A stretch of 64,000 nt of DNA from Actinocorallia herbida (GTDB lineage Bacteria; Actinomycetota; Actinomycetes; Streptosporangiales; Streptosporangiaceae): positions 5,022,001-5,086,000 of the forward strand of contig NZ_RJKE01000001.1 in NCBI RefSeq assembly GCF_003751225.1, written 5' to 3'. Made by a program: the position numbers and the translations under genes. Under the pieces are notes generated by a model. The model was not told the DNA's origin and ran no database searches. It saw only the letters and a list, made by a program, of their open reading frames with translations. Positions 1-64,000 of the stretch are shown in pieces; positions within the stretch are counted from its first letter, which is position 1, and each line of letters begins with the position of its first letter.

Positions 1-216
1 CTTCTGTGCGGACTCGACCATCACCCTCAACTGGGAGACGCTGATCTCGTAGAGCAGCGCCTCTTTGTTGCCGATGTGGTGGTAGAGGGCGCCGCGTTGC
101 AGACCGACCGCCTTCTCCAGCTGCGACATGCCCACCCCGTGGTAGCCATGCCGGGCGAACAGTTCCGCCGCAGCGTGCAGAATTCGCTCTTTCTGCGATG
201 TCTCTCGCAGCACCAT
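1..216 (-). CDS. TetR-family regulator, N-terminal part (cut by window edge)
   Basis: The first 72 codons of a TetR-type repressor are visible, beginning with an ATG whose product starts MVLRETSQKERIL; the rest lies outside the window. The DNA-binding helix-turn-helix is clear: an ILHAAAELFARHGY helix is followed by VGMSQLEKAVGLQRGALYHH, the usual recognition-helix pattern. The ligand-binding domain is not visible. It lies 72 bases downstream of the ABC ATPase gene on the same strand and may be co-transcribed with it. It is the obvious candidate to bind the three GTACYGAnnnnTCRGTAC palindromes in this locus, which is inference from proximity. The family assignment is secure; the ligand is unknown. 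Confidence 0.85.
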   Translation of the reverse strand, partial: MVLRETSQKERILHAAAELFARHGYHGVGMSQLEKAVGLQRGALYHHIGNKEALLYEISVSQLRVMVESAQK

Positions 217-288
217 AACCGCCGTTCTCTGGGTCGACTGGCCTCATGATAGATGGTTCTCCCAATCGTGCCGGGCGCATGGGGTGGA

Positions 289-1824
289 TCACGCGGAGAC
301 TCCCGCCGGTCCGTAGACGAGGTGGGCGAGCGCGGAGGGATCGATGCCCGGCCCCTGGAGCACGGTCTCGATCCGGCCGTCCACGAGGACGAGCACCCGG
401 TCGCACAGGTCGGCCAGTTCGGTGAAGTCGGAGCTCACGACCAGGGCCGACGTGCCGCCCTCGGCGGCGTCGCGGATGATGCGGTGGAGGTCGAGACGGG
501 CTCCCACGTCGACGCCCTGGGAGGGCTCGTCGAGGAGCAGGAGCCGAGGGGCGCGGCGCAGGCTGCGGGCGATGACGACCTTCTGCTGGTTGCCGCCGGA
601 GAGCGCGGTGACGGGCGCGTCCGGCCCTGGCGCGACGACGCCGAACTCGGCGATGGAGGCCACCGCGTCGGCGCGCTCGGCCCGGTGCCGCAGCCGCCCC
701 CGGCCCCAGTACCGGCCGACGTCGGTGACCGACAGGTTGTGCGACACGGACTGCTCGGCGAACAGGGCGTCCTCGACCCGGTTCTCCGGTACGTAGCCGA
801 CGCCCCGGCCCAGGGCCTCGGCCGGGCCGGCGAAGCGGCCGGGCTCCCCGTCGAGGGTGATCGTGCCCGAGCCGCGCTCCAGGCCGAACAGGGCGCGCAG
901 CACGCGGGACCGTCCCGAGCCCAGCAGCCCCGCGATGCCGACGATCTCCCCGGCGGCGACGTCGAAGGAGACGTCGCGCAGCCCTCCGGTGGACAGGCCG
1001 CGCACCTCCAGACGGGCCCGGCCGGAGGCGGACCGGAGGCGCGGGGCGGCCTCAGGGACCTCCGCGCCCATGATCAACCGGGCGAGGTCGGCGGGAGCGA
1101 GGCCGTCGTTCTCGACGGTGGCGACGCGCCGCCCGTCGCGCAGCACGGTCACCTCGTCGCTCACCGCGCAGATCTCGTCGAGGCGGTGGCTGATGAACAG
1201 GATCGACTGGCCGCGCTCGGCGTAGCGGCGCAGGCTCTTCAGGAGCAGGTCGACCTCCGACGCGGACAGGGCCGCGGTCGGCTCGTCGAGGATGAGGACA
1301 CCGGAGTGGGCGCCCTCCTGGTCCTGCAGGGCGCGGGCGATCGCGACGACCATCTGCTCGGCCGGGCGCAGGTCGCCGATGGGCAGCGCGGGGTCGACGT
1401 CGAGGTCGAACCTGTCCAGGACGCGCCGGGCCCGCTCGCGCAGTCGCCGCCACCGGATGCGGCCGCCCGGGGCGAGCTCGAATCCGCGGCCGATGGCCAG
1501 GTTCTCGGCGATGCTCAGGTCGGGGAAGATCCCGATGTCCTGGTGGACGATGTGCAGGCCCATGGCCTTGGCGTCGGCGGGGCCGAGGCGGTGCGCGTCC
1601 TGGCGGCGGCCGTCGATGACGACGCTGCCCCCGGGATCGGCGTGCAGGACCCCGGCAAGGATCTTGACGGTCGTCGACTTCCCCGACCCGTTGCCGCCGA
1701 TGAGGGCGTGGACGGTGCCCCGCCGCACGCGCAGGCCGACCCCGTCCAGGGCCTTCTGGCCCGCGTAGGTCTTCGACAGGTCGTCGGCGATCAGGGCGAA
1801 TTCCGCCTGGTCATGGCCGCTCAT
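289..1824 (-). CDS. CUT2-type ABC importer ATPase (RbsA/XylG-like, two NBDs)
   Basis: This 511-aa protein is a duplicated ATPase of the ribose/xylose/simple-sugar (CUT2) importers. NBD1 has Walker A GGNGSGKST and Walker B VLILDEPTAA. NBD2 has the degenerate P-loop GLLGSGRSRV usual in RbsA-type second domains and the signature LSGGNQQK. The frame is open 17 codons further upstream, but the ATG at 1824 is preferred: it is preceded by a purine-rich GGGGTGAGG and starts just before the first domain (MSGHDQAEF). It is transcribed away from the thiolase, while its probable partners, the binding lipoprotein (4269) and permease (5571), lie on the other strand. The substrate may be a sugar-like or side-chain compound rather than ribose, given the thiolase and SDR neighbours. 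Family sure, substrate unknown. Confidence 0.92.
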   Translation of the reverse strand: MSGHDQAEFALIADDLSKTYAGQKALDGVGLRVRRGTVHALIGGNGSGKSTTVKILAGVLHADPGGSVVIDGRRQDAHRLGPADAKAMGLHIVHQDIGIFPDLSIAENLAIGRGFELAPGGRIRWRRLRERARRVLDRFDLDVDPALPIGDLRPAEQMVVAIARALQDQEGAHSGVLILDEPTAALSASEVDLLLKSLRRYAERGQSILFISHRLDEICAVSDEVTVLRDGRRVATVENDGLAPADLARLIMGAEVPEAAPRLRSASGRARLEVRGLSTGGLRDVSFDVAAGEIVGIAGLLGSGRSRVLRALFGLERGSGTITLDGEPGRFAGPAEALGRGVGYVPENRVEDALFAEQSVSHNLSVTDVGRYWGRGRLRHRAERADAVASIAEFGVVAPGPDAPVTALSGGNQQKVVIARSLRRAPRLLLLDEPSQGVDVGARLDLHRIIRDAAEGGTSALVVSSDFTELADLCDRVLVLVDGRIETVLQGPGIDPSALAHLVYGPAGVSA

Positions 1825-1879
1825 CGACCTCACCCCTTCCGAACGTGGAGCCGGGCGCGGAGTGCTCCAGGTCACTTGC

Positions 1880-1897
1880 GTACCGACTGATCAGTAC
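1880..1897. promoter_or_regulatory. Operator-like palindrome, site 1 (GTACCGACTGATCAGTAC)
   Basis: This 18-bp inverted repeat has arms GTACCGA and TCAGTAC around a 4-bp centre, with one mismatched pair. It lies in the 149-bp gap between the divergent ATPase (start 1824) and thiolase (start 1974) genes. Two sites of the same design occur at 4182-4199 and 4204-4221, giving the shared pattern GTACYGA-N4-TCRGTAC. Size and symmetry fit a TetR-dimer operator; which repressor binds is inference. Confidence 0.7.
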
Positions 1898-1973
1898 AGT
1901 AGAACCACTCTTCGGTAGGCGTCAACGGGTCCGGGCCGATCTGGGCCGGACCTCCTTCCCCCGAGGAGCTGCA

Positions 1974-3173
1974 TTGACCCGAGCTGTGATCGTCGACGCC
2001 GTGCGGACCGCCGGAGGGCGGCGCGGCGGGCGACTGTCGGGCTGGCACCCCGCCGAACTGGCCGCCGAGACGCTGCGCGCGCTCGAAAGCCGCACCGGCC
2101 TCGACCCCGCACTCATCGACGACGTGATCATGGGCTGCGTCACCCAGGTGGGCGCCCAGTCGACCAACATCGGCAGATCGGCGGTCCTGGCCGCGGGCTG
2201 GCCCGAGTCGGTTCCCGCGACGACCGTGGACCGCCAGTGCGGCTCCTCCCAGCAGGCCCTGCACTTCGCCGCCCAGGGCGTGGTCGCGGGAGCCTACGAC
2301 GTGGTCGTCGCGGCCGGCGTGGAGTGCATGAGCACGGTCCCGATGTTCTCCAACGCCGCGGGCGCCGACCCGTACGGCGACGCCGTGCACGCCCGCTACG
2401 CCGGCCGCGAGTCCTTCGGCGAGACCGGGCTCGTCCCGCAGGGCGTCTCGGCGGAACTCGTCGCCGAGCGGTGGGGCCTGACGCGCGAGGAGCTCGACGC
2501 GTTCGGGCTGCGCAGCCAGGTCCTGGCCGCCGCCGCCCGGGACGCAGGCCGCTTCGCCGACGAGATCGTGCCGGTCCAGGTGCGCCGCCGGAACCGCGAG
2601 ACCGGCGCGGTCGTCGTCGAGGACGCGATGGCGACGGAGGACGAGGGCATCCGCGAGACCACGGCCGAGCGGCTCGCGGCGCTCAAGCCGGCGTTCCTTC
2701 CCGAAGGCCGGGTGACCGCGGGCAACAGCTCCCAGATCACCGACGGGGCCTCGGCGGTCCTGGTGATGAGCGAGGAGCGCTGCCTGTCGCTCGGGCTGCG
2801 CCCCCGGGCCGTCGTCGCGCACGGCGTGCTGGCCGCAGCCGACCCCGTCCTGATGCTGACGGCGCCGATCCCCGCCACCCGCAGGCTCCTCGCCCGCGCG
2901 GGGCTGGTCCTCGGCGACATCGACCGGTTCGAGGTGAACGAGGCGTTCGCGCCCGTCGTCCTGGCCTGGCAGCGCGAGCTCGGCGCCGACCTCGACCGGG
3001 TCAACGTCAACGGCGGCGGCATCGCCCTCGGCCACCCCCTGGGCGCGTCCGGCACCAAGCTGACGGCGACCCTGCTGGGCGAGCTGGAGCGCAGCGGCGG
3101 CCGGTACGGCCTGCTGACCATGTGCGAAGGCGGCGGCATGGCCAACGCCACGCTGATCGAACGGTGGACGTGA
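1974..3173 (+). CDS. Thiolase (acetyl-CoA C-acyltransferase family)
   Basis: This 399-aa protein catalyses thiolytic cleavage of 3-ketoacyl-CoA, or the reverse condensation of two acyl-CoAs. The nucleophilic cysteine is in VDRQCGSSQQALHF, the catalytic His in GGGIALGHPLGASG, and the second Cys in the C-terminal CEGGGMANATL. Length is typical of the family. The reading frame is open from 1845, but the TTG at 1974 with GAGGAG five bases upstream starts the protein exactly where thiolases begin (TRAVIVDAVRTAGG), so TTG is chosen. It is followed 64 bases later by an SDR gene; the pair looks like part of a beta-oxidation-like side-chain degradation. An operator-like palindrome lies 77 bases upstream of the start. 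Confidence 0.93.
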   Translation: MTRAVIVDAVRTAGGRRGGRLSGWHPAELAAETLRALESRTGLDPALIDDVIMGCVTQVGAQSTNIGRSAVLAAGWPESVPATTVDRQCGSSQQALHFAAQGVVAGAYDVVVAAGVECMSTVPMFSNAAGADPYGDAVHARYAGRESFGETGLVPQGVSAELVAERWGLTREELDAFGLRSQVLAAAARDAGRFADEIVPVQVRRRNRETGAVVVEDAMATEDEGIRETTAERLAALKPAFLPEGRVTAGNSSQITDGASAVLVMSEERCLSLGLRPRAVVAHGVLAAADPVLMLTAPIPATRRLLARAGLVLGDIDRFEVNEAFAPVVLAWQRELGADLDRVNVNGGGIALGHPLGASGTKLTATLLGELERSGGRYGLLTMCEGGGMANATLIERWT

Positions 3174-3237
3174 GCCGCCGCCCGTCCCTCCCCGCGAGGG
3201 CCACGCCGAAGAACACACCGATCACGGAGGACCCGCG

Positions 3238-4005
3238 ATGACCGCACCCGGAACCCTGACCGCGAACCTGGCCGGAAGGGTCGCGGTCGTCACCGGCGCG
3301 TCCAGCGGCCTGGGCATGCGGTTCGCCGAACTGCTCGCCGGCTGCGGCGCGACCGTGTTCGCCGCGGCCCGCCGCCGCGAGCGGCTGGACGCCCTGGCCG
3401 ACCGGGTCGACGGCATCGTCCCGATCACCTGCGACGTCACCGACGCCGACGCCCGGCAGGAGCTGCACGACGCGGCACGCTCCTACCAGGGGGCCGTCGA
3501 CCTGCTCGTGAACAACGCCGGGCACGGCGAGGGCAAGCCCGCCCTCGAGGAGACGGTCGAGGACTTCGAGCGCACCCTCACGCTGAACCTCACCGCGACG
3601 TTCGCGCTGGCGACCCTGTTCGGCCGTTCGATGATCGAGGCGGGGCAGGGCAGCATCGTCAACATCGCCTCGATCCTCGGCATGGTCGCCGCCGCGCCGT
3701 CCTCGCAGGCGTCCTACTGCGCGGCGAAGGGCGGCGTGGTGAACCTGACGCGGGAGCTGGGCTGCCAGTGGGCGAGCACCGGCGTCCGGGTCAACGCGAT
3801 CGCGCCGGGCTGGTTCCCCAGCGAGGTCACCGAGGACTTCTTCGCCGACGAGAAGGGCGGCTCCTGGGTGCGGCGCAACACCCCGATGGGCCGGGTCGGC
3901 CGCTCCGACGAGCTGGACGGCGCGATGCTCCTGCTGGCCAGCGACGCGAGCTCCTTCATGACCGGGCAGATCCTCGCCGTCGACGGCGGGTGGACCGCCC
4001 GCTGA
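3238..4005 (+). CDS. SDR-family oxidoreductase (3-ketoacyl reductase-like)
   Basis: This 255-aa classical short-chain dehydrogenase/reductase has the cofactor motif TGASSGLG near residue 20, a central NNAG, a catalytic Ser segment (IVNIASILG) and the YxxxK catalytic pair in SYCAAKGG. An Arg-rich loop after the first strand (AARRRERL) suggests NADP(H) use, which is inference. GGAGG lies just before the ATG. It follows the thiolase directly and could oxidise a 3-hydroxyacyl intermediate ahead of thiolysis. It is well conserved to the C-terminal VDGGWTAR. The exact substrate cannot be read from sequence. Confidence 0.92.
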   Translation: MTAPGTLTANLAGRVAVVTGASSGLGMRFAELLAGCGATVFAAARRRERLDALADRVDGIVPITCDVTDADARQELHDAARSYQGAVDLLVNNAGHGEGKPALEETVEDFERTLTLNLTATFALATLFGRSMIEAGQGSIVNIASILGMVAAAPSSQASYCAAKGGVVNLTRELGCQWASTGVRVNAIAPGWFPSEVTEDFFADEKGGSWVRRNTPMGRVGRSDELDGAMLLLASDASSFMTGQILAVDGGWTAR

Positions 4006-4038
4006 CCGCCGGGTCCGCGCGGGCCTGAAAGCGCACGA

Positions 4039-4072
4039 GTCCCCGTTCTCCCTCGAAGGAGAGGGCGGGGAC
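4039..4072 (+). terminator. GC-rich hairpin after the thiolase-SDR pair
   Basis: An imperfect stem-loop pairs GTCCCCG with CGGGGAC and an inner TCTCC with GGAGA around the loop CTCGAA. There is no T-run, as is common for actinomycete terminators. It separates the thiolase-SDR unit from the promoter of the binding-protein gene. Confidence 0.5.
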
Positions 4073-4154
4073 ATCGGCATGCCCGAAAGGAAATTCTCCA
4101 TAGAGATCGTGAATTCTCCATAAATCATTCGCGTAACACCCGCGCAATGAACCA

Positions 4155-4183
4155 TTGACCGATACCGATCGGCCACTTACCGT
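4155..4183 (+). promoter_or_regulatory. Predicted promoter for the binding lipoprotein gene
   Basis: TTGACC at 4155-4160 is spaced 17 bases from TACCGT at 4178-4183, a good match to a housekeeping sigma promoter. The -10 box runs into the operator-like palindrome at 4182, so a repressor bound there would block open-complex formation. The predicted transcript starts near 4190. Confidence 0.55.
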
Positions 4184-4199
4184 ACCGATCAGTCGGTAC
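4182..4199. promoter_or_regulatory. Operator-like palindrome, site 2 (GTACCGATCAGTCGGTAC)
   Basis: This 18-bp palindrome has perfect 7-bp arms GTACCGA/TCGGTAC around TCAG and overlaps the predicted -10 box of the binding-protein promoter. It has the same design as the sites at 1880 and 4204. Confidence 0.72.
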
Positions 4200-4203
4200 T
4201 CAG

Positions 4204-4221
4204 GTACTGACCGATCAGTAC
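4204..4221. promoter_or_regulatory. Operator-like palindrome, site 3 (GTACTGACCGATCAGTAC)
   Basis: This 18-bp palindrome has perfect 7-bp arms GTACTGA/TCAGTAC around CCGA. It lies 22 bp centre-to-centre from site 2, about two helical turns, so two repressor dimers could bind the same DNA face. It is downstream of the predicted transcription start. Confidence 0.72.
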
Positions 4222-4268
4222 AGAGCGCGGGGGCTCTCTTCATCCGTCCCAGCACCACGGAGGTCATG

Positions 4269-5459
4269 ATGGGTCGTCCCTCTGAAAGAACCGCGCTGCG
4301 GCGCGGCGCGCTGGCGGTCTCGGCGGTCCTCGCCCTGCTCGTCGCCGGCTGCTCCGCGAACGGCGAAGAGCCGCCGGCCCCGGCGGCCGCCGGCCCCGTG
4401 CCGGGAAGTGAGTGGGGGACCAGCGCCGAGGCGCTGGAAGCCCTCTACCAGGGCACCTCCACCGCCCCGCCGACCTCAGGGCCCAAGGCCCAGCCGGGCA
4501 AGAAGGTCTGGATCATCTCCTGCGGCCAGGCCTCGACGGCCTGCGCCACCCCCGTCAACGCGATGGAGGCCGCGGGCAAGGCGATCGGCTGGGACGTCAC
4601 GGTCTTCGACGGCGAGCGCAACCCCACGAGGTTCGGGCAGGGCATCACCCAGGCCATCGCCGCGGGGGCCGACGGCATCCTCACCCAGGCCATCGACTGC
4701 GCCGGCGTGGTCGGCCCCTACACCCAGGCCAAGGCCGCCGACATCGCGCTCGTCGGGCTCTACGCCTTCGACTGCGACGACCCGGCCGACAAGACCGGCC
4801 CCGGAGTCTTCTCCACCTTCGTGAAGTACCACGGCTACGAGACCGTCGGCGACACGATCCGGGGCTGGGGCGCGGCCCGCGCGCCCTGGGTCATCGAGAA
4901 GACCGGCGGCAAGGCCAAGGCCGTCACTCTGTGGGTCCCCGGCTTCCTCATGACCGAGCTCACCGACCAAGGGTTCACCCAGGCGCTCGAGGCCCAGTGC
5001 GCCGAGTGCGAGATCGTCGACCACCACGAGATCTCGCTCGCCGACCTCGCCGCCAACCGGGCCGGGGCCGCCTTCAGCACCGTGCTCCAGCGGCACCCCG
5101 ACGCCAACGCGATCCACGCCTACGCCGACGGCGTCTTCCAGCAGTTCCTCAACGCCTCGATCAACTCCACCGGCCGTCAGGGCATCGCGGCGATCGGCGG
5201 CGAGTGCCTGCCCGACAACATCGAGCAGATCCGGTCCGGCGGCCCGCAGCGGGCCTGCGTGGTGCTCAACTCCGAGTGGGCCGGCTGGGCCGCCGTGGAC
5301 GCCCTCAACCGGGAGTTCGCCGAGCCCGGATCCGCCGCCGTCGACCAGGGCATCGGCTTCCAGCTCGTCGACGAGGACCACAACCTCCCGGCGTCCGGCC
5401 CGTGGGTGAACCCCGTCGACTTCGTCTCCGCCTACAAGAAGGTGTGGGGCGTCTCCTGA
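4269..5459 (+). CDS. CUT2 ABC transporter substrate-binding lipoprotein
   Basis: This 396-aa periplasmic-binding-protein-like lipoprotein has a short positive N-terminus, a hydrophobic stretch and the lipobox LLVAGC, followed by a sugar-binding type 1 fold (VWIISCG, DGILTQAI). It should be anchored outside the membrane and deliver ligand to the permease 111 bases downstream. Two adjacent ATGs exist (4266 and 4269); the second is preferred because GGAGG then sits five bases upstream rather than two. An extra-long insert between lipobox and core, and Cys-rich first strands (SCGQASTACATP), make it unlike classic RbsB. Ligand unknown. Confidence 0.9.
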   Translation: MGRPSERTALRRGALAVSAVLALLVAGCSANGEEPPAPAAAGPVPGSEWGTSAEALEALYQGTSTAPPTSGPKAQPGKKVWIISCGQASTACATPVNAMEAAGKAIGWDVTVFDGERNPTRFGQGITQAIAAGADGILTQAIDCAGVVGPYTQAKAADIALVGLYAFDCDDPADKTGPGVFSTFVKYHGYETVGDTIRGWGAARAPWVIEKTGGKAKAVTLWVPGFLMTELTDQGFTQALEAQCAECEIVDHHEISLADLAANRAGAAFSTVLQRHPDANAIHAYADGVFQQFLNASINSTGRQGIAAIGGECLPDNIEQIRSGGPQRACVVLNSEWAGWAAVDALNREFAEPGSAAVDQGIGFQLVDEDHNLPASGPWVNPVDFVSAYKKVWGVS

Positions 5460-5570
5460 CCCGCCGGTCGCGGCGCTGACCCTCCCCCGCCCGGGTGGAG
5501 GGGCGCACCACCCGCCCCTCCACCCTCCGCACCCGCCGTACCACCCCCTCTTCACCAAGGAGTCGCGCAG

Positions 5571-6611
5571 ATGAGCAGTCAGGCCTCGCCCCCGGCGCCC
5601 GCCGCGCCCACCGGGGAGGACACCGCCCGGCCCGGCCGGGGCCCGCGCGTCCGGACCTCGTCCTTCGCCTGGCAGATCGAGCGGTTCGGACTGCTCGGCC
5701 TCTTCGTCGTCGTCATGGTGGTGTTCGGGCTCGTCTCCGAACCGTTCGCCAGTCCCAACAACCTGCGCATCATCCTCGGCACCCAGGCCGTCCTCGGGCT
5801 CGTCGCGCTGGCCTCGATCATCCCGCTCATCTCCGGGCAGTTCGACCTGTCCGTCGGCGCCATCATGGGCACCTGCTCGATCGTCACTGCCGCCGTCATG
5901 TCCCACGGGCACCGGCACCTGGCCGTCGCGGTCGCGGCGGCGCTCGCTGTCGGGGCGCTGGTCGGGCTGGTCAACGGCGTCGTCGTCGCCCACCTCGGCG
6001 TCAGCTCGTTCATCGTCACCCTCGCGATGGCCACCGTCCTGCAGGGCCTCGTCCTCTGGTACACCGGCGGCGACACGATCTCCGGGAACATCTCACCCGG
6101 CCTGATCTCGTCGGGCTCCGGCAACTGGCTCGGCATCCCCAAGGGAGTGCTGTGGCTGCTGCCGGTGGCGCTCGTCCTCTGGTACGTCCTCGGCCACACC
6201 CCCTGGGGCCGCCACCTCGGCGCGACCGGGTCCAACGAGCGGGCCGCCCGCCTCGCCGGCCTGCGCGTCCGCTGGATCACCGTCGCCGCCTTCGTCACCG
6301 CGGGCGTCGTCTCGGGCCTCGCGGGCGTCCTCCAGACCGGCCAGGCCGGGTCCGGCGACCCCCAGAACTCACTCGGCGGAATCCTCCTCCCCGCCCTCGC
6401 CGCCGCCTTCCTCGGCAGCAGCGCCTTCAGCCCCGGCAGGTTCAACGTCCCCGGCACCGTCCTGGCCGTCTACTTCGTGGCCTTCGCCGTCAGCGGCTTC
6501 CAGTTCATCGGCGCCGCCTCCTGGATCCAGCAGCTCTTCAACGGCCTCGCGCTGGCCGGCGCCGTCACCCTGTCGACCCTCCTGGGCCGCCGCCGGAGCC
6601 ACGGTGCCTGA
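5571..6611 (+). CDS. CUT2 ABC transporter permease (RbsC-like)
   Basis: This 346-aa polytopic membrane protein has about eight to ten hydrophobic segments and the permease signature ISGQFDLSVGAIMG typical of ribose/xylose importers. AAGGAG lies about nine bases before the ATG. It forms the channel for the ATPase at 289-1824 and takes ligand from the lipoprotein encoded just upstream. Only one permease gene is present, as expected for CUT2 systems that use a homodimer. A strong hairpin follows the stop codon. Confidence 0.93.
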   Translation: MSSQASPPAPAAPTGEDTARPGRGPRVRTSSFAWQIERFGLLGLFVVVMVVFGLVSEPFASPNNLRIILGTQAVLGLVALASIIPLISGQFDLSVGAIMGTCSIVTAAVMSHGHRHLAVAVAAALAVGALVGLVNGVVVAHLGVSSFIVTLAMATVLQGLVLWYTGGDTISGNISPGLISSGSGNWLGIPKGVLWLLPVALVLWYVLGHTPWGRHLGATGSNERAARLAGLRVRWITVAAFVTAGVVSGLAGVLQTGQAGSGDPQNSLGGILLPALAAAFLGSSAFSPGRFNVPGTVLAVYFVAFAVSGFQFIGAASWIQQLFNGLALAGAVTLSTLLGRRRSHGA

Positions 6612-6639
6612 CCCTCCCCGGCACCCGCGGCGGTCCGTC

Positions 6640-6668
6640 CGCCCCGGCGCCCGCACGGCGCCGGGGCG
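6640..6668. terminator. Perfect 12-bp stem hairpin after the permease gene
   Basis: CGCCCCGGCGCC pairs perfectly with GGCGCCGGGGCG around a 5-base loop. It lies between the convergent permease and the minus-strand genes and could terminate both directions. No T-tract is present. Confidence 0.6.
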
Positions 6669-6682
6669 GGCCCGCGGCCCCG

Positions 6683-6829
6683 TCAGGAGGGGGCGGTGAT
6701 CAGGGGTTCCAGGAGGAATTCGAGGGGCCCGATGGTGCGGGCGTCGTAGTTGTAGAGGAGGTCGGGCGCGGCGGCGAACGCGCCGCCGTCGGGCAGGCCG
6801 ACGAACGCCCGCCGGGGGATGTGGTCCAC
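6683..6829 (-). CDS. Small orphan reading frame, 48 aa (gene or 3' remnant)
   Basis: From the GTG at 6829 the frame reads VDHIPRRAFVGLPDGG and ends in a hydrophobic tail (LEFLLEPLITAPS). Third positions are almost all G or C, as in the window's real genes, and GGGAGGG lies upstream. I do not recognise the family. The same frame continues upstream without that coding character, so this may be the surviving C-terminus of a lost gene rather than an intact small gene. It lies downstream of the kinase gene on the same strand. Confidence 0.35.
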   Translation of the reverse strand: MDHIPRRAFVGLPDGGAFAAAPDLLYNYDARTIGPLEFLLEPLITAPS

Positions 6830-6947
6830 GCGCCGTCCGTCCCTCCCGCACCAGCCGATCGAACTCCCCACCCGGCCGCGGCCCCTCCGGAACCCTCCCC
6901 CGGCCGGGTTCTGACGCGTGGGCATGTCGGACGGTACGGGGTCGGGG

Positions 6948-8363
6948 TCAGGGGGAGGGGTGCGGGCAGTCGGGGAGCGAAGGGTGGGTTCTGGTGCGGA
7001 CGGCGGGGAGCCAGGCGGTGGGGGGCGTTGAGCCGGTGGGGAGGTGGACGCGGAACCATTGGGTGGAGCGGTGGCCGTCCTCGTCGACGATGGGGAGGCC
7101 GTGGGGGAGCCGGCATTCCGCGGTGAGGGGGTCGCCGTGCCAGACGCGGATCGGGACGACGTTGGCGGGGGTGTAGGGGGCCATCGGGTCGATGGCCAGT
7201 CCCAGGCTGCACTGCGGTTCTCGGGCGGGGCGGCTCCGGCAGGTTCGGTCGGCGTTGAAGACGGTGAGGTCGCCGGTGGGCCGGGCGGGGTCGTCGCGGG
7301 GGGTCCCGCCGGAGAGGGCCGCGCCCGCGGTGGCGCACAGGGCGACGGCGAGCAGGGCCGCGCGGGCTCGGCCGCGCGGTCGGATGCGCCTGCGGCGCGG
7401 TGTCCGCCGCGCGGCGGCGATGCGGCCGAGCAGGCTGTCGGCCGTGTGCCCGGCGCGTGCCTCGTGCGTCGGGGCCAGGCAGTCCGCGGCGAGTTGGCGC
7501 CAGAACGGCGGGACGGCATGGTCCATGCGCAGCGGGGCACGGCCTTCGCCGTACTCCTGGACGGCGGCGCCGCGCGCCAGGGGCGTGGCGCCGGCGAAGG
7601 GCGAGGTGCCGGAGGCGAACACCTCGTGGATGACGACGCCCAGCGCCCAGATGTCGGCGCTCGGCCGGACCTGCACGCCCTGCGCGCCCAGCGGGGCCTT
7701 CCAGCGCTCCGGCGGTAGGTAGTCGAGGGTGCCGAGGGGCGGCGCGTAGCCGTGCGTGCCGGTCAGTTCCGCGGCGAGGCCGAAGTCCGAGAGCTTCACC
7801 GAGCCGTCCCGGCCGAGCAGGACGTTCTCGGGTTTGAGGTCGGCGTGCACCCAGCCGGCGCGGTGGAGATGGGCGAGCCCCGCGCAGATGCCCTCGATCA
7901 GCCGGCCGCGGTCCGCCTCGGGCACCCCGGCGTCGAGGAGCTCGCGCAGGCTGCCCGCGGCCCGTTCCATCACGAGGACGATCGCACCGTCCAGCGCCGG
8001 GCGGTCCGGCGCGCCGAGGACGAACGACTCGATGAGGCCGATGAGGCGCGGGTGCCCCGTTCTGCGGCCGAGCTCGACCTCGCGGTGCGCGGACTCGACG
8101 ATCCGGCGGGCCTGGCGGGGCGCGAGTCCGGCGGTCGGCATGATCTTGAGGGCGACCTCGGCGGGCAGATCCGGTCCTCCGGCGCGACCGGACGGGCGGG
8201 CCGCGTAGACCGTGGACCAGCCGCCGACCCCGATCGGTTCGCCGACCGTCCACTTCCCCACGCGGTGGCCCCTCGGCAGGAGGTCCACGGACTCTTCCGT
8301 GGCACCGGCCGCACCCGAGATCCCCGCCCCGAGAACCGCACCCTGAACCGTGATGGCAGGCAT
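6948..8363 (-). CDS. Membrane-anchored Ser/Thr protein kinase
   Basis: This 471-aa Hanks-type kinase has a glycine loop GVGGWSTVY (residues 45-53), ATP-binding Lys in VALKIM (about 73), catalytic HADLKPEN (173-180) and the metal-binding SDFG (192-195), so it should be active. A single TM segment (about 328-348, ARAALLAVALCATAGAAL) leads to an external domain of about 120 residues with cysteines and no PASTA repeat. ATG is the annotated start, but no good ribosome-binding site precedes it. Upstream, on the same strand, is an FHA protein, a natural phosphothreonine reader. A hairpin between the two genes suggests that the kinase has its own promoter. Stimulus unknown. Confidence 0.92.
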   Translation of the reverse strand: MPAITVQGAVLGAGISGAAGATEESVDLLPRGHRVGKWTVGEPIGVGGWSTVYAARPSGRAGGPDLPAEVALKIMPTAGLAPRQARRIVESAHREVELGRRTGHPRLIGLIESFVLGAPDRPALDGAIVLVMERAAGSLRELLDAGVPEADRGRLIEGICAGLAHLHRAGWVHADLKPENVLLGRDGSVKLSDFGLAAELTGTHGYAPPLGTLDYLPPERWKAPLGAQGVQVRPSADIWALGVVIHEVFASGTSPFAGATPLARGAAVQEYGEGRAPLRMDHAVPPFWRQLAADCLAPTHEARAGHTADSLLGRIAAARRTPRRRRIRPRGRARAALLAVALCATAGAALSGGTPRDDPARPTGDLTVFNADRTCRSRPAREPQCSLGLAIDPMAPYTPANVVPIRVWHGDPLTAECRLPHGLPIVDEDGHRSTQWFRVHLPTGSTPPTAWLPAVRTRTHPSLPDCPHPSP

Positions 8364-8417
8364 GATGCAGTCTTATCAACAAAAAGACATGACTGTCTAT
8401 CTGAGTTTGATCACGAG

Positions 8418-8444
8418 GCCGGGCACCGGCAAGAGGTGCCCGGC
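8418..8444 (-). terminator. Hairpin between the FHA and kinase genes
   Basis: Perfect 10-bp arms GCCGGGCACC and GGTGCCCGGC flank a 7-base loop just after the FHA gene's stop codon. The roughly 50 bases between it and the kinase start are distinctly AT-rich, which fits a separate kinase promoter. Confidence 0.5.
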
Positions 8445-8497
8445 GAAAGGCGACGGGGATGGTATGAAGGCCGGTCAGCGCCGACGGCGGAGCGGGG

Positions 8498-9256
8498 TCA
8501 CCGCGCCGGTGCCGGCAGGAGCGCGAGGTGCTCCTCCCGGACGAGCCCGAAGCGCAGCGCGAGCCCGACGATCTCCTCGCGCTTGCCGTTGCGGCGGTCA
8601 CCCTTTCCGGGGTCGTGCGGGTCCGGTGGGCCGATGCGCAGCTTCTGCTCGGCGAGGTAGTCGATGTGAGAGCTGATCGCCCGCGTCGTCAGGGCGCCGG
8701 AGGTGGTCTGCCCGTTGAGCCGCTCCGCGATCTGGGGCGTGGTGGGCACCGCGACGCGCGACTGGTCGCGCAACCGCGGCTCGCACAGGGCGACCAGGAC
8801 GAGGAAGTACGTGGCCGTCTCGTCGAGGGAGTACGCCGTGACGGTGCGGCTCCCCCACGGCACGCCCATGGCGTCCGGATCCAGGTAGACATGGTCGGGC
8901 GCGAACACCTGGAAGGCGACGGGCACCTGGGCGCGGGTGGGCAGCACCACGCGTGAGAACTCGAACGGGATGGGCGCGCCGACCCGGCGCGGCGGAACCC
9001 GCAGGTACTCGCCCGCCCCCTCCGGGTTCTCCACCAGGTAGCTGTGGCTGGTGCTGTGGTTCGTCAGCTGCCAGTGGTCGTCGGTCACCCGGATCTCGCC
9101 CGCGAGCCGCGACACCGCGTCGTCGTCCAGGCGGAGTTCGACCGGGGTCCTGGCGGAACCGCGCCCGAAGCGCGCGACCTCGCCGGGGCCCAGCCGCAAT
9201 GTCACCGGTTCCGCGCCGTCTGCGCCGCGTGGAAGATGGACGACTACACCGCTCAC
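8498..9256 (-). CDS. FHA-domain protein with winged-helix-like C-terminus
   Basis: This 252-aa protein starts at a GTG (9256) preceded by GGGGGAG; the frame stays open upstream but only as a shadow of the next gene. Residues about 20-95 have the FHA pattern: ARFGRGS in the first loop, then LDDDAVSRLAGEI and LTNHSTSHSYL (a variant of the usual S-R-x-H and N-G loops). The middle has a YLDPD stretch, and the C-terminal 100 residues (TPQIAERLN, AISSHIDYLAEQ) look like a winged helix-turn-helix. It may link phosphothreonine recognition to DNA binding. The adjacent kinase is the likely writer of its ligand; this is inference from context. Confidence 0.8.
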   Translation of the reverse strand: MSGVVVHLPRGADGAEPVTLRLGPGEVARFGRGSARTPVELRLDDDAVSRLAGEIRVTDDHWQLTNHSTSHSYLVENPEGAGEYLRVPPRRVGAPIPFEFSRVVLPTRAQVPVAFQVFAPDHVYLDPDAMGVPWGSRTVTAYSLDETATYFLVLVALCEPRLRDQSRVAVPTTPQIAERLNGQTTSGALTTRAISSHIDYLAEQKLRIGPPDPHDPGKGDRRNGKREEIVGLALRFGLVREEHLALLPAPAR

Positions 9257-9372
9257 GGCTCCCCCGGTACCACGTCTCTTGGAGTGGCGGACGGGCGGAA
9301 CGATAGCAGCCGTCGGAAAAGGGGGTGATCGGCGGGCTCGGCCCTTGCCGGACGGCGGGATCCGGCCCCTGC

Positions 9373-11391
9373 TCAGAGGGCGGGACGGCCCGCCACGACC
9401 GGCGCGATCGGACGGTCGCCGAAGGCCGTCCACGGCCCCCACCCGCTGCTCGGCGAGACCTGGACCCGCCGGCGGATCCTGCCCTCCGCGGTGACGGCGA
9501 AGACCTGGATCCGTCCGGTGGCGTCGAGCGCGGCCGCGGGTGTGGCGGCGAGGCGGATGCCGGGCTCCCCGAACTCCGCGGCGGCGCCCCAGCCGCCGCC
9601 CGGGGCGAGCTGCCAGCGGTGATCGAGCCGTGCCCCGCCGGGCGCGAGGGACAGGGCCTCCAGGCGGCCGTCGGCGTTGCCGACGAGAGCCGGGGCGGCG
9701 GCGCTCCAGCCGAAGAGCGGCAGCCAGCCGTCCCAGCCGCCGCTGGGCACGGACTGCCGACGATGGAACGTCCCCACCCCGGACGGCCCGATCGCGGCGA
9801 CGGTGAGCCGGCCGCTGCCGTCCCGCGCCACCCGCGGCGCGGCGCCCGCCGCGGTCCCGAACGGGTGCCACGCGGCGGTCCACGGCCCGCCCGGCGCTTC
9901 CTGCCAGCGGTGCTGGATCGCGGCACCGCCCGGCGCGAGGACGAACGCCTCCAGCCTGCCGTCCGCGTTGGCCGCGACGACGGGGGGCGCGCCCGCGGCG
10001 CCGAAGAATCCCGGCTCCCAGGGTTCCCAGGTGAGCGACCCCGGCGCGGCCTGGCGCCTGCGGGCGACGGAGGCGCCGCCGGGACTCGGCGCGAGGACCT
10101 CCAGCCGGCCGGTCGCGTCCCGGGCGACGGCGGGGGCCGCGCCGGCCGGGCCGCCGAACTCCTCCCACCCGTGCCAGCCTCCGTCCGGCCGCTGCACCCG
10201 GTGGTGCAGGTTGGCGCCACCCGGGGCGAGCGAGAACACCTCAAGAGTGCCGTTCGTGTTCCGGCCGAGCGTGGGGACCGCCCCGGCGGGACCACCGAAG
10301 ACCTCCCACGCCGACCAGGTGTCGGCGTTCGGGTCGAGTTGGACGCGGCGCAGCATCGACCGGTCCCCCGCGTCGAGCGCGAACACGGTGAGCCGGCCGG
10401 CGGCGTCGAGACAGGCCACCGGGTTGTCGGGGCTCTGCCACGGCACCGGTGCGTCGAGCCACTCCAGGTTCGCGACGTACAGCCCCTGCCGGAACCAGCC
10501 CGTGGCGCTCACGTACCAGTCCGCGCCGTCGGCCACCACCTCGACGGCATGGCCGGGCACATGTCCGGCGTACCCGTCGAGGTCGAAGTGGAACGGGTCG
10601 CGCGACGCCAGCACGTCGGTGCCCTCGTAGCCGCCCCGCGGGCCGATGAACAGGTAGTACCAGCCGTCCCGTTCGACGACGAACGGGGACTCGGTCACCG
10701 AGACCGTCGAGTCGGTGCTCGCGTCGGTGAACGCGGTCGCGGGCCCGCTCCAGTGCAGCAGGTCGGCGGAGCGGCGGTAGGCGACGATGTGGTGGCCGCC
10801 CGGTTCCGACAGCTCGGTGTAGTACATGATCCACTCGCCGCCGATCCGGACCACCATCGGATCCCGTGCGGCGATGCCCCGGAACAGCGGGCCGGACGGC
10901 TCCCTGGTCCAGGTGAGCAGATCGGTGGACGTGGCGAGGTCGATCGCGGCGCCGGTCTCGCCGCCCGCGGCGTAGAACATCCAGTAGGTGCCGCCCGCCT
11001 CGATGACGTGCGGCGCCCACAGGTGCTCCTCGCCGTAGGACGGGTCGACGGTGAGGGCGTCGGCGTGCGCGGTCCACGGCCCGGTCGGCGCCGGGGCGGA
11101 GGCGTGCGTGAAGGCGATCTCCGCCGCGCTGTCCGGCGCCTCGCCGCGCGGCGCGCTCCTGCCGACGATGCCGAACAGGTGCCAGCGGTCCTGGGCCCGG
11201 ACGAGCGTGTGGTCGTTGAGGTAGCGGGGCCCGGCGAAGGTGGACGGGTCATGGACGTAGGTGAAGGGGCCCGCGCCGACCCACCGGTGGGGCGGGACGT
11301 CCGCGGCCGAGGCGCGCCCGGCGCCCAGGAGCGGGAGCGCGCCCGCCGCGGCGGCGCCGCGCAGCAGGTTCCGTCGGCTGATCGGAAGCAT
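9373..11391 (-). CDS. Tat-exported GH32/43-like glycosidase with PLL-type propeller
   Basis: This 672-aa protein begins with a twin-arginine signal (SRRNLLRGAAAAGALPLL, cleavage near ASA-AD). Residues about 35-330 form a five-bladed glycosidase-like propeller: an early YLNDHTLV aspartate, the RDPMVV motif of GH32/43/68 and a later TESPFVVE glutamate, plus EEHLWAPHV. Residues about 335-672 hold seven repeats of the pattern G-R-L-E-V-F ... H-R-W-Q ... G-G-W ... W ... F-G, a PLL-type seven-bladed lectin propeller. It probably acts outside the cell on a glycan. Two neighbouring genes carry related propellers. The substrate (fructan, arabinan or other) cannot be told. Confidence 0.82.
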   Translation of the reverse strand: MLPISRRNLLRGAAAAGALPLLGAGRASAADVPPHRWVGAGPFTYVHDPSTFAGPRYLNDHTLVRAQDRWHLFGIVGRSAPRGEAPDSAAEIAFTHASAPAPTGPWTAHADALTVDPSYGEEHLWAPHVIEAGGTYWMFYAAGGETGAAIDLATSTDLLTWTREPSGPLFRGIAARDPMVVRIGGEWIMYYTELSEPGGHHIVAYRRSADLLHWSGPATAFTDASTDSTVSVTESPFVVERDGWYYLFIGPRGGYEGTDVLASRDPFHFDLDGYAGHVPGHAVEVVADGADWYVSATGWFRQGLYVANLEWLDAPVPWQSPDNPVACLDAAGRLTVFALDAGDRSMLRRVQLDPNADTWSAWEVFGGPAGAVPTLGRNTNGTLEVFSLAPGGANLHHRVQRPDGGWHGWEEFGGPAGAAPAVARDATGRLEVLAPSPGGASVARRRQAAPGSLTWEPWEPGFFGAAGAPPVVAANADGRLEAFVLAPGGAAIQHRWQEAPGGPWTAAWHPFGTAAGAAPRVARDGSGRLTVAAIGPSGVGTFHRRQSVPSGGWDGWLPLFGWSAAAPALVGNADGRLEALSLAPGGARLDHRWQLAPGGGWGAAAEFGEPGIRLAATPAAALDATGRIQVFAVTAEGRIRRRVQVSPSSGWGPWTAFGDRPIAPVVAGRPAL

Positions 11392-11482
11392 GGGTCTCTC
11401 CAGGGTGGGGGTGGGGGGTGGGGGTGCGGCCGGCCGTCCCGTACGGGGTCGGCCGGCCGCTGGGTGATGACGGATCGACGGG

Positions 11483-12961
11483 TCAGTTGACCGCGGGACC
11501 CGAGGTGGTGTTGAGCCAGGCCCACTCGGCCCAGGACGCGAAGCCCGTCTGCCACTTGTGGTAGACGCCCGCGCCGCTGGTGCCGAAGACCTCGATGCGG
11601 CCGTCGGCGTTCGTCGCCGCCGTGACCTCCGTGCCTCCGCCGCCGAAGGATCCCCACTGGCCGTACGGGGCGTTCACCCCGGTCTGCCACAGGTGCTGCG
11701 CCACGCTGCCGTTGATGGCGAACACCTCGACCCGGCCATCGGGCGACCGCTCGCTGCTGAGCTGGGAATCGGCGGGACCTCCCGTGGGCTCCCACTCCGA
11801 CCAGGTCGTCGGGCTGTTCTGGTACTTGTGGAACACCCCGACGGGTCCGGAGGCGAAGACCTCCAGGCGTCCGTCCTGGTTGTGGTCGACGGTCAGATCA
11901 TGCCCGCCTCCACCGAACGCCTCCCACGCCGACCAGCCACCGCTCACCGCGGTCTGGAACAGGTGCTGGAAGACGTCACCGTTCAGCGCGAAGACCTCAA
12001 GACGACCGTCGGAGGCCTTCTCCATCTCCAGCCGGCTGTTCGCCGGGCCGCCGCCCGCCGACTCCCACTCCGACCAGCCGCTGTTCGGCGCGACCTGGTA
12101 CTTGTGGAACACCCCGACCGGCCCGGACGCGAAGACCTCGAGACGGCCATCGGCGTTCGCGCCGACGGCGATGTCCTTGCCGCCCCCGCCGAACTCCTCC
12201 CAGCCCGACCATCCGGCCGACGGCGAGAGCTGGTAGCGGTGCTGGAAGACGTTCCCGTTGATCGCGAACAGCTCGAGACGGCCGTCCTTGTTCGGGCCGA
12301 TCGCCAGCTCCGCGCCGCCCGGGCCGCCCAGCGACTCCCACGCCGACCAGCCGCCGTTGACGCTCGTCTGCCAGGCGTGGTGCACCCCGTCGGCGCCGGC
12401 GGCGAAGACCTCGAGACGGCCGTCCGCGCCCCGCGCCGACACGACCCGTCCCGACTCCGCCGGATACACCAGCGGGGCGGGTCCCGGCTCGTGGTGGCCG
12501 AGCCGGTCCACCGCGGCCTGCGCCTCGTCCATGTGCTGCCAGTGCAGGCCGGCGTTGTAGGTCGACCAGGGCTGCCAGTTCGTGCCGCCGGAGGAGATCT
12601 CGAAGGCCGCGTTCGCGTTGCACTGGGCGTCATAGGCGCAGGCGTCGTCGACCTCAGGGTGCCAGTGGTCGTTGATCTGCCACAGGCCGCGGTCGCTCGA
12701 GGGGGGTGTGTTGTTGTAGGTGTTGGTCGCGGAGGGGTTGCAGCTGGACTCCGCGAGCGCGACGGCGATGGCGGTCACCAGGCCGTCGCCGCGGAAGCCC
12801 GCGTTGTAGCCGGTCTCGGCGCACAGGTCGCTCCCCGCGGCGTACGCCGGCGAGGCGCCGACGACGGCCCCCGCGGCGAGCGCGAGCGAGGCCAGCGCCG
12901 ACAGCATGACGCGGCGCGCTCTCCGGGAACGCCGCACGGGGTTCACCTCTGGTCCTGTCAT
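11483..12961 (-). CDS. Secreted lysozyme-like muralytic protein with PLL-type propeller
   Basis: This 492-aa protein starts at the ATG at 12961 after GAGGAG, 11 bases past the previous gene's stop. An Arg-rich Sec signal peptide ends near AYAAG. Residues about 45-150 resemble a lysozyme or transglycosylase fold: a likely catalytic Glu in VALAESSCNPSAT, then DRGLWQINDHWHPE, with paired cysteines. Residues about 155-492 form seven clear propeller blades of DGRLEVFA...FHKYQ...W...W type, as in Photorhabdus PLL lectins. Likely role: bind a cell-wall or surface glycan and cleave peptidoglycan outside the cell. Its propeller DNA is a near copy of that in the next gene upstream. Confidence 0.85.
   Translation of the reverse strand: MTGPEVNPVRRSRRARRVMLSALASLALAAGAVVGASPAYAAGSDLCAETGYNAGFRGDGLVTAIAVALAESSCNPSATNTYNNTPPSSDRGLWQINDHWHPEVDDACAYDAQCNANAAFEISSGGTNWQPWSTYNAGLHWQHMDEAQAAVDRLGHHEPGPAPLVYPAESGRVVSARGADGRLEVFAAGADGVHHAWQTSVNGGWSAWESLGGPGGAELAIGPNKDGRLELFAINGNVFQHRYQLSPSAGWSGWEEFGGGGKDIAVGANADGRLEVFASGPVGVFHKYQVAPNSGWSEWESAGGGPANSRLEMEKASDGRLEVFALNGDVFQHLFQTAVSGGWSAWEAFGGGGHDLTVDHNQDGRLEVFASGPVGVFHKYQNSPTTWSEWEPTGGPADSQLSSERSPDGRVEVFAINGSVAQHLWQTGVNAPYGQWGSFGGGGTEVTAATNADGRIEVFGTSGAGVYHKWQTGFASWAEWAWLNTTSGPAVN
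11508..12481. repeat. 974-bp direct duplication, copy 1 (propeller DNA)
   Basis: This segment encodes the propeller of the lysozyme-like gene. It matches 12998-13971 base for base at a constant offset of 1490 with scattered substitutions only and no indels that I can see. Similarity falls away just outside these limits, where the catalytic domains differ. It indicates a recent duplication or ongoing gene conversion. Confidence 0.85.
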
Positions 12962-12972
12962 CTGATGTCTCC

Positions 12973-14475
12973 TCAATTGATCGGGGGGCCTGCGGTGTTG
13001 TTGAGCCAGATCCACTCGGACCAGGACGCGAAGCCCGTCTGCCACTTGTGGTAGACACCCGCGCCGCTGGTGCCGAAGACCTCGATGCGGCCGTCCAGGT
13101 TGACCGCGGCGGTGATCTCCGTGCCTCCGCCGCCGAAGGACTCCCACTGGCCATAGGGGGCGTTCACCCCGGTCTGCCACAGGTGCTGGGCGACGCCGCC
13201 GTTGATGGCGAACACCTCGACCCGGCCGTCGGCGGAGCGTTCGCTGGTGAGCTGAGAGTCGGCGGGGCCTCCCGTGGGCTCCCACTCCGACCAGGTGGTG
13301 GGGCTGTTCTGGTACTTGTGGAACACCCCGACGGGTCCGGAGGCGAAGACCTCCAGGCGTCCGTCCTGGTTGTGGTCGACGGTCAGATCACGGCCACCGC
13401 CGCCGAACGCCTCCCACTGCGACCAGCCGCCACTCACCGCGGTCTGGAACAGGTGCTGGAAGACGTCACCGTTCAGCGCGAAGACCTCAAGACGACCGTC
13501 CGGGGCCTTCTCCATCTCCAGCCGGCTGTTCGCCGGGCCGCCGCCCGCCGACTCCCACTCCGACCAGCCGCTGTTGGGGGCCGACTGGTACTTGTGGAAG
13601 ACCCCGACCGGGCCCGACGCGAACACTTCGAGACGGCCGTCCGCGTTCGCGCCGACGGCGATGTCCTTGCCGCCCCCGCCGAACTCCTCCCAGCCCGACC
13701 AGCCACCCGAAGCGGACAGCTGGTAGCGGTGCTGGAAGACATTGCCGTTGATCGCGAACAGCTCGAGACGGCCGTCCTTGTTCGGGCCGATCGCCAGCTC
13801 CGCGCCGCCCGGGCCGCCCAGCGACTCCCACGCCGACCAGGCCCCGTTCGCCTCGGCCTGCCAGGCGTGGTGGACCCCGTTGGCGCCGGCGGCGAAGACC
13901 TCGAGACGGCCGTCCGCCGACCGCGCCGACACGACCCGTCCCGACTCCGCCGGATACACCAGCGGGGCGGGCTGCGGACCTGTGCCCGGGACACAGGGCA
14001 GGGTCACGCCGCGCTCGGCGAGGTAGGGCTCGGGGTCGATGCCGTGCGAGGCGGACGGGTCATCCCAGATCCGCAGGTGGAGATGGGGGCCTGACGAGTT
14101 CCCCTCGGACCCCACCGGGGCGATCTCCTGGCCGGCCACCACGTGGTCGCCTTCGAAGACGTACCGGTCGTACATGTGGCCGTACTCGGAGATCGTCCCG
14201 TCCGGGTGCTGGATCCGGATCCACTGCCCGTATCCGGGCTCGAATCCTGAGATGGTCACCACGCCGTCACCGACGGCGTAGATCGGGCTTCCGTAGTCGG
14301 CCGCGATGTCGACGCCGTTGTGCCCGCTGTGGAAGTGCTGGGACACGGCTCCGACGGCCGGGCAGGCCGCCGGGAAGTAGGCGGCGGCCGGGGACGTGGC
14401 CACCAGTGCCGGCAGAAGGGCGGCTGTCGCCGCGAGGACACAGGTCAGGGTGCGCCGGGAGGTTCCGATCGGCAC
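12973..14475 (-). CDS. Secreted M23 metallopeptidase with PLL-type propeller
   Basis: This 500-aa protein starts at a GTG (14475) preceded by AAGGAGAGGAG. A Sec signal peptide ends near AAAYF. Residues about 40-145 are a LytM/M23 endopeptidase with the zinc ligands HNGVDIAADYG (H and D) and GPHLHLRIW, so it should cut peptide cross-bridges in peptidoglycan. Residues about 165-500 make a seven-bladed PLL-type propeller almost identical to that of the lysozyme-like protein. Transcription order is esterase, this gene, lysozyme-like gene, glycosidase, all on one strand with short gaps, so an operon of exported hydrolases is likely. Confidence 0.9.
   Translation of the reverse strand: MPIGTSRRTLTCVLAATAALLPALVATSPAAAYFPAACPAVGAVSQHFHSGHNGVDIAADYGSPIYAVGDGVVTISGFEPGYGQWIRIQHPDGTISEYGHMYDRYVFEGDHVVAGQEIAPVGSEGNSSGPHLHLRIWDDPSASHGIDPEPYLAERGVTLPCVPGTGPQPAPLVYPAESGRVVSARSADGRLEVFAAGANGVHHAWQAEANGAWSAWESLGGPGGAELAIGPNKDGRLELFAINGNVFQHRYQLSASGGWSGWEEFGGGGKDIAVGANADGRLEVFASGPVGVFHKYQSAPNSGWSEWESAGGGPANSRLEMEKAPDGRLEVFALNGDVFQHLFQTAVSGGWSQWEAFGGGGRDLTVDHNQDGRLEVFASGPVGVFHKYQNSPTTWSEWEPTGGPADSQLTSERSADGRVEVFAINGGVAQHLWQTGVNAPYGQWESFGGGGTEITAAVNLDGRIEVFGTSGAGVYHKWQTGFASWSEWIWLNNTAGPPIN
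12998..13971. repeat. 974-bp direct duplication, copy 2 (propeller DNA)
   Basis: Second copy of the propeller-coding repeat, within the M23 peptidase gene. Both copies end at the sequence encoding APLVYPAESG, the linker after each catalytic domain, so the propeller was copied as a module and joined to two different muralytic domains. Confidence 0.85.
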
Positions 14476-14540
14476 GGGACGCTCCTCTCCTTGGTCGTCT
14501 CGGGATGGCTGGGACGGGTGCGCGGAACTCGGTGCGCCGG

Positions 14541-15542
14541 TCACGCCTTGCGGAGGCGGCCGATGATGCCGTCGATGTCGCGCCGCATCAGTTCCGGGCG
14601 GATGATGTGGCCGTAGGGCTCCTCGTACCATTCGTGCGCGATGCCCGCGTTGCCGAGAAGGCCGCGGAACTCGCGCTGCCCGGCGAGGACATGGGTCTCG
14701 TTGGCGAAGTCGAACCAGTTGAGCGGGTCGGGGCTGGTGCCCGAGACGAGGAACACCCGCTTGTTGCGGTAGCTCTCGATGCGCTGCACCGGGTTGTCGG
14801 CGTTCACCCGGTTCTGGTCCCAGAGCGGCACGCCGTAGACCGTGCCGCCGCCCAGGTCCAGGGCGGCGGAGCTGGCGTTGGCCCAGTGGACGACCATGCC
14901 GTTGTCGCGGCGCAGGCTCGCGGGCCCCGAGTGGGCGCTGACCGAGGCGAAGTGGCCGTAGTACTTGGCGGCGTACTTCAGCGCGCCGAAGCCGCCCATC
15001 GAGAACCCCGACACGGCCCGGCCGTCGTACTCGGCGTAGGTGCGGAAGTTGGCTTCGACCCAGGGCAGGAGCTGGCCCATGTGGAACGTCTCCCAGTTGC
15101 GCGGGCCGACGTTCGAGCTGACCGGGTTGGAGTACCAGCCCGCGTGGCCGCCGTCGGGCATGACCACGATGATGGGCTTGCCCGCGGTCCAGGCGCGGAT
15201 GCCGCCCTCGGCCGCGCGGTCGAAGGTGATGAAGTCCTGGTCGGTGCCGCCGCCGTGGAAGAGGTACAGGACCGGGTAGGTGCGGCCGCTCCAGTGGTAG
15301 TCGTCCGGCAGGAGCACGTTGACGCCGGGGTTCCAGCCGATCTCCGCGGTCTGGAACCGGTAGTACCACATCCGGGGGTCGCTCTCGTTGCGGTCCACGA
15401 TCCGCAGGCCGAACCCGTCGCCGGACGCGGCGGCGGGCGTGGCGCCGGCCAGGGCGCCTCCGGCGCCCACGGCCAGCGCGGCGGAGAGCCCTCCGGCGGC
15501 CTTCAGGATGTTCCTGCGGGTGGGTTGCTGTGCGCTCAACAT
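14541..15542 (-). CDS. Tat-exported esterase of the antigen-85/esterase D type
   Basis: This 333-aa alpha/beta hydrolase has a twin-arginine signal (TRRNILKAAGGLSAALAV, cleavage near AAA-SG). The core shows YPVLYLFHGGG for the oxyanion region and the nucleophile elbow GFSMGGFGALKYA; a late EEPYGH supplies the likely catalytic His. These families hydrolyse or transfer acyl groups on external glycans or lipids. AGGAGG is only two bases from the ATG, so the following TTG may be the true first codon. It heads the minus-strand set of exported hydrolases and is divergent from a similar esterase's operon at 15816-19390. Confidence 0.87.
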   Translation of the reverse strand: MLSAQQPTRRNILKAAGGLSAALAVGAGGALAGATPAAASGDGFGLRIVDRNESDPRMWYYRFQTAEIGWNPGVNVLLPDDYHWSGRTYPVLYLFHGGGTDQDFITFDRAAEGGIRAWTAGKPIIVVMPDGGHAGWYSNPVSSNVGPRNWETFHMGQLLPWVEANFRTYAEYDGRAVSGFSMGGFGALKYAAKYYGHFASVSAHSGPASLRRDNGMVVHWANASSAALDLGGGTVYGVPLWDQNRVNADNPVQRIESYRNKRVFLVSGTSPDPLNWFDFANETHVLAGQREFRGLLGNAGIAHEWYEEPYGHIIRPELMRRDIDGIIGRLRKA

Positions 15543-15815
15543 GACCTCCTGGGTCGGGAGCTGACGAAGTGTCCGGGCGCGGCGGGGAGCCCGCGTGCCG
15601 CGTCGGACCGGTCCGGTGGGACGCCGTCGACAACGTAGGGGCGAGGGCCCCGGGCAGGGCATCCGGAACGCTCCGGAGTGACACCCGCGCGGCCCGGCGG
15701 TTCCCTGATCTCAGCGCGGCCCGGGACGGGCGGCGGCATCGCATCGCCGTCGGCCTTCGTCTCGCGCGGCCGCATCCGGAGCGGACCTGCACCGCAGGGA
15801 AAGGATGGCTCGATC

Positions 15816-18275
15816 GTGCGGAGGAGACACAGAGCGAGACTGCCGATGGCGGTCTTCGTCGCCGCGGCGGCCGTACTGGGCATGACGGCGGCGACCGGGT
15901 CGGCGGCCGCCGACGAGGGGCCGGACAAGCCGACGATCCGCTACACCGAGTACGGCATCCCGCACATCATCGCCAAGGACTGGGAGGGTCTCGGCACGGG
16001 CTACGGGTACGCCGCCGCCAAGGACAACATCTGCGCCCTGGCCGACACCTATCTGATGGTCAACGCCCAGAGATCCCGCTATCTCGGGCCCACCGGGAAG
16101 GCGAGCCCCGGCCAGAGCCAGAACAGCACCACCAACCTCAACAGCGACCTGTACTTCCAGCGGATCAACGACAGCCACGTGGTGGAGCAGCAGCTCGACC
16201 TGCCCGCGCCGCACGGCCCCGCGCCGAAGGTCAAGGAGACGGTCCGCGGCTTCGTGCAGGGGTACAACAGGTACCTGGCCGAGACGGGCGCGGCCGGCAT
16301 CTCCGACCCGGCCTGCCGCGGGGCGGCCTGGGTGCGGCCGATCACCGAGCTCGACGTCTACCGGCACGCCCACGCCGAGATCATCATGGGCGCCGCGGAC
16401 CCGTTGCTGGAAGGCCAGGTGAGCGCCCAGCCTCCGCCGAAATCGGCGGCGTCCGCGGCGGCGACCTCCGCGGCCGCCGTGGACCCGAAGACGAGCGCGA
16501 AGAAGATCGGCGACGCGATCGCGGCGGCCCGTCAGCAGGGCATGGGGAGCAACGCGCTGGCGGTCGGCGCGCAGGGCGTGTCCGGCGGCACCGGCATGCT
16601 GCTGGCCAACCCGCACTTCCCGTGGCAGGGCAAGAACCGCATGTGGCAGACCCACCTGACGATCCCGGGCGAGCTCAACGTCTCCGGGGCCGGCCTGCTC
16701 GGGCTCCCCGCGGTGAACATCGGGCACAACGACAACGTGGCCTGGAGCCATACGGTGGCCACCGTGGCCCCCTTCGGGCTGTTCGACGTGGAGGTGGACC
16801 CGTACAACCCGACGCGTTACCTGGTCGACGGCGCCTGGGAGGAGATGACCTCGCAGGCGGTCTCGGTCGACGTGCTGAACGCCAACGGCTCCATCGGCCA
16901 GGTCACCAGGACGCTGTGGTCCACCCGCTACGGCCCGGTCACCACCTCGATCCAGGGCTTCCCGCTGCCGTGGCTGGTCAGCGCGCACGTGGTGCGCGAC
17001 CCGAACCTGGGCAACCTGCGCGCGCTGAACACCTGGTTCGGCCTCGACCAGGCCACGGACGTCGACGATGTGGTGGACGTGCTGGAGACGACCCAGGGCG
17101 TCCCCTTCTTCAACACCATCGCCACCGACCGTCAGGGCAAGGCGCTCTACGCCGACATCCAGGCCGTCCCGAACATCACCGACGCGCACGCGCAGTCCTG
17201 CCTCACCGAGACGGGCAAACTGCTGTTCAACAAGGAGCTGCGGCTGCCGATCGTGCCGCCGATCTCCATCCTCGACGGCAAGCGCAGCGCGTGCGACTGG
17301 CCGAACGACCCGAACGCGGTCGCGCCCGGACTGCTCGACCCTGCCGCGCAGCCCCGGCTGATCCGGACCGACTTCGCGGGCAACGCCAACGACAGCCCGT
17401 GGCTGGCCAACCCCGCGCAGCCGCTGTCCTACCCGCGGGTGATGGGCGACACGGCGGCCCCCAGGTCGCTGCGCACCCAGGAGCTGATCCTGACCGCGCA
17501 GAAGCGGATCAACGGAACCGACGGCCTGCCCGGCCGGGGCTTCACCCCGGAGAACATGGGCAAGCTGCTGTTCGCCGACAACAGCAGGGCCGCCGACCTG
17601 GCGCTCAACGCCACGGTGACGATGTGCCAGAGCCAGCCCTTCGGGCTCATCCTGGTGGACGCCACCCTGGTCAACGTGAGCGAGGCGTGCCCGATCCTGG
17701 CCGCCTGGACCGACCACGACTTCTCGCTGACCAGCCGGGGTTCCGTGCTGTTCGCGAACTACTGGAGCAACCTGCTCGGCGGCCAGGGCGTCGAGAAGCT
17801 GCCGTGGCGGGTTCCGTTCGACCCGGCCGACCCGGTGCACACGCCCAACTCGCTGGACTCCGGCAACTCGGCCGTCCGCGACGCCTTCGGCCGCGCCGTC
17901 ATCGCGCTGCGCAAGGCGGGCATCCCGTTGAACGCGCCGCTGTCGGCCGTCCAGACGGTCACCCGCAACGGCGCGCAGATCCCGATCCACGGCGCGCCCG
18001 GGGAACTCGGCGTGCTGAACGTGATCAACGGAGGGCAGGTCGACGGCAAGCTCGACGTCGTCTTCGGCTCCAGTTTCATCCAGCAGACGCGGTTCACCGC
18101 GGACGGCCCGCCGGAGTCGTACTCCGTCCTGGCCTACTCGCAGTCGACGGACTCCACCTCACCGCACTACGCCGACCAGACCCGGTTGTTCTCGGCGGGC
18201 CAGTGGGTGACCGAGCGCTACACCGAGGCGCAGATCGCGGCCTCGCCCGTCCTGGTGACCAAGGTCCTGGACTGA
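15816..18275 (+). CDS. Secreted penicillin-acylase-family Ntn hydrolase
   Basis: This 819-aa protein is made as a precursor that self-cleaves into two chains. The new N-terminal nucleophile is the Ser of MGSNALAVG near residue 247, preceded by a low-complexity Ala-rich spacer as in acylase linkers. A signal peptide ends near SAAADEG, and the alpha-chain has the GTGYGYAAAKDN region of the family. Known members (aculeacin A acylase, PvdQ, QuiP) cut acyl amides of lipopeptides or acyl-homoserine lactones. GTG at 15816 is chosen with AAGGA upstream; an ATG at 15846 is possible. The esterase gene follows after 41 bases, probably co-transcribed. Substrate unknown; lipopeptide or signal deacylation is possible. 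Confidence 0.88.
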   Translation: MRRRHRARLPMAVFVAAAAVLGMTAATGSAAADEGPDKPTIRYTEYGIPHIIAKDWEGLGTGYGYAAAKDNICALADTYLMVNAQRSRYLGPTGKASPGQSQNSTTNLNSDLYFQRINDSHVVEQQLDLPAPHGPAPKVKETVRGFVQGYNRYLAETGAAGISDPACRGAAWVRPITELDVYRHAHAEIIMGAADPLLEGQVSAQPPPKSAASAAATSAAAVDPKTSAKKIGDAIAAARQQGMGSNALAVGAQGVSGGTGMLLANPHFPWQGKNRMWQTHLTIPGELNVSGAGLLGLPAVNIGHNDNVAWSHTVATVAPFGLFDVEVDPYNPTRYLVDGAWEEMTSQAVSVDVLNANGSIGQVTRTLWSTRYGPVTTSIQGFPLPWLVSAHVVRDPNLGNLRALNTWFGLDQATDVDDVVDVLETTQGVPFFNTIATDRQGKALYADIQAVPNITDAHAQSCLTETGKLLFNKELRLPIVPPISILDGKRSACDWPNDPNAVAPGLLDPAAQPRLIRTDFAGNANDSPWLANPAQPLSYPRVMGDTAAPRSLRTQELILTAQKRINGTDGLPGRGFTPENMGKLLFADNSRAADLALNATVTMCQSQPFGLILVDATLVNVSEACPILAAWTDHDFSLTSRGSVLFANYWSNLLGGQGVEKLPWRVPFDPADPVHTPNSLDSGNSAVRDAFGRAVIALRKAGIPLNAPLSAVQTVTRNGAQIPIHGAPGELGVLNVINGGQVDGKLDVVFGSSFIQQTRFTADGPPESYSVLAYSQSTDSTSPHYADQTRLFSAGQWVTERYTEAQIAASPVLVTKVLD

Positions 18276-18316
18276 GTGTGCGCCGTACAAGACGAGACTC
18301 AACGAGGGAGAACTCC

Positions 18317-19390
18317 GTGCAGATCAGAGCGAACCGGTGGCGTGTGCTGGCCGCCTCTGCGGTCGCCGCGCTGGCGATGACCGCGACGGCGGGCACGGCG
18401 GTGTCCGCCGACGACACCGCTCCGCCCGCGATGGCGAACGGCTTCGGCCTGACCCAGGTCGGCACGCCGACGGGAAGCGCCACCGACTTCTATCTCACCG
18501 TGACCACGCCGCAGGTCAAGGGCGAGCAGCACATCAAGATCATCCTGCCCGGCGGCTACCACGACCAGCCGGAGCGGCGCTACCCGGTGCTCTACTTCCT
18601 GCACGGCGCGCCCGACGACCCGATCAACCAGAACTACCCGGCGCTGTACACGTCGGACGAGATGATCACCGTCATCCCGGACGGCGGCGCCAAGGGCTGG
18701 TACGCCAACTGGCTCAACCAGAACACCGCGCTCGGCGCCCAGAACTGGGAGAACTTCCACCTCAACCAGGTGATCCCGTTCATCGACGCGAACCTGCGGA
18801 CCATCGCCGCCAAGCAGTCCAGGGCCATCGCCGGCATCTCCATGGGCGGGTTCGGGGCCCTGCACTACGCCCAGGCCCGCCCCGACCTGTTCAGCCAGAC
18901 CGCGTCCCTGTCCGGCGACATCGACCTGTCGGTCAACTCCATGGACCTGCGACTGGCCGTCGTGGCCTCCGTCACCGACGCACTGGGCGCGATGTGCGCC
19001 TCGTCGTCCGGCACCTGCAGCCCGGACCAGGGCTTCGCGCCGGGCGTGGACAGCGACGCTTTGTTCGGCTCGCCCTACCCGATCTTCAACCGGGACCGAC
19101 GGTGGAACGAGGTGGACCCGTCCCAGCACATGGACCGGCTCGCCGGCATGGGCATCTCCATCTACACCGGTGACGGCGGGGGCTCCCCCGTCGACCTCGA
19201 GTTCTGGGTGGCCGGCGCGGCCAAGAACGTCAAGGCCCGCCTCGACGCGCTGAACCTGCCCTACTACTACGTCAACTACGGCGACGGCGCGGGCTGGGGC
19301 ACCCAGTGCAACGGCGGCCACAACGCCTACTGCTGGGAACAGGACCTTCAGGACCTGATCCCCCGCCTCGAGCAGTCCTTCGCCTCCTAA
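18317..19390 (+). CDS. Secreted esterase of the antigen-85/esterase D type (second copy)
   Basis: This 357-aa protein begins at a GTG with GAGGGAGAA upstream and has a Sec signal ending near VSADD. The core has YPVLYFLHGAP and the nucleophile elbow GISMGGFGALHYA. Several cysteine pairs (MCASSSGTC; the C-terminal CNGGHNAYC) suggest disulphides. It resembles the esterase at 14541-15542 across the whole hydrolase fold, so the two are paralogues on either side of the divergent promoter region. Co-transcription with the acylase suggests joint removal or transfer of acyl chains outside the cell, which is inference. Confidence 0.88.
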   Translation: MQIRANRWRVLAASAVAALAMTATAGTAVSADDTAPPAMANGFGLTQVGTPTGSATDFYLTVTTPQVKGEQHIKIILPGGYHDQPERRYPVLYFLHGAPDDPINQNYPALYTSDEMITVIPDGGAKGWYANWLNQNTALGAQNWENFHLNQVIPFIDANLRTIAAKQSRAIAGISMGGFGALHYAQARPDLFSQTASLSGDIDLSVNSMDLRLAVVASVTDALGAMCASSSGTCSPDQGFAPGVDSDALFGSPYPIFNRDRRWNEVDPSQHMDRLAGMGISIYTGDGGGSPVDLEFWVAGAAKNVKARLDALNLPYYYVNYGDGAGWGTQCNGGHNAYCWEQDLQDLIPRLEQSFAS

Positions 19391-19410
19391 CGGCCACACG
19401 AGTACCCGGT

Positions 19411-19443
19411 CGGGGCCGTTCCAGATCCACGGGAACGGCCCCG
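19411..19443 (+). terminator. Perfect 12-bp stem terminator after the acylase-esterase operon
   Basis: CGGGGCCGTTCC pairs perfectly with GGAACGGCCCCG around a 9-base loop, 20 bases after the esterase stop codon. A short T-rich stretch follows. Confidence 0.75.
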
Positions 19444-19511
19444 GCGTTTGCCATTTGTCCGGTTCGGCCGGATTTGGCCGTATCAGACGGGAGGGCGGGG
19501 CCTTGTTGATC

Positions 19512-19539
19512 TTGACTGCGCGGTGCGCTTTGTTACCTT
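19512..19539 (+). promoter_or_regulatory. Predicted promoter with a long leader
   Basis: TTGACT at 19512-19517 and TACCTT at 19534-19539 are separated by 16 bases, in a locally AT-rich patch. The next start codon is at 19766, giving a leader of roughly 220 bases. I see no known riboswitch in it. Confidence 0.5.
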
Positions 19540-19765
19540 TCATTAAGAGACTTCACATCATTGAAAGGATAGAGAGGAAAGACCGGCGCGGCCGTCCCGA
19601 CAGCGACCGCCGTCCGAAGTCGCGGATCCACCGCCGCCCACCCGACCCCGGCGGGATGGACCCCCCGGCGCGGCCGTGCCGCCGCGCCGTCCTTTCACCG
19701 GCCTTGCCGGGCCGGCTCCCACCCCAGGGCGTCTCTCACACGCCCGCTCCCGAAAGAGGAGACCC

Positions 19766-20305
19766 ATGTCCCGAATCACCGAACTCGCCGCGGTCGCCGC
19801 GGCCGCCGCGGCCGCCGTCGCCCTGACGGCCACCTCGGCCAGCGCCGCCCCCTGGACGGGCGGTTCCGTCTCGGCCACCCTCACCCAGCCCCTGACGGTC
19901 TCCCTGGCCAACGCGGTCTGCACCACCTCCACCCTCAGCGGCAGCACCAACGCGAGCAACGCCAACCTCGTCGTCAGCACGGCCGCGATCAGCGGCTGCA
20001 CCGCCGACGGCGTCTCCGGCCTCACCGTCACCCCCGAGGGCACCCCCTGGGGCGGCAACCTCACCCCGAACGCCGCCTCCTCGTTCACCGGCTTCCAGGT
20101 GCGCGCCAAGGTGACGGGCCTCGTCAACTGCCTCTACGGCGGCACCCTCGCCGGCACCGCCGGCTCCTTCAGCGGCGGCTCGATCGCCGTCACCTTCTCG
20201 GGCGCCTCCATCAGCAAGATCTCCGGCAGCGGCATCCTCAGCGGCCTCTGCCCCGCCACGATCAACGTCAGCGGCCAGTACACCTTCACCGGCCCCGGCC
20301 TCTGA
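19766..20305 (+). CDS. Small secreted protein of unknown function
   Basis: The 179-aa product starts at the ATG after AAAGAGGAGA. A signal peptide of about 28 residues with a poly-Ala core ends near ASAAPW. The mature part is small, Ser/Thr/Gly-rich, probably all-beta, with four cysteines (AVCTTS, ISGCTAD, LVNCLYG, SGLCPAT) that could form two disulphides. No catalytic motif is visible. It is transcribed alone from a predicted promoter with a long leader. Codon use is extremely biased to C in the third position, a sign of high expression. I do not recognise a named family. Confidence 0.75.
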   Translation: MSRITELAAVAAAAAAAVALTATSASAAPWTGGSVSATLTQPLTVSLANAVCTTSTLSGSTNASNANLVVSTAAISGCTADGVSGLTVTPEGTPWGGNLTPNAASSFTGFQVRAKVTGLVNCLYGGTLAGTAGSFSGGSIAVTFSGASISKISGSGILSGLCPATINVSGQYTFTGPGL

Positions 20306-20531
20306 CCCCTGGCCCCACCCGACCCCGACGGGTCTGAACCCGCACCCGCCTGTGCCGGTGACCCCACCGGCACGGGCACCCGCCGGACGGCGGCCTCCCC
20401 CGACGACCGGATGCCGGCACGTCCGCCGCGCATCGGCGCCGCCCGGTCGCCCTTCCAGCCCTCGTTCTCTGCGCCGGCGCGGCGGACGGAGCCCGGGGAC
20501 ATGCCCCGGTGGGGACGGCGCGGCGGGTCCC

Positions 20532-20678
20532 CGGGGGAGTCAGCGAGCCGCGGGGGGAGAGCGACCCCAGCACCAGCGAGGCGGAGTCCGCGCTGGTGCT
20601 GAAGTAGAGCGCCGCAAGGATCGCGATGACCGCGGTGGTGAGCGCGCCAGAGAGCACCACCGCCGGCAGCGGCAGATC
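20532..20678 (-). pseudogene. Remnant of a BCCT (betaine/choline/carnitine) transporter
   Basis: This minus-strand stretch reads DLPLPAVVLSGALTTAV and then ALYFSTSADSASLVLGSL, which matches the conserved TM segment with the SADSASLVLG motif of BCCT-family transporters. It is preceded in frame by a stop codon and runs out after about 50 codons into unrelated frame. The rest of the roughly 500-residue transporter is absent on either side, so this is decayed debris in an otherwise gene-free gap at 20306-20826. Confidence 0.6.
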
Positions 20679-20826
20679 GGGTCAAGGCGGGTGCGCCGCG
20701 CCTCCGGGAGCATCACTCATGGTGATGCCGATGATCCCCTGCGCGAAATCCACCTGACCCTGGCGGACGGCTCCGTCTCGCGCCGAGGAGCGCGAAGCGG
20801 GACGGATCAGGTGGGATGTGGTCCGA

Positions 20827-21174
20827 TCAGTGGCCGTGCCCGTGGCCGTGGCCATGACCGTGGTCGTGGTCGTGGTCGGCGGATTCCTCGGAGGCGGCGC
20901 GTTCGAGGGCCTCGTCGGTGTTGAGGAACAGGTCGTAGAACTCCGCGTGGGTGTCGCGGGGCGGGTAGGGCTCGCCGTCGACGAGGAGGATCGACTTCTT
21001 CCAGATCCAGCGAGACCCCGAGGTCCGCTTGAAGTCGATGACGTTCTTCACGCGGTCGTTCTCGATCGTCATCCGCCAGACGTCGGAACCGACCTGCTCG
21101 GTGACGGGGGCGACTCCCAGGTTCTCTTGAACCTCGGCGGACAGATCGGCGACGGCAGGCGGCATCCAAGACAT
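20827..21174 (-). CDS. Small protein with a His-Asp/His-Gly metal-binding tail
   Basis: This 115-aa protein has a folded-looking part (residues about 1-95, with VWRMTIENDRVKNVIDF and SRWIWKKSILLVDGEPYPP) and ends in a tail of alternating His with Asp then Gly (HDHDHGHGHGHGHGH). Such tails bind nickel, zinc or cobalt in metallochaperones. There is no signal peptide or TM segment, so it is cytosolic. It sits alone on the minus strand; no metal enzyme or transporter is adjacent. The body is not a family I recognise. MPPAV three codons in is an alternative start. Confidence 0.65.
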   Translation of the reverse strand: MSWMPPAVADLSAEVQENLGVAPVTEQVGSDVWRMTIENDRVKNVIDFKRTSGSRWIWKKSILLVDGEPYPPRDTHAEFYDLFLNTDEALERAASEESADHDHDHGHGHGHGHGH

Positions 21175-21234
21175 GCCAGAACCCTACCGGCCGCGGACGC
21201 TGACCTGGGAATCAAGACGCGGGGTCGGGACGCC

Positions 21235-21810
21235 TCAGGGGGTGGGCGCGAGGCCGTCCATGATGACGTCGAGCATGCGGTGGGACTGCTCCGCACCGCT
21301 GATCTGGGCGACCCAGCCCGCGGCCGCGGACATCGTGATGAGGTCGGTGGGCGTGACGTCGGCGCGGACCTCGCCCGCCTCCTGGGCCCTGGCCAGGAGC
21401 CGGGTCGCGGCGAGGTGCATCGCCTCGGAGGACGCGTGGAGCTCGGAGGCCGGATCGCCCAGGCCGGACAGGACCGACCCCGACAGGCCCCGGCAGGCGC
21501 CGGAGTTCGCCGAGAACCGCCGCAGCCAGACGGCCAGCGCCGCGCGGGGCGAGGGTTCCTCTTCCAGCAGCCGGTCGGCGAGGTCGCGCAGCGCGTCGAA
21601 GCCGTCCCTGACCACAGCCTCCAGCAGTGCCTCGCGGGTCGGGAAGTGCCGGTAGAGGGTGCCGATGCCGACACCTGCGCGGCGCGCGACGTCACGCAGG
21701 GAGGCGTCCGTCCCCTCCTCCGCGATCACCCGGCGCGCCACCTCGACCAGCGCGTCCCGGTTGCGGCGCGCGTCGGCGCGCAGCGTCGAATCCTCCTGGT
21801 GCCCGACCAT
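21235..21810 (-). CDS. TetR-family repressor of the adjacent MFS exporter
   Basis: This 191-aa protein starts at the ATG (MVGHQED) rather than the earlier in-frame start at 21873, which would place coding sequence across the operators. The DNA-binding domain is clear: ARRVIAEEGTDASLRDVARRAG then VGIGTLYRHFPTREALLEAV. The C-terminal ligand domain resembles the class often called SbtR-like (SGSVLSGLGD). It is divergent from an EmrB-type exporter, with two palindromic operators between them, so it very probably represses both genes until an exported drug-like ligand binds. Confidence 0.9.
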   Translation of the reverse strand: MVGHQEDSTLRADARRNRDALVEVARRVIAEEGTDASLRDVARRAGVGIGTLYRHFPTREALLEAVVRDGFDALRDLADRLLEEEPSPRAALAVWLRRFSANSGACRGLSGSVLSGLGDPASELHASSEAMHLAATRLLARAQEAGEVRADVTPTDLITMSAAAGWVAQISGAEQSHRMLDVIMDGLAPTP

Positions 21811-21831
21811 GCCAAACCCACCCTTGCTAAA

Positions 21832-21871
21832 GCGGAGCAGTGCTCCATATGCTTGCGGAGCACTGCTCCGC
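21832..21871. promoter_or_regulatory. Double TetR operator within a 40-bp inverted repeat
   Basis: Two palindromes, GGAGCAGTGCTCC (21834-21846) and GGAGCACTGCTCC (21857-21869), are mirror images, so the whole segment is a perfect inverted repeat with 15-bp arms and a 10-bp spacer. Centres are 23 bp apart. It lies between the divergent TetR and MFS genes and must contain or abut both promoters. Confidence 0.85.
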
Positions 21872-21912
21872 ATACTACGGGAGCCTTCTCTCCACCCGGA
21901 AAGAGACCCACC

Positions 21913-23382
21913 GTGTCAGCTATCGAGAACGGCGCGCCACCCCCCACCACCGGACCGGGATTCTCACCCGCGCTCACCAGGGCGATCGCGGTCACCACGC
22001 TCGGCGCGTTCATGGCCTTCCTGGAATCGACGATCGTCAACGTCGCACTGGACACGCTCACCCACGAGCTGCACGCCGGCCTCGCCACGATCCAGTGGGT
22101 CATCACGGCCTACCTGCTGGCGATGGCCGCCGCCATCCCGATCTCCGGCTGGGCGGCGCACCGGTTCGGCGCCGTCCAGGTCTACGTCGCGGGCCTGGCG
22201 GTCTTCGCGCTGGCCTCGCTCCTGTGCGGCCTGGCGGGCTCCGTCGAGGTCCTCATCGCCGCGCGCGCCCTGCAGGGCCTGTCGGGCGGCCTGCTCGTCC
22301 CCATCGGCACGATGATCACGATGCGCGCGGCCCGGCCCGAGCAGATGGCCAAGGTCATGGGCGTGACGGGCGTGCCCACGATCATGGCGCCGGTGATCGG
22401 CCCGACCGCCGGCGGCCTGATCCTCGATCACGCGGGCTGGCAGTGGGTGTTCTACCTCAACGTGCCGTTCGCCCTGCTCACCATCCTGCTGGCGGTCAGG
22501 CTGCTCGGCTGGGACGCCCGCGGGCAGACCGGCGGCCTCGACTTCCCCGGCGTGGCCCTCCTCACCGGCGGCAGCGTCGCGGTGACGTACGGCCTCGCCG
22601 AGATCGGCGCCGAGGGCGAGCTCACCGGCACCACGCTCTGGGCGGTCTCGACCGGCGCCGTCCTGCTCGCCGGATTCGTCTTCCACCAGCTGCGGGCGAC
22701 CAAGCCGCTCATGGACGTCCGGCTGTTCAAGGACCCGATGTACGCGGCCGCGTCGCTCACCAACTTCTGTCTCGGCGCGGCGGTCTTCGGCGCCGTCATC
22801 CTGATGCCGCTGTACTTCCAGATCGTCCGGCACGAGGACGCCGTCACCACGGGCCTGCTGCTCATCCCGCAGGGCGTGGGCGTGGCCGTCGCGATGCTCG
22901 CGGGGGCCAAGCTCACCGACCGGATCGGCAGCGGCAGGGCCGCGCTGATCGGCGGGGTCCTCGGCATCGCGGGCTCGGTGCCGTTCACCTTCCTCGGCGA
23001 CGACACCTCCTACCCGCTCATCGGCGTCATGATGGTGGTCCGCGGCTTCGGCGTCGGGCTCTGCGCGATCCCCGCGGTCACCGCCGCCTACCGGGCCGTC
23101 TCCCCGCCGAAGATCGGCGACGCGACCGTCCAGCTCAACGTGGGCCAGCGCCTCGGCGGCTCCGCCGCCACCGCGGCGTTCGCCGTGGTCCTGCAATCCC
23201 ACCTCAGCTCCGCCGCCACCCCCGCCGCCCAGGCCGACGCCTTCGGCATCGCGTTCTGGTGGGTGGTCGGCATCGCCGTCGGCGCCACCCTCCCGGCCCT
23301 CCTCCTGATCGCGACCGAGCGCAGGACACCGCCCCCCGAACCGCCGCAGGACGACACCAAGATGGAGGCCGAGGCCCTGTGA
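21913..23382 (+). CDS. MFS drug exporter, DHA2 (14-TM, EmrB-like) family
   Basis: This 489-aa inner-membrane exporter is proton-driven. It has the DHA2 hallmarks: an early FMAFLESTIVNVALDTL segment (motif D1), IQWVITAYLLAMAA, motif A-like GWAAHRFGAVQVYVAG, the ARALQGLSGGLLVPIG motif and GPTAGGLI of motif C. It starts at a GTG (21913) after GGAAAGAGA; the frame upstream is open but non-coding. The C-terminus is a short charged cytosolic tail. Expression is expected to be controlled by the divergent TetR gene through the double operator. The substrate is unknown. Confidence 0.93.
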   Translation: MSAIENGAPPPTTGPGFSPALTRAIAVTTLGAFMAFLESTIVNVALDTLTHELHAGLATIQWVITAYLLAMAAAIPISGWAAHRFGAVQVYVAGLAVFALASLLCGLAGSVEVLIAARALQGLSGGLLVPIGTMITMRAARPEQMAKVMGVTGVPTIMAPVIGPTAGGLILDHAGWQWVFYLNVPFALLTILLAVRLLGWDARGQTGGLDFPGVALLTGGSVAVTYGLAEIGAEGELTGTTLWAVSTGAVLLAGFVFHQLRATKPLMDVRLFKDPMYAAASLTNFCLGAAVFGAVILMPLYFQIVRHEDAVTTGLLLIPQGVGVAVAMLAGAKLTDRIGSGRAALIGGVLGIAGSVPFTFLGDDTSYPLIGVMMVVRGFGVGLCAIPAVTAAYRAVSPPKIGDATVQLNVGQRLGGSAATAAFAVVLQSHLSSAATPAAQADAFGIAFWWVVGIAVGATLPALLLIATERRTPPPEPPQDDTKMEAEAL

Positions 23383-23496
23383 GCGCCCTCGCCACGTTCC
23401 GTCTCCCGCCCCTATCCAGAGCCCGCCCCCACCGGCAGAATGTGGTCGGCGGCCGGCGCCTGCCGGTCGGCGACCGGACGACGAGGCGAGGCATGC

Positions 23497-23715
23497 ATGT
23501 CCGACATTGAGGACCGTAAGGCGAGGGCGCGCCTTCAGTTCGACCGGCTCGACAAGGACGGCGACGGCCAGATCAGCCTCGCCGAATACCGCGAGGTGAT
23601 GGCCAAACTGGGCGAGTTCCCCGAGGACACCGTCCGGGCCATCTTCGACAAGAAGGACACCGACGGCGACGGCGTGGTCTCCTTCGAGGAGTTCTGGGCC
23701 TCGCTCAAGGCCTGA
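23497..23715 (+). CDS. Small EF-hand calcium-binding protein (calerythrin-like)
   Basis: This 72-aa cytosolic protein consists of two canonical EF-hands. The loops are DKDGDGQISLAE and DTDGDGVVSFEE, with acidic residues at 1, 3, 5 and 12 and Gly at 6, so both should bind calcium. The start at 23497 (MSDIEDRKAR) is preferred over 19 codons further upstream because GAGGCGAGG precedes it and the upstream part is not protein-like. Small two-hand proteins like this are common in actinomycetes as calcium buffers or sensors. No operon partner: the next 297 bases hold nothing that I can call. Confidence 0.9.
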   Translation: MSDIEDRKARARLQFDRLDKDGDGQISLAEYREVMAKLGEFPEDTVRAIFDKKDTDGDGVVSFEEFWASLKA

Positions 23716-24012
23716 TCCCCGGTCGTGCCGGGGCCGGCTTCGGCCAGGCCCACCGCCTCGGTCTTGTGGTTCTCCATGACGATTCTCATTTCGCGGGAGC
23801 GGGCCTGCTTCGGCGCCGTTCGTGGATCTCTTCTTGAGAAGTCGGACCATTCCCCGATCCCGGGGGAGGCGCAATTTCGGAATCCTCTCGGGGCTCCGGG
23901 CGGGGGCTGTACAGGAAGGCGCCGGCCGTCGAGCGGATTCTCTGACGGCCCCGCGGAATTTCGTGCGGCCGGATCATGAAAGGGGCTGAGGGGTTCCGCC
24001 ATAGTCGGGCGC

Positions 24013-24754
24013 ATGTGGAAGAGGAAAGCAGTGGTGTCCGGGGCGCTGGCGCTGGTCATGGCGGTGCCGTCGTCTCTCCCGCTGGGACGGCACGTCCTGG
24101 ACGTCCTCGACGCGGTTCCCGTCGACGGTCACCCGCCTGGAGTCCTACGCCCCCGACGACGCCTGGGTGCACTCCTCCGACGACATCTGGCACTGGGACG
24201 GCGCCTCCTGGCGGCAGATCCCGCGACCGGCCGGCGCCAACGGGCATACGGTCCACTTCGCCGCGGACGGCCCATGGGCGGCGACCCCGGCCGGCCTGCA
24301 GATCTGGGACGGCTCGGCCTGGCGGCTCACCCCGTACCCGGCGCCGTTCGACGGTGCGTCCCTCTCCTGGGCCGTCGGGGTTCCCGACTCCGACGGACGC
24401 TGGATCAGCCTCAAGATCCGCGACGGGGAGGGGGGCATACTCCACTGGGACGGCTCGGCGTGGACCGCCTACCCGGCGATGCCCGACGCGGCAGGCCAGG
24501 TGGTCGTCGACGAGGCCGGCCGGATCTGGGGCGTCAACCGGATCAGCCGCATGGTCCCCGTCCTGCCGACCGGAGGCTACCTGCAGAACAAGGGCACGAT
24601 CGTCCGCTTCGAGGACGGCGTCTGGGAGACGGTGGGCGGCGTCGCCGAGGCCCACTACCGGGTCGTCCACCTCCCGGGCTCCGACCGCCTGTACGCCTCC
24701 GGCGAGAACCAGTGGAACGGGTCCGACCACATCACCACCAACCGCTGGCTCTGA
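24013..24754 (+). pseudogene. Secreted beta-propeller-like gene, frameshifted and internally deleted
   Basis: A signal peptide starts at 24013 (MWKRKAVVSGALALVMAVPSS). By about 24080 the protein-like frame has moved by one base. From there the second frame is open to 24754 and carries repeats such as RWDGTSW, DIWHWDGASWRQ, LQIWDGSAWR and LHWDGSAWTAY, the WDG-x-W repeat of secreted Kelch-like propellers. Only about four repeats remain, and the signal peptide abuts a repeat directly. So there is a frameshift and probably a lost N-terminal half. An internal GTG at 24167 could give a 195-aa product without export signal. A sequencing error explains the shift but not the short length. Confidence 0.6.
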
Positions 24755-24883
24755 CCCGTCTCCCCCGGTGGCGTTCCGCCGCAAGAGCGGAGCCGAATTC
24801 TCACTTGAAATGCATGTCCAGATCGGTGTCCAAGGCATGGGCTCCCTCACCGAGGAGGCCGAACTGACGGCGACCGGCGACTC

Positions 24884-25492
24884 TCAGGAGAGCGGCCAGG
24901 TCCGCAGAGCGGCGTCGGCCATCTCCTGGAGTTCGTCGCGGCCGACCCCGCTCGCGGCTTGGACGGCGATACCGAAGGCCAAGGTGGTGACGTAGCGGGC
25001 GAGGAGTCCCGGATCGGTGCCCGGAGGCAGTTCGCCTTCGTCGACGGCTCGCTGGAACCGCTCCCGGACGCGGGAGCAGCCGTCGTTGCGCCAGGCCGCG
25101 AGAAGGTCGCGGACTGCATCCCCGGAGTCCCCGGTGGCCAGGGCGCTCTGGACGCCCAGGCACCCGTGGGGATGGGCCGGTCGGGTGGTGGTCCGGACGG
25201 TGCCGGCCAGGATGCCGGTGGCGACGCCGAGGGCGGTCGGCTCCTCCAGGGCCCGGGCCAGGTAAGCGCTCGGGCCTTCGGTGTACCGCTCCAGGACCTT
25301 GCGGAACAGCTCCTCCTTGTTGCCGAAGGCCGCGTACATGCTGGTGGTGGAGATGCCCATCGCGCCGGTCAGGCCGGCCAGGCTGGCGCCCTCGTAGCCG
25401 TGCTCCCAGAAGACCAGCATGGCGCGCTCAAGAGCCTCGTCGGCGTCGAATCCCCGGGGTCGGCCGATGATGCCGCTCTGTTTGGTCGCCAC
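24884..25492 (-). CDS. TetR-family repressor, divergent from an SDR gene
   Basis: This 202-aa regulator has a typical N-terminal HTH (ALERAMLVFWEHGYEGASL, GAMGISTTSMYAAFGNKEEL), the pattern of the subgroup with the N-terminal GRPRGFDADEAL. The ligand domain has several cysteines (HGCLGVQ, NDGCSRV) that could sense thiol-reactive compounds, as in NemR-like repressors; this is inference. It is divergent from the SDR gene at 25587. Two identical palindromes lie in the 94-bp gap and are its probable operators. Confidence 0.92.
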   Translation of the reverse strand: MATKQSGIIGRPRGFDADEALERAMLVFWEHGYEGASLAGLTGAMGISTTSMYAAFGNKEELFRKVLERYTEGPSAYLARALEEPTALGVATGILAGTVRTTTRPAHPHGCLGVQSALATGDSGDAVRDLLAAWRNDGCSRVRERFQRAVDEGELPPGTDPGLLARYVTTLAFGIAVQAASGVGRDELQEMADAALRTWPLS

Positions 25493-25512
25493 CCCCGCAG
25501 CCTACCTCTTTC

Positions 25513-25526
25513 GCATCGATCGATGC
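25513..25526. promoter_or_regulatory. TetR operator 1 (GCATCGATCGATGC)
   Basis: A perfect 14-bp palindrome in the intergenic region of the divergent TetR and SDR genes. An identical core recurs 37 bp downstream. Confidence 0.78.
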
Positions 25527-25547
25527 AGAAGTGCTACCGTCCGAGTT

Positions 25548-25565
25548 CCGCATCGATCGATGCGG
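25548..25565. promoter_or_regulatory. TetR operator 2 (CCGCATCGATCGATGCGG)
   Basis: A perfect 18-bp palindrome containing the same 14-bp core as operator 1. It lies 21 bp upstream of the SDR start and overlaps its leader, where a bound repressor would block transcription. Confidence 0.8.
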
Positions 25566-25586
25566 AAGTTGACGGAGGTCGTTCAC

Positions 25587-26339
25587 GTGGGACTACTTGA
25601 GGGCAAGACCGCTCTCGTCACCGGAGGCGGCTCCGGGATCGGCCTGGCCAGTGCCGTGAGGCTGGCGGCCGAGGGCGCGCAGGTGTTCATCACCGGCAGG
25701 CGCAAGACCGAACTCGACGCGGCCGTCGAAGTGATCGGTGCGGGGGCGGCCACCGCGGTGACCGGCGATATCTCCGACCCGGCCGACCTGGACCGCCTCT
25801 ACGAGACGATCCGCAGCCGGGGATCTGGCTTGGACGTACTGTTCGCCAATGCCTCCGTCGCCGCGTTCGTGCCGCTCGAACAGGCCACCGAGGAGCACTT
25901 CGACGCCCTGTTCGGGATCAACGTCCGGGGCACGCTGTTCACCGTCCAGAAGGCGCTGCCGCTGCTCAACGACGGCGCCTCGGTCATCCTGAACGGCTCC
26001 ACCAACGTGGACGTCGGGGCGGAGGCGTTCGGCGTGTACGCGGCGACCAAGGCCGCCACCCGCTCGTTCGCCCGGACCTGGGCCAACGAGCTCAAGGGGC
26101 GCGGCATCCGGGTCAACACCATCACGCCCGGCCCGACCGACACCCCTGGCCTGTCGGGACTCGCGCCCGACCCGGAGCAGGCCGCCGGCCTCAGACGGCA
26201 TCTGGCCGCACAGGTGCCGCTGGGCCGGCTCGGGCGCCCGGAGGAGATCGCCGCCGCCGTGGCCTTCCTCGCCTCCGACCAGAGCAGCTTCATCACCGGT
26301 TCGAGCCTTTACGTCGACGGCGGCCTGAACCAGATCTGA
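25587..26339 (+). CDS. SDR-family oxidoreductase
   Basis: This 250-aa enzyme starts at a GTG (VGLLEGKTALVTGG) with GGAGG eight bases upstream. It has TGGGSGIG for cofactor binding, then TGRRKTEL (Arg pair suggesting NADPH), a FANAS in place of NNAG, the Ser in LNGSTNVD and the catalytic YAATKAA. Deviations in the NAG and Ser segments set it apart from fatty-acid KRs and match SDRs induced by xenobiotic or electrophile stress. It is under the divergent TetR gene. The downstream F420/NADP-type gene is separated by a strong hairpin. Confidence 0.92.
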   Translation: MGLLEGKTALVTGGGSGIGLASAVRLAAEGAQVFITGRRKTELDAAVEVIGAGAATAVTGDISDPADLDRLYETIRSRGSGLDVLFANASVAAFVPLEQATEEHFDALFGINVRGTLFTVQKALPLLNDGASVILNGSTNVDVGAEAFGVYAATKAATRSFARTWANELKGRGIRVNTITPGPTDTPGLSGLAPDPEQAAGLRRHLAAQVPLGRLGRPEEIAAAVAFLASDQSSFITGSSLYVDGGLNQI

Positions 26340-26374
26340 GTCCATGGCCGCGCATCCGGCGAGGATGGCGGCCC

Positions 26375-26418
26375 CCGGTCGGCCGGGCTCGCCCGGACGG
26401 GCGAGCCCGGCCGACCGG
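26375..26418. terminator. Perfect 20-bp stem hairpin after the SDR gene
   Basis: CCGGTCGGCCGGGCTCGCCC pairs without mismatch with its reverse complement at 26399-26418 around the loop GGAC. It is the strongest hairpin in the window, placed between two same-strand genes, so it acts as a terminator or an attenuator for the next gene 31 bases downstream. Confidence 0.72.
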
Positions 26419-26449
26419 CAAGTCCACTGAGAGATCGAGGTAAAGACCC

Positions 26450-27103
26450 ATGACGGTGATCGGCATCATCGGCGCAGGTGAGGTCGGCAGCCAGATCGCG
26501 CGTGCGGCGATCGCGGTCGGCTACGACGTCGTCATCGCCAATTCACGCGGACCCGAGACCTTGCGGGACCTCATCGCCGGGCTCGGCCCGTCAGCGCGCG
26601 CCGCGACCGCCGCCGGAGCCGCCGCAGCCGGTGAGTTCGTCGTCGTGGCGGTCCCGCTGAAGATGGTCAACGACATGCCCGCGAACGAACTGGCGGGCAA
26701 GATCGTGCTCGACACGAACAACTACATGGCCTGGCGCGATGGCCATTTCCCGGTCATCGACTCCGGTGCGAAGACGGTTCACGAGCTGCGCCAAGAGCAC
26801 CTCCCACGATCCAAGGTCGTCAAGGCCTTCACCCACATCCAAGCCCCCCGCATCACCACCGCGGGCAAGCCGGCGGGCGCCCCCGGCCGCCTCGCCCTGT
26901 CGGCCTCGAGCGATTTCCCCGAAGCCGTGGAACTCGTCACACGCCTGTACGACCGGTTCGGATTCGACACCGCCGACAACAGCCCGCTCAGCGAGTCGTG
27001 GCGCAGCGGTCCCGGTCAACCCGCGTGGATCGCGCACGAGCACCAGACCCGCGCCGACCTGATCGCCAACCTCGCCAAGGCACGCCGGATCATCTCCGGG
27101 TGA
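26450..27103 (+). CDS. NADPH-dependent F420 reductase-like (NAD-binding 2) protein
   Basis: This 217-aa Rossmann protein begins TVIGIIGAGEVGSQIARA, the GxGxxG signature, followed by VVIANSRGPETL, whose Ser-Arg pair favours NADP(H). The family covers F420:NADP oxidoreductases and related reductases (PF03807-like); VVVAVPLKMVNDMP and VKAFTHIQAP also fit. GAGATCGAGG lies upstream of the ATG. Length is close to F420:NADP oxidoreductase. Whether it truly uses F420 cannot be read here. It may be induced with the SDR if the intervening hairpin allows readthrough. Confidence 0.8.
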   Translation: MTVIGIIGAGEVGSQIARAAIAVGYDVVIANSRGPETLRDLIAGLGPSARAATAAGAAAAGEFVVVAVPLKMVNDMPANELAGKIVLDTNNYMAWRDGHFPVIDSGAKTVHELRQEHLPRSKVVKAFTHIQAPRITTAGKPAGAPGRLALSASSDFPEAVELVTRLYDRFGFDTADNSPLSESWRSGPGQPAWIAHEHQTRADLIANLAKARRIISG

Positions 27104-27162
27104 GCCCTTCCCCCGAGCCGCGACCCGGCCTGCCTCGTGCGGGTGACCGGCCCTCGCGCGGG

Positions 27163-30100
27163 TCAGGGGCGATGGCGCCGGTACAGGCGTTCTGCCACGA
27201 CGGCGCCGATGGCCACCACGACGACGAAGGCCGCCCTGGCCACCTCGCCTTCGAGCAGGAGGCCGCCCAGGACGCCGCCGATGAACAGGGCGGCGAAGGC
27301 GTTGGACAGGTGACCCAGGGTCCGGTGTCCGGTGCGGGACCACAGGAGCAGGACGCCCGCGGCGCCGAGTGCGGCCACCGTCTCTGCGGCGGGCACCGCC
27401 CAGTCGTCCGCGGGGAGGCGCAGCGCGACCCTCACGGCGCTGAACAGGGCGTAGCCCACCGCGGCGATGCCTCCGAAGGTATGCCAGCGCACCGCGGCCA
27501 GCCGCTGGAGCAGGTGCGAGGCGGTGCCGGAGGAACCGCGCGGACGGCGGGGCACGAGCGCGGCGACCCTGACATCGGGATGGACCAGCGCGGCCAGGAG
27601 CGAAAAGAAGATCGGTGCGAAGACCAGCCCGCTCAGCGCGTCCTCCGCGGCGGGGTCGAGGAGATAGGCGCCGACGCCGGCCGCGGCGAGGAGGACGAGC
27701 CCGCGCGACGCCGCCACCCGCAGCCGCGACCGGCGCGCCCTGCGCGAACGGTCGGAGGAGTCGCCGCCGAACGCGGGGTTCTGCAGGTGGGCGGGATTCG
27801 CGGAGAAGTCCCCGCAGAGGTACAGCGCGACGGCGAGGAGCATCGCGAGCAGCGGCAGGAGCCACGGCCAGGGCTCCCTTCCCCACCAGAACTGGAGGTT
27901 CGCGATCGGGTGCAGGAAGGCGTTCGGCGCGTCGGCCGGTGGCAGGACCAGACCCAGCAGGCCGGCGTTGATCCCCAGGAACCAGGCGACGCCCCTGAGC
28001 ATCCCGCTCGCGAGCGCGGGCGGCCCGATCGTCCCGGCGGCCAGGCAGACCGCCGCGACGCCCGCCGCGGCGGACGCGTACCTCCAGTCCGCGCCGGGGT
28101 GGCCGGGTGACAGCATGTTCATCTGCCGCCCCAGCCCCGCCCAGAGCATCGCGGCCGTGATCCCGCCCACCGGTGCCGCGAGTGCCAGGGCGAGCCGGAG
28201 ATTCAGCCGGTAGGCGGACGGATGCCGGACCGCCGCCAGGAACGGGAAGGCCGCGCCGAGGCACAGCAGCACGCCGCCGACCGCGTCCCACGTGCCGGGG
28301 CCCACCGGTTCGAGGAGCGGCGCCGGCCCTTCGGTGTAGGCGGGGATCAGGACGACGAGCGACGCCGACGGCCAGGGGACGCCGCGCGGGCCCCGCCAGA
28401 GGGCGACGAGCAGGGCGGCTCCGGCGATCCCGTAGCCCGCCAGCGTCCCTACGTCGCCGCGCGCCCTGACGGCGTCCGAGGTCAGGAGCACGGTGCCGGT
28501 CGCGCCGAGCACCGGCGCCAGGTAGCCCAGGAGCGTCCCGGCCCGTTCCGGCCGCGACTTGGCGGCGACCAGAGCGCCGAAGGCGCACGCCAGCAGGACG
28601 GTCACCCCGGACAGCGGGGACGCCTTCACATCCGGCGTGTCACGGGCGGTGAGGCTCACCGTGACGACCGCGCAGATGAGCAGCCCGAGCCAGAGCGAGA
28701 CCCAGTCGGGCCACCGCGGGCCCAGCCGCCGCCGGACCGTTGCGCGCGCCCGGACCGACCCGGCCCAGGCCGCCTTCGTCCACCGGTCCGGGGCGTGCTC
28801 CGGCCCGCCTTCCCGGACGGCGTACTCGGCCCACGCGGCGGCGCTCTCGTACTCCTCCGCGCCGGTGTGGGCACGAACGAGCAGCGACGCCGTCCGCGGC
28901 GCGACCGGCGTCTCCGCCACCACGGTCTCCAGGCGGTCGAGCGCGTACCCGGGGAGGCCGACCGCGAGCGCCCGCGCCGCGACCCCTTCCTCCCACCGCG
29001 CCGTGAACCCGGCGGTCTCCGCTCCCCGGACCAGTCCGGCCATCCGTTCGGCGTCGCCGATCTGCCCGTGCGCCAGCAGGAGGTCCGCCGCGGTCAGCAC
29101 CGCGTCGACCGCGACGACGTCCCGGGTGGGCGCCCGCCAAGGCCGCCCGTACACGTCGCCGGCCCGCCGCAGCACGGCGAGCGCCGCCCCGCGCGACAGC
29201 CCATCCGAGCGGGCGAGCCCGACGAGCGCGACGAACCGTCCGCGCCGATCGCCGATCGCCTCGGCCCGTGCCGCGGCCTCCTCGAATGTCCGCCGGGCCT
29301 CGTCCGCCCGCGCGCCGGCGCGCAGCACCCCGGCCAGCGCGATCAACGCCCGCACCCGCTCCACCGGCCGAGCCGCCGCCGCGAGCCCGACGCCCGGTGG
29401 GCCACCGTCCGAGCGCGGCGGCGAGTCGGCCTCCCGCGCCCGGCCGTCGACCGGTGCGGTGCGGCGGTCCACCGGCGGGCGGGCATCGGCCGTGACGGCG
29501 TGGCCGTCGGACGGTGCGGCGAGGACGTCCACCGGCGGGCGGGCCCGCGCGGGCCCGGCGCGGGGGGCGGACAGCGGGCGGAGGAGCGTCTCGGCCGCCG
29601 CGAGGTCGCCCAGCGCCGCGAGGGCTTCGGCCTCCACCAGGAGACCGGCAGGGACCGGGGAAAGGCGGGCGGTCCGCAGCGCTTCGGCCGGGTCGCCCAA
29701 GGCCAGGTGGGCACGCGCGCGCAGGGCCAGGGAGCGCGGGGATTCGGGGAGGACGGCCAGGGCTTCGGGCCAGTCCCCACGGTGGGCGTGGCAGCGGGCT
29801 TCGGCGATGCGGAGTTCCGCGACGGCCTCGGGGCCCGCGGCCTCGGCCGAAGCGACGGCCTGCTCGAGCAGCCGCGGGAAGTCCTCGGGAAACTCGGTCA
29901 TCTCGTACAGTTCGGCGAGTCTCGTAATGAAGCGCCAGGTGTCGTCGGCCTCGGGACGGGCGGCCTCGGCCGACGCGGCTCGCGTGACGTCGCCGACGCC
30001 GGCGAGCGTGTCGGCGTCGAGCACGGCGTCGAGTTCCCGCAGGCGCAGGGCGCGCAGCCGCGCCGCGGACTCGGCGGCCTCCTCGGGGACGCGCAGTTCG

Positions 30101-31206
30101 TTCGCGAACTCCCACAGCAGATCGTGCAGCCGGTAGGACGCGTCGGCCGGCTGCTCCACGAGGTGGCGGGCGTGCAGATCGCGCAGCATCTCGGCGGCCT
30201 CGCGCTCCGGCACGCCGGCCAGCGCGGCGGCGTCCGCGGGCCTGACGTCGCGCAGGTCGGACGCGAGGAGCCGGAACATGCGCTGGAGTCCCGGCGTCAG
30301 GCGGCCGTACCCGGCGGTGAAGATCGCGCGGATCGACCTGCCCGGATCCTCCCGGGAGGCCATGAGGTCGAGTCCGTGCTCGGCCAGGTCGGCGTCCAGT
30401 TCGGCCAGGGAGACATCGGCCCGGGAGCGGCCGAAGGCCGTCGCGACGACCAGGTGGACCGCGAGCGGGAAGCAGCCGCAGCGGCGGACGATCGCCGTCG
30501 CCGCCTGCCGTTCCGCGGCGACCCGCGCGGCGCCGGTCGGGGCGCCGTCCGCTCCGTCCGGCGGGTCGAGGGCCCGGGCGAGCAGGCCGAGCGCCTCGCG
30601 TTCGGGGAAGGAGCGGACCGCCACGTGCGTGGCGGCGCGCAGACCGGGCAGTTCGGTCCGGCTCGTGACGAGGAGGACGCTGTCGCTGGAGACGCCGGTG
30701 AGGGGCCGGATCTGGGCGGCGTCCGCGGCGTCGTCCAGCAGGACGAGCAGGCGGCGGCCCGCGATCGCCCGCCGGTAGCGCGCCTCGTCGCCGCCCTCGG
30801 CGGCCGGGACGTGGAGGCGGCCGCACAGTTCCGCGAGCAGTTCCCCGGGGGCGACCGGCTCGGCCGTCGAGCCTTTCAGGTCGAACCGGACGACCGCCTC
30901 GAACGAGCCGCGGAACCTGGCGTCCGCCTCGTTCATGAGCGTCGACTTGCCGGCGCCGCCGAGGCCGTCCAGGACGACGACCCTGATCGCCTCCGGTGTC
31001 CGCCTGCTCGGCCGCAGGACACGCGCGACGGCCTTCAACTCGGCGGACCTGCCGTGGAAGCGGTCCCTGGAGACCACCGGGTCGGACTCGATCGGCCGTC
31101 CGGCCGGATCGGTCGCCGCGTTGAGCGTGAGGTCGCCCCGGACCCGGGACCAGAGCACGATCTGGAAGACCCGCCCGCCGCGGCGCCGCCTCCAGCGGTC
31201 AGCCAT
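27163..31206 (-). CDS. STAND (NB-ARC-type) ATPase with polytopic membrane C-terminus
   Basis: This 1347-aa protein has Walker A GLGGAGKST (81-89), Walker B RRLLVLLDDA (151-160), a TSR sensor segment (181) and GCFPLAVHLVVA, the GLPLA-like motif, so the first 400 residues are an NB-ARC/STAND switch. Residues about 400-840 are helical repeats rich in Ala and Leu (TPR-like, e.g. AELRIAEARCHAHRGDWPEA). From about 849 to the end there are at least ten hydrophobic segments. Most bacterial STAND proteins have an enzymatic or TIR effector; here the likely effector or anchor is the membrane domain. Its ATG overlaps the end of a small membrane-protein gene by 8 bases, so translation is coupled. Possible defence or stress sensor; function not known. 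Confidence 0.85.
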   Translation of the reverse strand: MADRWRRRRGGRVFQIVLWSRVRGDLTLNAATDPAGRPIESDPVVSRDRFHGRSAELKAVARVLRPSRRTPEAIRVVVLDGLGGAGKSTLMNEADARFRGSFEAVVRFDLKGSTAEPVAPGELLAELCGRLHVPAAEGGDEARYRRAIAGRRLLVLLDDAADAAQIRPLTGVSSDSVLLVTSRTELPGLRAATHVAVRSFPEREALGLLARALDPPDGADGAPTGAARVAAERQAATAIVRRCGCFPLAVHLVVATAFGRSRADVSLAELDADLAEHGLDLMASREDPGRSIRAIFTAGYGRLTPGLQRMFRLLASDLRDVRPADAAALAGVPEREAAEMLRDLHARHLVEQPADASYRLHDLLWEFANELRVPEEAAESAARLRALRLRELDAVLDADTLAGVGDVTRAASAEAARPEADDTWRFITRLAELYEMTEFPEDFPRLLEQAVASAEAAGPEAVAELRIAEARCHAHRGDWPEALAVLPESPRSLALRARAHLALGDPAEALRTARLSPVPAGLLVEAEALAALGDLAAAETLLRPLSAPRAGPARARPPVDVLAAPSDGHAVTADARPPVDRRTAPVDGRAREADSPPRSDGGPPGVGLAAAARPVERVRALIALAGVLRAGARADEARRTFEEAAARAEAIGDRRGRFVALVGLARSDGLSRGAALAVLRRAGDVYGRPWRAPTRDVVAVDAVLTAADLLLAHGQIGDAERMAGLVRGAETAGFTARWEEGVAARALAVGLPGYALDRLETVVAETPVAPRTASLLVRAHTGAEEYESAAAWAEYAVREGGPEHAPDRWTKAAWAGSVRARATVRRRLGPRWPDWVSLWLGLLICAVVTVSLTARDTPDVKASPLSGVTVLLACAFGALVAAKSRPERAGTLLGYLAPVLGATGTVLLTSDAVRARGDVGTLAGYGIAGAALLVALWRGPRGVPWPSASLVVLIPAYTEGPAPLLEPVGPGTWDAVGGVLLCLGAAFPFLAAVRHPSAYRLNLRLALALAAPVGGITAAMLWAGLGRQMNMLSPGHPGADWRYASAAAGVAAVCLAAGTIGPPALASGMLRGVAWFLGINAGLLGLVLPPADAPNAFLHPIANLQFWWGREPWPWLLPLLAMLLAVALYLCGDFSANPAHLQNPAFGGDSSDRSRRARRSRLRVAASRGLVLLAAAGVGAYLLDPAAEDALSGLVFAPIFFSLLAALVHPDVRVAALVPRRPRGSSGTASHLLQRLAAVRWHTFGGIAAVGYALFSAVRVALRLPADDWAVPAAETVAALGAAGVLLLWSRTGHRTLGHLSNAFAALFIGGVLGGLLLEGEVARAAFVVVVAIGAVVAERLYRRHRP

Positions 31207-31558
31207 CGCGGTCGCGCTCCGGCGGCGGATCCGCGCCCTGGCGCACGGTCACCTCGCCCTGTGCCTCGTTGCCCGAGACCCGCTGCTCACCGGTACCGGT
31301 CATCGTGACGCGGATCGAGCCGCCCGCCTTGTTCCCGCGAACGTACTGGGAGCCCCCCGCCCGCCGCGAGCCCCCGGGATCGCGCCCCTCGCCGACGGGC
31401 AGGAACCACTGGACGAGGACGCCGACGAGCAGGAGCGCGCCGCCGGAGACCCACCACACCAGGGCGCCGTCCGTGAGGAACGTCGTCCCGACGTTCACCA
31501 CCGCCGCCACCGCGACCGTCCCGACCGCCCCCACCACGCGCTGCGCCACAGGACCCAC
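31199..31558 (-). CDS. Small two-TM protein coupled to the STAND ATPase
   Basis: The 119-aa product starts at a GTG after GGGGGC. Residues about 4-28 and 32-56 are two TM segments with a short turn. The soluble tail has a repeated motif (YVRGNKAGGSIRV and RVSGNEAQGEVTV) that looks like short beta-strands of a solenoid. The STAND partner has a similar short string near its own N-terminus (RVRGDLTLNAATD), hinting at edge-strand pairing between the two; this is inference. The 8-bp overlap with the STAND gene indicates obligate co-expression. I know no named family. Confidence 0.72.
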   Translation of the reverse strand: MGPVAQRVVGAVGTVAVAAVVNVGTTFLTDGALVWWVSGGALLLVGVLVQWFLPVGEGRDPGGSRRAGGSQYVRGNKAGGSIRVTMTGTGEQRVSGNEAQGEVTVRQGADPPPERDRDG

Positions 31559-31716
31559 TAACGCCCCCGAACCTCAAGAGCCGACTCCCCCGAGCCGGTA
31601 TCAAGTATGCGGGGCCCGGCCCACCCCGCGCCACAGAGATCCGAAACGAGACGATCCGCACCTGAGGACGGGGCCGCCTCCGCCCCTGACGTCAGCCCAC
31701 GTGTCTCGGAGAACCG

Positions 31717-32370
31717 ATGAGACTGCCCATCACCGTCCACCGCGCGCGCCTCGGAGCGACGGAGTTCAAGGTCATCCGTCCTGCCCGGCCGCCGTCCCAC
31801 GCGGTGCTCATCGATCGCGACCGGTACCTCGACGTTCACCTCGACCGGGACGCCGCACTCCGGCTCGGCGGCCTCTGGGCCCTCGCCGCCACGTCACCGC
31901 GCGCGCTGATCCACCTGCCGATGCGCGGCAACCGGCCGCCTTCCCGTCCGCTGCCGGAGGACGCCGCACACAGGCTCGATCTCGTGCTCGTCCATCACTC
32001 GCTGCAGTTCGCGCCGGCCCGTTGGAAGGAGGTCCGCGGCCGCCTCGGCCCGGGCCGCCCGCGGACCGTGACGCTGCCCGGCTCGGCACTCGAAAGCGAC
32101 GCCGTGGTCGACCACGCGGCACGGCACCACCGGGAGAACCGGGACCTCTTCCACCAGCACCTCCACGCCGAGACCCTGTTCATGACCGGCAGCGCCAAGG
32201 TGTTCAGGGAGACGGCCCGGCACTTCCTCGACGTCGCCCACGAGGGACCCGGCCACGTCCCCGTCCACCCGGACCATCCGCACTTCTGCACCGCGCTCCA
32301 CCCCAACGACGGCGTCCTCGGCGACGCACGCGAGATCCACATCCGGTACCGCGAGGATTGGGGCCCGTGA
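31717..32370 (+). CDS. Hypothetical protein, divergent from the STAND pair
   Basis: This 217-aa protein starts at the ATG after TCGGAGAA. It is soluble, without signal peptide, and rich in His, Arg and Asp (HHSLQFAPARW, HHRENRDLFHQHLHAET, HPDHPHFCTALHP). The clustered histidines might bind metal, but there is no recognised enzyme motif. It shares a 158-bp divergent intergenic region with the STAND unit and could be under joint control. Codon use is normal for the window, so it is a real gene. Function unknown. Confidence 0.7.
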   Translation: MRLPITVHRARLGATEFKVIRPARPPSHAVLIDRDRYLDVHLDRDAALRLGGLWALAATSPRALIHLPMRGNRPPSRPLPEDAAHRLDLVLVHHSLQFAPARWKEVRGRLGPGRPRTVTLPGSALESDAVVDHAARHHRENRDLFHQHLHAETLFMTGSAKVFRETARHFLDVAHEGPGHVPVHPDHPHFCTALHPNDGVLGDAREIHIRYREDWGP

Positions 32371-32581
32371 TCCGGACGGGCGGGCCGGGAGCCGGGACGT
32401 CCGCCATGCGGAAGCGGGCGGGACCGCACCACGGTCGGTCTTCGCCGATCGGCACGTGCCGGCGGTCGCCCGGTCTCGGCCGAGGCCGGACCGGTCGGTC
32501 CGGGTCGACGCGGGGGATGCGCAAGGGGCCGCGCAGGCTCCGGTTCAGGAGGTGCGCCGGGGCGCGGCGAACGGTGCAGGG

Positions 32582-32737
32582 GGCATCGCCCAGGAGCATC
32601 CGGCCGGCCAGGCGCAGCGTGGAGGCCGAGGCGGTGGCGGGCGACCCGCTGTCGAACGGCGGCCGGGGATCGTATCCGATCACCAGTTGCAACGCCTTGG
32701 CCCGCAGCGCCCCCAGCAGCCGGTCGACCACCACCAC
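32582..32737 (-). pseudogene. Possible C-terminal fragment of a DJ-1/PfpI-type protein
   Basis: The minus strand reads LRAKALQLVIGYDPRPPFDS, close to the IEYDPQPPFDSG tail that I associate with DJ-1/PfpI-family proteins, and continues GSPATASASTLRLAG. Beyond this the frame loses protein character, and upstream it ends at a change of sequence beside the CAGTTGGCGG repeats. It is probably the leftover end of a gene in the gene-poor gap 32371-32962. The family call rests on a short match. Confidence 0.35.
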
Positions 32738-32758
32738 CTGCGCCAGTGTGACTGAGCA

Positions 32759-32797
32759 CTCCAGTTGGCGGATTTAGCGCTTCAGTTGGCGGGATTT
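32759..32797. repeat. Tandem CWYCAGTTGGCGG repeat beside the gene fragment
   Basis: CTCCAGTTGGCGGATTT (32759-32775) and CTTCAGTTGGCGGGATTT (32780-32797) are direct repeats at a 21-bp spacing, just after a TGTGACTGAGCA. Placement between a broken gene and new sequence suggests the end of an excised or decayed insertion sequence; no transposase is visible. Confidence 0.4.
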
Positions 32798-32962
32798 GCC
32801 GTTCGGCGTTGTTGTCGATGTGGGTCGTGTCCGCGGTGGTGGTGCGCGGGTTTCTGAAGCGGTGAGCGCGCCAGCCCTGGCGAGGGCGGCGCGCTCGTTG
32901 GTGGTGCTGTTCTGCTTGGTTCGGTCGGCTCCTGGCCCGGGGTTCAGGCTGGGAGCGGTTGG

Positions 32963-35900
32963 TCAGGTGGTGATGTCGTAGTAGCGGGTGAAGAAGGTCT
33001 TGAGTTCTTCGAGGTAGGGGGTGAGGGTGGGGAAGTTGGCGCGGACGGCGGTATCGAGGGCGGCGGTGAGTGCGGTGCGGGTGCCGGTGTCGGCGCCGAG
33101 GTAGGGCTTGAGGCGTTCGGCGAGGTCGTTGTGGCTGTTCATGCCGAGGGCGAGCATGGCCTTGGTGAGGCTGGCCGGGGCGTTGGAGGAGACGGGCGGC
33201 AGGACGCGGCTGACGAAGGTGACGCGGTGCAGGATGCGCCAGCAGGGGGGTTTCTGGGCGGTCTGGCGGGTGGCCTGGAGGGCGCGGGCGTTGGCGGAGG
33301 TGTCGGTGCGCAGCCAGTCGGGGTCGACGACCTTGCCGTAGAAGTCCTCGAAGTTGTCCTTGCTGGTGTCGAGGTAGAAGGTCATGAACCGGTAGGCGTC
33401 GACGCGTCCCGGGGTGAGGACCGGCTTGTTGTTCGCGTCGAACTGCGGGACGCCGTTGACGGTCTTCTGCAGGTCGCTCTCGGGGGCGCAGGAGACGTCG
33501 AGGCTGAAGGAGCGGGTGGCGTCCTTGGACTTGCTGCGGGTGACGCTGTATCCGCCGCCCAGGCTGACCTCCCAGCCGGCCTTGAAGCCGAACGCCCAGG
33601 CGCTGCTGCCGTACATGCCGCCGGCGGTGAGGCTGCCGTTGACGCTGTAGGAGCCGCCGGTGGTCTCGGTGACCTGGTCGACGGTCCCGGTGGTCTCGGC
33701 GAAGAACCCTCCGGCGGCGGTCCACACGTAGGTGTTGGCGAGGTTGCGGCGTGCGGCCGCGCTGTTGGCGCGGCGCCCGGCCTCCCGGTTGCGGTCGCCG
33801 GCGTCCGGCGCGCCGCCGGGGCCGCCCGTCATCGAGGCGCGCACCCGGTCGGCCTGGGCCTGGACGGGGTCGGGGACGCCGGTCTCGGTGGAGACGGAGT
33901 CGTAGTAGCCCTGGAGCTGCTGCTGCTCCCGCTCGATCCGCCGCTTGAGCTGGTAGGCCTCGCGGACGCGCAGGTAGCTGTACTCGCCTCCGTCGCCGGC
34001 GGTGGGGAAGCTCGGGTCGCGGAAGGCGTCGGCGGTCCCGTCGGCCTTGGGCGCGCCGAAGCCGATGAGGCCGTCGAGGGTTCCCTGCTTGGTGTAGCGG
34101 GGGTTGATGGGGAAGGGGATGAGGTTCCAGTCGCGGGGGATGTCGGGGCTGGGGAGCATCCGGTAGGCGACGAGGGCCTGGTTGTGCTCCAGCCGCAGCG
34201 CGTACACGTCGGCGGTGTCGGACTGGACGACGGCGAACCCGGTGTTGGCGGGCACCCACCGGCGTCCGGCGGCGGCGTTGACCTGCTTGGCCGTCTCGGC
34301 GGGCTCGTAGTTCCCGGCGAGGGACACCTTGCTGCTGCGGGTGGTGTCGGTGCCCTGCGTCACCGAGACGCCGTTGCTCCAGCCGTTGGAGAAGCCGAGC
34401 TCCGCGGTGACCTCGTGGTCGATCTGCCAGGAGACGACCGGTGTGGCGACGCCGACGATCGGGATCGGCGGCACCATCTTGATCATGTACTCGTCGCCGG
34501 CGACGGAGGTGGTGAACTTGGCCTTGGCGGACATGTCCACGCTGGTCTCGTGGTCGGAGGACAGGGTGTTGGAGACGCTGTCGGCCTGCACGAACTCGAC
34601 CGAGGTGCTCTCACCGTACTGGGTGGGGTCGTCGGACCCGTCGTGGATGAGGTTCTCCGACGGGACCGGAGGCGCGCCCTCGATGTAGCCGACGAGCTGC
34701 GGGTCGAACTGGGCCTGCCCGACCCAGGTGGTGGTCAGGTCGCCGACCTTGTAGCCGGTGTGCAGGTGCCAGGCGCCACCGCGCACGTAGGTGTAGGAAC
34801 GCTTCATCACCCCGGTCACGCCGCCGTGCGGGAGCCGCTGGACGTCGGCGTACTCGGTCGCGGCCGGGACCGCGGAGACCAGGGAGTTGAACCGGGTCGC
34901 GATCCCGGTGAGCGCCGAGCGGACCTCCGCGATGTCCTGGGAGATCGGCGCGGTGCACAGCACCGGCGTGGGCGGGGGCGTCGACGGGGTGAGGTCGTTG
35001 CCGATCAGCCCGTCGTCGCGGACCAGCGCGCCGGCCGTGGTCGAGGCGCCGTCGAAGGGGTAGTAGGCGATGAGGTCCTCGCGCCTGCCGCGGAGCCGGC
35101 CGAAGAGGTTGTCGAGCACCTGCTCCTGGGTCCGCGCCGTGCGCCACACCCTGAGTTCGTCCATCTCTCCGGTGAAGGGCTCGGCAGCTGTGCCGTCGGT
35201 CTTCTTGAACGCGCCGACCGTGAACTGGTCGGCGCCGCGCCCGGCGGCGGCGAACGGGTCCCCGGGGGCGGTGAGGACGGCGGCCGACGGGGTGCCGTTC
35301 TGGTAGAAGGTGAAGGTGCTGGCCGCCGGGTCGGGGGTGCGGGTGCGGGTCGCGCCCCACAGCCGTCCGGGGTAGGTGTCGCAGGCGTCCGCGGTGGTGC
35401 CGCCCTCGGTCTCCGGGAACGTCCACCACGCGAGGAGGCCGTCGGCCTTGGCGGTGATGGCGGCGCCGATCTGCTTGGCCTCCCGGGCGGTGTTCCAGAT
35501 CCGCGCCTCCGACAGCACTCCCCTGAGCCCGAACTCGGCGGCCCCGACGAGCCGGCGGCCCAGCTCTGCGTTCGCGTCATTGCCGACGGGCTTGGTCCCG
35601 GTGTAGTCGTGGGCGTTCGCGGCCACGCCGTTGATGTAGAAGCGGATCTCGGTGATGCCCGAACGCCCGTCGTTGGGCCGGTTCTCGTTGGTGCGGCGGG
35701 TGACGGCGACCTTGGTGAACGCGCCGGCGGTGATCTTGGTGCCGGACAGGAACGTCCTGGTCTCGGCCTTGCTTCCCGATCCGGTCTCGAAGGCGAAGCC
35801 GATCTGGCCGTCGTTGTTGACGTAGAGGGAGTACGGCACGCTCCCGGGCTTGCCGGAGCCGAAGGTCCCCTTGCCGACCAGGCCCTGGACGGGGCCGATG

Positions 35901-38900
35901 TCGTCGACGCGGATGTTCGCCTCGATGGTCAGGTCGTCGACCAGGTCGAGGCCGTCGGCGCCGCCGCAGTCGATGTAGGAGGCGCCGTCCAGCCTCATCG
36001 CCCACGCCTGCTGGAAGGTCAGCGCGAGGTGGGACCAGTCGCCGGCGGTGAAGGCGTCCACGCTGCGCACGTACTGGTCGCCCACGGACCCGATGAGCCG
36101 GTAGCCGGTCAGCCCGGACGTGGCCAGGACCCGGCCGGCGGCGAGCCTCCCGTCGTTGCCGTTCCCGGTACGGTCGGCCGCCGACAGGTTCGCGAAGTTC
36201 CAGTAGGCGGTGAGGCCGGGCTCCCGGCCGCTCGCCCGGCGGCGGCGGTAGGCGTCGATCTCCGTCTGGGTCCTCGCCCGGTTCCAGACGCGGACCTCGT
36301 CCAGTTCGCCCTGCATCGCCGAGCCGAAGGCGTTCGCTCCCAGGTAGATCACGCCGGTGCCGGAGTATCCCGTGGCCGGGGTGTCCTCGGCGACCTTGAC
36401 GCCGTCGCGGTAGATGAAGCGCTTGTTGGTGCCGGCCTCCTGGACGACCGCCCAGTGGTGCCAGTCCTGGTCGGTGTAGGCGGCGGAGGTGAGGAGGTAT
36501 CCGCTCGTGGAGTCGCCGACGGTGAACCGGTTGGCGGAGGTGAGGCCGACGACGAAGGAGGACGTGGAGTTCTCGGTGCCGTGGCCGAACGCGTGGTTGG
36601 TGCGGGAGACCGCGGTCGGCCTCATCCAGAACTCGATGGTGAATCCGGTGCCCAGGGCGAAGGCGGTCGCGCACTTCACCGCGTCCCCGGTCGTTCCGTT
36701 GAACGACAGCGCGCTGCTGACCGGGGTGCCCTCCAGCCCCAGCCCGTAGCCGGAGGAGGGGCCGTTGGCGTGCAGGATCCTGGACCGGCCGGTCGTGGCG
36801 GTCGGCCTGGCCCACGCCTCGATCGTCAGGTCGCCGTCGGCGGCGGCCTTGGGCAGGGAGGCGGCGGGCAGCGCGAGGGACTGGCCGCCGGTGAAGGCCA
36901 GCGACCGGCCCGGGGAGGCGCCGCGCCACCGCGGGGTGAGCGCGGGCGCGGCGTCGGCGGCGACGCCGTCGGGCACGGCGGCCACCGCCTTGCCTGCGGA
37001 CGCGCCGACGATCTTCGAGCCGCTCGACAGCGACACCCCGGGGACGGTGCAGGTGGCGAGGGCGAAGTCGTAGGCGAGCGTGCGGATCTCGCTGCCGGCC
37101 GCGACGTCGAGGGAGCCGACGGACACCGTGAACGTGGTGGCGCCCGAGGCCGCGGCGGCGGACACGGTGCGGGCGCGGTCGCCGATCCGCACCGCGGTCC
37201 CGGCGGCCAGCGGCCCGGCCAGCGGCGCGGCCAGCGTGACCGTGCGGTCCGCGACCGACTTCACCGCGCCGATCACCGTCCCCGCGGGCAGGTCCCCGCT
37301 GAGGACGGCGGCCGCCAGGTCGGCGCGTCGCGGCACGCCGGGGAAGGTCTCGGAGACGGTGCCGCGCGCCACGACGATCTTGCAGGTGTCGGAGGTGGCT
37401 CCGGCCGACACCGTGACCTTGATGTCGGCGGTGTTCACCGCGGGATCCCGGCCCGCCAGTTCCAGGGTGCCGTCGGTCAGGGTGATGCGCTTGCCCGCGC
37501 GGGAGACCGAGGTGGCGTAGTAGGCGGAGAAGAACTGGCCGTCTCCGCCGCGGAAGTACAGGGCGACGTCGCCGTTGGCGCTGTCGAGCAGCGACGGGGT
37601 CTCCGCGGTCCAGGCGAACGTCAGCAGCGCGCCGAAGGTGCTCAGCCCGCTGCGGTCGCTGGAGACGACGGGCATGGGCAGGACCGGCTCGGTGTCGCCG
37701 AGCATGCCGCCCGACAGCGTCGACAGGTTGTTCTGCGCGGCGGTCAACGCCGCCTGGTTCGTGGTGGCCCGCTGCTGGGCGGCCCGCATGTTCGCCACGC
37801 TCGGCTCGACGACGGCCAGCTCCGCCCGGAGCAGGCGCTCGCGCTCACGGGTCCACCAGTCGGCATAGATGCAGAACTGGTTGTACGCGACCAGGTACAG
37901 ATAGCCCTGGTGGGGGAGTCCGTACATGGCCCTGACGTCGTAGAGTCCGAAGTAGATCTCGGCGAGGCGTTGGGCCATCGCCGGCTCCTGGTCGGCCAGG
38001 GCCCGGTCGGCGTCCAGCGCGATCTGGGCGGAGGCCACCGCGTCCTGCGCGGCGCTGATCCGCTCCAGCCCCGACGTCGGGTCCGGCAGGCCGATCGGGG
38101 CGAGGTCGATCGTGTCCGGCACGGCAGACAGCCGCCCGTCGGTGCCCACGGCGAAGTCGACGGTCGACACGTACGAGCGGGCCGCGTCCCCGCCCGCGGG
38201 GGCCGGCCCGGAGGTGGCGAAGGCCAGCAGCACCCGCGCCTGCCTCTTCTCCTGGGTGGGCGCGCCGCCGTAGCCGGTGACCATGGGCTCCTGCTGGTGG
38301 TACAGGAGCGCGGACAGGCCGGTCACGACGGTCCTGCCCTTGATCGCGAACGTGTCGCGCGCCAGGCCGGGGCCGTCACCGACCGGGGCGTCCGAGGTCA
38401 CCCACACCGGGTCGGAGCCCAGGTGCGACGCGGTCCGCAGGTTGGCCGTCTGGTCGGCCAGGGAGGTTCCGGCGCCCTCGTCGAACCGGTAGTAGGCGAC
38501 CAGGCCGCTCTCGATGCCGGTCAGGCGGCGGCCCCGGTCGGCGAGGTCGGTCGGGGTGCGGGCCGTGCTCCAGATCCGCACCTCGTCGATGTCTCCGCTG
38601 AATCCCTGGGCCTGGGCGCCGGCGGTGTCCAGGCGGGCGGCCAGCACCAGCCTCCCGCCCGGCTTGGGCACCGCGGCCCGCGCGAGGGAGCCCTGGGAGG
38701 CGCCGTTGAGGAACAGCTCCAGCTTCGTGCCGTCGAAGACCGCCGCCACATGGCTGAAGACGTCCTTGGCCACGACCGCCGTGCCGGTCAGCGACCAGGT
38801 CTGCCCGTCCTGGGCCGCCTTCAGCTTGCCCTGGGCATCCAGGGACAGCTGGAAGCCGTCTGTGTCCCGCTCCTTTTCACTTGCGAGGATCACGCCGCCG

Positions 38901-39994
38901 TACGCGGCCGGCCGCACCCACGCCTCGACGGTGTACCGCCCGGTGTCCGCGAGCGCCTTGGCCGGCGCGCCGATCAGCACGCGGGAGGAGCCGGCGAACC
39001 GCAGTGCGGTGCTCGCCCGGTCGGTGGCTGCGACGACCGGGACCATGGGCCGCTGGGTGTTGGGGTCGATGCCCTGCTCCCGCTCCAGCACCGATCCGGC
39101 GAACCGCGGGTCCGGGCTGGTGTAGAGCTGGGTGCCGACCAGATCGAACAGGCCGTCGGAGGTCCGGTCCAGGTTGAACGACTCGATCCGCCCGGTCGCC
39201 GCGTTGTGCGCGAAGAGCTGCCAGCGCGACGCGCCGGACACGATCGTGGGCAGGATGAGGGCGCAGAACGCGCCCTTGGCCAGCTTCGGCGCGAACGACA
39301 GGCGCAGCGTCGGCTCGAAGAACTGCTCGCCGTGCATGTCCCGGGTACCGAGCGTGTCGCCGCCGGACGCGGGGACGGTCTTGTCGCGGCTGCGCTGGTA
39401 CCGCACCTCGACGACGGGCTTCAGCTCCGACCCGACCAGCACGTACCGGTCGACCAGCAGCGACGCGTCGACCGCCGGAGACTTCGCGCCGCCCGGCAGT
39501 TCCAGGTCCGCCCGCCCCGCGTCCCCCGACAGGCCGCCGCCCCGCACGCGGTACACGGCGTCGGCGTGGCCGTCGGCGATCGACTGCCGGAACACCAGGA
39601 GGTACCGGCCGTCGGACACGACCTGGATCGGCACGTCCGCGGTCAGGCGGGCCGTCGTCGACAGGAACGGGTCCGCGTCGCCCGGCAGCAGCAGCTCCGG
39701 CCGCGTCTCCGCCCGGCTGCGCTTGCGGACCACCGGCATCGTCCGCACCTCGGTGACCCGCGGGTCGCAGTCCGCGATCTCCGCGGGGAACGGCAGCGGC
39801 ACCGGGTCGTCGTTCCAGTAGGCGACGTCCAGCGCCCCCCGCTCCTCGCTCCCCAGGTCCAGGTTCAGGACGCTGTAGTAGATCCTGCGGTCGGCGTCCA
39901 TCGCGAACGCCACCGCCGTCCCGTCATGCCGCACCATCGTGGTGGAAATGTACTTTTTGCCCCGGTAGGACCGGACAAGCTCTTTCTCGGACAA
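32963..39994 (-). CDS. Giant LamG-domain protein with nested LamG domains (2343 aa)
   Basis: The product has no signal peptide (MSEKELVRSYRGKKYIST). Residues 1-330 are an all-beta region with no known motif. A complete LamG/concanavalin-like domain lies at about 337-520 (YTVEAWVRP, GDIDEVRIWSTART, LVAYYRFDEG). A helical stretch covers about 640-770. From 1029 to 1645 there are three LamG domains, but one is split: its parts at about 1029-1091, 1291-1329 and 1556-1645 are separated by two complete LamG domains (1092-1290 and 1330-1555). The last 650 residues have Ser/Thr-rich alternating segments and glycine-rich strands, then a helical end. It stands alone on its strand. LamG folds bind glycans or proteins; the role is unknown. 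Possibly a surface or toxin-like protein exported by a non-classical route. Confidence 0.85.
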   Translation of the reverse strand: MSEKELVRSYRGKKYISTTMVRHDGTAVAFAMDADRRIYYSVLNLDLGSEERGALDVAYWNDDPVPLPFPAEIADCDPRVTEVRTMPVVRKRSRAETRPELLLPGDADPFLSTTARLTADVPIQVVSDGRYLLVFRQSIADGHADAVYRVRGGGLSGDAGRADLELPGGAKSPAVDASLLVDRYVLVGSELKPVVEVRYQRSRDKTVPASGGDTLGTRDMHGEQFFEPTLRLSFAPKLAKGAFCALILPTIVSGASRWQLFAHNAATGRIESFNLDRTSDGLFDLVGTQLYTSPDPRFAGSVLEREQGIDPNTQRPMVPVVAATDRASTALRFAGSSRVLIGAPAKALADTGRYTVEAWVRPAAYGGVILASEKERDTDGFQLSLDAQGKLKAAQDGQTWSLTGTAVVAKDVFSHVAAVFDGTKLELFLNGASQGSLARAAVPKPGGRLVLAARLDTAGAQAQGFSGDIDEVRIWSTARTPTDLADRGRRLTGIESGLVAYYRFDEGAGTSLADQTANLRTASHLGSDPVWVTSDAPVGDGPGLARDTFAIKGRTVVTGLSALLYHQQEPMVTGYGGAPTQEKRQARVLLAFATSGPAPAGGDAARSYVSTVDFAVGTDGRLSAVPDTIDLAPIGLPDPTSGLERISAAQDAVASAQIALDADRALADQEPAMAQRLAEIYFGLYDVRAMYGLPHQGYLYLVAYNQFCIYADWWTRERERLLRAELAVVEPSVANMRAAQQRATTNQAALTAAQNNLSTLSGGMLGDTEPVLPMPVVSSDRSGLSTFGALLTFAWTAETPSLLDSANGDVALYFRGGDGQFFSAYYATSVSRAGKRITLTDGTLELAGRDPAVNTADIKVTVSAGATSDTCKIVVARGTVSETFPGVPRRADLAAAVLSGDLPAGTVIGAVKSVADRTVTLAAPLAGPLAAGTAVRIGDRARTVSAAAASGATTFTVSVGSLDVAAGSEIRTLAYDFALATCTVPGVSLSSGSKIVGASAGKAVAAVPDGVAADAAPALTPRWRGASPGRSLAFTGGQSLALPAASLPKAAADGDLTIEAWARPTATTGRSRILHANGPSSGYGLGLEGTPVSSALSFNGTTGDAVKCATAFALGTGFTIEFWMRPTAVSRTNHAFGHGTENSTSSFVVGLTSANRFTVGDSTSGYLLTSAAYTDQDWHHWAVVQEAGTNKRFIYRDGVKVAEDTPATGYSGTGVIYLGANAFGSAMQGELDEVRVWNRARTQTEIDAYRRRRASGREPGLTAYWNFANLSAADRTGNGNDGRLAAGRVLATSGLTGYRLIGSVGDQYVRSVDAFTAGDWSHLALTFQQAWAMRLDGASYIDCGGADGLDLVDDLTIEANIRVDDIGPVQGLVGKGTFGSGKPGSVPYSLYVNNDGQIGFAFETGSGSKAETRTFLSGTKITAGAFTKVAVTRRTNENRPNDGRSGITEIRFYINGVAANAHDYTGTKPVGNDANAELGRRLVGAAEFGLRGVLSEARIWNTAREAKQIGAAITAKADGLLAWWTFPETEGGTTADACDTYPGRLWGATRTRTPDPAASTFTFYQNGTPSAAVLTAPGDPFAAAGRGADQFTVGAFKKTDGTAAEPFTGEMDELRVWRTARTQEQVLDNLFGRLRGRREDLIAYYPFDGASTTAGALVRDDGLIGNDLTPSTPPPTPVLCTAPISQDIAEVRSALTGIATRFNSLVSAVPAATEYADVQRLPHGGVTGVMKRSYTYVRGGAWHLHTGYKVGDLTTTWVGQAQFDPQLVGYIEGAPPVPSENLIHDGSDDPTQYGESTSVEFVQADSVSNTLSSDHETSVDMSAKAKFTTSVAGDEYMIKMVPPIPIVGVATPVVSWQIDHEVTAELGFSNGWSNGVSVTQGTDTTRSSKVSLAGNYEPAETAKQVNAAAGRRWVPANTGFAVVQSDTADVYALRLEHNQALVAYRMLPSPDIPRDWNLIPFPINPRYTKQGTLDGLIGFGAPKADGTADAFRDPSFPTAGDGGEYSYLRVREAYQLKRRIEREQQQLQGYYDSVSTETGVPDPVQAQADRVRASMTGGPGGAPDAGDRNREAGRRANSAAARRNLANTYVWTAAGGFFAETTGTVDQVTETTGGSYSVNGSLTAGGMYGSSAWAFGFKAGWEVSLGGGYSVTRSKSKDATRSFSLDVSCAPESDLQKTVNGVPQFDANNKPVLTPGRVDAYRFMTFYLDTSKDNFEDFYGKVVDPDWLRTDTSANARALQATRQTAQKPPCWRILHRVTFVSRVLPPVSSNAPASLTKAMLALGMNSHNDLAERLKPYLGADTGTRTALTAALDTAVRANFPTLTPYLEELKTFFTRYYDITT

Positions 39995-41063
39995 CGGCTC
40001 CCTTTCTCTTCATCGTGCCGTTCCGCAGATTCACACACGCGAAGATCCACCCGGGCAAGAAAAGGATTGGACACCGTCCAACCGAAATCACCGAGCGGGC
40101 GACGACCAATCTCGCACGTGATCTTCCGAAGATCACTTTCGGTGAGAAGCCGACGCAGCCCGCTGCGCCGATTCAGCGGCCCTGACGCCGATGGCCCGGG
40201 TCAAGCGCATGTCTCGTCGATGAATGGAGCCCGATATTTGGCAGGCCAAGCAGTCCTGCTGCATCTGGTCCGATGGCTGGTCGGCGGCAAGGGAAGCCGA
40301 AAGTCATTGAATAGAGGAGTCGGGTTGTCCTCCAAATGCAAGGAGCGTCCTTCCTAGCTGATGAAATCGCCAGTTCATGCAGCCTTTGCCCGAGTTGCCG
40401 TCACGGATACATGCGGCTAGCTCCAAGGTATGGGAGGCCTTGCCGCGACGGGTAGTTGAAGACCTCGAGGCCGATTCACTTGCGGAGCCTCGCGATCGGG
40501 CGATTTGTGGCAAAAGCGCAGAATGAATGTCCACTGCGGCCTGCATTGCAGCATTCGATAACAATATTTCTATTGATCCTATTTGTCTGGTTGGCGTGTT
40601 TTGGCTCGTCGCGATGAACTCGATCGGCGATAGGTGCATCTCGCCCGTCGTCCGGCCGCTCCCGGGCCTGGTGGCCGTAGCGCCGGCGACGGATTTAAGC
40701 GGGGGGTGCGCACTGTCATGTCAGTTGCGGTCTGGGGCGGGGGATTCGGTCGTGTCGTCGGCGGCCTTGGTCATGGTGTTGGAGATTGCCCTTTTCGTCC
40801 GGCGGAGCCGCGTGAGCTGTTCTGCAGGGAGACGTGGAGGGCGGTCGCACGGGCGTGTGGTCCGGCTGGGGGGAAGGCGAAGGGGAACTGCGGCGGTGGC
40901 GCTGCCAGATGAGGGCGTTGCCGCTCAGTCTCAAGATCGATATCGGCGCTGCTCATCGTCGACTTCGTCCCCGCCAACGGCGACCGGCCCAGGCCCCAAC
41001 GTGGTCGTGCCTTCCGGAGCGGCCGCGTTGGTGATCACGGCTGGGTGATAGTCGAGTTCGGTG
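39995..41063. other. Gene-free stretch with lowered GC
   Basis: About 1.07 kb upstream of the giant gene has no convincing coding frame. Within it, 40360-40620 drops to roughly half GC, against more than 70 percent around it, and contains runs such as CAATATTTCTATTGATCC. Open frames here lack the third-position GC bias of the window. It probably holds the promoter of the giant gene plus foreign or decayed DNA. Confidence 0.55.
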
Positions 41064-41231
41064 CCCTCGGCGCCGGATGTACTCCGACAGTGGCATGCCC
41101 GCGAGCGCGGAGAACATCCGGCGCAGGTGGTGTTCCGAGGTGGCCGCGATGCGTGCCGGCTCCTCCGTCTCGACGGCCTGGTCGAGATGGCCCTCGATGT
41201 GCTCCATGGCCTGGTTCAGCCGCTCCAGCAC
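41064..41231 (-). pseudogene. Truncated AraC-family regulator (N-terminal fragment)
   Basis: The minus strand reads MLERLNQAMEHIEGHLDQAV, then ARIAATSEHHLRRMFSALAG and MPLSEYIRRR, the start and first helix-turn-helix of an AraC regulator with effector-binding C-terminus. After about 56 codons homology stops, and no second HTH or ligand domain follows in any frame. The remnant borders the low-GC stretch and lies just downstream of the PhyH gene on the same strand. Confidence 0.7.
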
Positions 41232-41279
41232 GCCGGTCTCCTTCCGCCTGACGACCGCCGTGCCGGGCGGCGTCCACGG

Positions 41280-42092
41280 CTACCCGGCGCTGCGGTCGGC
41301 GCCGTCCCCGTCCGGGCCGGGCGTTTCCCGTCCCAGTCCCCGGCGGATCGCGATCTCCACGGGAGAGTACGCGCCGTCGGCCCGCTCCAGTTCGTACGGT
41401 GCGGCCGGCATCAGCGGCGGCTGGGCCATGAAGCGCGGCCGCGTCCCGTGGTGCGGCTGCGCGGCGTGCACGAGGAACGGATGGCACAGGAAGACGTCGC
41501 CCGGGGATCCGGTGGCGAGGGCGACCGGCCGGTGGTCGGACGCCGCCACCAGGTCGGGCGCGAGGGCCAGTCCGCTCGCCCCGTCCTCTCCGTACTTCTC
41601 CAGCACCTTCGGCACGTCGAGGTGCGAGCCGACCCGGATCCGGGTCGGGGCGTCCCGTTCACCGACCTCGCTGAACAGGAACAGCATCAGCAGCGCCCGG
41701 CCCTGGGAGCGCAGATTCGTGAAGTACCAGCTCTCGCCCTCCGGCAGATAGCTCCCCTCGATGTGCCAGCCCGCGTCGTCCGGTTCCTCCGCGTGCGGGA
41801 AGCGCAACGGGAACGTGCCCAGTGAGTAGCGCGGCTCCCACCGTCCCGCGCCGACGAGAAGGTCGTAGGCGCGATGCAGGGACGGGGAGTTGGGCGCGGC
41901 GGCGAACGGCCCCTGCGCCATGCCGGGCACCCAGTGCACGGGCTGCGTCCACGTCGCCGGATCGTCCGGGTCGCAGCCCGTCTCCCGCCACAGCAGCCGC
42001 GCGCAGTCCGCCGCCACCCGCGGCGCGACGGCGCCTTCCACCTTCACGAAGCCGTCGCGAAGAAAGCGGGATACCAAGGTCATGTCATCCAT
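41280..42092 (-). CDS. Phytanoyl-CoA dioxygenase-family (PhyH) Fe(II)/2OG oxygenase
   Basis: This 270-aa protein starts at ATG 42092 (MDDMTLVSRF) after GGATGGGGG. The double-stranded beta-helix enzyme would hydroxylate a small substrate with Fe(II) and 2-oxoglutarate. The proximal metal pair is H110 in GWHIEGSY, with Glu112 in place of the usual Asp. The distal His is about 209 in FLVHAAQPHHGTRPRF, with Arg near 218-220 for 2-oxoglutarate. The HxE variant is seen in some Fe/2OG enzymes such as clavaminate synthase, so activity is plausible. Isolated gene; substrate unknown. Confidence 0.82.
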   Translation of the reverse strand: MDDMTLVSRFLRDGFVKVEGAVAPRVAADCARLLWRETGCDPDDPATWTQPVHWVPGMAQGPFAAAPNSPSLHRAYDLLVGAGRWEPRYSLGTFPLRFPHAEEPDDAGWHIEGSYLPEGESWYFTNLRSQGRALLMLFLFSEVGERDAPTRIRVGSHLDVPKVLEKYGEDGASGLALAPDLVAASDHRPVALATGSPGDVFLCHPFLVHAAQPHHGTRPRFMAQPPLMPAAPYELERADGAYSPVEIAIRRGLGRETPGPDGDGADRSAG

Positions 42093-42244
42093 GCCCCCAT
42101 CCTGCGGCGAAACCCTCCCCATTACCCGACATCATCCGCACCACCTTTGCCGGGTGCTCGCCGAGCCCGTCCCCGCCCGGCGTTCGGACGGGCCGATCGT
42201 CTCAGCGGCTTCGTCGGCGGAGGCCCGCGTCCGGTTCGAAGTTT

Positions 42245-42364
42245 CGACGTCGCGCCGCCCGCGAGGTAGATCTCCGGAACCCGGCCGAGCTCGCCGTTGT
42301 CGGCCTCGGTGGAGGCCCACCAGTCGTTGGCGAGCGAGCCGAGGCGCAGGGTCTCGCCTGACAC
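42245..42364 (-). pseudogene. Short coding-like fragment (about 40 codons)
   Basis: From GTG 42364 the frame reads MSGETLRLGSLANDWWASTE and VPEIYLAGGATS with strong third-position GC bias, then turns to Arg/Pro-rich shadow sequence. It looks like the N-terminus of a lost gene, but could be a very small protein. No family recognised. It lies between the PhyH and serine-hydrolase genes. Confidence 0.3.
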
Positions 42365-42451
42365 CGATCGCCGATGCGCATCGGCGCTGGGGGCGGTCCC
42401 CGATGGGCGGGCCGCCCCGCGGCGGGGCGGGGCGGCCTTGACGGGCGGGCG

Positions 42452-44017
42452 TCAGCAGAAGCCGGCGCGCAGGATGTCGTACATCATGACGAGTTCGTAG
42501 TTCCAGTAGAGGTCGACGTCGAAGGCACCGGTGCTGGAGTTCTTGCCCTTGTAGGGGCGGAGCTTGGCGGGCCAGTCGGCGTTGAGGTTGAACGCCATCG
42601 CCTTGGTGCCGTCCGCGGTGATGTAGTTGTAGGTGAGCGAGCCGGGGACGAAGCCGTTGTGGCCGTAGACCGTCACCGTCTTGCCGGGCACCGACGGGCA
42701 GTCGAAGGTGCGCTTGGCCAGGCCGAGGCCGTAGGTCATGTGGGCGTCGCCGGCGACCGACGGGTGGTTCGTCTCGGCGAGGTCACCGGGGGCGGTGCCG
42801 GCCGCGGTCTCGTCGACCAGCCCGTCGAGGTCGTTGTCGACGCCATCGCCCGCCTCGTTGTAGGCGAGGGACTCGTCGGACTCGTCGAACTGCGTGTACC
42901 AGTCCATCATCTCGGCGAGACGGGTCGTGGACAGGAGCTGGCCGCCCAGCAGCGCCTTGTCGAATTTGATCAGGTCCGCGGTGGTGGACATGAGGTCGCC
43001 GGCGCCCGCGGTCAGGGTGGGGTTGAAGCGAGTGGCGTCGTACGGGCCGAGCGGGGTCGGGTCCTTCGGGTCGGTGCCGACCAGGCGCAGGCCCGTCCAG
43101 TGGTCGGAGTGCGGAGTGTCCAGGTCGCGGACGACGCCCGTCTTCTCGTCGGCGTTCCAGCTCGCGGGCATCTTGCTCTGCGTCATGCCGACGGGCTGGA
43201 GGATCTTCTCGGTGATGAGCTGGCCGTAGCTCTTGTTCGTCAGCTGGCGCATGATCATGGCCAGCACGACGTAGTTGGTGTTGGAGTAGTAGAAGCCCTT
43301 GTCGATCTTGCTCGGGCACAGGATCGTGTCCGTGGCGCTCCGGCCGCAGTCGGCGGGGAACAGCGGGCCCTGGCTCACGCCGTCGGCCAGGAGCTGCGCC
43401 AGGTAGTACTGCCCGTCGCGCAGCGGGCCGTTCGGGCCGAGCAGGAAGTCGGCGCCGACGCTGGCCTGCCAGTCGTAGATCTTGTCGTAGGACTCCAGCC
43501 CGCTGGTGTGCTGGAGCAGGCTCCGGATCGTGATCTTCGAGGCGTCGAAGCACAGCTGCGAGGTGTTCCCGCCGTACCACGCCTGGTACATGACATTGCA
43601 GCCCGTGATCTGGCTCTGGATGGAGAGCGGGATCGGCGAGTCGAGCGTCAGCGGCCCGCCGTCGATCGTGTACGTGCCCGCGTCGATGAGCTGCAGCATG
43701 ACGACGCTCATCAGCATCTTCGTGTTGCTGCCGGCGCGGAAGCGGTCGTTGACGTCGCGCTTCTCGGTGACGGGGTTGCCGTTCGGCTTCTTCACGCCGA
43801 CGTCGACCGTCACCTGCGTTCCGCCTGCGTCCCAGCGCGCGATCAGGCCCGGCGTCTTGCCGCGATTCCCGGCCGTCTCCGGGTTGCTCGCCTGCCATTG
43901 CTGCATCGCGGTCGCGATATCCGTCGCATTCCCTTCCGCCGACGCGGGGGGACTGCCCAGCGGAATGGTGACGGCCGCGAGAACGACCGCCATCAATCCT
44001 TTACTGAAAGTGCGCAT
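42452..44017 (-). CDS. Secreted serine hydrolase (class C beta-lactamase/DD-peptidase fold)
   Basis: This 521-aa protein has a signal peptide ending near ASAEGN. The penicillin-recognising fold has all three motifs: SxxK in AGSNTKMLMS, YxN in FYYSNTNYVV, and the HxG equivalent of KTG in YGHNGFVPG. Four cysteines in the first half (GCNVM, SQLCFD, ADCGRS, ILCPSK) suggest disulphides, with another in FDCPS and a C-terminal GFC. Members are DD-peptidases, esterases or D-aminopeptidases outside the cell. A 40-residue Asp-rich insert (DGVDNDLDGLVDE, calcium-binding-like) is unusual. Flanked by genes on the same strand but with wide gaps, so probably transcribed alone. Confidence 0.9.
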   Translation of the reverse strand: MRTFSKGLMAVVLAAVTIPLGSPPASAEGNATDIATAMQQWQASNPETAGNRGKTPGLIARWDAGGTQVTVDVGVKKPNGNPVTEKRDVNDRFRAGSNTKMLMSVVMLQLIDAGTYTIDGGPLTLDSPIPLSIQSQITGCNVMYQAWYGGNTSQLCFDASKITIRSLLQHTSGLESYDKIYDWQASVGADFLLGPNGPLRDGQYYLAQLLADGVSQGPLFPADCGRSATDTILCPSKIDKGFYYSNTNYVVLAMIMRQLTNKSYGQLITEKILQPVGMTQSKMPASWNADEKTGVVRDLDTPHSDHWTGLRLVGTDPKDPTPLGPYDATRFNPTLTAGAGDLMSTTADLIKFDKALLGGQLLSTTRLAEMMDWYTQFDESDESLAYNEAGDGVDNDLDGLVDETAAGTAPGDLAETNHPSVAGDAHMTYGLGLAKRTFDCPSVPGKTVTVYGHNGFVPGSLTYNYITADGTKAMAFNLNADWPAKLRPYKGKNSSTGAFDVDLYWNYELVMMYDILRAGFC

Positions 44018-44277
44018 CGCATCGCACCTTTCTGAGGGGGGTCAGGCAAGAATCGCGGCCCCCACGGCTCAGGACATCGTCCTTCCCCACCAATCTGACC
44101 CGGGACCTCGTGTGATCCCACAACTCTCAGATCCCTACTCGTCGTCGTTCAGGATCCGTTCGGCGCGCTGTTCTCCGGGCGTCCGCAGGGCGTAGTGACG
44201 GCCTATCGGTTCCCGGCCCGATTCTGCCTCGGCCCGGCCTCCGCGGTCCTCGCCGGTCCGGCCGCGGCACCGGGTCG

Positions 44278-44901
44278 CTAGCCGGTGCCGTAGCCGGCCC
44301 GCATCATGCGGACCGCCTCATCGACCACGCGCTCCATGGACGCCTCGTCGGGCGCCCAGTGCGGGAGCAGCATGCGCGGCCAGAACACGTAGTTGGAGAT
44401 CATGCCGAGGAACTGGGTGGCGGCGAGGTCGAGATCGTCCACGGCGATCGTGCCCGCCGCGCACTCGGCCTCCAGATAGCGGCGAACGGAGTCGAAATAG
44501 GGCATCTTTCCCTGATTGAACTGGGCCTCGGCGAGTTCGGGGAAGCGCGGCATCTCGGCGATGACGATGCGGAACAGGTCCGCCATTCCCGGGCTCGTGA
44601 GCAGCGCGACGTACCGGCGGCCGATCAGGGCGAGGCCCGTGCCCGGATCCCCCGCGGACGGCCGGACGACGTCCTCCTCGCCGGTGCGCCACGAGGCCGT
44701 GACGATCGCGTCGAACAGCGCGGCCTTGGTCGGGAACTGTTTGAACAGCGTCGCCTTCGACACCTCCGCCGCCTCCGCGACCTTGGCCAGCGAGGTCCGC
44801 GCGTACCCGGAGTCGAGGAACAGCCTGGTCGCCGCTTCCAAGATCGCTTTCCTCTTCTGCCGCGCGACGCGCTGGTGGTACGCGGAGGGTTCGGTCGTCA
44901 T
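44278..44901 (-). CDS. TetR-family repressor, divergent from SDR/deazaflavin pair
   Basis: This 207-aa protein has an unmistakable HTH (ILEAATRLFLDSGYARTSLA, AEAAEVSKATLFKQFPTKAA) and an AcrR-like C-terminal domain (MADLFRIVIAEMPRFPELA). It is divergent from the SDR gene at 45010. Two related 20-bp palindromes with flanking TGACTC motifs lie in the 108-bp gap and are its likely operators. The ligand is unknown; the regulated genes suggest a ketone, quinone or aromatic compound. Confidence 0.92.
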   Translation of the reverse strand: MTTEPSAYHQRVARQKRKAILEAATRLFLDSGYARTSLAKVAEAAEVSKATLFKQFPTKAALFDAIVTASWRTGEEDVVRPSAGDPGTGLALIGRRYVALLTSPGMADLFRIVIAEMPRFPELAEAQFNQGKMPYFDSVRRYLEAECAAGTIAVDDLDLAATQFLGMISNYVFWPRMLLPHWAPDEASMERVVDEAVRMMRAGYGTG

Positions 44902-44918
44902 ACGCCCATCCTAGGCGA

Positions 44919-44938
44919 GGTGAGCGACTTGACTCACC
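44919..44938. promoter_or_regulatory. TetR operator A (GGTGAGCGACTTGACTCACC)
   Basis: A 20-bp element with perfect 6-bp arms GGTGAG/CTCACC. It overlaps the -35 box of the predicted SDR promoter. It matches operator B at 44968 at 15 of 20 positions in the same orientation. Confidence 0.7.
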
Positions 44939-44958
44939 ACTGGCGCATTGCCTAACCT
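44929..44958 (+). promoter_or_regulatory. Predicted promoter of the SDR-deazaflavin reductase unit
   Basis: TTGACT (44929-44934) and TAACCT (44953-44958) are 18 bases apart. The -35 box is inside operator A, and the expected start point falls just before operator B, so a bound TetR repressor would block both recognition and escape. Confidence 0.55.
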
Positions 44959-44967
44959 TCCCAGCGA

Positions 44968-44987
44968 GGCGAGTCACTCGACTCACT
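44968..44987. promoter_or_regulatory. TetR operator B (GGCGAGTCACTCGACTCACT)
   Basis: This 20-bp element is related to operator A, 49 bp downstream of it and 22 bp before the SDR start codon. Its arms pair with one mismatch per side. Confidence 0.65.
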
Positions 44988-45009
44988 ATTCGCCCTAGAG
45001 GAGAGAACC

Positions 45010-45786
45010 ATGCGTTTCCACGACCGCACCGTGCTGGTCACCGGAGCCACCGGCGGGCAGGGCGTCAGCCACATCCGCGCTTACCACGCCGAGGGCGCCA
45101 ACGTCGTCATAGCCGACATCGCCGAAGAGCGCGGCCGCGCGCTCGCCGCCGAACTCGGAGACCGCGCCCTGTCCGTCCGGCTGGACGTCACCGACGAGGT
45201 GTCCTGGGCCGCGGCGATCAAGGCGACCGAGGAGCGCTTCGGCCCCCTATCCGTTCTGGTCAACAACGCGGGGGTGCAGAACCCCGCGGCCCCGATCGAG
45301 GCGACCGACCTGCGCGTCTGGCAGCGGATCCTCGACATCAACCTGACCGGCGCCTTCCTGGGCATCAAGGCGGCCGCCCCGTCGCTGCGCCGGGCCGGCG
45401 GAGGCGTGATCGTCAACATCGCCTCCACCTCCGGCATCGGCGGGACAGCCTTCTACGCCCCCTATGTGGCCGGCAAGTGGGCGATCCGCGGGCTGACCAA
45501 GACCGCGGCCCTGGAACTGGGCCGTGACGGCATCCGGGTCAACGCCGTTCACCCCGGCGTCATCGCCACCCCGTTCATCACCGAGCCCGCCGCGGGCAGC
45601 GACGCGCCCATCTCGGACTTCTACTCGCCCGAGCCCTTCGCGATCCCGCGACTCGGCGAGCCCTCCGACGTCACCCGCCTGCTGCTGTTCCTCACCTCCG
45701 ACGAGGCGTCCTTCGCCACCGGCTCGGAGTACGTCGTCGACGGCGGGCTCCTGCTCGGCCCGGCGCTCAAGCACGACGCCGCCTGA
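45010..45786 (+). CDS. SDR-family oxidoreductase (hydroxysteroid dehydrogenase-like)
   Basis: This 258-aa classical SDR starts at an ATG with AGGAGAG upstream. It has TGATGGQG, then VVIADIAEERG (Asp after strand 2, so NAD+ is likely), LVNNAGVQN, the Ser region IVNIASTSGI and catalytic YVAGKWA. The family resemblance is to 3-alpha/20-beta-hydroxysteroid dehydrogenases, though many xenobiotic alcohol dehydrogenases look alike. The next gene follows after 21 bases and is probably co-transcribed. Confidence 0.92.
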   Translation: MRFHDRTVLVTGATGGQGVSHIRAYHAEGANVVIADIAEERGRALAAELGDRALSVRLDVTDEVSWAAAIKATEERFGPLSVLVNNAGVQNPAAPIEATDLRVWQRILDINLTGAFLGIKAAAPSLRRAGGGVIVNIASTSGIGGTAFYAPYVAGKWAIRGLTKTAALELGRDGIRVNAVHPGVIATPFITEPAAGSDAPISDFYSPEPFAIPRLGEPSDVTRLLLFLTSDEASFATGSEYVVDGGLLLGPALKHDAA

Positions 45787-45807
45787 CACCCGAGAAGGGA
45801 AGCGCCC

Positions 45808-46218
45808 ATGGACCCCGCAGTCCGCCGGGCGGTCGAGTTCACCCCGGCCGCCACCACCCGCGACCGCATCATCGACATCACCACGACGGGCCGCCGCACA
45901 GGCCGCCCCCGCCGGATCGAGATCTTCTTCTACCGCGCTCTCGGCGAGAGCTACCTGTGCAGCGGCACGCAGGGACGCCCGACCGGCTGGTACGCCAACC
46001 TCCTGGCCGACCCCGAGTTCACCTTCCACCTCGAACACGGCGTGAAAGCCGACCTGCGGGCCCGCGCCGCACCGGTCACCGACCCGGGCGAACGCCGCAG
46101 GATCCTCACCGAGATCATCGCCGACCTCAACCAACCCCACAATCCGGGCACCATCGCCCAGCCCACCCGCTTGGAGGACTGGCTCGACAGCAGACTCGTG
46201 CGGATCACCTTCCACTGA
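45808..46218 (+). CDS. Deazaflavin (F420)-dependent nitroreductase-family protein
   Basis: This 136-aa protein is of the Ddn split-barrel family (DUF385/PF04075), known for F420H2-dependent reduction of quinones and nitro compounds. It has the typical DITTTGRRTGRPRRIEIFF start, GTQGRPTGWYANLLADP (phosphate-binding Lys/Arg and Gly-rich loop) and a C-terminal RLVRITF. GAAGGGAAG precedes the ATG. It follows the SDR gene closely and shares the TetR-controlled promoter. Together the two may detoxify quinone-like compounds; this is inference. Confidence 0.88.
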   Translation: MDPAVRRAVEFTPAATTRDRIIDITTTGRRTGRPRRIEIFFYRALGESYLCSGTQGRPTGWYANLLADPEFTFHLEHGVKADLRARAAPVTDPGERRRILTEIIADLNQPHNPGTIAQPTRLEDWLDSRLVRITFH

Positions 46219-46349
46219 ACGGAACGTTCCACACGTCCCCTCCCGATCGCCACGGGCAGCGGACGCCGAGGCCCCGTGGCGCAGCCGAACGGCCGCCGCG
46301 GGGCTTCGGCCTTGCGCGACGAACGCCTTCCCGCGAGCCGAGGGGACGG

Positions 46350-47033
46350 TCAGGCCAGGTCGGCCTTCAGGCCCTTGAGGAGGATCTCCAGGCCCTCGTG
46401 GAACTGGCGGTTGGTGGGGAGCCAGGACAGTTCCGGGGAGAGCTCGATCATCTGGGGGAACTCGTCGGCGGGCAGGGCCGAATAGAAGTGCTTGCGCTGG
46501 CGGCGCAGCTCGTGGGCGGCCGCGTCGTCGCCGCCCCAGGGGCGGGGCATCTGGTAGGCGGAGAAGCCGAGCGTGTAGGTCATGAGGAGGCCGTAGACGC
46601 GGACGGCCTCGGCCGGGGACAGGCCGGTCATGCGCAGGCGGGTGAGGATCTGCTCGAAGGAGCCGCGCAGCGAGCCGTGGCTCGTCGTGGTGCGGGTCGA
46701 CAGCAGGCGGACCACGCACGGGTGCTCGTGCATCATGTCCAGCATGGCCACCGCGACCCGGCGGGCCTCGCTGACGGGATCGGGCCCTACCTCCTCGGGC
46801 AGGCGCAGGTTGCCGAGCACCTGGTCGGCCATCCCGTCGAGAATGCCCTCTTTGTTCTTGAAGTGCCGGTACAGGGCCATCGTGCTGAAGCCCAGCTCAC
46901 CCGCGAGCCGCCGCATCGTCAGCGCGTCCAGGCTCTCCCGGTCGCCGATCTCGATCGCGGCGGCGAGGATGTCCTCGGCCGTGAGGCTCTTGTCCGAGCG
47001 GCGCCCCTTGGCCGCGGACTCTGCCGTCGTCAC
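46350..47033 (-). CDS. TetR-family regulator of the ABC/Mo-hydroxylase operon
   Basis: This 227-aa regulator has an HTH near residues 25-65 (ILAAAIEIGDRESLDALTMR, LGFSTMALYRHFKNKEGIL). The C-terminal half has LGFSAYQMPRPWGG and ELRRQRKHFYSALPADEFP. The same features recur in the regulator at 54994-55665, so the two are paralogues. It is the last gene of the minus-strand unit with the CUT2 importer and Mo hydroxylase, 80 bases after it. A short palindrome lies in that gap. Confidence 0.9.
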   Translation of the reverse strand: MTTAESAAKGRRSDKSLTAEDILAAAIEIGDRESLDALTMRRLAGELGFSTMALYRHFKNKEGILDGMADQVLGNLRLPEEVGPDPVSEARRVAVAMLDMMHEHPCVVRLLSTRTTTSHGSLRGSFEQILTRLRMTGLSPAEAVRVYGLLMTYTLGFSAYQMPRPWGGDDAAAHELRRQRKHFYSALPADEFPQMIELSPELSWLPTNRQFHEGLEILLKGLKADLA

Positions 47034-47086
47034 TTCTCCCCCGCCTCAAACAAGATCGTCCATCCCTTCCGATACATCCTGTCCCC

Positions 47087-47103
47087 GGACACTCCCGGTG
47101 TCC
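47087..47103. terminator. Short hairpin between Mo-hydroxylase and TetR genes
   Basis: GGACAC and GTGTCC flank a 5-base loop, 11 bases past the Mo-hydroxylase stop. It could be a weak terminator or a repressor site in the TetR leader. Confidence 0.35.
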
Positions 47104-47113
47104 ACTCGGTGGC

Positions 47114-50100
47114 TCAGGCACCGGCGAGCCGCTCGCCCGCCCGCTCGGCGAGGCCCGCGGCGGCGTCCAGTTTCCAGGCGTTGCCCGGCAGCGGATGGCC
47201 GTGCGCGGTCAGCTCGACGTCCACGGCCGCGCGCAGCGCCGAGGCCGCGAAGGGCGTCCCGGCCAGGGCCGCTTCGGCTCCCGTGACCCGCCACGGAGTG
47301 GGCGCGAGCGCGCCGAAGACGATCCGCGGGTCGTCCCAGCGCTCGCCCGACCTGCTCGACGCCGCGACGGCGACCGCCGCGAAGTCCCCCGCGTAGAGGG
47401 CGAGCTTCTCGAACACGCAGGCCCGACCCGGCTCGGGCAGCCGGACGGCGACGACGAGGTCGGCGGCCTTCAGCACGGTCTCCCCCGGCCCGCTGTACAG
47501 CTCGCCGATCGGGATCCGCCGCCCGTCGGCGAGCTCCACGACGGCGTCGAGCGCGGCGAGGACCGTCGCGAGGTCCGACGGGGTGACGGCCTGGCAGCGG
47601 TGCCCGTCGACGGCCGCGTGGTAGAAGCGGTGGTCGCCGAGGATCGCGTAGCACGGGCTCAGGACGCCGTTGCGCTTGTAGCACGGGAAGTCGTTACGGA
47701 AGAACCAGCAGCGCTTGGCCTGGAGCAGGTTGCCCGCGACCGTCGCGGCGTTGCGGATCTGCGGCGAGGCGATCGACGCGGCGGCCTCGGCCAGCGCCGG
47801 GACCGCGTCGGCGAACCGCTCGATCACCTCGGTCAGCGTGACGGCCGCGCCGATGACGACGGACCCGTCGGCCTCCTCGATGATGTCGCGGAGGCCGGGC
47901 AGCCGGGCCGTCGAGACCATCCGGGCGGGCTCGGCGAGGCCCTGGCGGCGCTGGAGCAGCAGGTCGGTGCCACCGCCGATCGCGGCCGTGTCCTTGCCGG
48001 CCAGCGCCTCGCACGCCGCGGCGACGGTCGCGGGCCGGAGGATCTCGGCGACGGCGGCGGCGGGCTTCCGCCGCGCCGGGTGGCGCCCCTGGCGACCGAA
48101 CGGGGTGCCCCAGCGGTCGAGGGCCGCGTGCAGGCCGAACGGGTAGGCGGCCCGCATACTCGCGATCCACCACCGGCCGGGACGCCGCGGCAGCCGGTGG
48201 TCTCGGACGCGCCCCTCCTTCTCGGCGAGGGCGCGCAGCACCTTGTCGGGGGTGATCGGCAGCTCCCGAATCCGCACGCCGACCGCGTCGTAGACGGCGT
48301 TGGCGACGGCCGCGCCCGGCGGCACGATCGGGATCTCGCCGATGCTCTTGGCCCCGTAGGGCCCGGCGTCGTCGTGGGACTCGATGATGAACGGCCGGAC
48401 CTCCGGCACGTCGGCGGCGCGCGGCATCGCGTAGTTGAGGTAGGCGGGATTGACGACCCGGCCGTCGGTCCGGATCAGCTCCTCCCCCAGGGCCGCGCCG
48501 AGCCCGTGCACGGCGCCGCCGATGATCTGGCCCTCGACCATCACCGGGTTGATCGCCCGGCCGACGTCGTGCGCGGCCACGTAGTCGACGACGGTGACCT
48601 CGCCCGTCCGGACGTCCACCTCGACCTCGGCGCCGTGCGCGGCGAAGGAGTAGGTGGGCGAGAGGTTGGCCTTGTCCTCGCCGGGGGTGATCGTCTCGGT
48701 GCCCTTGAGCTCGTAGTGGCTCTCCAGGCTGAGGCCGCCCTTGGCGGCGGCGAGGTCGGCGAAGGGGATCGCGGACCCCTCGTGGTGGGCTGCGCCGTCG
48801 CGCAGGTCCACGTCCGCGGGGGCGCAGCCGAGCTTGTCGGCGGCCAGCGCGCGCAGTTCGGCGGCCATCTCGCGGGCGGCCATGCCGGTGGCCATGCCGG
48901 ACATGTGGGTCGCGCGCGACGACCAGGCGCCCAGGTCGAGCGGGGTGCGCTCGGAGTCCATCGACAGGACCTCGACGTCCTCGGGCGCGACGCCGAGTTC
49001 CTCGGCGGCGATCTGGGCGAGGATGGTCTTCTGCCCGGTGCCGGCGTCCGATCCGCCGAACCTGACCCGGACGGTGCCGTCCGGATCGACGTCGACGCCC
49101 GCCTCGCTCAGGTTGGCCAGGGGGTAGGCGAAGGCGCCGGAGCCGTGCGCGGCGCTGGAGACGCCCAGGCCCCGCCCGTATGCCGGGGCGGCCTTCTTGA
49201 CGTCCCAGTCGAGCTCCCTGCGGACGGTCTCCAGGCAGTCCACGAGCCGGGTCGTGGTGACCTTGTAGCCGCACAGCGTCTCGGTGCCGGGCGCGACGGC
49301 GTTGCGGACGCGCAGGTCGATCGGGTCCATGCCGATCTTCTCGGCGATCTCGTCGAGCTGGCTCTCCATGGCCAGCGCGACCTGGGGCGTGCCGTAGCCG
49401 CGGTACTGGCCGCCCGGCTGGGTGGCGGTGTCGACGAGCCTGGCGTCGAAGCGCACCCCGTCGGCCCGGTAGACCGAGCCGAGGGTGATGACGCCGACCC
49501 GCATGACGGACGAGCCCATGTGCGAGTAGGCGCCGTTGTCGACGTTCACCTCGGTCTCGAAGGCGCGCAGATTGCCTGCGGCGTCGGCGTGGGTGCGCAG
49601 ACGGGTCTCGAACCGGTGCCGGGGCTTGTTGGAGGCGAACTCCTCCTCGCGCGTCAGGGAGATCAGCACGGGCGATCCGGTCTCGCGGGCCAGGGCCGCC
49701 GCCAGGATCTCGTGCTCGGACGCCTTCGACTTCGAGCCGAAGCTGCCGCCCGTAGCGACCTCCCGGCACACCACCTTGTCGTGGTCGATCCCGAGAAGGT
49801 GGGAGACCTCCTTGGCCACGAAGTAGGGCGCGTGGGTGGACGTCCACAGCTCGACGCTCCCCCGCTCGGCGTCCCACCGGGCGAGGGTGACGTTCGGCTC
49901 CATGCAGGCGTGCGCGACGCTCGGGTAGACGAAGTCCCCCTCGACCACCACGTCGGCCGCGGCCACGCCCGCGTCCGGGTCGCCCCACCCGCTCTTCCAG
50001 TGCATCGCGACGTTGCGCTCGCCCGGCCGGTCGCCGTGCAGGGCCCGGGCGCGGGGCGCGAGCGCCTCGCCGATGGTCAGCGGCGCGCGCAGCGCCCTGA

Positions 50101-50470
50101 GCCGGAGCCGGATCGCCGCGACGGCGGCCCGCGCCTGCTCGGGGGTGTCGGCGGCGACCGCGGCGATCTCCTGCCCGACGTACCGGACGACGCCGGAGGC
50201 CAGCGGCGGCCGGTCGGACATGTGCCCGCCCCGGTGCAGGTAGGTGATGCCCGGCGGGAAGTCCTCGGCGGTGATGATCCCGCGGACCCCCGGCATCGCC
50301 AGCGCGGCCCGGACGTCGAGCCGGAGGATCTTCCCGTAGGGGATGGGCGAGCGCAGCACCGCCGCGTGCAGGTGCTCCGGCCCGGCCAGGTCGTTCACGT
50401 AGTCGACCCGGCCGAGGGAGCGCGCCTCCCAGTCCAGCGGCCTGACGTTCCGCCCGATCTGCGATGTCAC
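47114..50470 (-). CDS. Molybdenum hydroxylase: Mo subunit fused to FAD/[4Fe-4S] subunit
   Basis: This 1118-aa protein starts at a GTG that overlaps the 2Fe-2S gene's stop (GTGA). Residues about 1-765 are the molybdopterin cytosine-dinucleotide subunit: VATGGSFGSKSKA, MEPNVTLARW, GTPQVALAMESQLDE and the active-site Glu in GAKSIGEIP. Residues about 800-1118 are the FAD subunit (AIGGGTDLL, ASPQIRNAATVAGNLLQ). That part has four Cys (KRCWFFRNDFPCYKRN, LSPCYA, GHRCQAV) matching the [4Fe-4S] insert of PaoB and 4-hydroxybenzoyl-CoA reductase beta. These subunits are usually separate polypeptides; the fusion is notable. It would hydroxylate an aldehyde or heteroaromatic carbon. Cofactor maturation genes are not in the window. 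Confidence 0.9.
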   Translation of the reverse strand: MTSQIGRNVRPLDWEARSLGRVDYVNDLAGPEHLHAAVLRSPIPYGKILRLDVRAALAMPGVRGIITAEDFPPGITYLHRGGHMSDRPPLASGVVRYVGQEIAAVAADTPEQARAAVAAIRLRLRALRAPLTIGEALAPRARALHGDRPGERNVAMHWKSGWGDPDAGVAAADVVVEGDFVYPSVAHACMEPNVTLARWDAERGSVELWTSTHAPYFVAKEVSHLLGIDHDKVVCREVATGGSFGSKSKASEHEILAAALARETGSPVLISLTREEEFASNKPRHRFETRLRTHADAAGNLRAFETEVNVDNGAYSHMGSSVMRVGVITLGSVYRADGVRFDARLVDTATQPGGQYRGYGTPQVALAMESQLDEIAEKIGMDPIDLRVRNAVAPGTETLCGYKVTTTRLVDCLETVRRELDWDVKKAAPAYGRGLGVSSAAHGSGAFAYPLANLSEAGVDVDPDGTVRVRFGGSDAGTGQKTILAQIAAEELGVAPEDVEVLSMDSERTPLDLGAWSSRATHMSGMATGMAAREMAAELRALAADKLGCAPADVDLRDGAAHHEGSAIPFADLAAAKGGLSLESHYELKGTETITPGEDKANLSPTYSFAAHGAEVEVDVRTGEVTVVDYVAAHDVGRAINPVMVEGQIIGGAVHGLGAALGEELIRTDGRVVNPAYLNYAMPRAADVPEVRPFIIESHDDAGPYGAKSIGEIPIVPPGAAVANAVYDAVGVRIRELPITPDKVLRALAEKEGRVRDHRLPRRPGRWWIASMRAAYPFGLHAALDRWGTPFGRQGRHPARRKPAAAVAEILRPATVAAACEALAGKDTAAIGGGTDLLLQRRQGLAEPARMVSTARLPGLRDIIEEADGSVVIGAAVTLTEVIERFADAVPALAEAAASIASPQIRNAATVAGNLLQAKRCWFFRNDFPCYKRNGVLSPCYAILGDHRFYHAAVDGHRCQAVTPSDLATVLAALDAVVELADGRRIPIGELYSGPGETVLKAADLVVAVRLPEPGRACVFEKLALYAGDFAAVAVAASSRSGERWDDPRIVFGALAPTPWRVTGAEAALAGTPFAASALRAAVDVELTAHGHPLPGNAWKLDAAAGLAERAGERLAGA

Positions 50471-50946
50471 CGCGTCTCCTCTCCCGCCTCGGCGCGGGCC
50501 CGCCCCGTCGCGCAGACGGCCTCGATGATCGCCGCGTAGCCCGTGCAGCGGCAGATGTTGCCCGACATGTGGGCGCGCGCCTTCGCCCGCGCCCGCTCCG
50601 CGTCGGCCGGGAGGCCGGCGCGGAGCAGGGCCGTGGCGTTGACGACCTGGCCGGGCGTGCAGAAGCCGCACTGGAACGCCCCCAGGTCGGCGAAGGCCGC
50701 TCGCAGGTCCGCCGATTCCTCCGCGAGTCCCTCGGCCGTGGTGACCTCGCCGTCGACGAGTTCGACGGGCGTCACGCAGGCCAGTCGCGGGCGGCCCGCG
50801 ACGAGCACGGTGCAGGCGCCGCACTCGCCGCGCTCGCAGGCGAGCTTCACGGACGTCGCGCCGAAGCGTTCGCGCAGGACCGCGGCCAGGACGGTGCCGG
50901 GCGCCGGCGACAGGTCGCGGGTCTGCCCGTTGACGGTGATGTTCAT
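50467..50946 (-). CDS. [2Fe-2S] subunit of the molybdenum hydroxylase
   Basis: This 159-aa protein has a plant-type ferredoxin site (CERGECGACTVL, then LACVTP) and the all-alpha second cluster (QCGFCTPGQV and ICRCTGYAAII). No Tat signal is present, unlike PaoA, so the complex is probably cytosolic. It passes electrons from the Mo site to the FAD domain of the fused subunit, whose start overlaps its stop by 4 bases. The binding-lipoprotein gene ends 40 bases upstream, so transporter and enzyme share one transcript. Confidence 0.94.
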   Translation of the reverse strand: MNITVNGQTRDLSPAPGTVLAAVLRERFGATSVKLACERGECGACTVLVAGRPRLACVTPVELVDGEVTTAEGLAEESADLRAAFADLGAFQCGFCTPGQVVNATALLRAGLPADAERARAKARAHMSGNICRCTGYAAIIEAVCATGRARAEAGEETR

Positions 50947-50986
50947 GAGGGATCCCTAGACGGAAACGAAGGGCGGACGGACGGTG

Positions 50987-51952
50987 CTACTCCAGTTCGG
51001 CCTCGGTGAGGTCGCCCGCGTTGGTCTTGTCGAACGGCCTCGTCTCGATGTCGACCTGGGCCGGAACCTCCTTGCCGGCGAGCTTGTCGAGCATCGTCTG
51101 AAGGGCCGTGCCGCCCCACTTCTTCGGCTGGAGGGCGATCTCGAAGCCGACCCGGCCGTCCTTGACCATCGCGAGGGTCTCGGGGATGCCGTCGAAGCCG
51201 GTCACGGTGACGTCGCCGGTCTTGCCCGCCTCGTTGATCGCCTGGACGACACCGCCGAGGAAGTCGTCGAGGTTGGCGTAGACGACCTTGGCGTCGGGGA
51301 CGGCGAGCAGCGACGCCTTGGTGGCCTTCAGTCCCTCCTCGGCGGTCAGCGCGGTCACGTTGACCTCGTGCGCGACCGACAGGTCAGGGCAGGAGGCCGA
51401 GCCCACGACCTCCTTGTACGCCGCGGTCATCTCCTGAACATACGGCGCGGCGGAGGGTCCCTTGACCATGATGATCTTGCCGCTCTTGACGTTCTCGCAC
51501 GTCCACTCGGCGATCTGCCGGCCGGACTTGCCCCAGTCGTTGCCGATGTAGGAGGCGCGGCTGTTCTTGTCGGCGACGTCGCGGGCGACCGTCATGACCG
51601 GGATATCGGCGGCCTTGGCGGCGCTCAGCGGCGCCACGATCGCGTTCGCGTCGATCGCGGAGACCAGGATCCCGTCGACGTTCTTGGCGATGAGGTCGTT
51701 GATGTCATTGGCCTGCTTGAGCGGGTCGCCGCCCGCGTCGGTGAAGACCACCTCGACGCCGAGCTCCTTGGCCTTGGCCTCGATGCCCTTCTGCATGCCC
51801 GCGTACAGGGCGATACGGGGGGCGGCGAAGCTGACGCCGATGGTGGGCTTGCCTTCGGCGGCGCCGGACGAGTCGTCGGAGCCGCAGCCGGTGGCCGCGA
51901 GGCCGATGATCAGGGCGGTGGCGGCGACGCCGCGGATGCCGGTGATGCGCAT
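50987..51952 (-). CDS. CUT2 ABC transporter substrate-binding lipoprotein (catabolic locus)
   Basis: This 321-aa lipoprotein starts at the ATG after AGGAGAT. A signal sequence ends at LAATGC (lipobox Cys). The mature part is an RbsB-like periplasmic binding protein (IGVSFAAPRIALYAGMQKGI, DGILVSAIDANAI, NLDDFLGGVVQAI, VTGFDGIPETL). It lies between the permease and the Mo-hydroxylase genes. Coupling of an RbsB-type protein to an aromatic/heteroaromatic hydroxylase suggests that the ligand is the compound oxidised rather than a sugar; this is inference. Confidence 0.92.
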   Translation of the reverse strand: MRITGIRGVAATALIIGLAATGCGSDDSSGAAEGKPTIGVSFAAPRIALYAGMQKGIEAKAKELGVEVVFTDAGGDPLKQANDINDLIAKNVDGILVSAIDANAIVAPLSAAKAADIPVMTVARDVADKNSRASYIGNDWGKSGRQIAEWTCENVKSGKIIMVKGPSAAPYVQEMTAAYKEVVGSASCPDLSVAHEVNVTALTAEEGLKATKASLLAVPDAKVVYANLDDFLGGVVQAINEAGKTGDVTVTGFDGIPETLAMVKDGRVGFEIALQPKKWGGTALQTMLDKLAGKEVPAQVDIETRPFDKTNAGDLTEAELE

Positions 51953-51999
51953 TGGGTGGATCTCCTGTTTCGGGGGGACGGGGATGAAGGGTGGGAGGG

Positions 52000-53004
52000 T
52001 CAGGAGGCCGGCACGGGTGCGGGCGCGTCGGCGATCGTCTTGCGGGGCGGCGTGGCGCGGCCCGCGCGCAGGCGGGAGAAGCGGCGCAGCAGCTCGGCGG
52101 ACATGGCGAGGATGAAGACGATCCCGACCGTGACCTCCTGCCAGGCGTCGCCGACGCCATTGAGGTTCAGGCCGTTCTGGATCACCGAGATCACCAGGAC
52201 GCCCAGCAGCGTCCGCCACATCGCGGCGCGGCCGCCGTGCAGGGCGCTGCCGCCCAGGACCGCCGCGGCGACCGAGAACAGCTCCAGGCCCTCGCCGACG
52301 GTCGGCTGCGCGGACTGGAGGCGCGCGGTCGTCGCCAGGCCCGCGACGGCGGCGAACATCCCCGCCAGGACGAACGTCGCGACGACCGTGCGCTCGGTGC
52401 GCAGGCCCGACAGGCGCGCGGCCTCCCGGTTGCCTCCGGCGGCCAGGACGCGCAGGCCGAACGGGCTCACGCTCAGCAGGAACGTGGCGACGGCGAAGCA
52501 GACGACCATCACCCAGACGATCCACGGCACGCCCAGCGGACGGCCCACGCCGAATCCGGCGATCTCCGCGGGCAGCCCGCCGATCGACACCGCGTGCGTG
52601 ATGATCAGTGTGGTGCCGACGCCGATGACCGACGTGCCCAGCGTGATCATGAACGGGTGGACTTTCAGCGCGATCACGAGCAGCCCGTTGACCAGGCCGA
52701 ACACCGCCCCGGACAGCACCCCCGCGGCGAGGCCGAGCAGGATGCTCCCGGTGTCGCGCATGACGATCGCGCCGACCGCGCCGTGCAGCGCGACCTGCGC
52801 GCCGACCGACAGGTCGAAGCCGCCGCCGGCGATGACGAACGTCTGCCCGAACGCGACGATCGCGAGGATCGCCATCGAGCTGAGGATGTTGAGGAGGTTG
52901 CCGCTGCTGAGGAAGGAGCCCGTCGACGTGCTCAGGACGACGACGAGCACCACCAGCAGAAGCGGGATGAACACGTCCTCAAGGGCGGGCAGTTTTCTTT
53001 TCAT
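52000..53004 (-). CDS. CUT2 ABC transporter permease (catabolic locus)
   Basis: This 334-aa polytopic permease has the family signature VIAGGGFDLSVGAQVALHG and about nine hydrophobic segments. Its ATG overlaps the ATPase gene's stop by 4 bases (ATGA), so the two are translationally coupled. It forms the importer with the ATPase upstream and the lipoprotein 47 bases downstream. It is only a distant relative of the permease at 5571. Confidence 0.94.
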   Translation of the reverse strand: MKRKLPALEDVFIPLLLVVLVVVLSTSTGSFLSSGNLLNILSSMAILAIVAFGQTFVIAGGGFDLSVGAQVALHGAVGAIVMRDTGSILLGLAAGVLSGAVFGLVNGLLVIALKVHPFMITLGTSVIGVGTTLIITHAVSIGGLPAEIAGFGVGRPLGVPWIVWVMVVCFAVATFLLSVSPFGLRVLAAGGNREAARLSGLRTERTVVATFVLAGMFAAVAGLATTARLQSAQPTVGEGLELFSVAAAVLGGSALHGGRAAMWRTLLGVLVISVIQNGLNLNGVGDAWQEVTVGIVFILAMSAELLRRFSRLRAGRATPPRKTIADAPAPVPAS

Positions 53005-54509
53005 GAGGCAGGACCTTCCGGGTTCTCGCCCAGGCACGCCGTCATCAGGTCGGCGTGCGTGACGTCTGCGGTGAGCTCGGCGACCAGGCGTCCGCGCCGG
53101 AACGCCAGGTAGCGGTCGGTGATCGAGCGGAACTCCTCGCTCTCCAGCGCCACGACGACGACGCAGCCGCGCTCGTCGGCGAACGCGCGCAGCTGGCGGA
53201 GCACGTGTTCCTTGGCGCCGATGTCGATGCCGTGGGTGGGCTCCTCGACCACCAGGACGCGGGCGCCCGCGGCGAGCCAGCGGGCGATGAGCACCTTCTG
53301 CTGGTTTCCTCCCGACAGCAGCCCGGCCAGGTAGGTCGGGTCGGCGGGGCGGATGTCGAGTTCCTCGATCAGCCGGAGCGCCTCGGTCCGCGTCTTCCGC
53401 CGGTCGAGCATGCCGAACCGGGTGAATGCCGAGACGTCGCCGAGCACGATGTTGCGCTCGATGCTCAGCAACGGCTGGACACCGTCGCGCTTGCGCTCCT
53501 CGGGCACGAACCCGACGCCCGCGGCGACCGCGCCGACCCGGTTGTGCGGGGCGAGCCGACGCTCGCCGACCGTCACGCCGCCCGGCCGCTCGCCCCGCTC
53601 CGGCTTGGCGGGCCTGCGCGCCCCGGCGAGGGTGCGCGCGTAGCGGCCCGCACCGGAGCCGAGGATGCCGGTCAGCGTCACCACCTCGCGGTGGCGCAGC
53701 GCGAGGCCGGGGGCGTCGGGCAGGTCGGCGCGCACGAGCACGTCGCCCGCCTCGTGCACGCCGCGGTCCGGCGCGCCGGCCAGGGCGCGGCCCGCGACGA
53801 GTTCGGCGAGCCCGCGCGGCGTGGCCTCGGCCCGCTCCAGCCGGGCGACGATCCTGCCGTCGCGCATCGCGGTGATCCGATCGCACAGGCCGCGGACCTC
53901 GTCGAGGTCGTGGCTGACGAACATGACGGCGAGGCCGTCGGAGGCCAGGCGGCGCACCAGCTCGGTGATCCGGCGGGACTGGCGCGGCTCCAGGGCCGCG
54001 GTCGGCTCGTCGAGGATGAGCAGCTTCGGCTTGGCGCGCAGCGCGCGGGCCACCTGGAGGAGCTTCTTCTCGGCGAGGTCGAGGGTGCCCGCGCGCCGAT
54101 CCGGGTCGAGTTCGACGCCCAGGACGGCGAGCAGTTCGGCGGCCTCGGCACGGTCCGCGCGGCGGTCGCGCAGCAGTCCGGCGCGCCGGTGCGGGGCGGC
54201 GACGACGATGTTGTCGGCGACGGTCAGCTCGGGGAACAGGTGCGTCTCCTGGTGGACGACGGTGATCCCGGCCTTCTCGGCCTGCGCGGGCGTCGCGCAG
54301 TCGACCTTGTGCCCTTCGACCTCCAGCCGTCCCGTGTCGGGGACGTGCGCGCCGCACAACACCTTGATCAGGGTCGACTTGCCCGCTCCGTTGGAACCGA
54401 TGAGGCCGTGCACCTCCCCGGCCTCGAGGGCGAGATCCACCCCGTCGAGCGCGGTGAACGCGCCGAACCTCTTGCTGACGCCGTGCGCCACGACGGCCGG
54501 GGCGCTCAC
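53001..54509 (-). CDS. CUT2 ABC importer ATPase (catabolic locus)
   Basis: This 502-aa double ATPase has NBD1 Walker A IGSNGAGKST and LLILDEPTAALE. NBD2 has a degenerate loop GILGSGAGRYA, signature LLSGGNQQK and LVVEEPTHGIDIG. The second-domain P-loop lacks the usual Lys, as is normal for RbsA-type proteins. It is the first gene of the ABC/Mo-hydroxylase transcript; the roughly 480 bases upstream hold the promoter and no gene. Gene order ATPase, permease, lipoprotein, 2Fe-2S, Mo/FAD, TetR suggests one operon. Confidence 0.94.
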   Translation of the reverse strand: MSAPAVVAHGVSKRFGAFTALDGVDLALEAGEVHGLIGSNGAGKSTLIKVLCGAHVPDTGRLEVEGHKVDCATPAQAEKAGITVVHQETHLFPELTVADNIVVAAPHRRAGLLRDRRADRAEAAELLAVLGVELDPDRRAGTLDLAEKKLLQVARALRAKPKLLILDEPTAALEPRQSRRITELVRRLASDGLAVMFVSHDLDEVRGLCDRITAMRDGRIVARLERAEATPRGLAELVAGRALAGAPDRGVHEAGDVLVRADLPDAPGLALRHREVVTLTGILGSGAGRYARTLAGARRPAKPERGERPGGVTVGERRLAPHNRVGAVAAGVGFVPEERKRDGVQPLLSIERNIVLGDVSAFTRFGMLDRRKTRTEALRLIEELDIRPADPTYLAGLLSGGNQQKVLIARWLAAGARVLVVEEPTHGIDIGAKEHVLRQLRAFADERGCVVVVALESEEFRSITDRYLAFRRGRLVAELTADVTHADLMTACLGENPEGPAS

Positions 54510-54993
54510 GCGGCCGCCGTCCCCGGCGTGAACGGGCTTCCCATCGGAACCTCCAGGGGGTCGAGCGCGGGCGCATCACCGGGAGCGCACGCACGGCAGT
54601 AGGGCGAACGACGGGCACTTGGGCCCCCGCGAGAGGGACGAAGGTCGCCCGCCAGTGGTGTGTACTATGTACGCTACTTAGATAAAGGTCAATGCCCGAA
54701 ACGTGTTTTTAACCGACAAATCTCCCGGCAAGGTCTTGCGCGTCCCAGCCGAGAACTCGCGCACGACCGAGAGTCTCCGCAGGCAGGGGACATCGAGAGC
54801 CCACGCGGGGCCGGCGCCATCGGAGAAAAGCCGGTACACCGGATAAGGGGCAGGCCGTTATCGAGCATGCCTATCAGAGCCGAAACTCCGACCCGGAATT
54901 CGGGTGCCGAGACCGGCGCCGGATCCGGGAGAGGGCGAACGCCGGCGCCGCCGGCACCTCACCGGCCGACGCGGGGCCGGGACTCCCGCGGAG
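54510..54993. other. Intergenic region with ABC-operon promoter and a GTAC motif
   Basis: No gene is seen here. At 54662-54677 the sequence GTACTATGTACGCTAC lies in an AT-richer patch fitting a promoter for the ATPase operon. A related GTACAGGTTACGGTATC occurs at 55698-55714, just upstream of the TetR gene at 55665. The shared GTAC-N4-TACGSTA might be a common regulator site; the match is only 10 fixed positions. Confidence 0.4.
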
Positions 54994-55665
54994 TCAGACC
55001 TCGCGGGCGGGCAGGGTGGGCAGCACCGAGGCGATGAAGCACTCGACGCCGAAGTGGAACTGGGCGTCCGCCGGGAGGTCGACGAGCTCGTCGGCGATGG
55101 AGACGACGCTGGGGAACTTGGCGGCGGGCAGCGAGGCGTAGAAGTGCCTGCGCTGGCGCCGGAGCTCCTCGACCTCCCCGTCGCCACCGGTGTGGCCCCA
55201 CGGGCGGGGGTGCTGGTAGCCGGCGAAGCCGAGGGAGTAGGTGATGAGGAACGAGTAGCAGCCGACCGCGGTCCGGGGCGGGATCCCGGCCTCCAGGAAG
55301 CGCGCCAGCACGCCCTCCAGACCGCCCTCCATCGAGTGCATGCTCATCGTGACCCGGCTGGTCATCAGCTGGACGATGCTGGGGTGCCTGCGCATCATCG
55401 CCAGGAAGCCGGTGGCGGCGGCCCGCAGGACGGCCCCGGGGTCGGCCGGGTCGGCCTCGGGCATGGTGATCCCGCCGAGGACGTGGTCGGCCATCGCGTC
55501 GAGGATCTCGTCCTTGCTCCGCACGTAGCCGTACAGGGTCATCGGACCTACGCCCAGCTCGGAGGCGATGTTGCGGATCGTCAGGTCGTCCAGGCCGACC
55601 TCGTCGGCGATCTTCAGGGCGGCCTCGACGATGCGTTCGAGGCTTACGCTGCTCTTGCGCGCCAT
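54994..55665 (-). CDS. TetR-family regulator of the ring-cleavage operon
   Basis: This 223-aa protein has an HTH at about 10-55 (IVEAALKIADEVGLDDLTIR, LGVGPMTLYGYVRSKDEIL). The C-terminal half has LGFAGYQHPRPWGH and EELRRQRRHFYASLPAAKFP, clearly paralogous to the TetR at 46350. It closes the minus-strand operon that begins beyond the right edge, 39 bases after the MmgE/PrpD gene. Each of the two catabolic operons thus ends in a copy of the same regulator type, which suggests related ligands. Confidence 0.9.
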   Translation of the reverse strand: MARKSSVSLERIVEAALKIADEVGLDDLTIRNIASELGVGPMTLYGYVRSKDEILDAMADHVLGGITMPEADPADPGAVLRAAATGFLAMMRRHPSIVQLMTSRVTMSMHSMEGGLEGVLARFLEAGIPPRTAVGCYSFLITYSLGFAGYQHPRPWGHTGGDGEVEELRRQRRHFYASLPAAKFPSVVSIADELVDLPADAQFHFGVECFIASVLPTLPAREV

Positions 55666-55704
55666 GCTCTTCCGGCTCTCCCGCTCCCATTCGTCCCGTA
55701 CAGG

Positions 55705-57036
55705 TTACGGTATCGTGTTTTCATTCTCCGGGCGCAGCAGGCGGGCGAAGTCGCGGCGCAGCTCGGCCACGTCGGCGACCGCGTCCAGCGCCAGGCACCG
55801 CGCACGCCAGGCGTCCGCCTCGGCCGACCCGCCGGGCCCGCCGAGCTGCCGCCGCCACTTTCCGACGACCTCGGCCTCGCCGACCTCCCGCGCCCCGTCC
55901 GAGCGCCCTTCGGCGCGGCCGCCGTCGGGGAACCCGAGGGTCACCCGGGCGGCCCAGCGGCCGGGCAGCAGGGCGTCCAGCCCCGGATCCGGCACCAGGA
56001 CGACCCGGGGTGAGCCGGCCGGAAGCGGCTCCCGGTAGAAGCGTGCGTCGCCCGCGCGGCCGTGCAGCAGGGCCGCCACCGCGAAGGCGGCGCTCGCCGC
56101 CGCCTCGGTCGGCCCGGCCGGCTCCCGCTCCGCGGTGACGAAGCGCAGGAGCGTCGACGGAAGCGCGATCTCGACGGTCTCGGCCTGCTCCCACGCCACC
56201 CCCTCCTCGCGCAGGCCGGTGAGCGCGTCCAGCGCCGCGTGCAGCGGCCGGGCGCAGGGATACCGCTTGATCGGACAGCAGGACAGATGCGGAGGGCCCG
56301 CACCGGTCGGAGGTCCGGCGGACCGGCCCAGGGCCGCCGCCGCGGGACCGTCCAGGAGCGTGCGCGAGGCGTCCGCGCCCGCCCGCGCCAGGTAGGCGGC
56401 CTCCACCCCGTCGGCGGCGGCGCGGCCCGCGAGGAGGTAATGGCCGGTCCCGAGCACGTCCGCGCTGAGCAGGCCGCCGAGACCGGCCGCGGCCAGCGCC
56501 AGGGCGGCCTCGGTCCGCTCCGGTCCGAGGTCCAGCAGCACCGCGGTGGCCGCCGCGGCGCCCAGCGCGCCGAAGACCGCGGTCGGCCACCATGCGCGCG
56601 GGTAGAGGGCGGGCCCGCCGAACCGCAGGCCCGCCTCGGCCACGACCTCGTAGCCCGCCAGGACGGCGTCCGCGACGGCCCTTCCCGGCAGACCCTCCCG
56701 GTCGGCGACGGCCAGCGCGGCCGGGACGGTCACCGCGGCGGGGACCACCGCGCCCCCAGGGTGGACGGCGTCGTATTCGTCGACGTGCGCGAGCGACGCC
56801 TCGATCAGGACGGCGGTGCGCAGCGCACGCCGCCCGCCGAGTCCCAGCACCCGGACATCTTCGGCGCCGTCGAGCCCGGCGAGCGCCGCCAGGTCGCGGG
56901 CGACCGGGTGGGAGGCGCCCGCGGCGACGCACCCGAGCGTGTCGAGCACGTGCAGGCCCGCGAGCCCGCGCGCGGCGGCGTCCGCCGTCGCGGCGGCCCG
57001 CCGCCCTCGTTCTGCGAGTTCTCCGAGCACGCTCAC
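55705..57036 (-). CDS. MmgE/PrpD-family protein
   Basis: This 443-aa protein belongs to the 2-methylcitrate dehydratase/cis-aconitate decarboxylase fold. It starts MSVLGELAERGRRA and has HVLDTLGCVAAGASHPVARD, DEYDAVHPGGAVVPAAV (the DDxH-like active-site region) and PIKRYPCARPLHAALDAL (the conserved K-x-Y-P-C-x-R...H stretch). In the ring-cleavage context it may dehydrate or decarboxylate a downstream acid. N-terminal GC and codon use match neighbours. The exact reaction is not determined, as the family is versatile. Confidence 0.85.
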   Translation of the reverse strand: MSVLGELAERGRRAAATADAAARGLAGLHVLDTLGCVAAGASHPVARDLAALAGLDGAEDVRVLGLGGRRALRTAVLIEASLAHVDEYDAVHPGGAVVPAAVTVPAALAVADREGLPGRAVADAVLAGYEVVAEAGLRFGGPALYPRAWWPTAVFGALGAAAATAVLLDLGPERTEAALALAAAGLGGLLSADVLGTGHYLLAGRAAADGVEAAYLARAGADASRTLLDGPAAAALGRSAGPPTGAGPPHLSCCPIKRYPCARPLHAALDALTGLREEGVAWEQAETVEIALPSTLLRFVTAEREPAGPTEAAASAAFAVAALLHGRAGDARFYREPLPAGSPRVVLVPDPGLDALLPGRWAARVTLGFPDGGRAEGRSDGAREVGEAEVVGKWRRQLGGPGGSAEADAWRARCLALDAVADVAELRRDFARLLRPENENTIP

Positions 57037-57085
57037 CGTGCCCCCTCCTCTCTCCCCCGGGCGCCGCCGCCCGCTCGTACGCGGT

Positions 57086-58102
57086 TCAGCGGCCGAGCCC
57101 CGGCAGGACGGTCGTCCCGACGGCCTCGATCAGCTCGTACGGCAGGTCGTAGGACCCGACGTGCTGGAGGTAGACGCCTGCGATCCCGGCCTCGCCCAGC
57201 TCCGTCAGCCGGGCCGTGATCTCCTTCGGGGTGCCGAAGAGGCAGAACGACCGCGCGAACGCCGCGGCGGCCTCGTCGCTCACCCACCGCGAGCAGATCT
57301 CGACGGCGCCGTCCCAGTCCTCGGCGTGCACGAGGTCGGGGTAGACGCCCTCGACGCGGGCGGGCACGTCACCGAGCTCGATCCCGGCGAGGGCCAGGGC
57401 CTTGGCCCCGCCCGTCCCGGCGATCCCGGCGACGATGGGCTTGAGCTGCCGCGCCGACTTCTCGACGTCGTCGGTGACGGCGCAGAACGCCGAGGCGATC
57501 AGCCCGACCGGACCGCGCCCGGCCGCCTCGGCGCCTTCGGCGACCCGCCGGGTGGCGTCGGCGAGGGTCGCGTCGGAGACGCCGCTGAGCAGCAGCACGC
57601 CGTCGGCGATCTCCCCGGCCAGCCGCAGGTTGCGCGGTCCGCTGGCGGCCATGACCAGCGGCACCGGCGCCGCGTCGCGCAGCCGTGAGACGGTCCCGTT
57701 GAAGTCGACGTCCTCCCCCGCGAGCAGCGTGCGCAGGGTCGTGAAGCCTTCGCGCATCCGCGCGCCGGTGCTCGACGGCATCCCGACCGGGCCGACGGAG
57801 CTGTTGCCGACGCCGATCCCCAGCGTGAACCGGTCCGGCGCCAGTTCGGCGACACTGCGGGCCGCCGACGCGACGACCGCGACGTGCCGGGTCTCGACGT
57901 TGGTGACGGCGGTGCCGATCCCGATCCGCGACGTGGCGAGCGCGGCCGCCGTCAGCGTGGTGTAGACGTCGCGCCACAGCAGCTGCGAGTCCGGCAGCCA
58001 GGCCTCGTCGAAGCCCAGTTCCTCGGCCCGCGCCACGGCCGCCGCGACGGTGTCGGCGCGGGCGCAGGGCGGGATGCGGACGCCGATCCGGGGCGCGGTC
58101 AC
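57086..58102 (-). CDS. LLM-class, probably F420-dependent, oxidoreductase
   Basis: This 338-aa TIM-barrel luciferase-like protein starts at a GTG overlapping the hydrolase stop by 4 bases. It has IGVRIPPCARADTVAAAV, the WLPDSQLLWRD loop, TRIGIGTAV-like ATSRIGIGTAV and FTLGIGVGNSSV, which fit F420-binding members (MER-type) more than FMN-type. It may reduce or oxygenate an intermediate in the ring-cleavage pathway. It sits between the MmgE/PrpD and alpha/beta-hydrolase genes with tight spacing. Confidence 0.9.
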   Translation of the reverse strand: MTAPRIGVRIPPCARADTVAAAVARAEELGFDEAWLPDSQLLWRDVYTTLTAAALATSRIGIGTAVTNVETRHVAVVASAARSVAELAPDRFTLGIGVGNSSVGPVGMPSSTGARMREGFTTLRTLLAGEDVDFNGTVSRLRDAAPVPLVMAASGPRNLRLAGEIADGVLLLSGVSDATLADATRRVAEGAEAAGRGPVGLIASAFCAVTDDVEKSARQLKPIVAGIAGTGGAKALALAGIELGDVPARVEGVYPDLVHAEDWDGAVEICSRWVSDEAAAAFARSFCLFGTPKEITARLTELGEAGIAGVYLQHVGSYDLPYELIEAVGTTVLPGLGR

Positions 58103-58953
58103 GCCTTGCCCTCGGCGAGGAACGCGAGGTTGAGCGCGTTGAACTTCGCGGCGTGCTCGTGCTGCGGCCAGTGCCCGCACTCGGCGAAGATCTCCAGCCG
58201 AGAGCCGGGGATGGAGGCGTTCATGCGGTGTGCCTCGGGCACGTCGCCGAACGGGTTCTGCGCGCCCCACACGATGAGGGTCGGCGCGGTGATGCGGGCC
58301 ATCTGCTCTGGGCTGAGCAGGTCCTCCTTGCGGTTCTCCATCTGCTGGAGGCACAGGAGGTTGTCGATGGCCTTGACGAACTCGGGCCGGTGGTAGATCG
58401 CGTGCCGGACCTCGACGAGTTCCTCGGAGACGTTCGCGGCCGGGTCGTGCATGAGCAGGTGCAGGCGCTTGCGGGTGAGGTCGATGTCGTCGGTCTCGAC
58501 GGCGAGCCGGGTGCTGGTGCGGATGCGCTCCATCACCTCGGGGTTGGCGACGGTGCCGCCGGGCGCGACGAGGGTGATGCGGCCGACCCGTTCCGGGTGG
58601 TCGGCGGCGAGGCGTCCGGCGACCCAGCCGCCGAGGGACTCGCCGACGAAGTGGGCGCGCTCGATCCCGACCGCGTCCATGTAGCCGAGGACGTGCTCGA
58701 CGTAGCCGGGGATCCGGTAGGGGGCGTCGGGGCCGTCGGTGTAGCCGTGGCCGATCATGTCGATGGCGTGGCAGGCGTAGTGGGCGGCGTGTGCCGGAAG
58801 GTTCCGGACGAACGCCTCGAGGTGCCCGCTGGTGCCGTGCAGGAAGATGACGGGCTCGCCCTCGCCGGCCACGAGGGAGCGGGTGCGCAGCCCGTTCACG
58901 TCCACGTGGCGGACGGCGAAGTCGATGCCGGTCAGGTCGGTCCAGATGCTCAT
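58099..58953 (-). CDS. Alpha/beta hydrolase, meta-cleavage-product type
   Basis: This 284-aa protein has oxyanion-hole HGTSGHLEAF, the nucleophile elbow VGESLGGWVAG, acid WGAQNPFGDVPEA and His in CGHWPQHEHA, as in BphD/CarC-type C-C hydrolases acting on meta-cleavage products. It follows the extradiol dioxygenase gene by 14 bases in transcription order. Cleavage of the ring-opened dienoate is the natural role. Its start is the ATG after GAGGAAGAGCGAGAA. A second, divergent alpha/beta hydrolase (61403) is in the same operon, so the pathway may need two hydrolytic steps. Confidence 0.9.
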   Translation of the reverse strand: MSIWTDLTGIDFAVRHVDVNGLRTRSLVAGEGEPVIFLHGTSGHLEAFVRNLPAHAAHYACHAIDMIGHGYTDGPDAPYRIPGYVEHVLGYMDAVGIERAHFVGESLGGWVAGRLAADHPERVGRITLVAPGGTVANPEVMERIRTSTRLAVETDDIDLTRKRLHLLMHDPAANVSEELVEVRHAIYHRPEFVKAIDNLLCLQQMENRKEDLLSPEQMARITAPTLIVWGAQNPFGDVPEAHRMNASIPGSRLEIFAECGHWPQHEHAAKFNALNLAFLAEGKA

Positions 58954-58967
58954 TTCTCGCTCTTCCT

Positions 58968-59903
58968 CTAGTTCTTCGGGTCCAGGACGGCGACGCCCAT
59001 GCCGGTCAGCCACTCGTCGATCGCCGCGTAGGCGAGGGTGCGGCCCTCGCCGGGGCCGACGGCGGCGGCCATCGCGACCCAGGAGCGGATCTCCTGGGCG
59101 CCGTTGCCGGCGGTCTCGGCGACCTCGTCGTCGGTCAGGGGCAGCAGCTCCGACAGGTCGCCGCCCTCCAGGAGGCCGAGCAGCCGGGCGTCGAAGCCGG
59201 GGTTGATGTCGGGCTTGGCGGCCAGGATGATCTGGCGGCGGCGGATCTCGTACTCGCTCCAGGAGTCGCGCCCGTTCAACCACGCCTCGACCAGGAACCT
59301 GTCGTCGTCGGTGAGCGCGTCGAACCACTTGGGCCACGGCAGCCGGTGCGACAGCCCACCGGAGGCGATCACGACGATCCGCTTGTCCCGGCCGTCGTTC
59401 CCGATCGCGTCGCCGAGTGCCGCGCCCAGGTCGTGGCAGCGGCGCAGCGACGGCAGGGGCGGCGCGAACATGTTGAGCACGACCGGCACGATCGGCACGT
59501 CAAGGCCGGGCGTCAGGTACTGCAGGCCGTGGGTGATCCCGTGGTCCACGGTCAGCCGCAGCGAGAAGGCCGGATCGAAGCCCGCGCCGACGAGGGAGTC
59601 CACGAGGTGCCGGCCGAGCGCGGTGTCGACGGGCAGGGGCCCGCCGGGCGTCCCGGCCTCGCCCGCTCCGTTGACCTCGCCGACGCCCAGGGTGAAGGCG
59701 GGCATCAGGTCGAGGAAGAAGCCGCGGAAGTGGTTGGAACCGAGGATGACGACGGCGTCCGGTCGCGCCTCTGCGATCAGCCGGCGGGCCTCGTCCAGCC
59801 CGTCGCGGAAGGCGTGCGCGCCGGGCAGGTGATCCACCTCGGCCCAGTGCGTGTTCATGAGGGTGCTGTGCGAGGCGCCCACGCCAAGGACGATCTTGCT
59901 CAC
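58968..59903 (-). CDS. LigB-type (class III) extradiol ring-cleavage dioxygenase
   Basis: This 311-aa protein starts at a GTG overlapping the previous gene's stop by 4 bases. Iron ligands are recognisable: H12 in GVGASHSTLMN, a second His in ILGSNHFRGFF, and a catalytic His in ASGGLSHRLPW; the Glu lies further along. The family includes protocatechuate 4,5-, gallate, CarB- and MhpB-type dioxygenases that open catechol-like rings. The C-terminal 60 residues (EIRSWVAMAAAV, LAYAAIDEWLTGMGV) match the tail of single-chain members. A small subunit (LigA/CarBa) gene is absent, so it probably acts alone. Confidence 0.9.
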   Translation of the reverse strand: MSKIVLGVGASHSTLMNTHWAEVDHLPGAHAFRDGLDEARRLIAEARPDAVVILGSNHFRGFFLDLMPAFTLGVGEVNGAGEAGTPGGPLPVDTALGRHLVDSLVGAGFDPAFSLRLTVDHGITHGLQYLTPGLDVPIVPVVLNMFAPPLPSLRRCHDLGAALGDAIGNDGRDKRIVVIASGGLSHRLPWPKWFDALTDDDRFLVEAWLNGRDSWSEYEIRRRQIILAAKPDINPGFDARLLGLLEGGDLSELLPLTDDEVAETAGNGAQEIRSWVAMAAAVGPGEGRTLAYAAIDEWLTGMGVAVLDPKN

Positions 59904-61222
59904 AGGGTCTCCTCCCGGGGACGGGTGCAGGTGTCGACGATGATCCGGATGAGGGCGCGCACCAGGCGACGGGCCTCGCGCACGTCCACGACGTTCATGC
60001 CGGCCGGGAAGTCCAGCGCCAGGGGCGCGTCCGGGCCGATCCGGTCCATGCCGGTGCGCAGCGTGGACAGGCCGCGGGCGCGCAGGATGTTCGCGTCGGT
60101 CGCGCCGGAGTTGTTCAGGATGGGCTCGTGGGGCCGGCCCTCGGCCTCCTCCCAGGCGGCCTTGCCCGCCCGGATGATCCAGTCGGACTCCGGGGTGGCG
60201 GTGCCGGGGATCGAGACGGTCATCTCCCAGTCGAGGTCGATCTCCGGGTGGGCGGCGCGGATCCCGTCGATCGCCGCGGCGAACTCGCGGCGCGCCTCGG
60301 CGGGCGTGGTGCGCGGGCTGATCCGCAGGTCGACGTGGAACCGGCAGGCCGCGGGCGACAGCGACGCGGTCCTTCGCCAGCCGCCCTCGATCCAGCCCAC
60401 GTTCCCCTGCGGGGCGACCAGCCCGGACGTATGCCGCGCGGCGTAGCGCGGAAGCCACGCCTCGAGACCGGCGATGACGGTCCCGGCGTCCACGATCGGG
60501 TTGCGGTAGGGCATCCGGTGGCGGCTGCCGACGTAGCCGTAGGTGCCGCGCACGGTCACCTCGAACCAGCAGAGGCCGACCTCCTCCCACGCGGCGGTCC
60601 AGCCGGGTTTGGCGATGACCGCGTGGTCGGCCCACACGCCCTGCTCCAGCATGAACGAGCAGCCGTTGCCCTGCCCGGCGTTGAACCGGGCGCCCGGGCG
60701 GGCGTTGGTCGGCATCCCGCCCGCGCCGAGCCCGACGAGCAGGTCGCCGCGCAGCGGGATCCCGGCCGCCGCGACCGCCTCGGCCGCGGCGATGACCGCC
60801 GCGCCGTGCCCCTTGGGGTTGCTCGCGCCGAGCCCGATGACGAACGGGCCGTCCACGACCGCCTCGGGCCGCATGTCCGGGCGCAGCACGGGCCCGACCT
60901 GCGGGACGTCCTCCTCCTCGGTGCCGACGCTGAGGGTGTCGATCGGCGCGTACAGCAGGAGGTCCGCGCCGGTGCCGTCGCCGCGCAGCCGGCCGACGGC
61001 GTTGCCCTGGCGGGCGTCGATCGGCTGGTAGCGGCCCTCCAGCCCGGCCTCGGTGATCCGGTCGGCGAGCCAGCGCGCCAGCGGGCCCTCCTCGCCGGTC
61101 GGGCTCGGGATGGACACCATGCCGACGACCAGCTCGGTGAGCCGGGCGTCGTCGACCCGGGCGCGGGCCGCCTCGGCCCAGGCCGCGCGCTCGGGATCGA
61201 GCGGGGCCGCGGCGTCAGGCAT
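59900..61222 (-). CDS. M20-fold hydrolase-like protein lacking the metal ligands
   Basis: This 440-aa protein has the M20 architecture: TELVVGMVSIPSPTGEEG at the front, a lid domain near the middle (GLCWFEVTVRGTYGYVGSRH) and SGATDANILRARGLST near the end. But the catalytic positions are changed: the HxD motif reads LLYAPIDTLSV (Pro for His), the metal Asp loop reads LGASNPKGHG (Asn for Asp), the EE pair reads GLGAGGMPTN, the next Glu reads AKPGW, and the last His is missing (NNSGATDAN). So no zinc should bind. It may be a binding protein or catalyse something else. Start ATG 61222 overlaps the stop of the 51-aa gene by 8 bases. Confidence 0.8.
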   Translation of the reverse strand: MPDAAAPLDPERAAWAEAARARVDDARLTELVVGMVSIPSPTGEEGPLARWLADRITEAGLEGRYQPIDARQGNAVGRLRGDGTGADLLLYAPIDTLSVGTEEEDVPQVGPVLRPDMRPEAVVDGPFVIGLGASNPKGHGAAVIAAAEAVAAAGIPLRGDLLVGLGAGGMPTNARPGARFNAGQGNGCSFMLEQGVWADHAVIAKPGWTAAWEEVGLCWFEVTVRGTYGYVGSRHRMPYRNPIVDAGTVIAGLEAWLPRYAARHTSGLVAPQGNVGWIEGGWRRTASLSPAACRFHVDLRISPRTTPAEARREFAAAIDGIRAAHPEIDLDWEMTVSIPGTATPESDWIIRAGKAAWEEAEGRPHEPILNNSGATDANILRARGLSTLRTGMDRIGPDAPLALDFPAGMNVVDVREARRLVRALIRIIVDTCTRPREETL

Positions 61223-61370
61223 CCCGGCTCCCGGCGGGACGCTCGTCGCGGACGACGGTGCCGGTCGCGTACAGGAAGGCCAGGCCGGCGGCACGGCGCA
61301 GCGGCCCGGCCGCGACCAGGCCCGCCGCGACCGCGGCGGCGGCGGTGAGGGCGACGGTCTTACGGGACAT
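61215..61370 (-). CDS. 51-aa small membrane protein in the ring-cleavage operon
   Basis: The ATG at 61370 is preceded by GGAGGT at ideal distance. The product (MSRKTVALTAAAAVAAGLVA...) has one or two short hydrophobic segments (about 5-22 and 26-36) and a polar Arg-rich tail (TVVRDERPAGSRDA). Its stop overlaps the start of the M20-like gene by 8 bases, and it lies 32 bases after the hydrolase gene, so it is an integral part of the operon. Possibly a membrane tether or accessory of the M20-like protein. Family not recognised. Confidence 0.65.
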   Translation of the reverse strand: MSRKTVALTAAAAVAAGLVAAGPLRRAAGLAFLYATGTVVRDERPAGSRDA

Positions 61371-61402
61371 GGGATACCTCCAGGGGTCGGCGGAGTCGGG
61401 GG

Positions 61403-62248
61403 TCAGGTCGGGTCGCCGTCGAGGAAGGCCGACACCGCGAGCGCGTACGCGGCGGGCCGCTCCTCGGCCGGGTGGTGCGCGGTCCGGCCGAGGACGGCGA
61501 GGTCCGCGCGGGGCAGGCGGGCGGCGAGGGACAGCGCGTAGTCCGGCCCGGCGAAGGGGTCGTGCTCGCCCCACAGCAGCAGCACCGGCGCCGTGACCTC
61601 GGGCAGGACCGCCGCGAGATCGCCGGGGGTGCCGCGCCGCGCGGGCTCGGCGAGGAGGCCGAGCGCCATGGGCGTGGTCGCCGCGGCGTGCCGACGCGCG
61701 ACGGTCTCGACCGGGAGCCGGGACGGATCGTGCCATTCCAGGGCAGCGAGCAGGTCCCGCATCTTGGCCGGGGAGGGACCGTCTCCGCCGTAGTAGCGGT
61801 CACGGGCCTCCAGGCCGAGCCAGGTGTTCGAGCCGACGCCGGGCGGGGCGGGGGCGGGCTGGCTCCCGGTGACGACGAGGCGGCGCACCCGCTCGGGAGC
61901 CCGCGCGGCCAGCGCGAACGCCGCGAGGCCGCCCAGCGACTGGCAGACCAGGTCGGACTCGGCCACGCCGAGCGCGTCGAGCAGGGCGAGCAGCGCGGCG
62001 GCGTGGAAGTCCGCCGGAACTCCGGTGATGTCCGGATCGTCGGAGGCGCCGTACTGGGCGAAGTCCACGAGGATCAGCCGCCGTCCGGCGGCCAAGCGCG
62101 GCACCACCGGTGCGAAGTCCGACCAGGCGGTGCAGCCGGGGCCGCCGCCGTGCAGCAGGACCGTGGGGCGGCCCGTGCCGGTCTCGGCGACGTGCAGGCC
62201 GAAGCCGCCGACGTCGACGAGCCCGCCGGCGGGGGCGTCAGCGCTCAA
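61403..62248 (-). CDS. Alpha/beta hydrolase (second C-C or ester hydrolase)
   Basis: This 281-aa protein starts at a TTG that overlaps the Rieske gene's end by 11 bases, with GGGAGAA upstream. It has VLLHGGGPGCTAWSDF, the nucleophile elbow VCQSLGGLAAF, acid WGEHDPFAGPDY and His in GRTAHHPAEERP. The oxyanion region GGGPG is typical of MhpC/BphD-type meta-cleavage hydrolases, so either this or the enzyme at 58099 could be the C-C hydrolase. The residue before the Ser-centred motif is Cys-Gln rather than Gly-x. Confidence 0.88.
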   Translation of the reverse strand: MSADAPAGGLVDVGGFGLHVAETGTGRPTVLLHGGGPGCTAWSDFAPVVPRLAAGRRLILVDFAQYGASDDPDITGVPADFHAAALLALLDALGVAESDLVCQSLGGLAAFALAARAPERVRRLVVTGSQPAPAPPGVGSNTWLGLEARDRYYGGDGPSPAKMRDLLAALEWHDPSRLPVETVARRHAAATTPMALGLLAEPARRGTPGDLAAVLPEVTAPVLLLWGEHDPFAGPDYALSLAARLPRADLAVLGRTAHHPAEERPAAYALAVSAFLDGDPT

Positions 62249-63491
62249 GGCCGGTCTTCTCCCGCTGGACCTTCAGGCCGCTGCGCTCGATGAGCCGCCG
62301 CCAGGCCGTCACCGACAGGTCGGGGCGGTACAGCTTCTCCGGCGGAGCGTCCATGACGTCGACCATCCAGGCGTCCTGGCCGGTGAACTGGCCGTGGAAC
62401 AGCCAGCGGATGAACGAGACGTACTTGGCCTTGAACACCGACGCCTTCAGACCCTGCTCGAACCGGACCATGATCTGGACATAACGCACGTGGTCCGCAT
62501 CAACCGGGACATACCACTCGTAGTGAATGAAGTGCGGGTAGGCGACGCGCAGCAGGCCGGGCAGGCGGATCGACACGAAACCGGGCAGGTCCATCTCCTT
62601 GATGACCGGGTTGATGTCGGCGGCCTTGCCCGGCGCGTCGGGCAGCGGCATCCGCTTCCACCAGCGCTTGTTCGTCCACGTGCCGAGGCCCGGGAAGTCG
62701 GCCTCCCAATGCACCTCGTCCTGGACGCGGATCAGCCAGCCGTCCTTCTCGGACTCCACGACGCGGGTCTTGTTCCAGGCGGGCATCACCTTGAACAGCC
62801 GCCACAGCGCCGTGTTGTGCAGGTACTTGGCGTGGCCCTCGTCGAAGCCGTTCTCGGCGGCGAAGCGCCAGTTGCCGTCGCGGATGTCGGTGCGCCCGCC
62901 CATCACGAACGGGTTCTCCAGCAGCTCGCTCGGGATGTCGCGCTCGACGGGAGGCGGTGCGCCGTCGCCGACGTACACCCACACCAGGCCCAGGCGCTCC
63001 TCGATCGGGTAGGTGCGCACGGAGACCTTGCCGCAGATCGGCGACTCCGGTCCGTCGGTGATGACCGCGCAGAGCTTGCCGCTCTCGGTGTCGAACGTCC
63101 AGCCGTGGTACGGGCAGCTGATGGTGCCGTCGAACTCGCGGCGGCCCAGCGACAGCGGCACCCCGCGGTGCGGGCAGCGGTCGTGCAGCGCGCGCACCTT
63201 GTCGCCTTCGCGGACCAGCACGATCTGCTCGCCCAGCAGGGTGATCGGCATCGGCTTCCGGCCGACCCGGCGCGCCCACTCCACGGGATACCAGTAGTTC
63301 CGGAAGCCGAGCGTGGCGGCGTTGTAGGTCGGCCACGACGACCAGTCCTGGCCCGCGGGCTCGCCCTCCCCGGGCGCGGCGGCCGGGTCGGCGGGCCGGG
63401 CGGCGGGGGCCGGGGCCGCGGCGCGCCGCGGACGGCGGCGGGCGGCGGGGGCGGGCTCCGGCTGTGCGGGCTGATCGGCGATCTCGGTCAT
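62238..63491 (-). CDS. Rieske non-heme iron oxygenase, terminal oxygenase
   Basis: This 417-aa protein has an Ala/Pro-rich N-terminal leader of about 45 residues. The Rieske cluster ligands are CPHRG (106-110) and CPYHGW (126-131). The mononuclear iron site is D217-x2-H220-x4-H225 in NGFDEGHAKYLH. Layout resembles the phthalate/carbazole/KshA-type group with alpha subunits only, which usually pair with a PDR-type reductase like the one directly upstream at the window edge. It would insert oxygen into an aromatic or polycyclic ring, yielding a diol for the extradiol enzyme. Confidence 0.93.
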   Translation of the reverse strand: MTEIADQPAQPEPAPAARRRPRRAAAPAPAARPADPAAAPGEGEPAGQDWSSWPTYNAATLGFRNYWYPVEWARRVGRKPMPITLLGEQIVLVREGDKVRALHDRCPHRGVPLSLGRREFDGTISCPYHGWTFDTESGKLCAVITDGPESPICGKVSVRTYPIEERLGLVWVYVGDGAPPPVERDIPSELLENPFVMGGRTDIRDGNWRFAAENGFDEGHAKYLHNTALWRLFKVMPAWNKTRVVESEKDGWLIRVQDEVHWEADFPGLGTWTNKRWWKRMPLPDAPGKAADINPVIKEMDLPGFVSIRLPGLLRVAYPHFIHYEWYVPVDADHVRYVQIMVRFEQGLKASVFKAKYVSFIRWLFHGQFTGQDAWMVDVMDAPPEKLYRPDLSVTAWRRLIERSGLKVQREKTGLER

Positions 63492-63525
63492 GGCCGGGTC
63501 TCCAGGGGGTCGTCGGGAAGAAGGA

Positions 63526-64000
63526 TCAGAGGTCGAGGACGAGACGGTCGCCGAGCGCGCGGGACACGCAGACCATGAGGGTCTGGCCGCTCTCCTGCTG
63601 GGCGGGGGTCAGCAGCGAGTCGCGGTGGTCGGCGGCGCCGTCGAGGATCTTCACTTCGCAACTGCCGCAGATGCCGTCCTGGCAGGCCCACGGGACGCCG
63701 ATCCCGGCCTCCTCCAGGCTGCTGAGGATCGACCGGTCGGCCGGGACCTCGACGGTCAGGCCGGACCGCCCGCAGACGACGTCGAAGGCGTGCTCGTCGG
63801 ACGGGTCGATGTCGAAGGTCTTGGCCTGAAAGCGCTCCAGGTGCAGGTCGTCGGACCGCCCGAGGGCCGCGCAGCGCTCGGCGAGCGCGTCGAGCAGGCC
63901 GCCGGGGCCGCAGGTGTAGATGGCGGTGCCCGCGGGGGTCTCGGCGAGCAGCGCGTCGAGGTCGAGCCTGCCGCTCTCGTCCTCCGGGACGACGCGCACC
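63526..64000 (-). CDS. PDR/VanB-type oxygenase reductase, C-terminal part (cut by window edge)
   Basis: The last 157 codons are visible. The NAD-binding end has AIYTCGPGGLLDAL, and the C-terminal plant-type [2Fe-2S] ferredoxin has PWACQDGICGSCEVKIL (C-x4-C-x2-C) and the final Cys in LMVCVSRAL. Order FMN/FAD-NAD-[2Fe-2S] is that of phthalate dioxygenase reductase and VanB. It hands electrons to the Rieske oxygenase, whose gene begins 34 bases downstream. The N-terminal part and any further operon genes lie beyond the right edge. Confidence 0.92.
   Translation of the reverse strand, partial: VRVVPEDESGRLDLDALLAETPAGTAIYTCGPGGLLDALAERCAALGRSDDLHLERFQAKTFDIDPSDEHAFDVVCGRSGLTVEVPADRSILSSLEEAGIGVPWACQDGICGSCEVKILDGAADHRDSLLTPAQQESGQTLMVCVSRALGDRLVLDL

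Follow-up and report, generated by a model that had tools for sequence, protein, structure and literature searches.

A LamG domain split by two complete LamG domains in a large protein of Actinocorallia herbida, and probable turnover at one of the two insertion sites

Domain insertion is usually seen in a frozen state, mostly with an insert and a host that belong to different families. It is a common event, and nested cases have been described (PMC13114784). In the part of this 2026 survey that was available, 65.8% of 48,551 insertion events are between different H-groups, the inserts are smaller than their hosts (median 115 vs 199 residues), and no case of one family inserted in itself appears (PMC13114784). 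Up to a third of the surveyed insertions may join relatives, as far as that part of the source goes (PMC13114784); care is needed, therefore, with the term "very unusual," which a sequence-only reading of the present locus had applied to domains inserted into a member of their own family. The A1-B-A2 insertion and nested architectures treated in the same part of the survey (PMC13114784) resemble the arrangement described here in that a chain is interrupted by a domain and more than one insert is possible. In contrast to them, the inserts here, of ~205 and ~230 residues, lie in a host of ~180 residues from the same family, and one insertion site appears to show turnover. Among the matches listed in a search by titles and the beginnings of abstracts, in which subscription papers are little covered, no report of a LamG within a LamG was found.

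The family concerned is Laminin_G_3 (PF13385), of the LamG/concanavalin A-like type. Its profile is covered by the host pieces jointly and by each insert, as in described members; the difference is that two domains of the same family divide the host into three. Fold searches with inserts 1 and 2 matched LamG/pentraxin-type folds. The likeness to the LamG domain of PAPP-A, to pentraxins and to 4dqa (a putative carbohydrate-binding protein of Bacteroides ovatus) is one of fold only, with identities of at most 22% among the matches listed. Sialidases, a dimethylformamidase and an acylase among the fold matches were read as sharing only the jelly-roll.

The window analysed is a stretch of 64,000 nucleotides from the genome of Actinocorallia herbida, which is a single contig of 9.8 Mb. 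The gene in question is open from end to end, and its features, in order along the protein after the first line, are as follows.

32963-39994, minus strand: entire reading frame of 2343 aa, starting with TTG; neither signal peptide nor membrane segment seen
38477-39013, minus strand: N-terminal uninterrupted LamG, residues 328-506; Laminin_G_3 89.0 bits (residues 320-520)
36728-36895, minus strand: host LamG piece A, residues 1034-1089, ending ..GYGLGLEG; profile 2-52, 25.6 bits
36110-36727, minus strand: insert 1, complete LamG, residues ~1090-1295, at the probable first hairpin turn; profile 4-150, 83.6 bits
36008-36109, minus strand: host LamG piece B, residues 1296-1329, TGYRLIGSV..WSHLALTFQQ; profile 65-90, 15.3 bits
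35318-36007, minus strand: insert 2, complete LamG, residues ~1330-1559, at the probable second hairpin turn; profile 3-150, 63.4 bits
35048-35317, minus strand: host LamG piece C, residues 1560-1649, TFTFYQNG..YYPFDG; profile 91-150, 30.6 bits
32966-34957, minus strand: C-terminal region, ~660 aa, with the motif GYIEGAPPVPSEN; family-wide; no Pfam family found

The protein is taken to be real because the GC content at the third codon position of this frame is 0.97 and full-length relatives exist in other genomes, namely those of Micromonospora rosaria, M. rubida and further members of the source family. A plus-strand ORF that overlaps the gene (33131-40357, 2408 aa) failed the codon-position screen and was taken as a high-GC shadow frame. 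Ten neighbouring frames were scanned, which gave NB-ARC/STAND-like, PhyH-like, beta-lactamase-like, TetR, SDR and other matches and left two frames without a match; none of the ten suggested a partner for the LamG protein. Downstream of the LamG gene lies a large NB-ARC/STAND-like ATPase gene (27166-31206, minus strand, 1347 aa).

The nested block occupies positions 35048-36895 of the minus strand, that is, residues 1034-1649 of 2343. The sequence-only reading had given residue numbers that are correct within a few residues; the DNA coordinates that it assigned, 36500-39994, contain residues 1-1165 and are wrong. Its central proposal, that two complete LamGs interrupt one LamG, is borne out by the profile matches. 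Scored singly and never joined against Pfam Laminin_G_3 (profile length 151), pieces A, B and C fall consecutively and without overlap along one profile, and each insert covers the profile nearly from end to end. A block-independent model built from uninterrupted LamGs alone (two domains from cyanobacteria and those at the N-terminus of family members) scored A at 15.9 bits, B at 11.7 and C at 42.5, and none of 2000 shuffles of each piece scored as high. Piece C also matched the solved LamG-type protein 4dqa in sequence (residues 1604-1661, E 2.1e-6). We hold it to be highly probable that a single host LamG is broken here by two complete LamGs, and the strand order and profile suggest that A, B and C pack into one closed jelly-roll. 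The expression "nested twice" is apt in so far as two inserts share one host; they stand side by side, and neither lies within the other.

The same block might be read as four separate contiguous units, in which the two complete LamGs have around them LamG remnants that have degenerated and lost the ability to fold as one. Two points favour such a reading: taken singly, A and B fail to reach the curated threshold of 27.6 bits (C exceeds it), and fold searches against solved structures covered the inserts and not the host. However, relatives as distant as Calothrix preserve the order of the pieces, a single contiguous half-domain is made up of A and B in 10 of 28 proteins, and 21 of 23 C pieces fall into one clade (98), the other two being those of the long-branched L040 and L045. 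Four independent units are, on this evidence, very unlikely.

The state of the inserts was compared in these 28 proteins, near-copies such as L033/L035 and L038/L039 included. Both inserts are found in 16, insert 1 is lacking in ten (L032-L037, L044, L049, L071 and L072), and two (L047 and L048) contain uninterrupted LamGs only. In the ten proteins without insert 1, A and B give a single profile match that ends at position 97-99 of 180, and insert 2 (matched in two parts in L049) starts at most one residue beyond it; the empty site 1 is a loop of ~8-10 residues between two strands (9 of 10 proteins aligned). Judged from these alignments, the host chain is continuous in relatives that lack the insert, which marks site 1 as a site of domain insertion. 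When a self-built model was applied to the 16 two-insert proteins, A was found in 15 (not L075) and B, which is short and weak, in 15 (not L045); many of these matches are weak, an i-Evalue of 0.01 being reached by A in 10 and by B in 11. The homologues without inserts that had been proposed as a check are thus available for insert 1, and for insert 2 the 28 proteins include no convincing empty-site relative. Insert 2 is absent only from L047 and L048. The last LamG of L048 groups with N-terminal LamGs, and the first LamG of both proteins is sister to the host C pieces in a short tree (87, not starred); neither protein can be counted as a relative with site 2 empty, because none of their LamGs is shown to be the host domain.

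An AlphaFold2 model of an orthologue (mean pLDDT 71.7, pTM 0.57) has a host strand order that fits one LamG, with ten-residue blocks of the host ranging from ~51 to 82 pLDDT. The model of the window's own sequence, made from a three-row alignment, was poor (mean pLDDT 53.4, pTM 0.38), and the structure prediction that had been suggested as a check thus bears on the orthologue more than on the protein itself. In the orthologue model no break separates the host strands from the strands with which each insert begins and ends, so that the insert replaces a hairpin turn. It is probable, as far as the model can be followed, that both inserts replace hairpin turns and share strands with the host. The chain of the host jelly-roll would exit and return twice, forming another complete LamG each time; the host strand that leads into the turn would be prolonged by the strand with which the insert begins, and the insert would finish by passing into the next host strand. 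Host and insert would then be joined by shared ribbons of two strands, with no flexible linker between them. A LamG begins and ends with strands that adjoin and are antiparallel, and it is for this reason that a linker-free insertion would work. The outcome would be three or four LamG faces in a rigid cluster ahead of the conserved C-terminal region.

The unbroken strands at the borders between host and inserts could also indicate strand exchange, in which the host LamG is completed by strands from an insert or from a second chain (a domain swap) and the domains are not separate. However, both inserts possess a full set of strands and match whole domains, and B and C can still be aligned in relatives that lack insert 1; strand exchange is very unlikely for these reasons.

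The history of the two sites was approached by a quick tree search of 70 uninterrupted LamG domains, after six domain rows had been left out (those from L040 and L045, together with two extra LamGs of L043). All 23 rows of insert 2 fall into a single clade (99), which suggests that site 2 was filled once, long ago. Insert 1 does not form one clade: a constraint that unites its 14 rows carries a penalty of 70.1 log units (AU p 0.000427). A single group takes in ten actinobacterial insert 1 rows (89, not starred), whereas insert 1 of L038, L039 and L077 groups with an additional neighbouring LamG of the same proteins (98), and that of Calothrix, a row flagged for its odd letter make-up, pairs with its own N-terminal LamG (73); forcing the Calothrix insert together with the ten actinobacterial rows gave p 0.0095. 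Site 1 thus appears to hold LamGs of more than one origin, which might be due to gene conversion. A tree was also built from the C-terminal region, and here the proteins that lack insert 1 occur at two positions, with 8 and 2 rows; uniting them by constraint carries a penalty of 75.5 log units (AU p 0.000609). The fewest state changes at site 1 are two, with L040 and L045 on long branches and the deep branching order uncertain, and at least two losses from site 1 are probable. Because deep rows have insert 1 as well, the simplest story is one of two losses combined with replacements or re-insertions.

These results bear on the proposal of serial self-insertion into surface loops. The placement of the inserts at turns between strands agrees with the tiling, with the relatives without insert 1 and with the medium-confidence orthologue model. 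Copying from the host domain itself is not borne out: in the tree, insert 2 is a clade of its own and insert 1 traces to several sources. The word "serial" fits better if it is taken to mean that site 1 was filled and emptied repeatedly. We consider it likely that site 1 is a slot with turnover, emptied and then refilled or overwritten. A competing history is that of a single old insertion followed by two losses, in which gene conversion from other LamGs within the gene, and not re-insertion, accounts for the overwritten copies. It accords with the filled site 1 in the deep rows L043, L045, L040 and L038/L039/L077 and with the Calothrix pairing, but it requires site 1 to have been filled throughout all those lineages, and the data do not separate gene conversion from re-insertion. 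This history deserves serious consideration, at somewhat less than even chances.

A third site may exist. The proteins L038, L039 and L077 have one more complete LamG, which separates a putative first host strand (..TPGTALSFDG in L077) from the remainder of piece A, and the segment ahead of this LamG aligns with the uninterrupted first strand of Calothrix. It seems, from sequences read by eye, that these three relatives carry a third LamG at a third hairpin turn; a simple tandem arrangement, in which the first hairpin is longer, is possible though less likely.

The family is rare and patchy, with the C-terminal region in 19 of 341 genomes of the source organism's family, the source genome included, and in the source genome alone (1 of 296) of a phylum-wide sample; two same-genus genomes listed in the own-family search do not have it. 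Further relatives come from plasmid records of Streptomyces, Calothrix, Salipiger, Nostoc and Planktothrix. L041-L045 and L047-L049 are on plasmids, and recombinase, integrase or transposase genes lie near L041, L044 and L047, which fits a patchy spread. Plasmid pSCL4 of S. clavuligerus carries two copies of the gene, L042 with insert 1 and L049 without it, and the pSCL3 record holds one more, L041. Some copies look degraded, the C-terminal region being in short pieces or with an internal stop in G509:C184 and G510:C87. The Calothrix protein (L043) runs ~1050 aa past the shared C-terminal region, and this extension holds two more distant LamGs (frame residues 2900-3053 and 3526-3680). Two Opitutales frames, L004 and L005, of at least 2774 and at least 5026 aa, have four and five LamG-like domains, mostly ~950 bases apart. 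The viral contigs scanned contain no relative of the protein. In phages, LamG-type matches occur in 54 and 73 records, those listed being mostly structural proteins, and none spans 80% of the query.

The C-terminal region, with its motif GYIEGAPPVPSEN, is conserved from actinobacteria to a cyanobacterium and an alphaproteobacterium. Pfam gave a weak row in only 1 of 16 members, and the search of solved structures gave one chance-level row (E 0.39); the region is a candidate new family. Neither inspection by eye nor a hydropathy scan (best 19-residue mean 1.56) disclosed a signal peptide, anchor or membrane segment in the window protein, and the starts of seven relatives look alike. No database match gave a function. 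Pfam returned no non-LamG family at the cut-off for the 2343-aa protein, only several chance-level rows (E 0.02-0.2), NCBIfam returned two rows far below the cut-offs (TafC, over the N-terminal LamG, and a pantothenate kinase model), and PADLOC returned nothing for it. Among PHROGs, seven families were matched, six of unknown function and one virion structural, with the best stretches over or beside the LamGs. A multivalent binding platform or head is tentatively predicted as the likeliest role, at somewhat less than even chances. A split host LamG with two hairpin inserts, a slot at site 1 and a multivalent head form together the best explanation of the whole, and we hold it with considerable confidence.

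For annotation, it is a warning that a split host LamG shows up as partial matches only. The source genome has 13 LamG matches, five in the 2343-aa frame, two of them partial (one being piece C, profile 90-150), and eight in other frames, all nearly whole. For the study of domain insertion, host, insert and empty site are found side by side in one family, with likely turnover at a fixed position that extends even to copies on one plasmid. The family therefore permits tests of how one domain is accepted inside another, of what the junctions require and of the effect of an added face. It is also tempting to regard the LamG as a recurrent socket, in which at least three hairpin turns can be replaced without a linker, versions with one, two or three inserts occur among the genomes of one bacterial family and site 1 has been emptied and refilled several times; we put this at about an even chance. 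If it is true, the number of binding faces could be changed without lengthening the chain between neighbouring domains.
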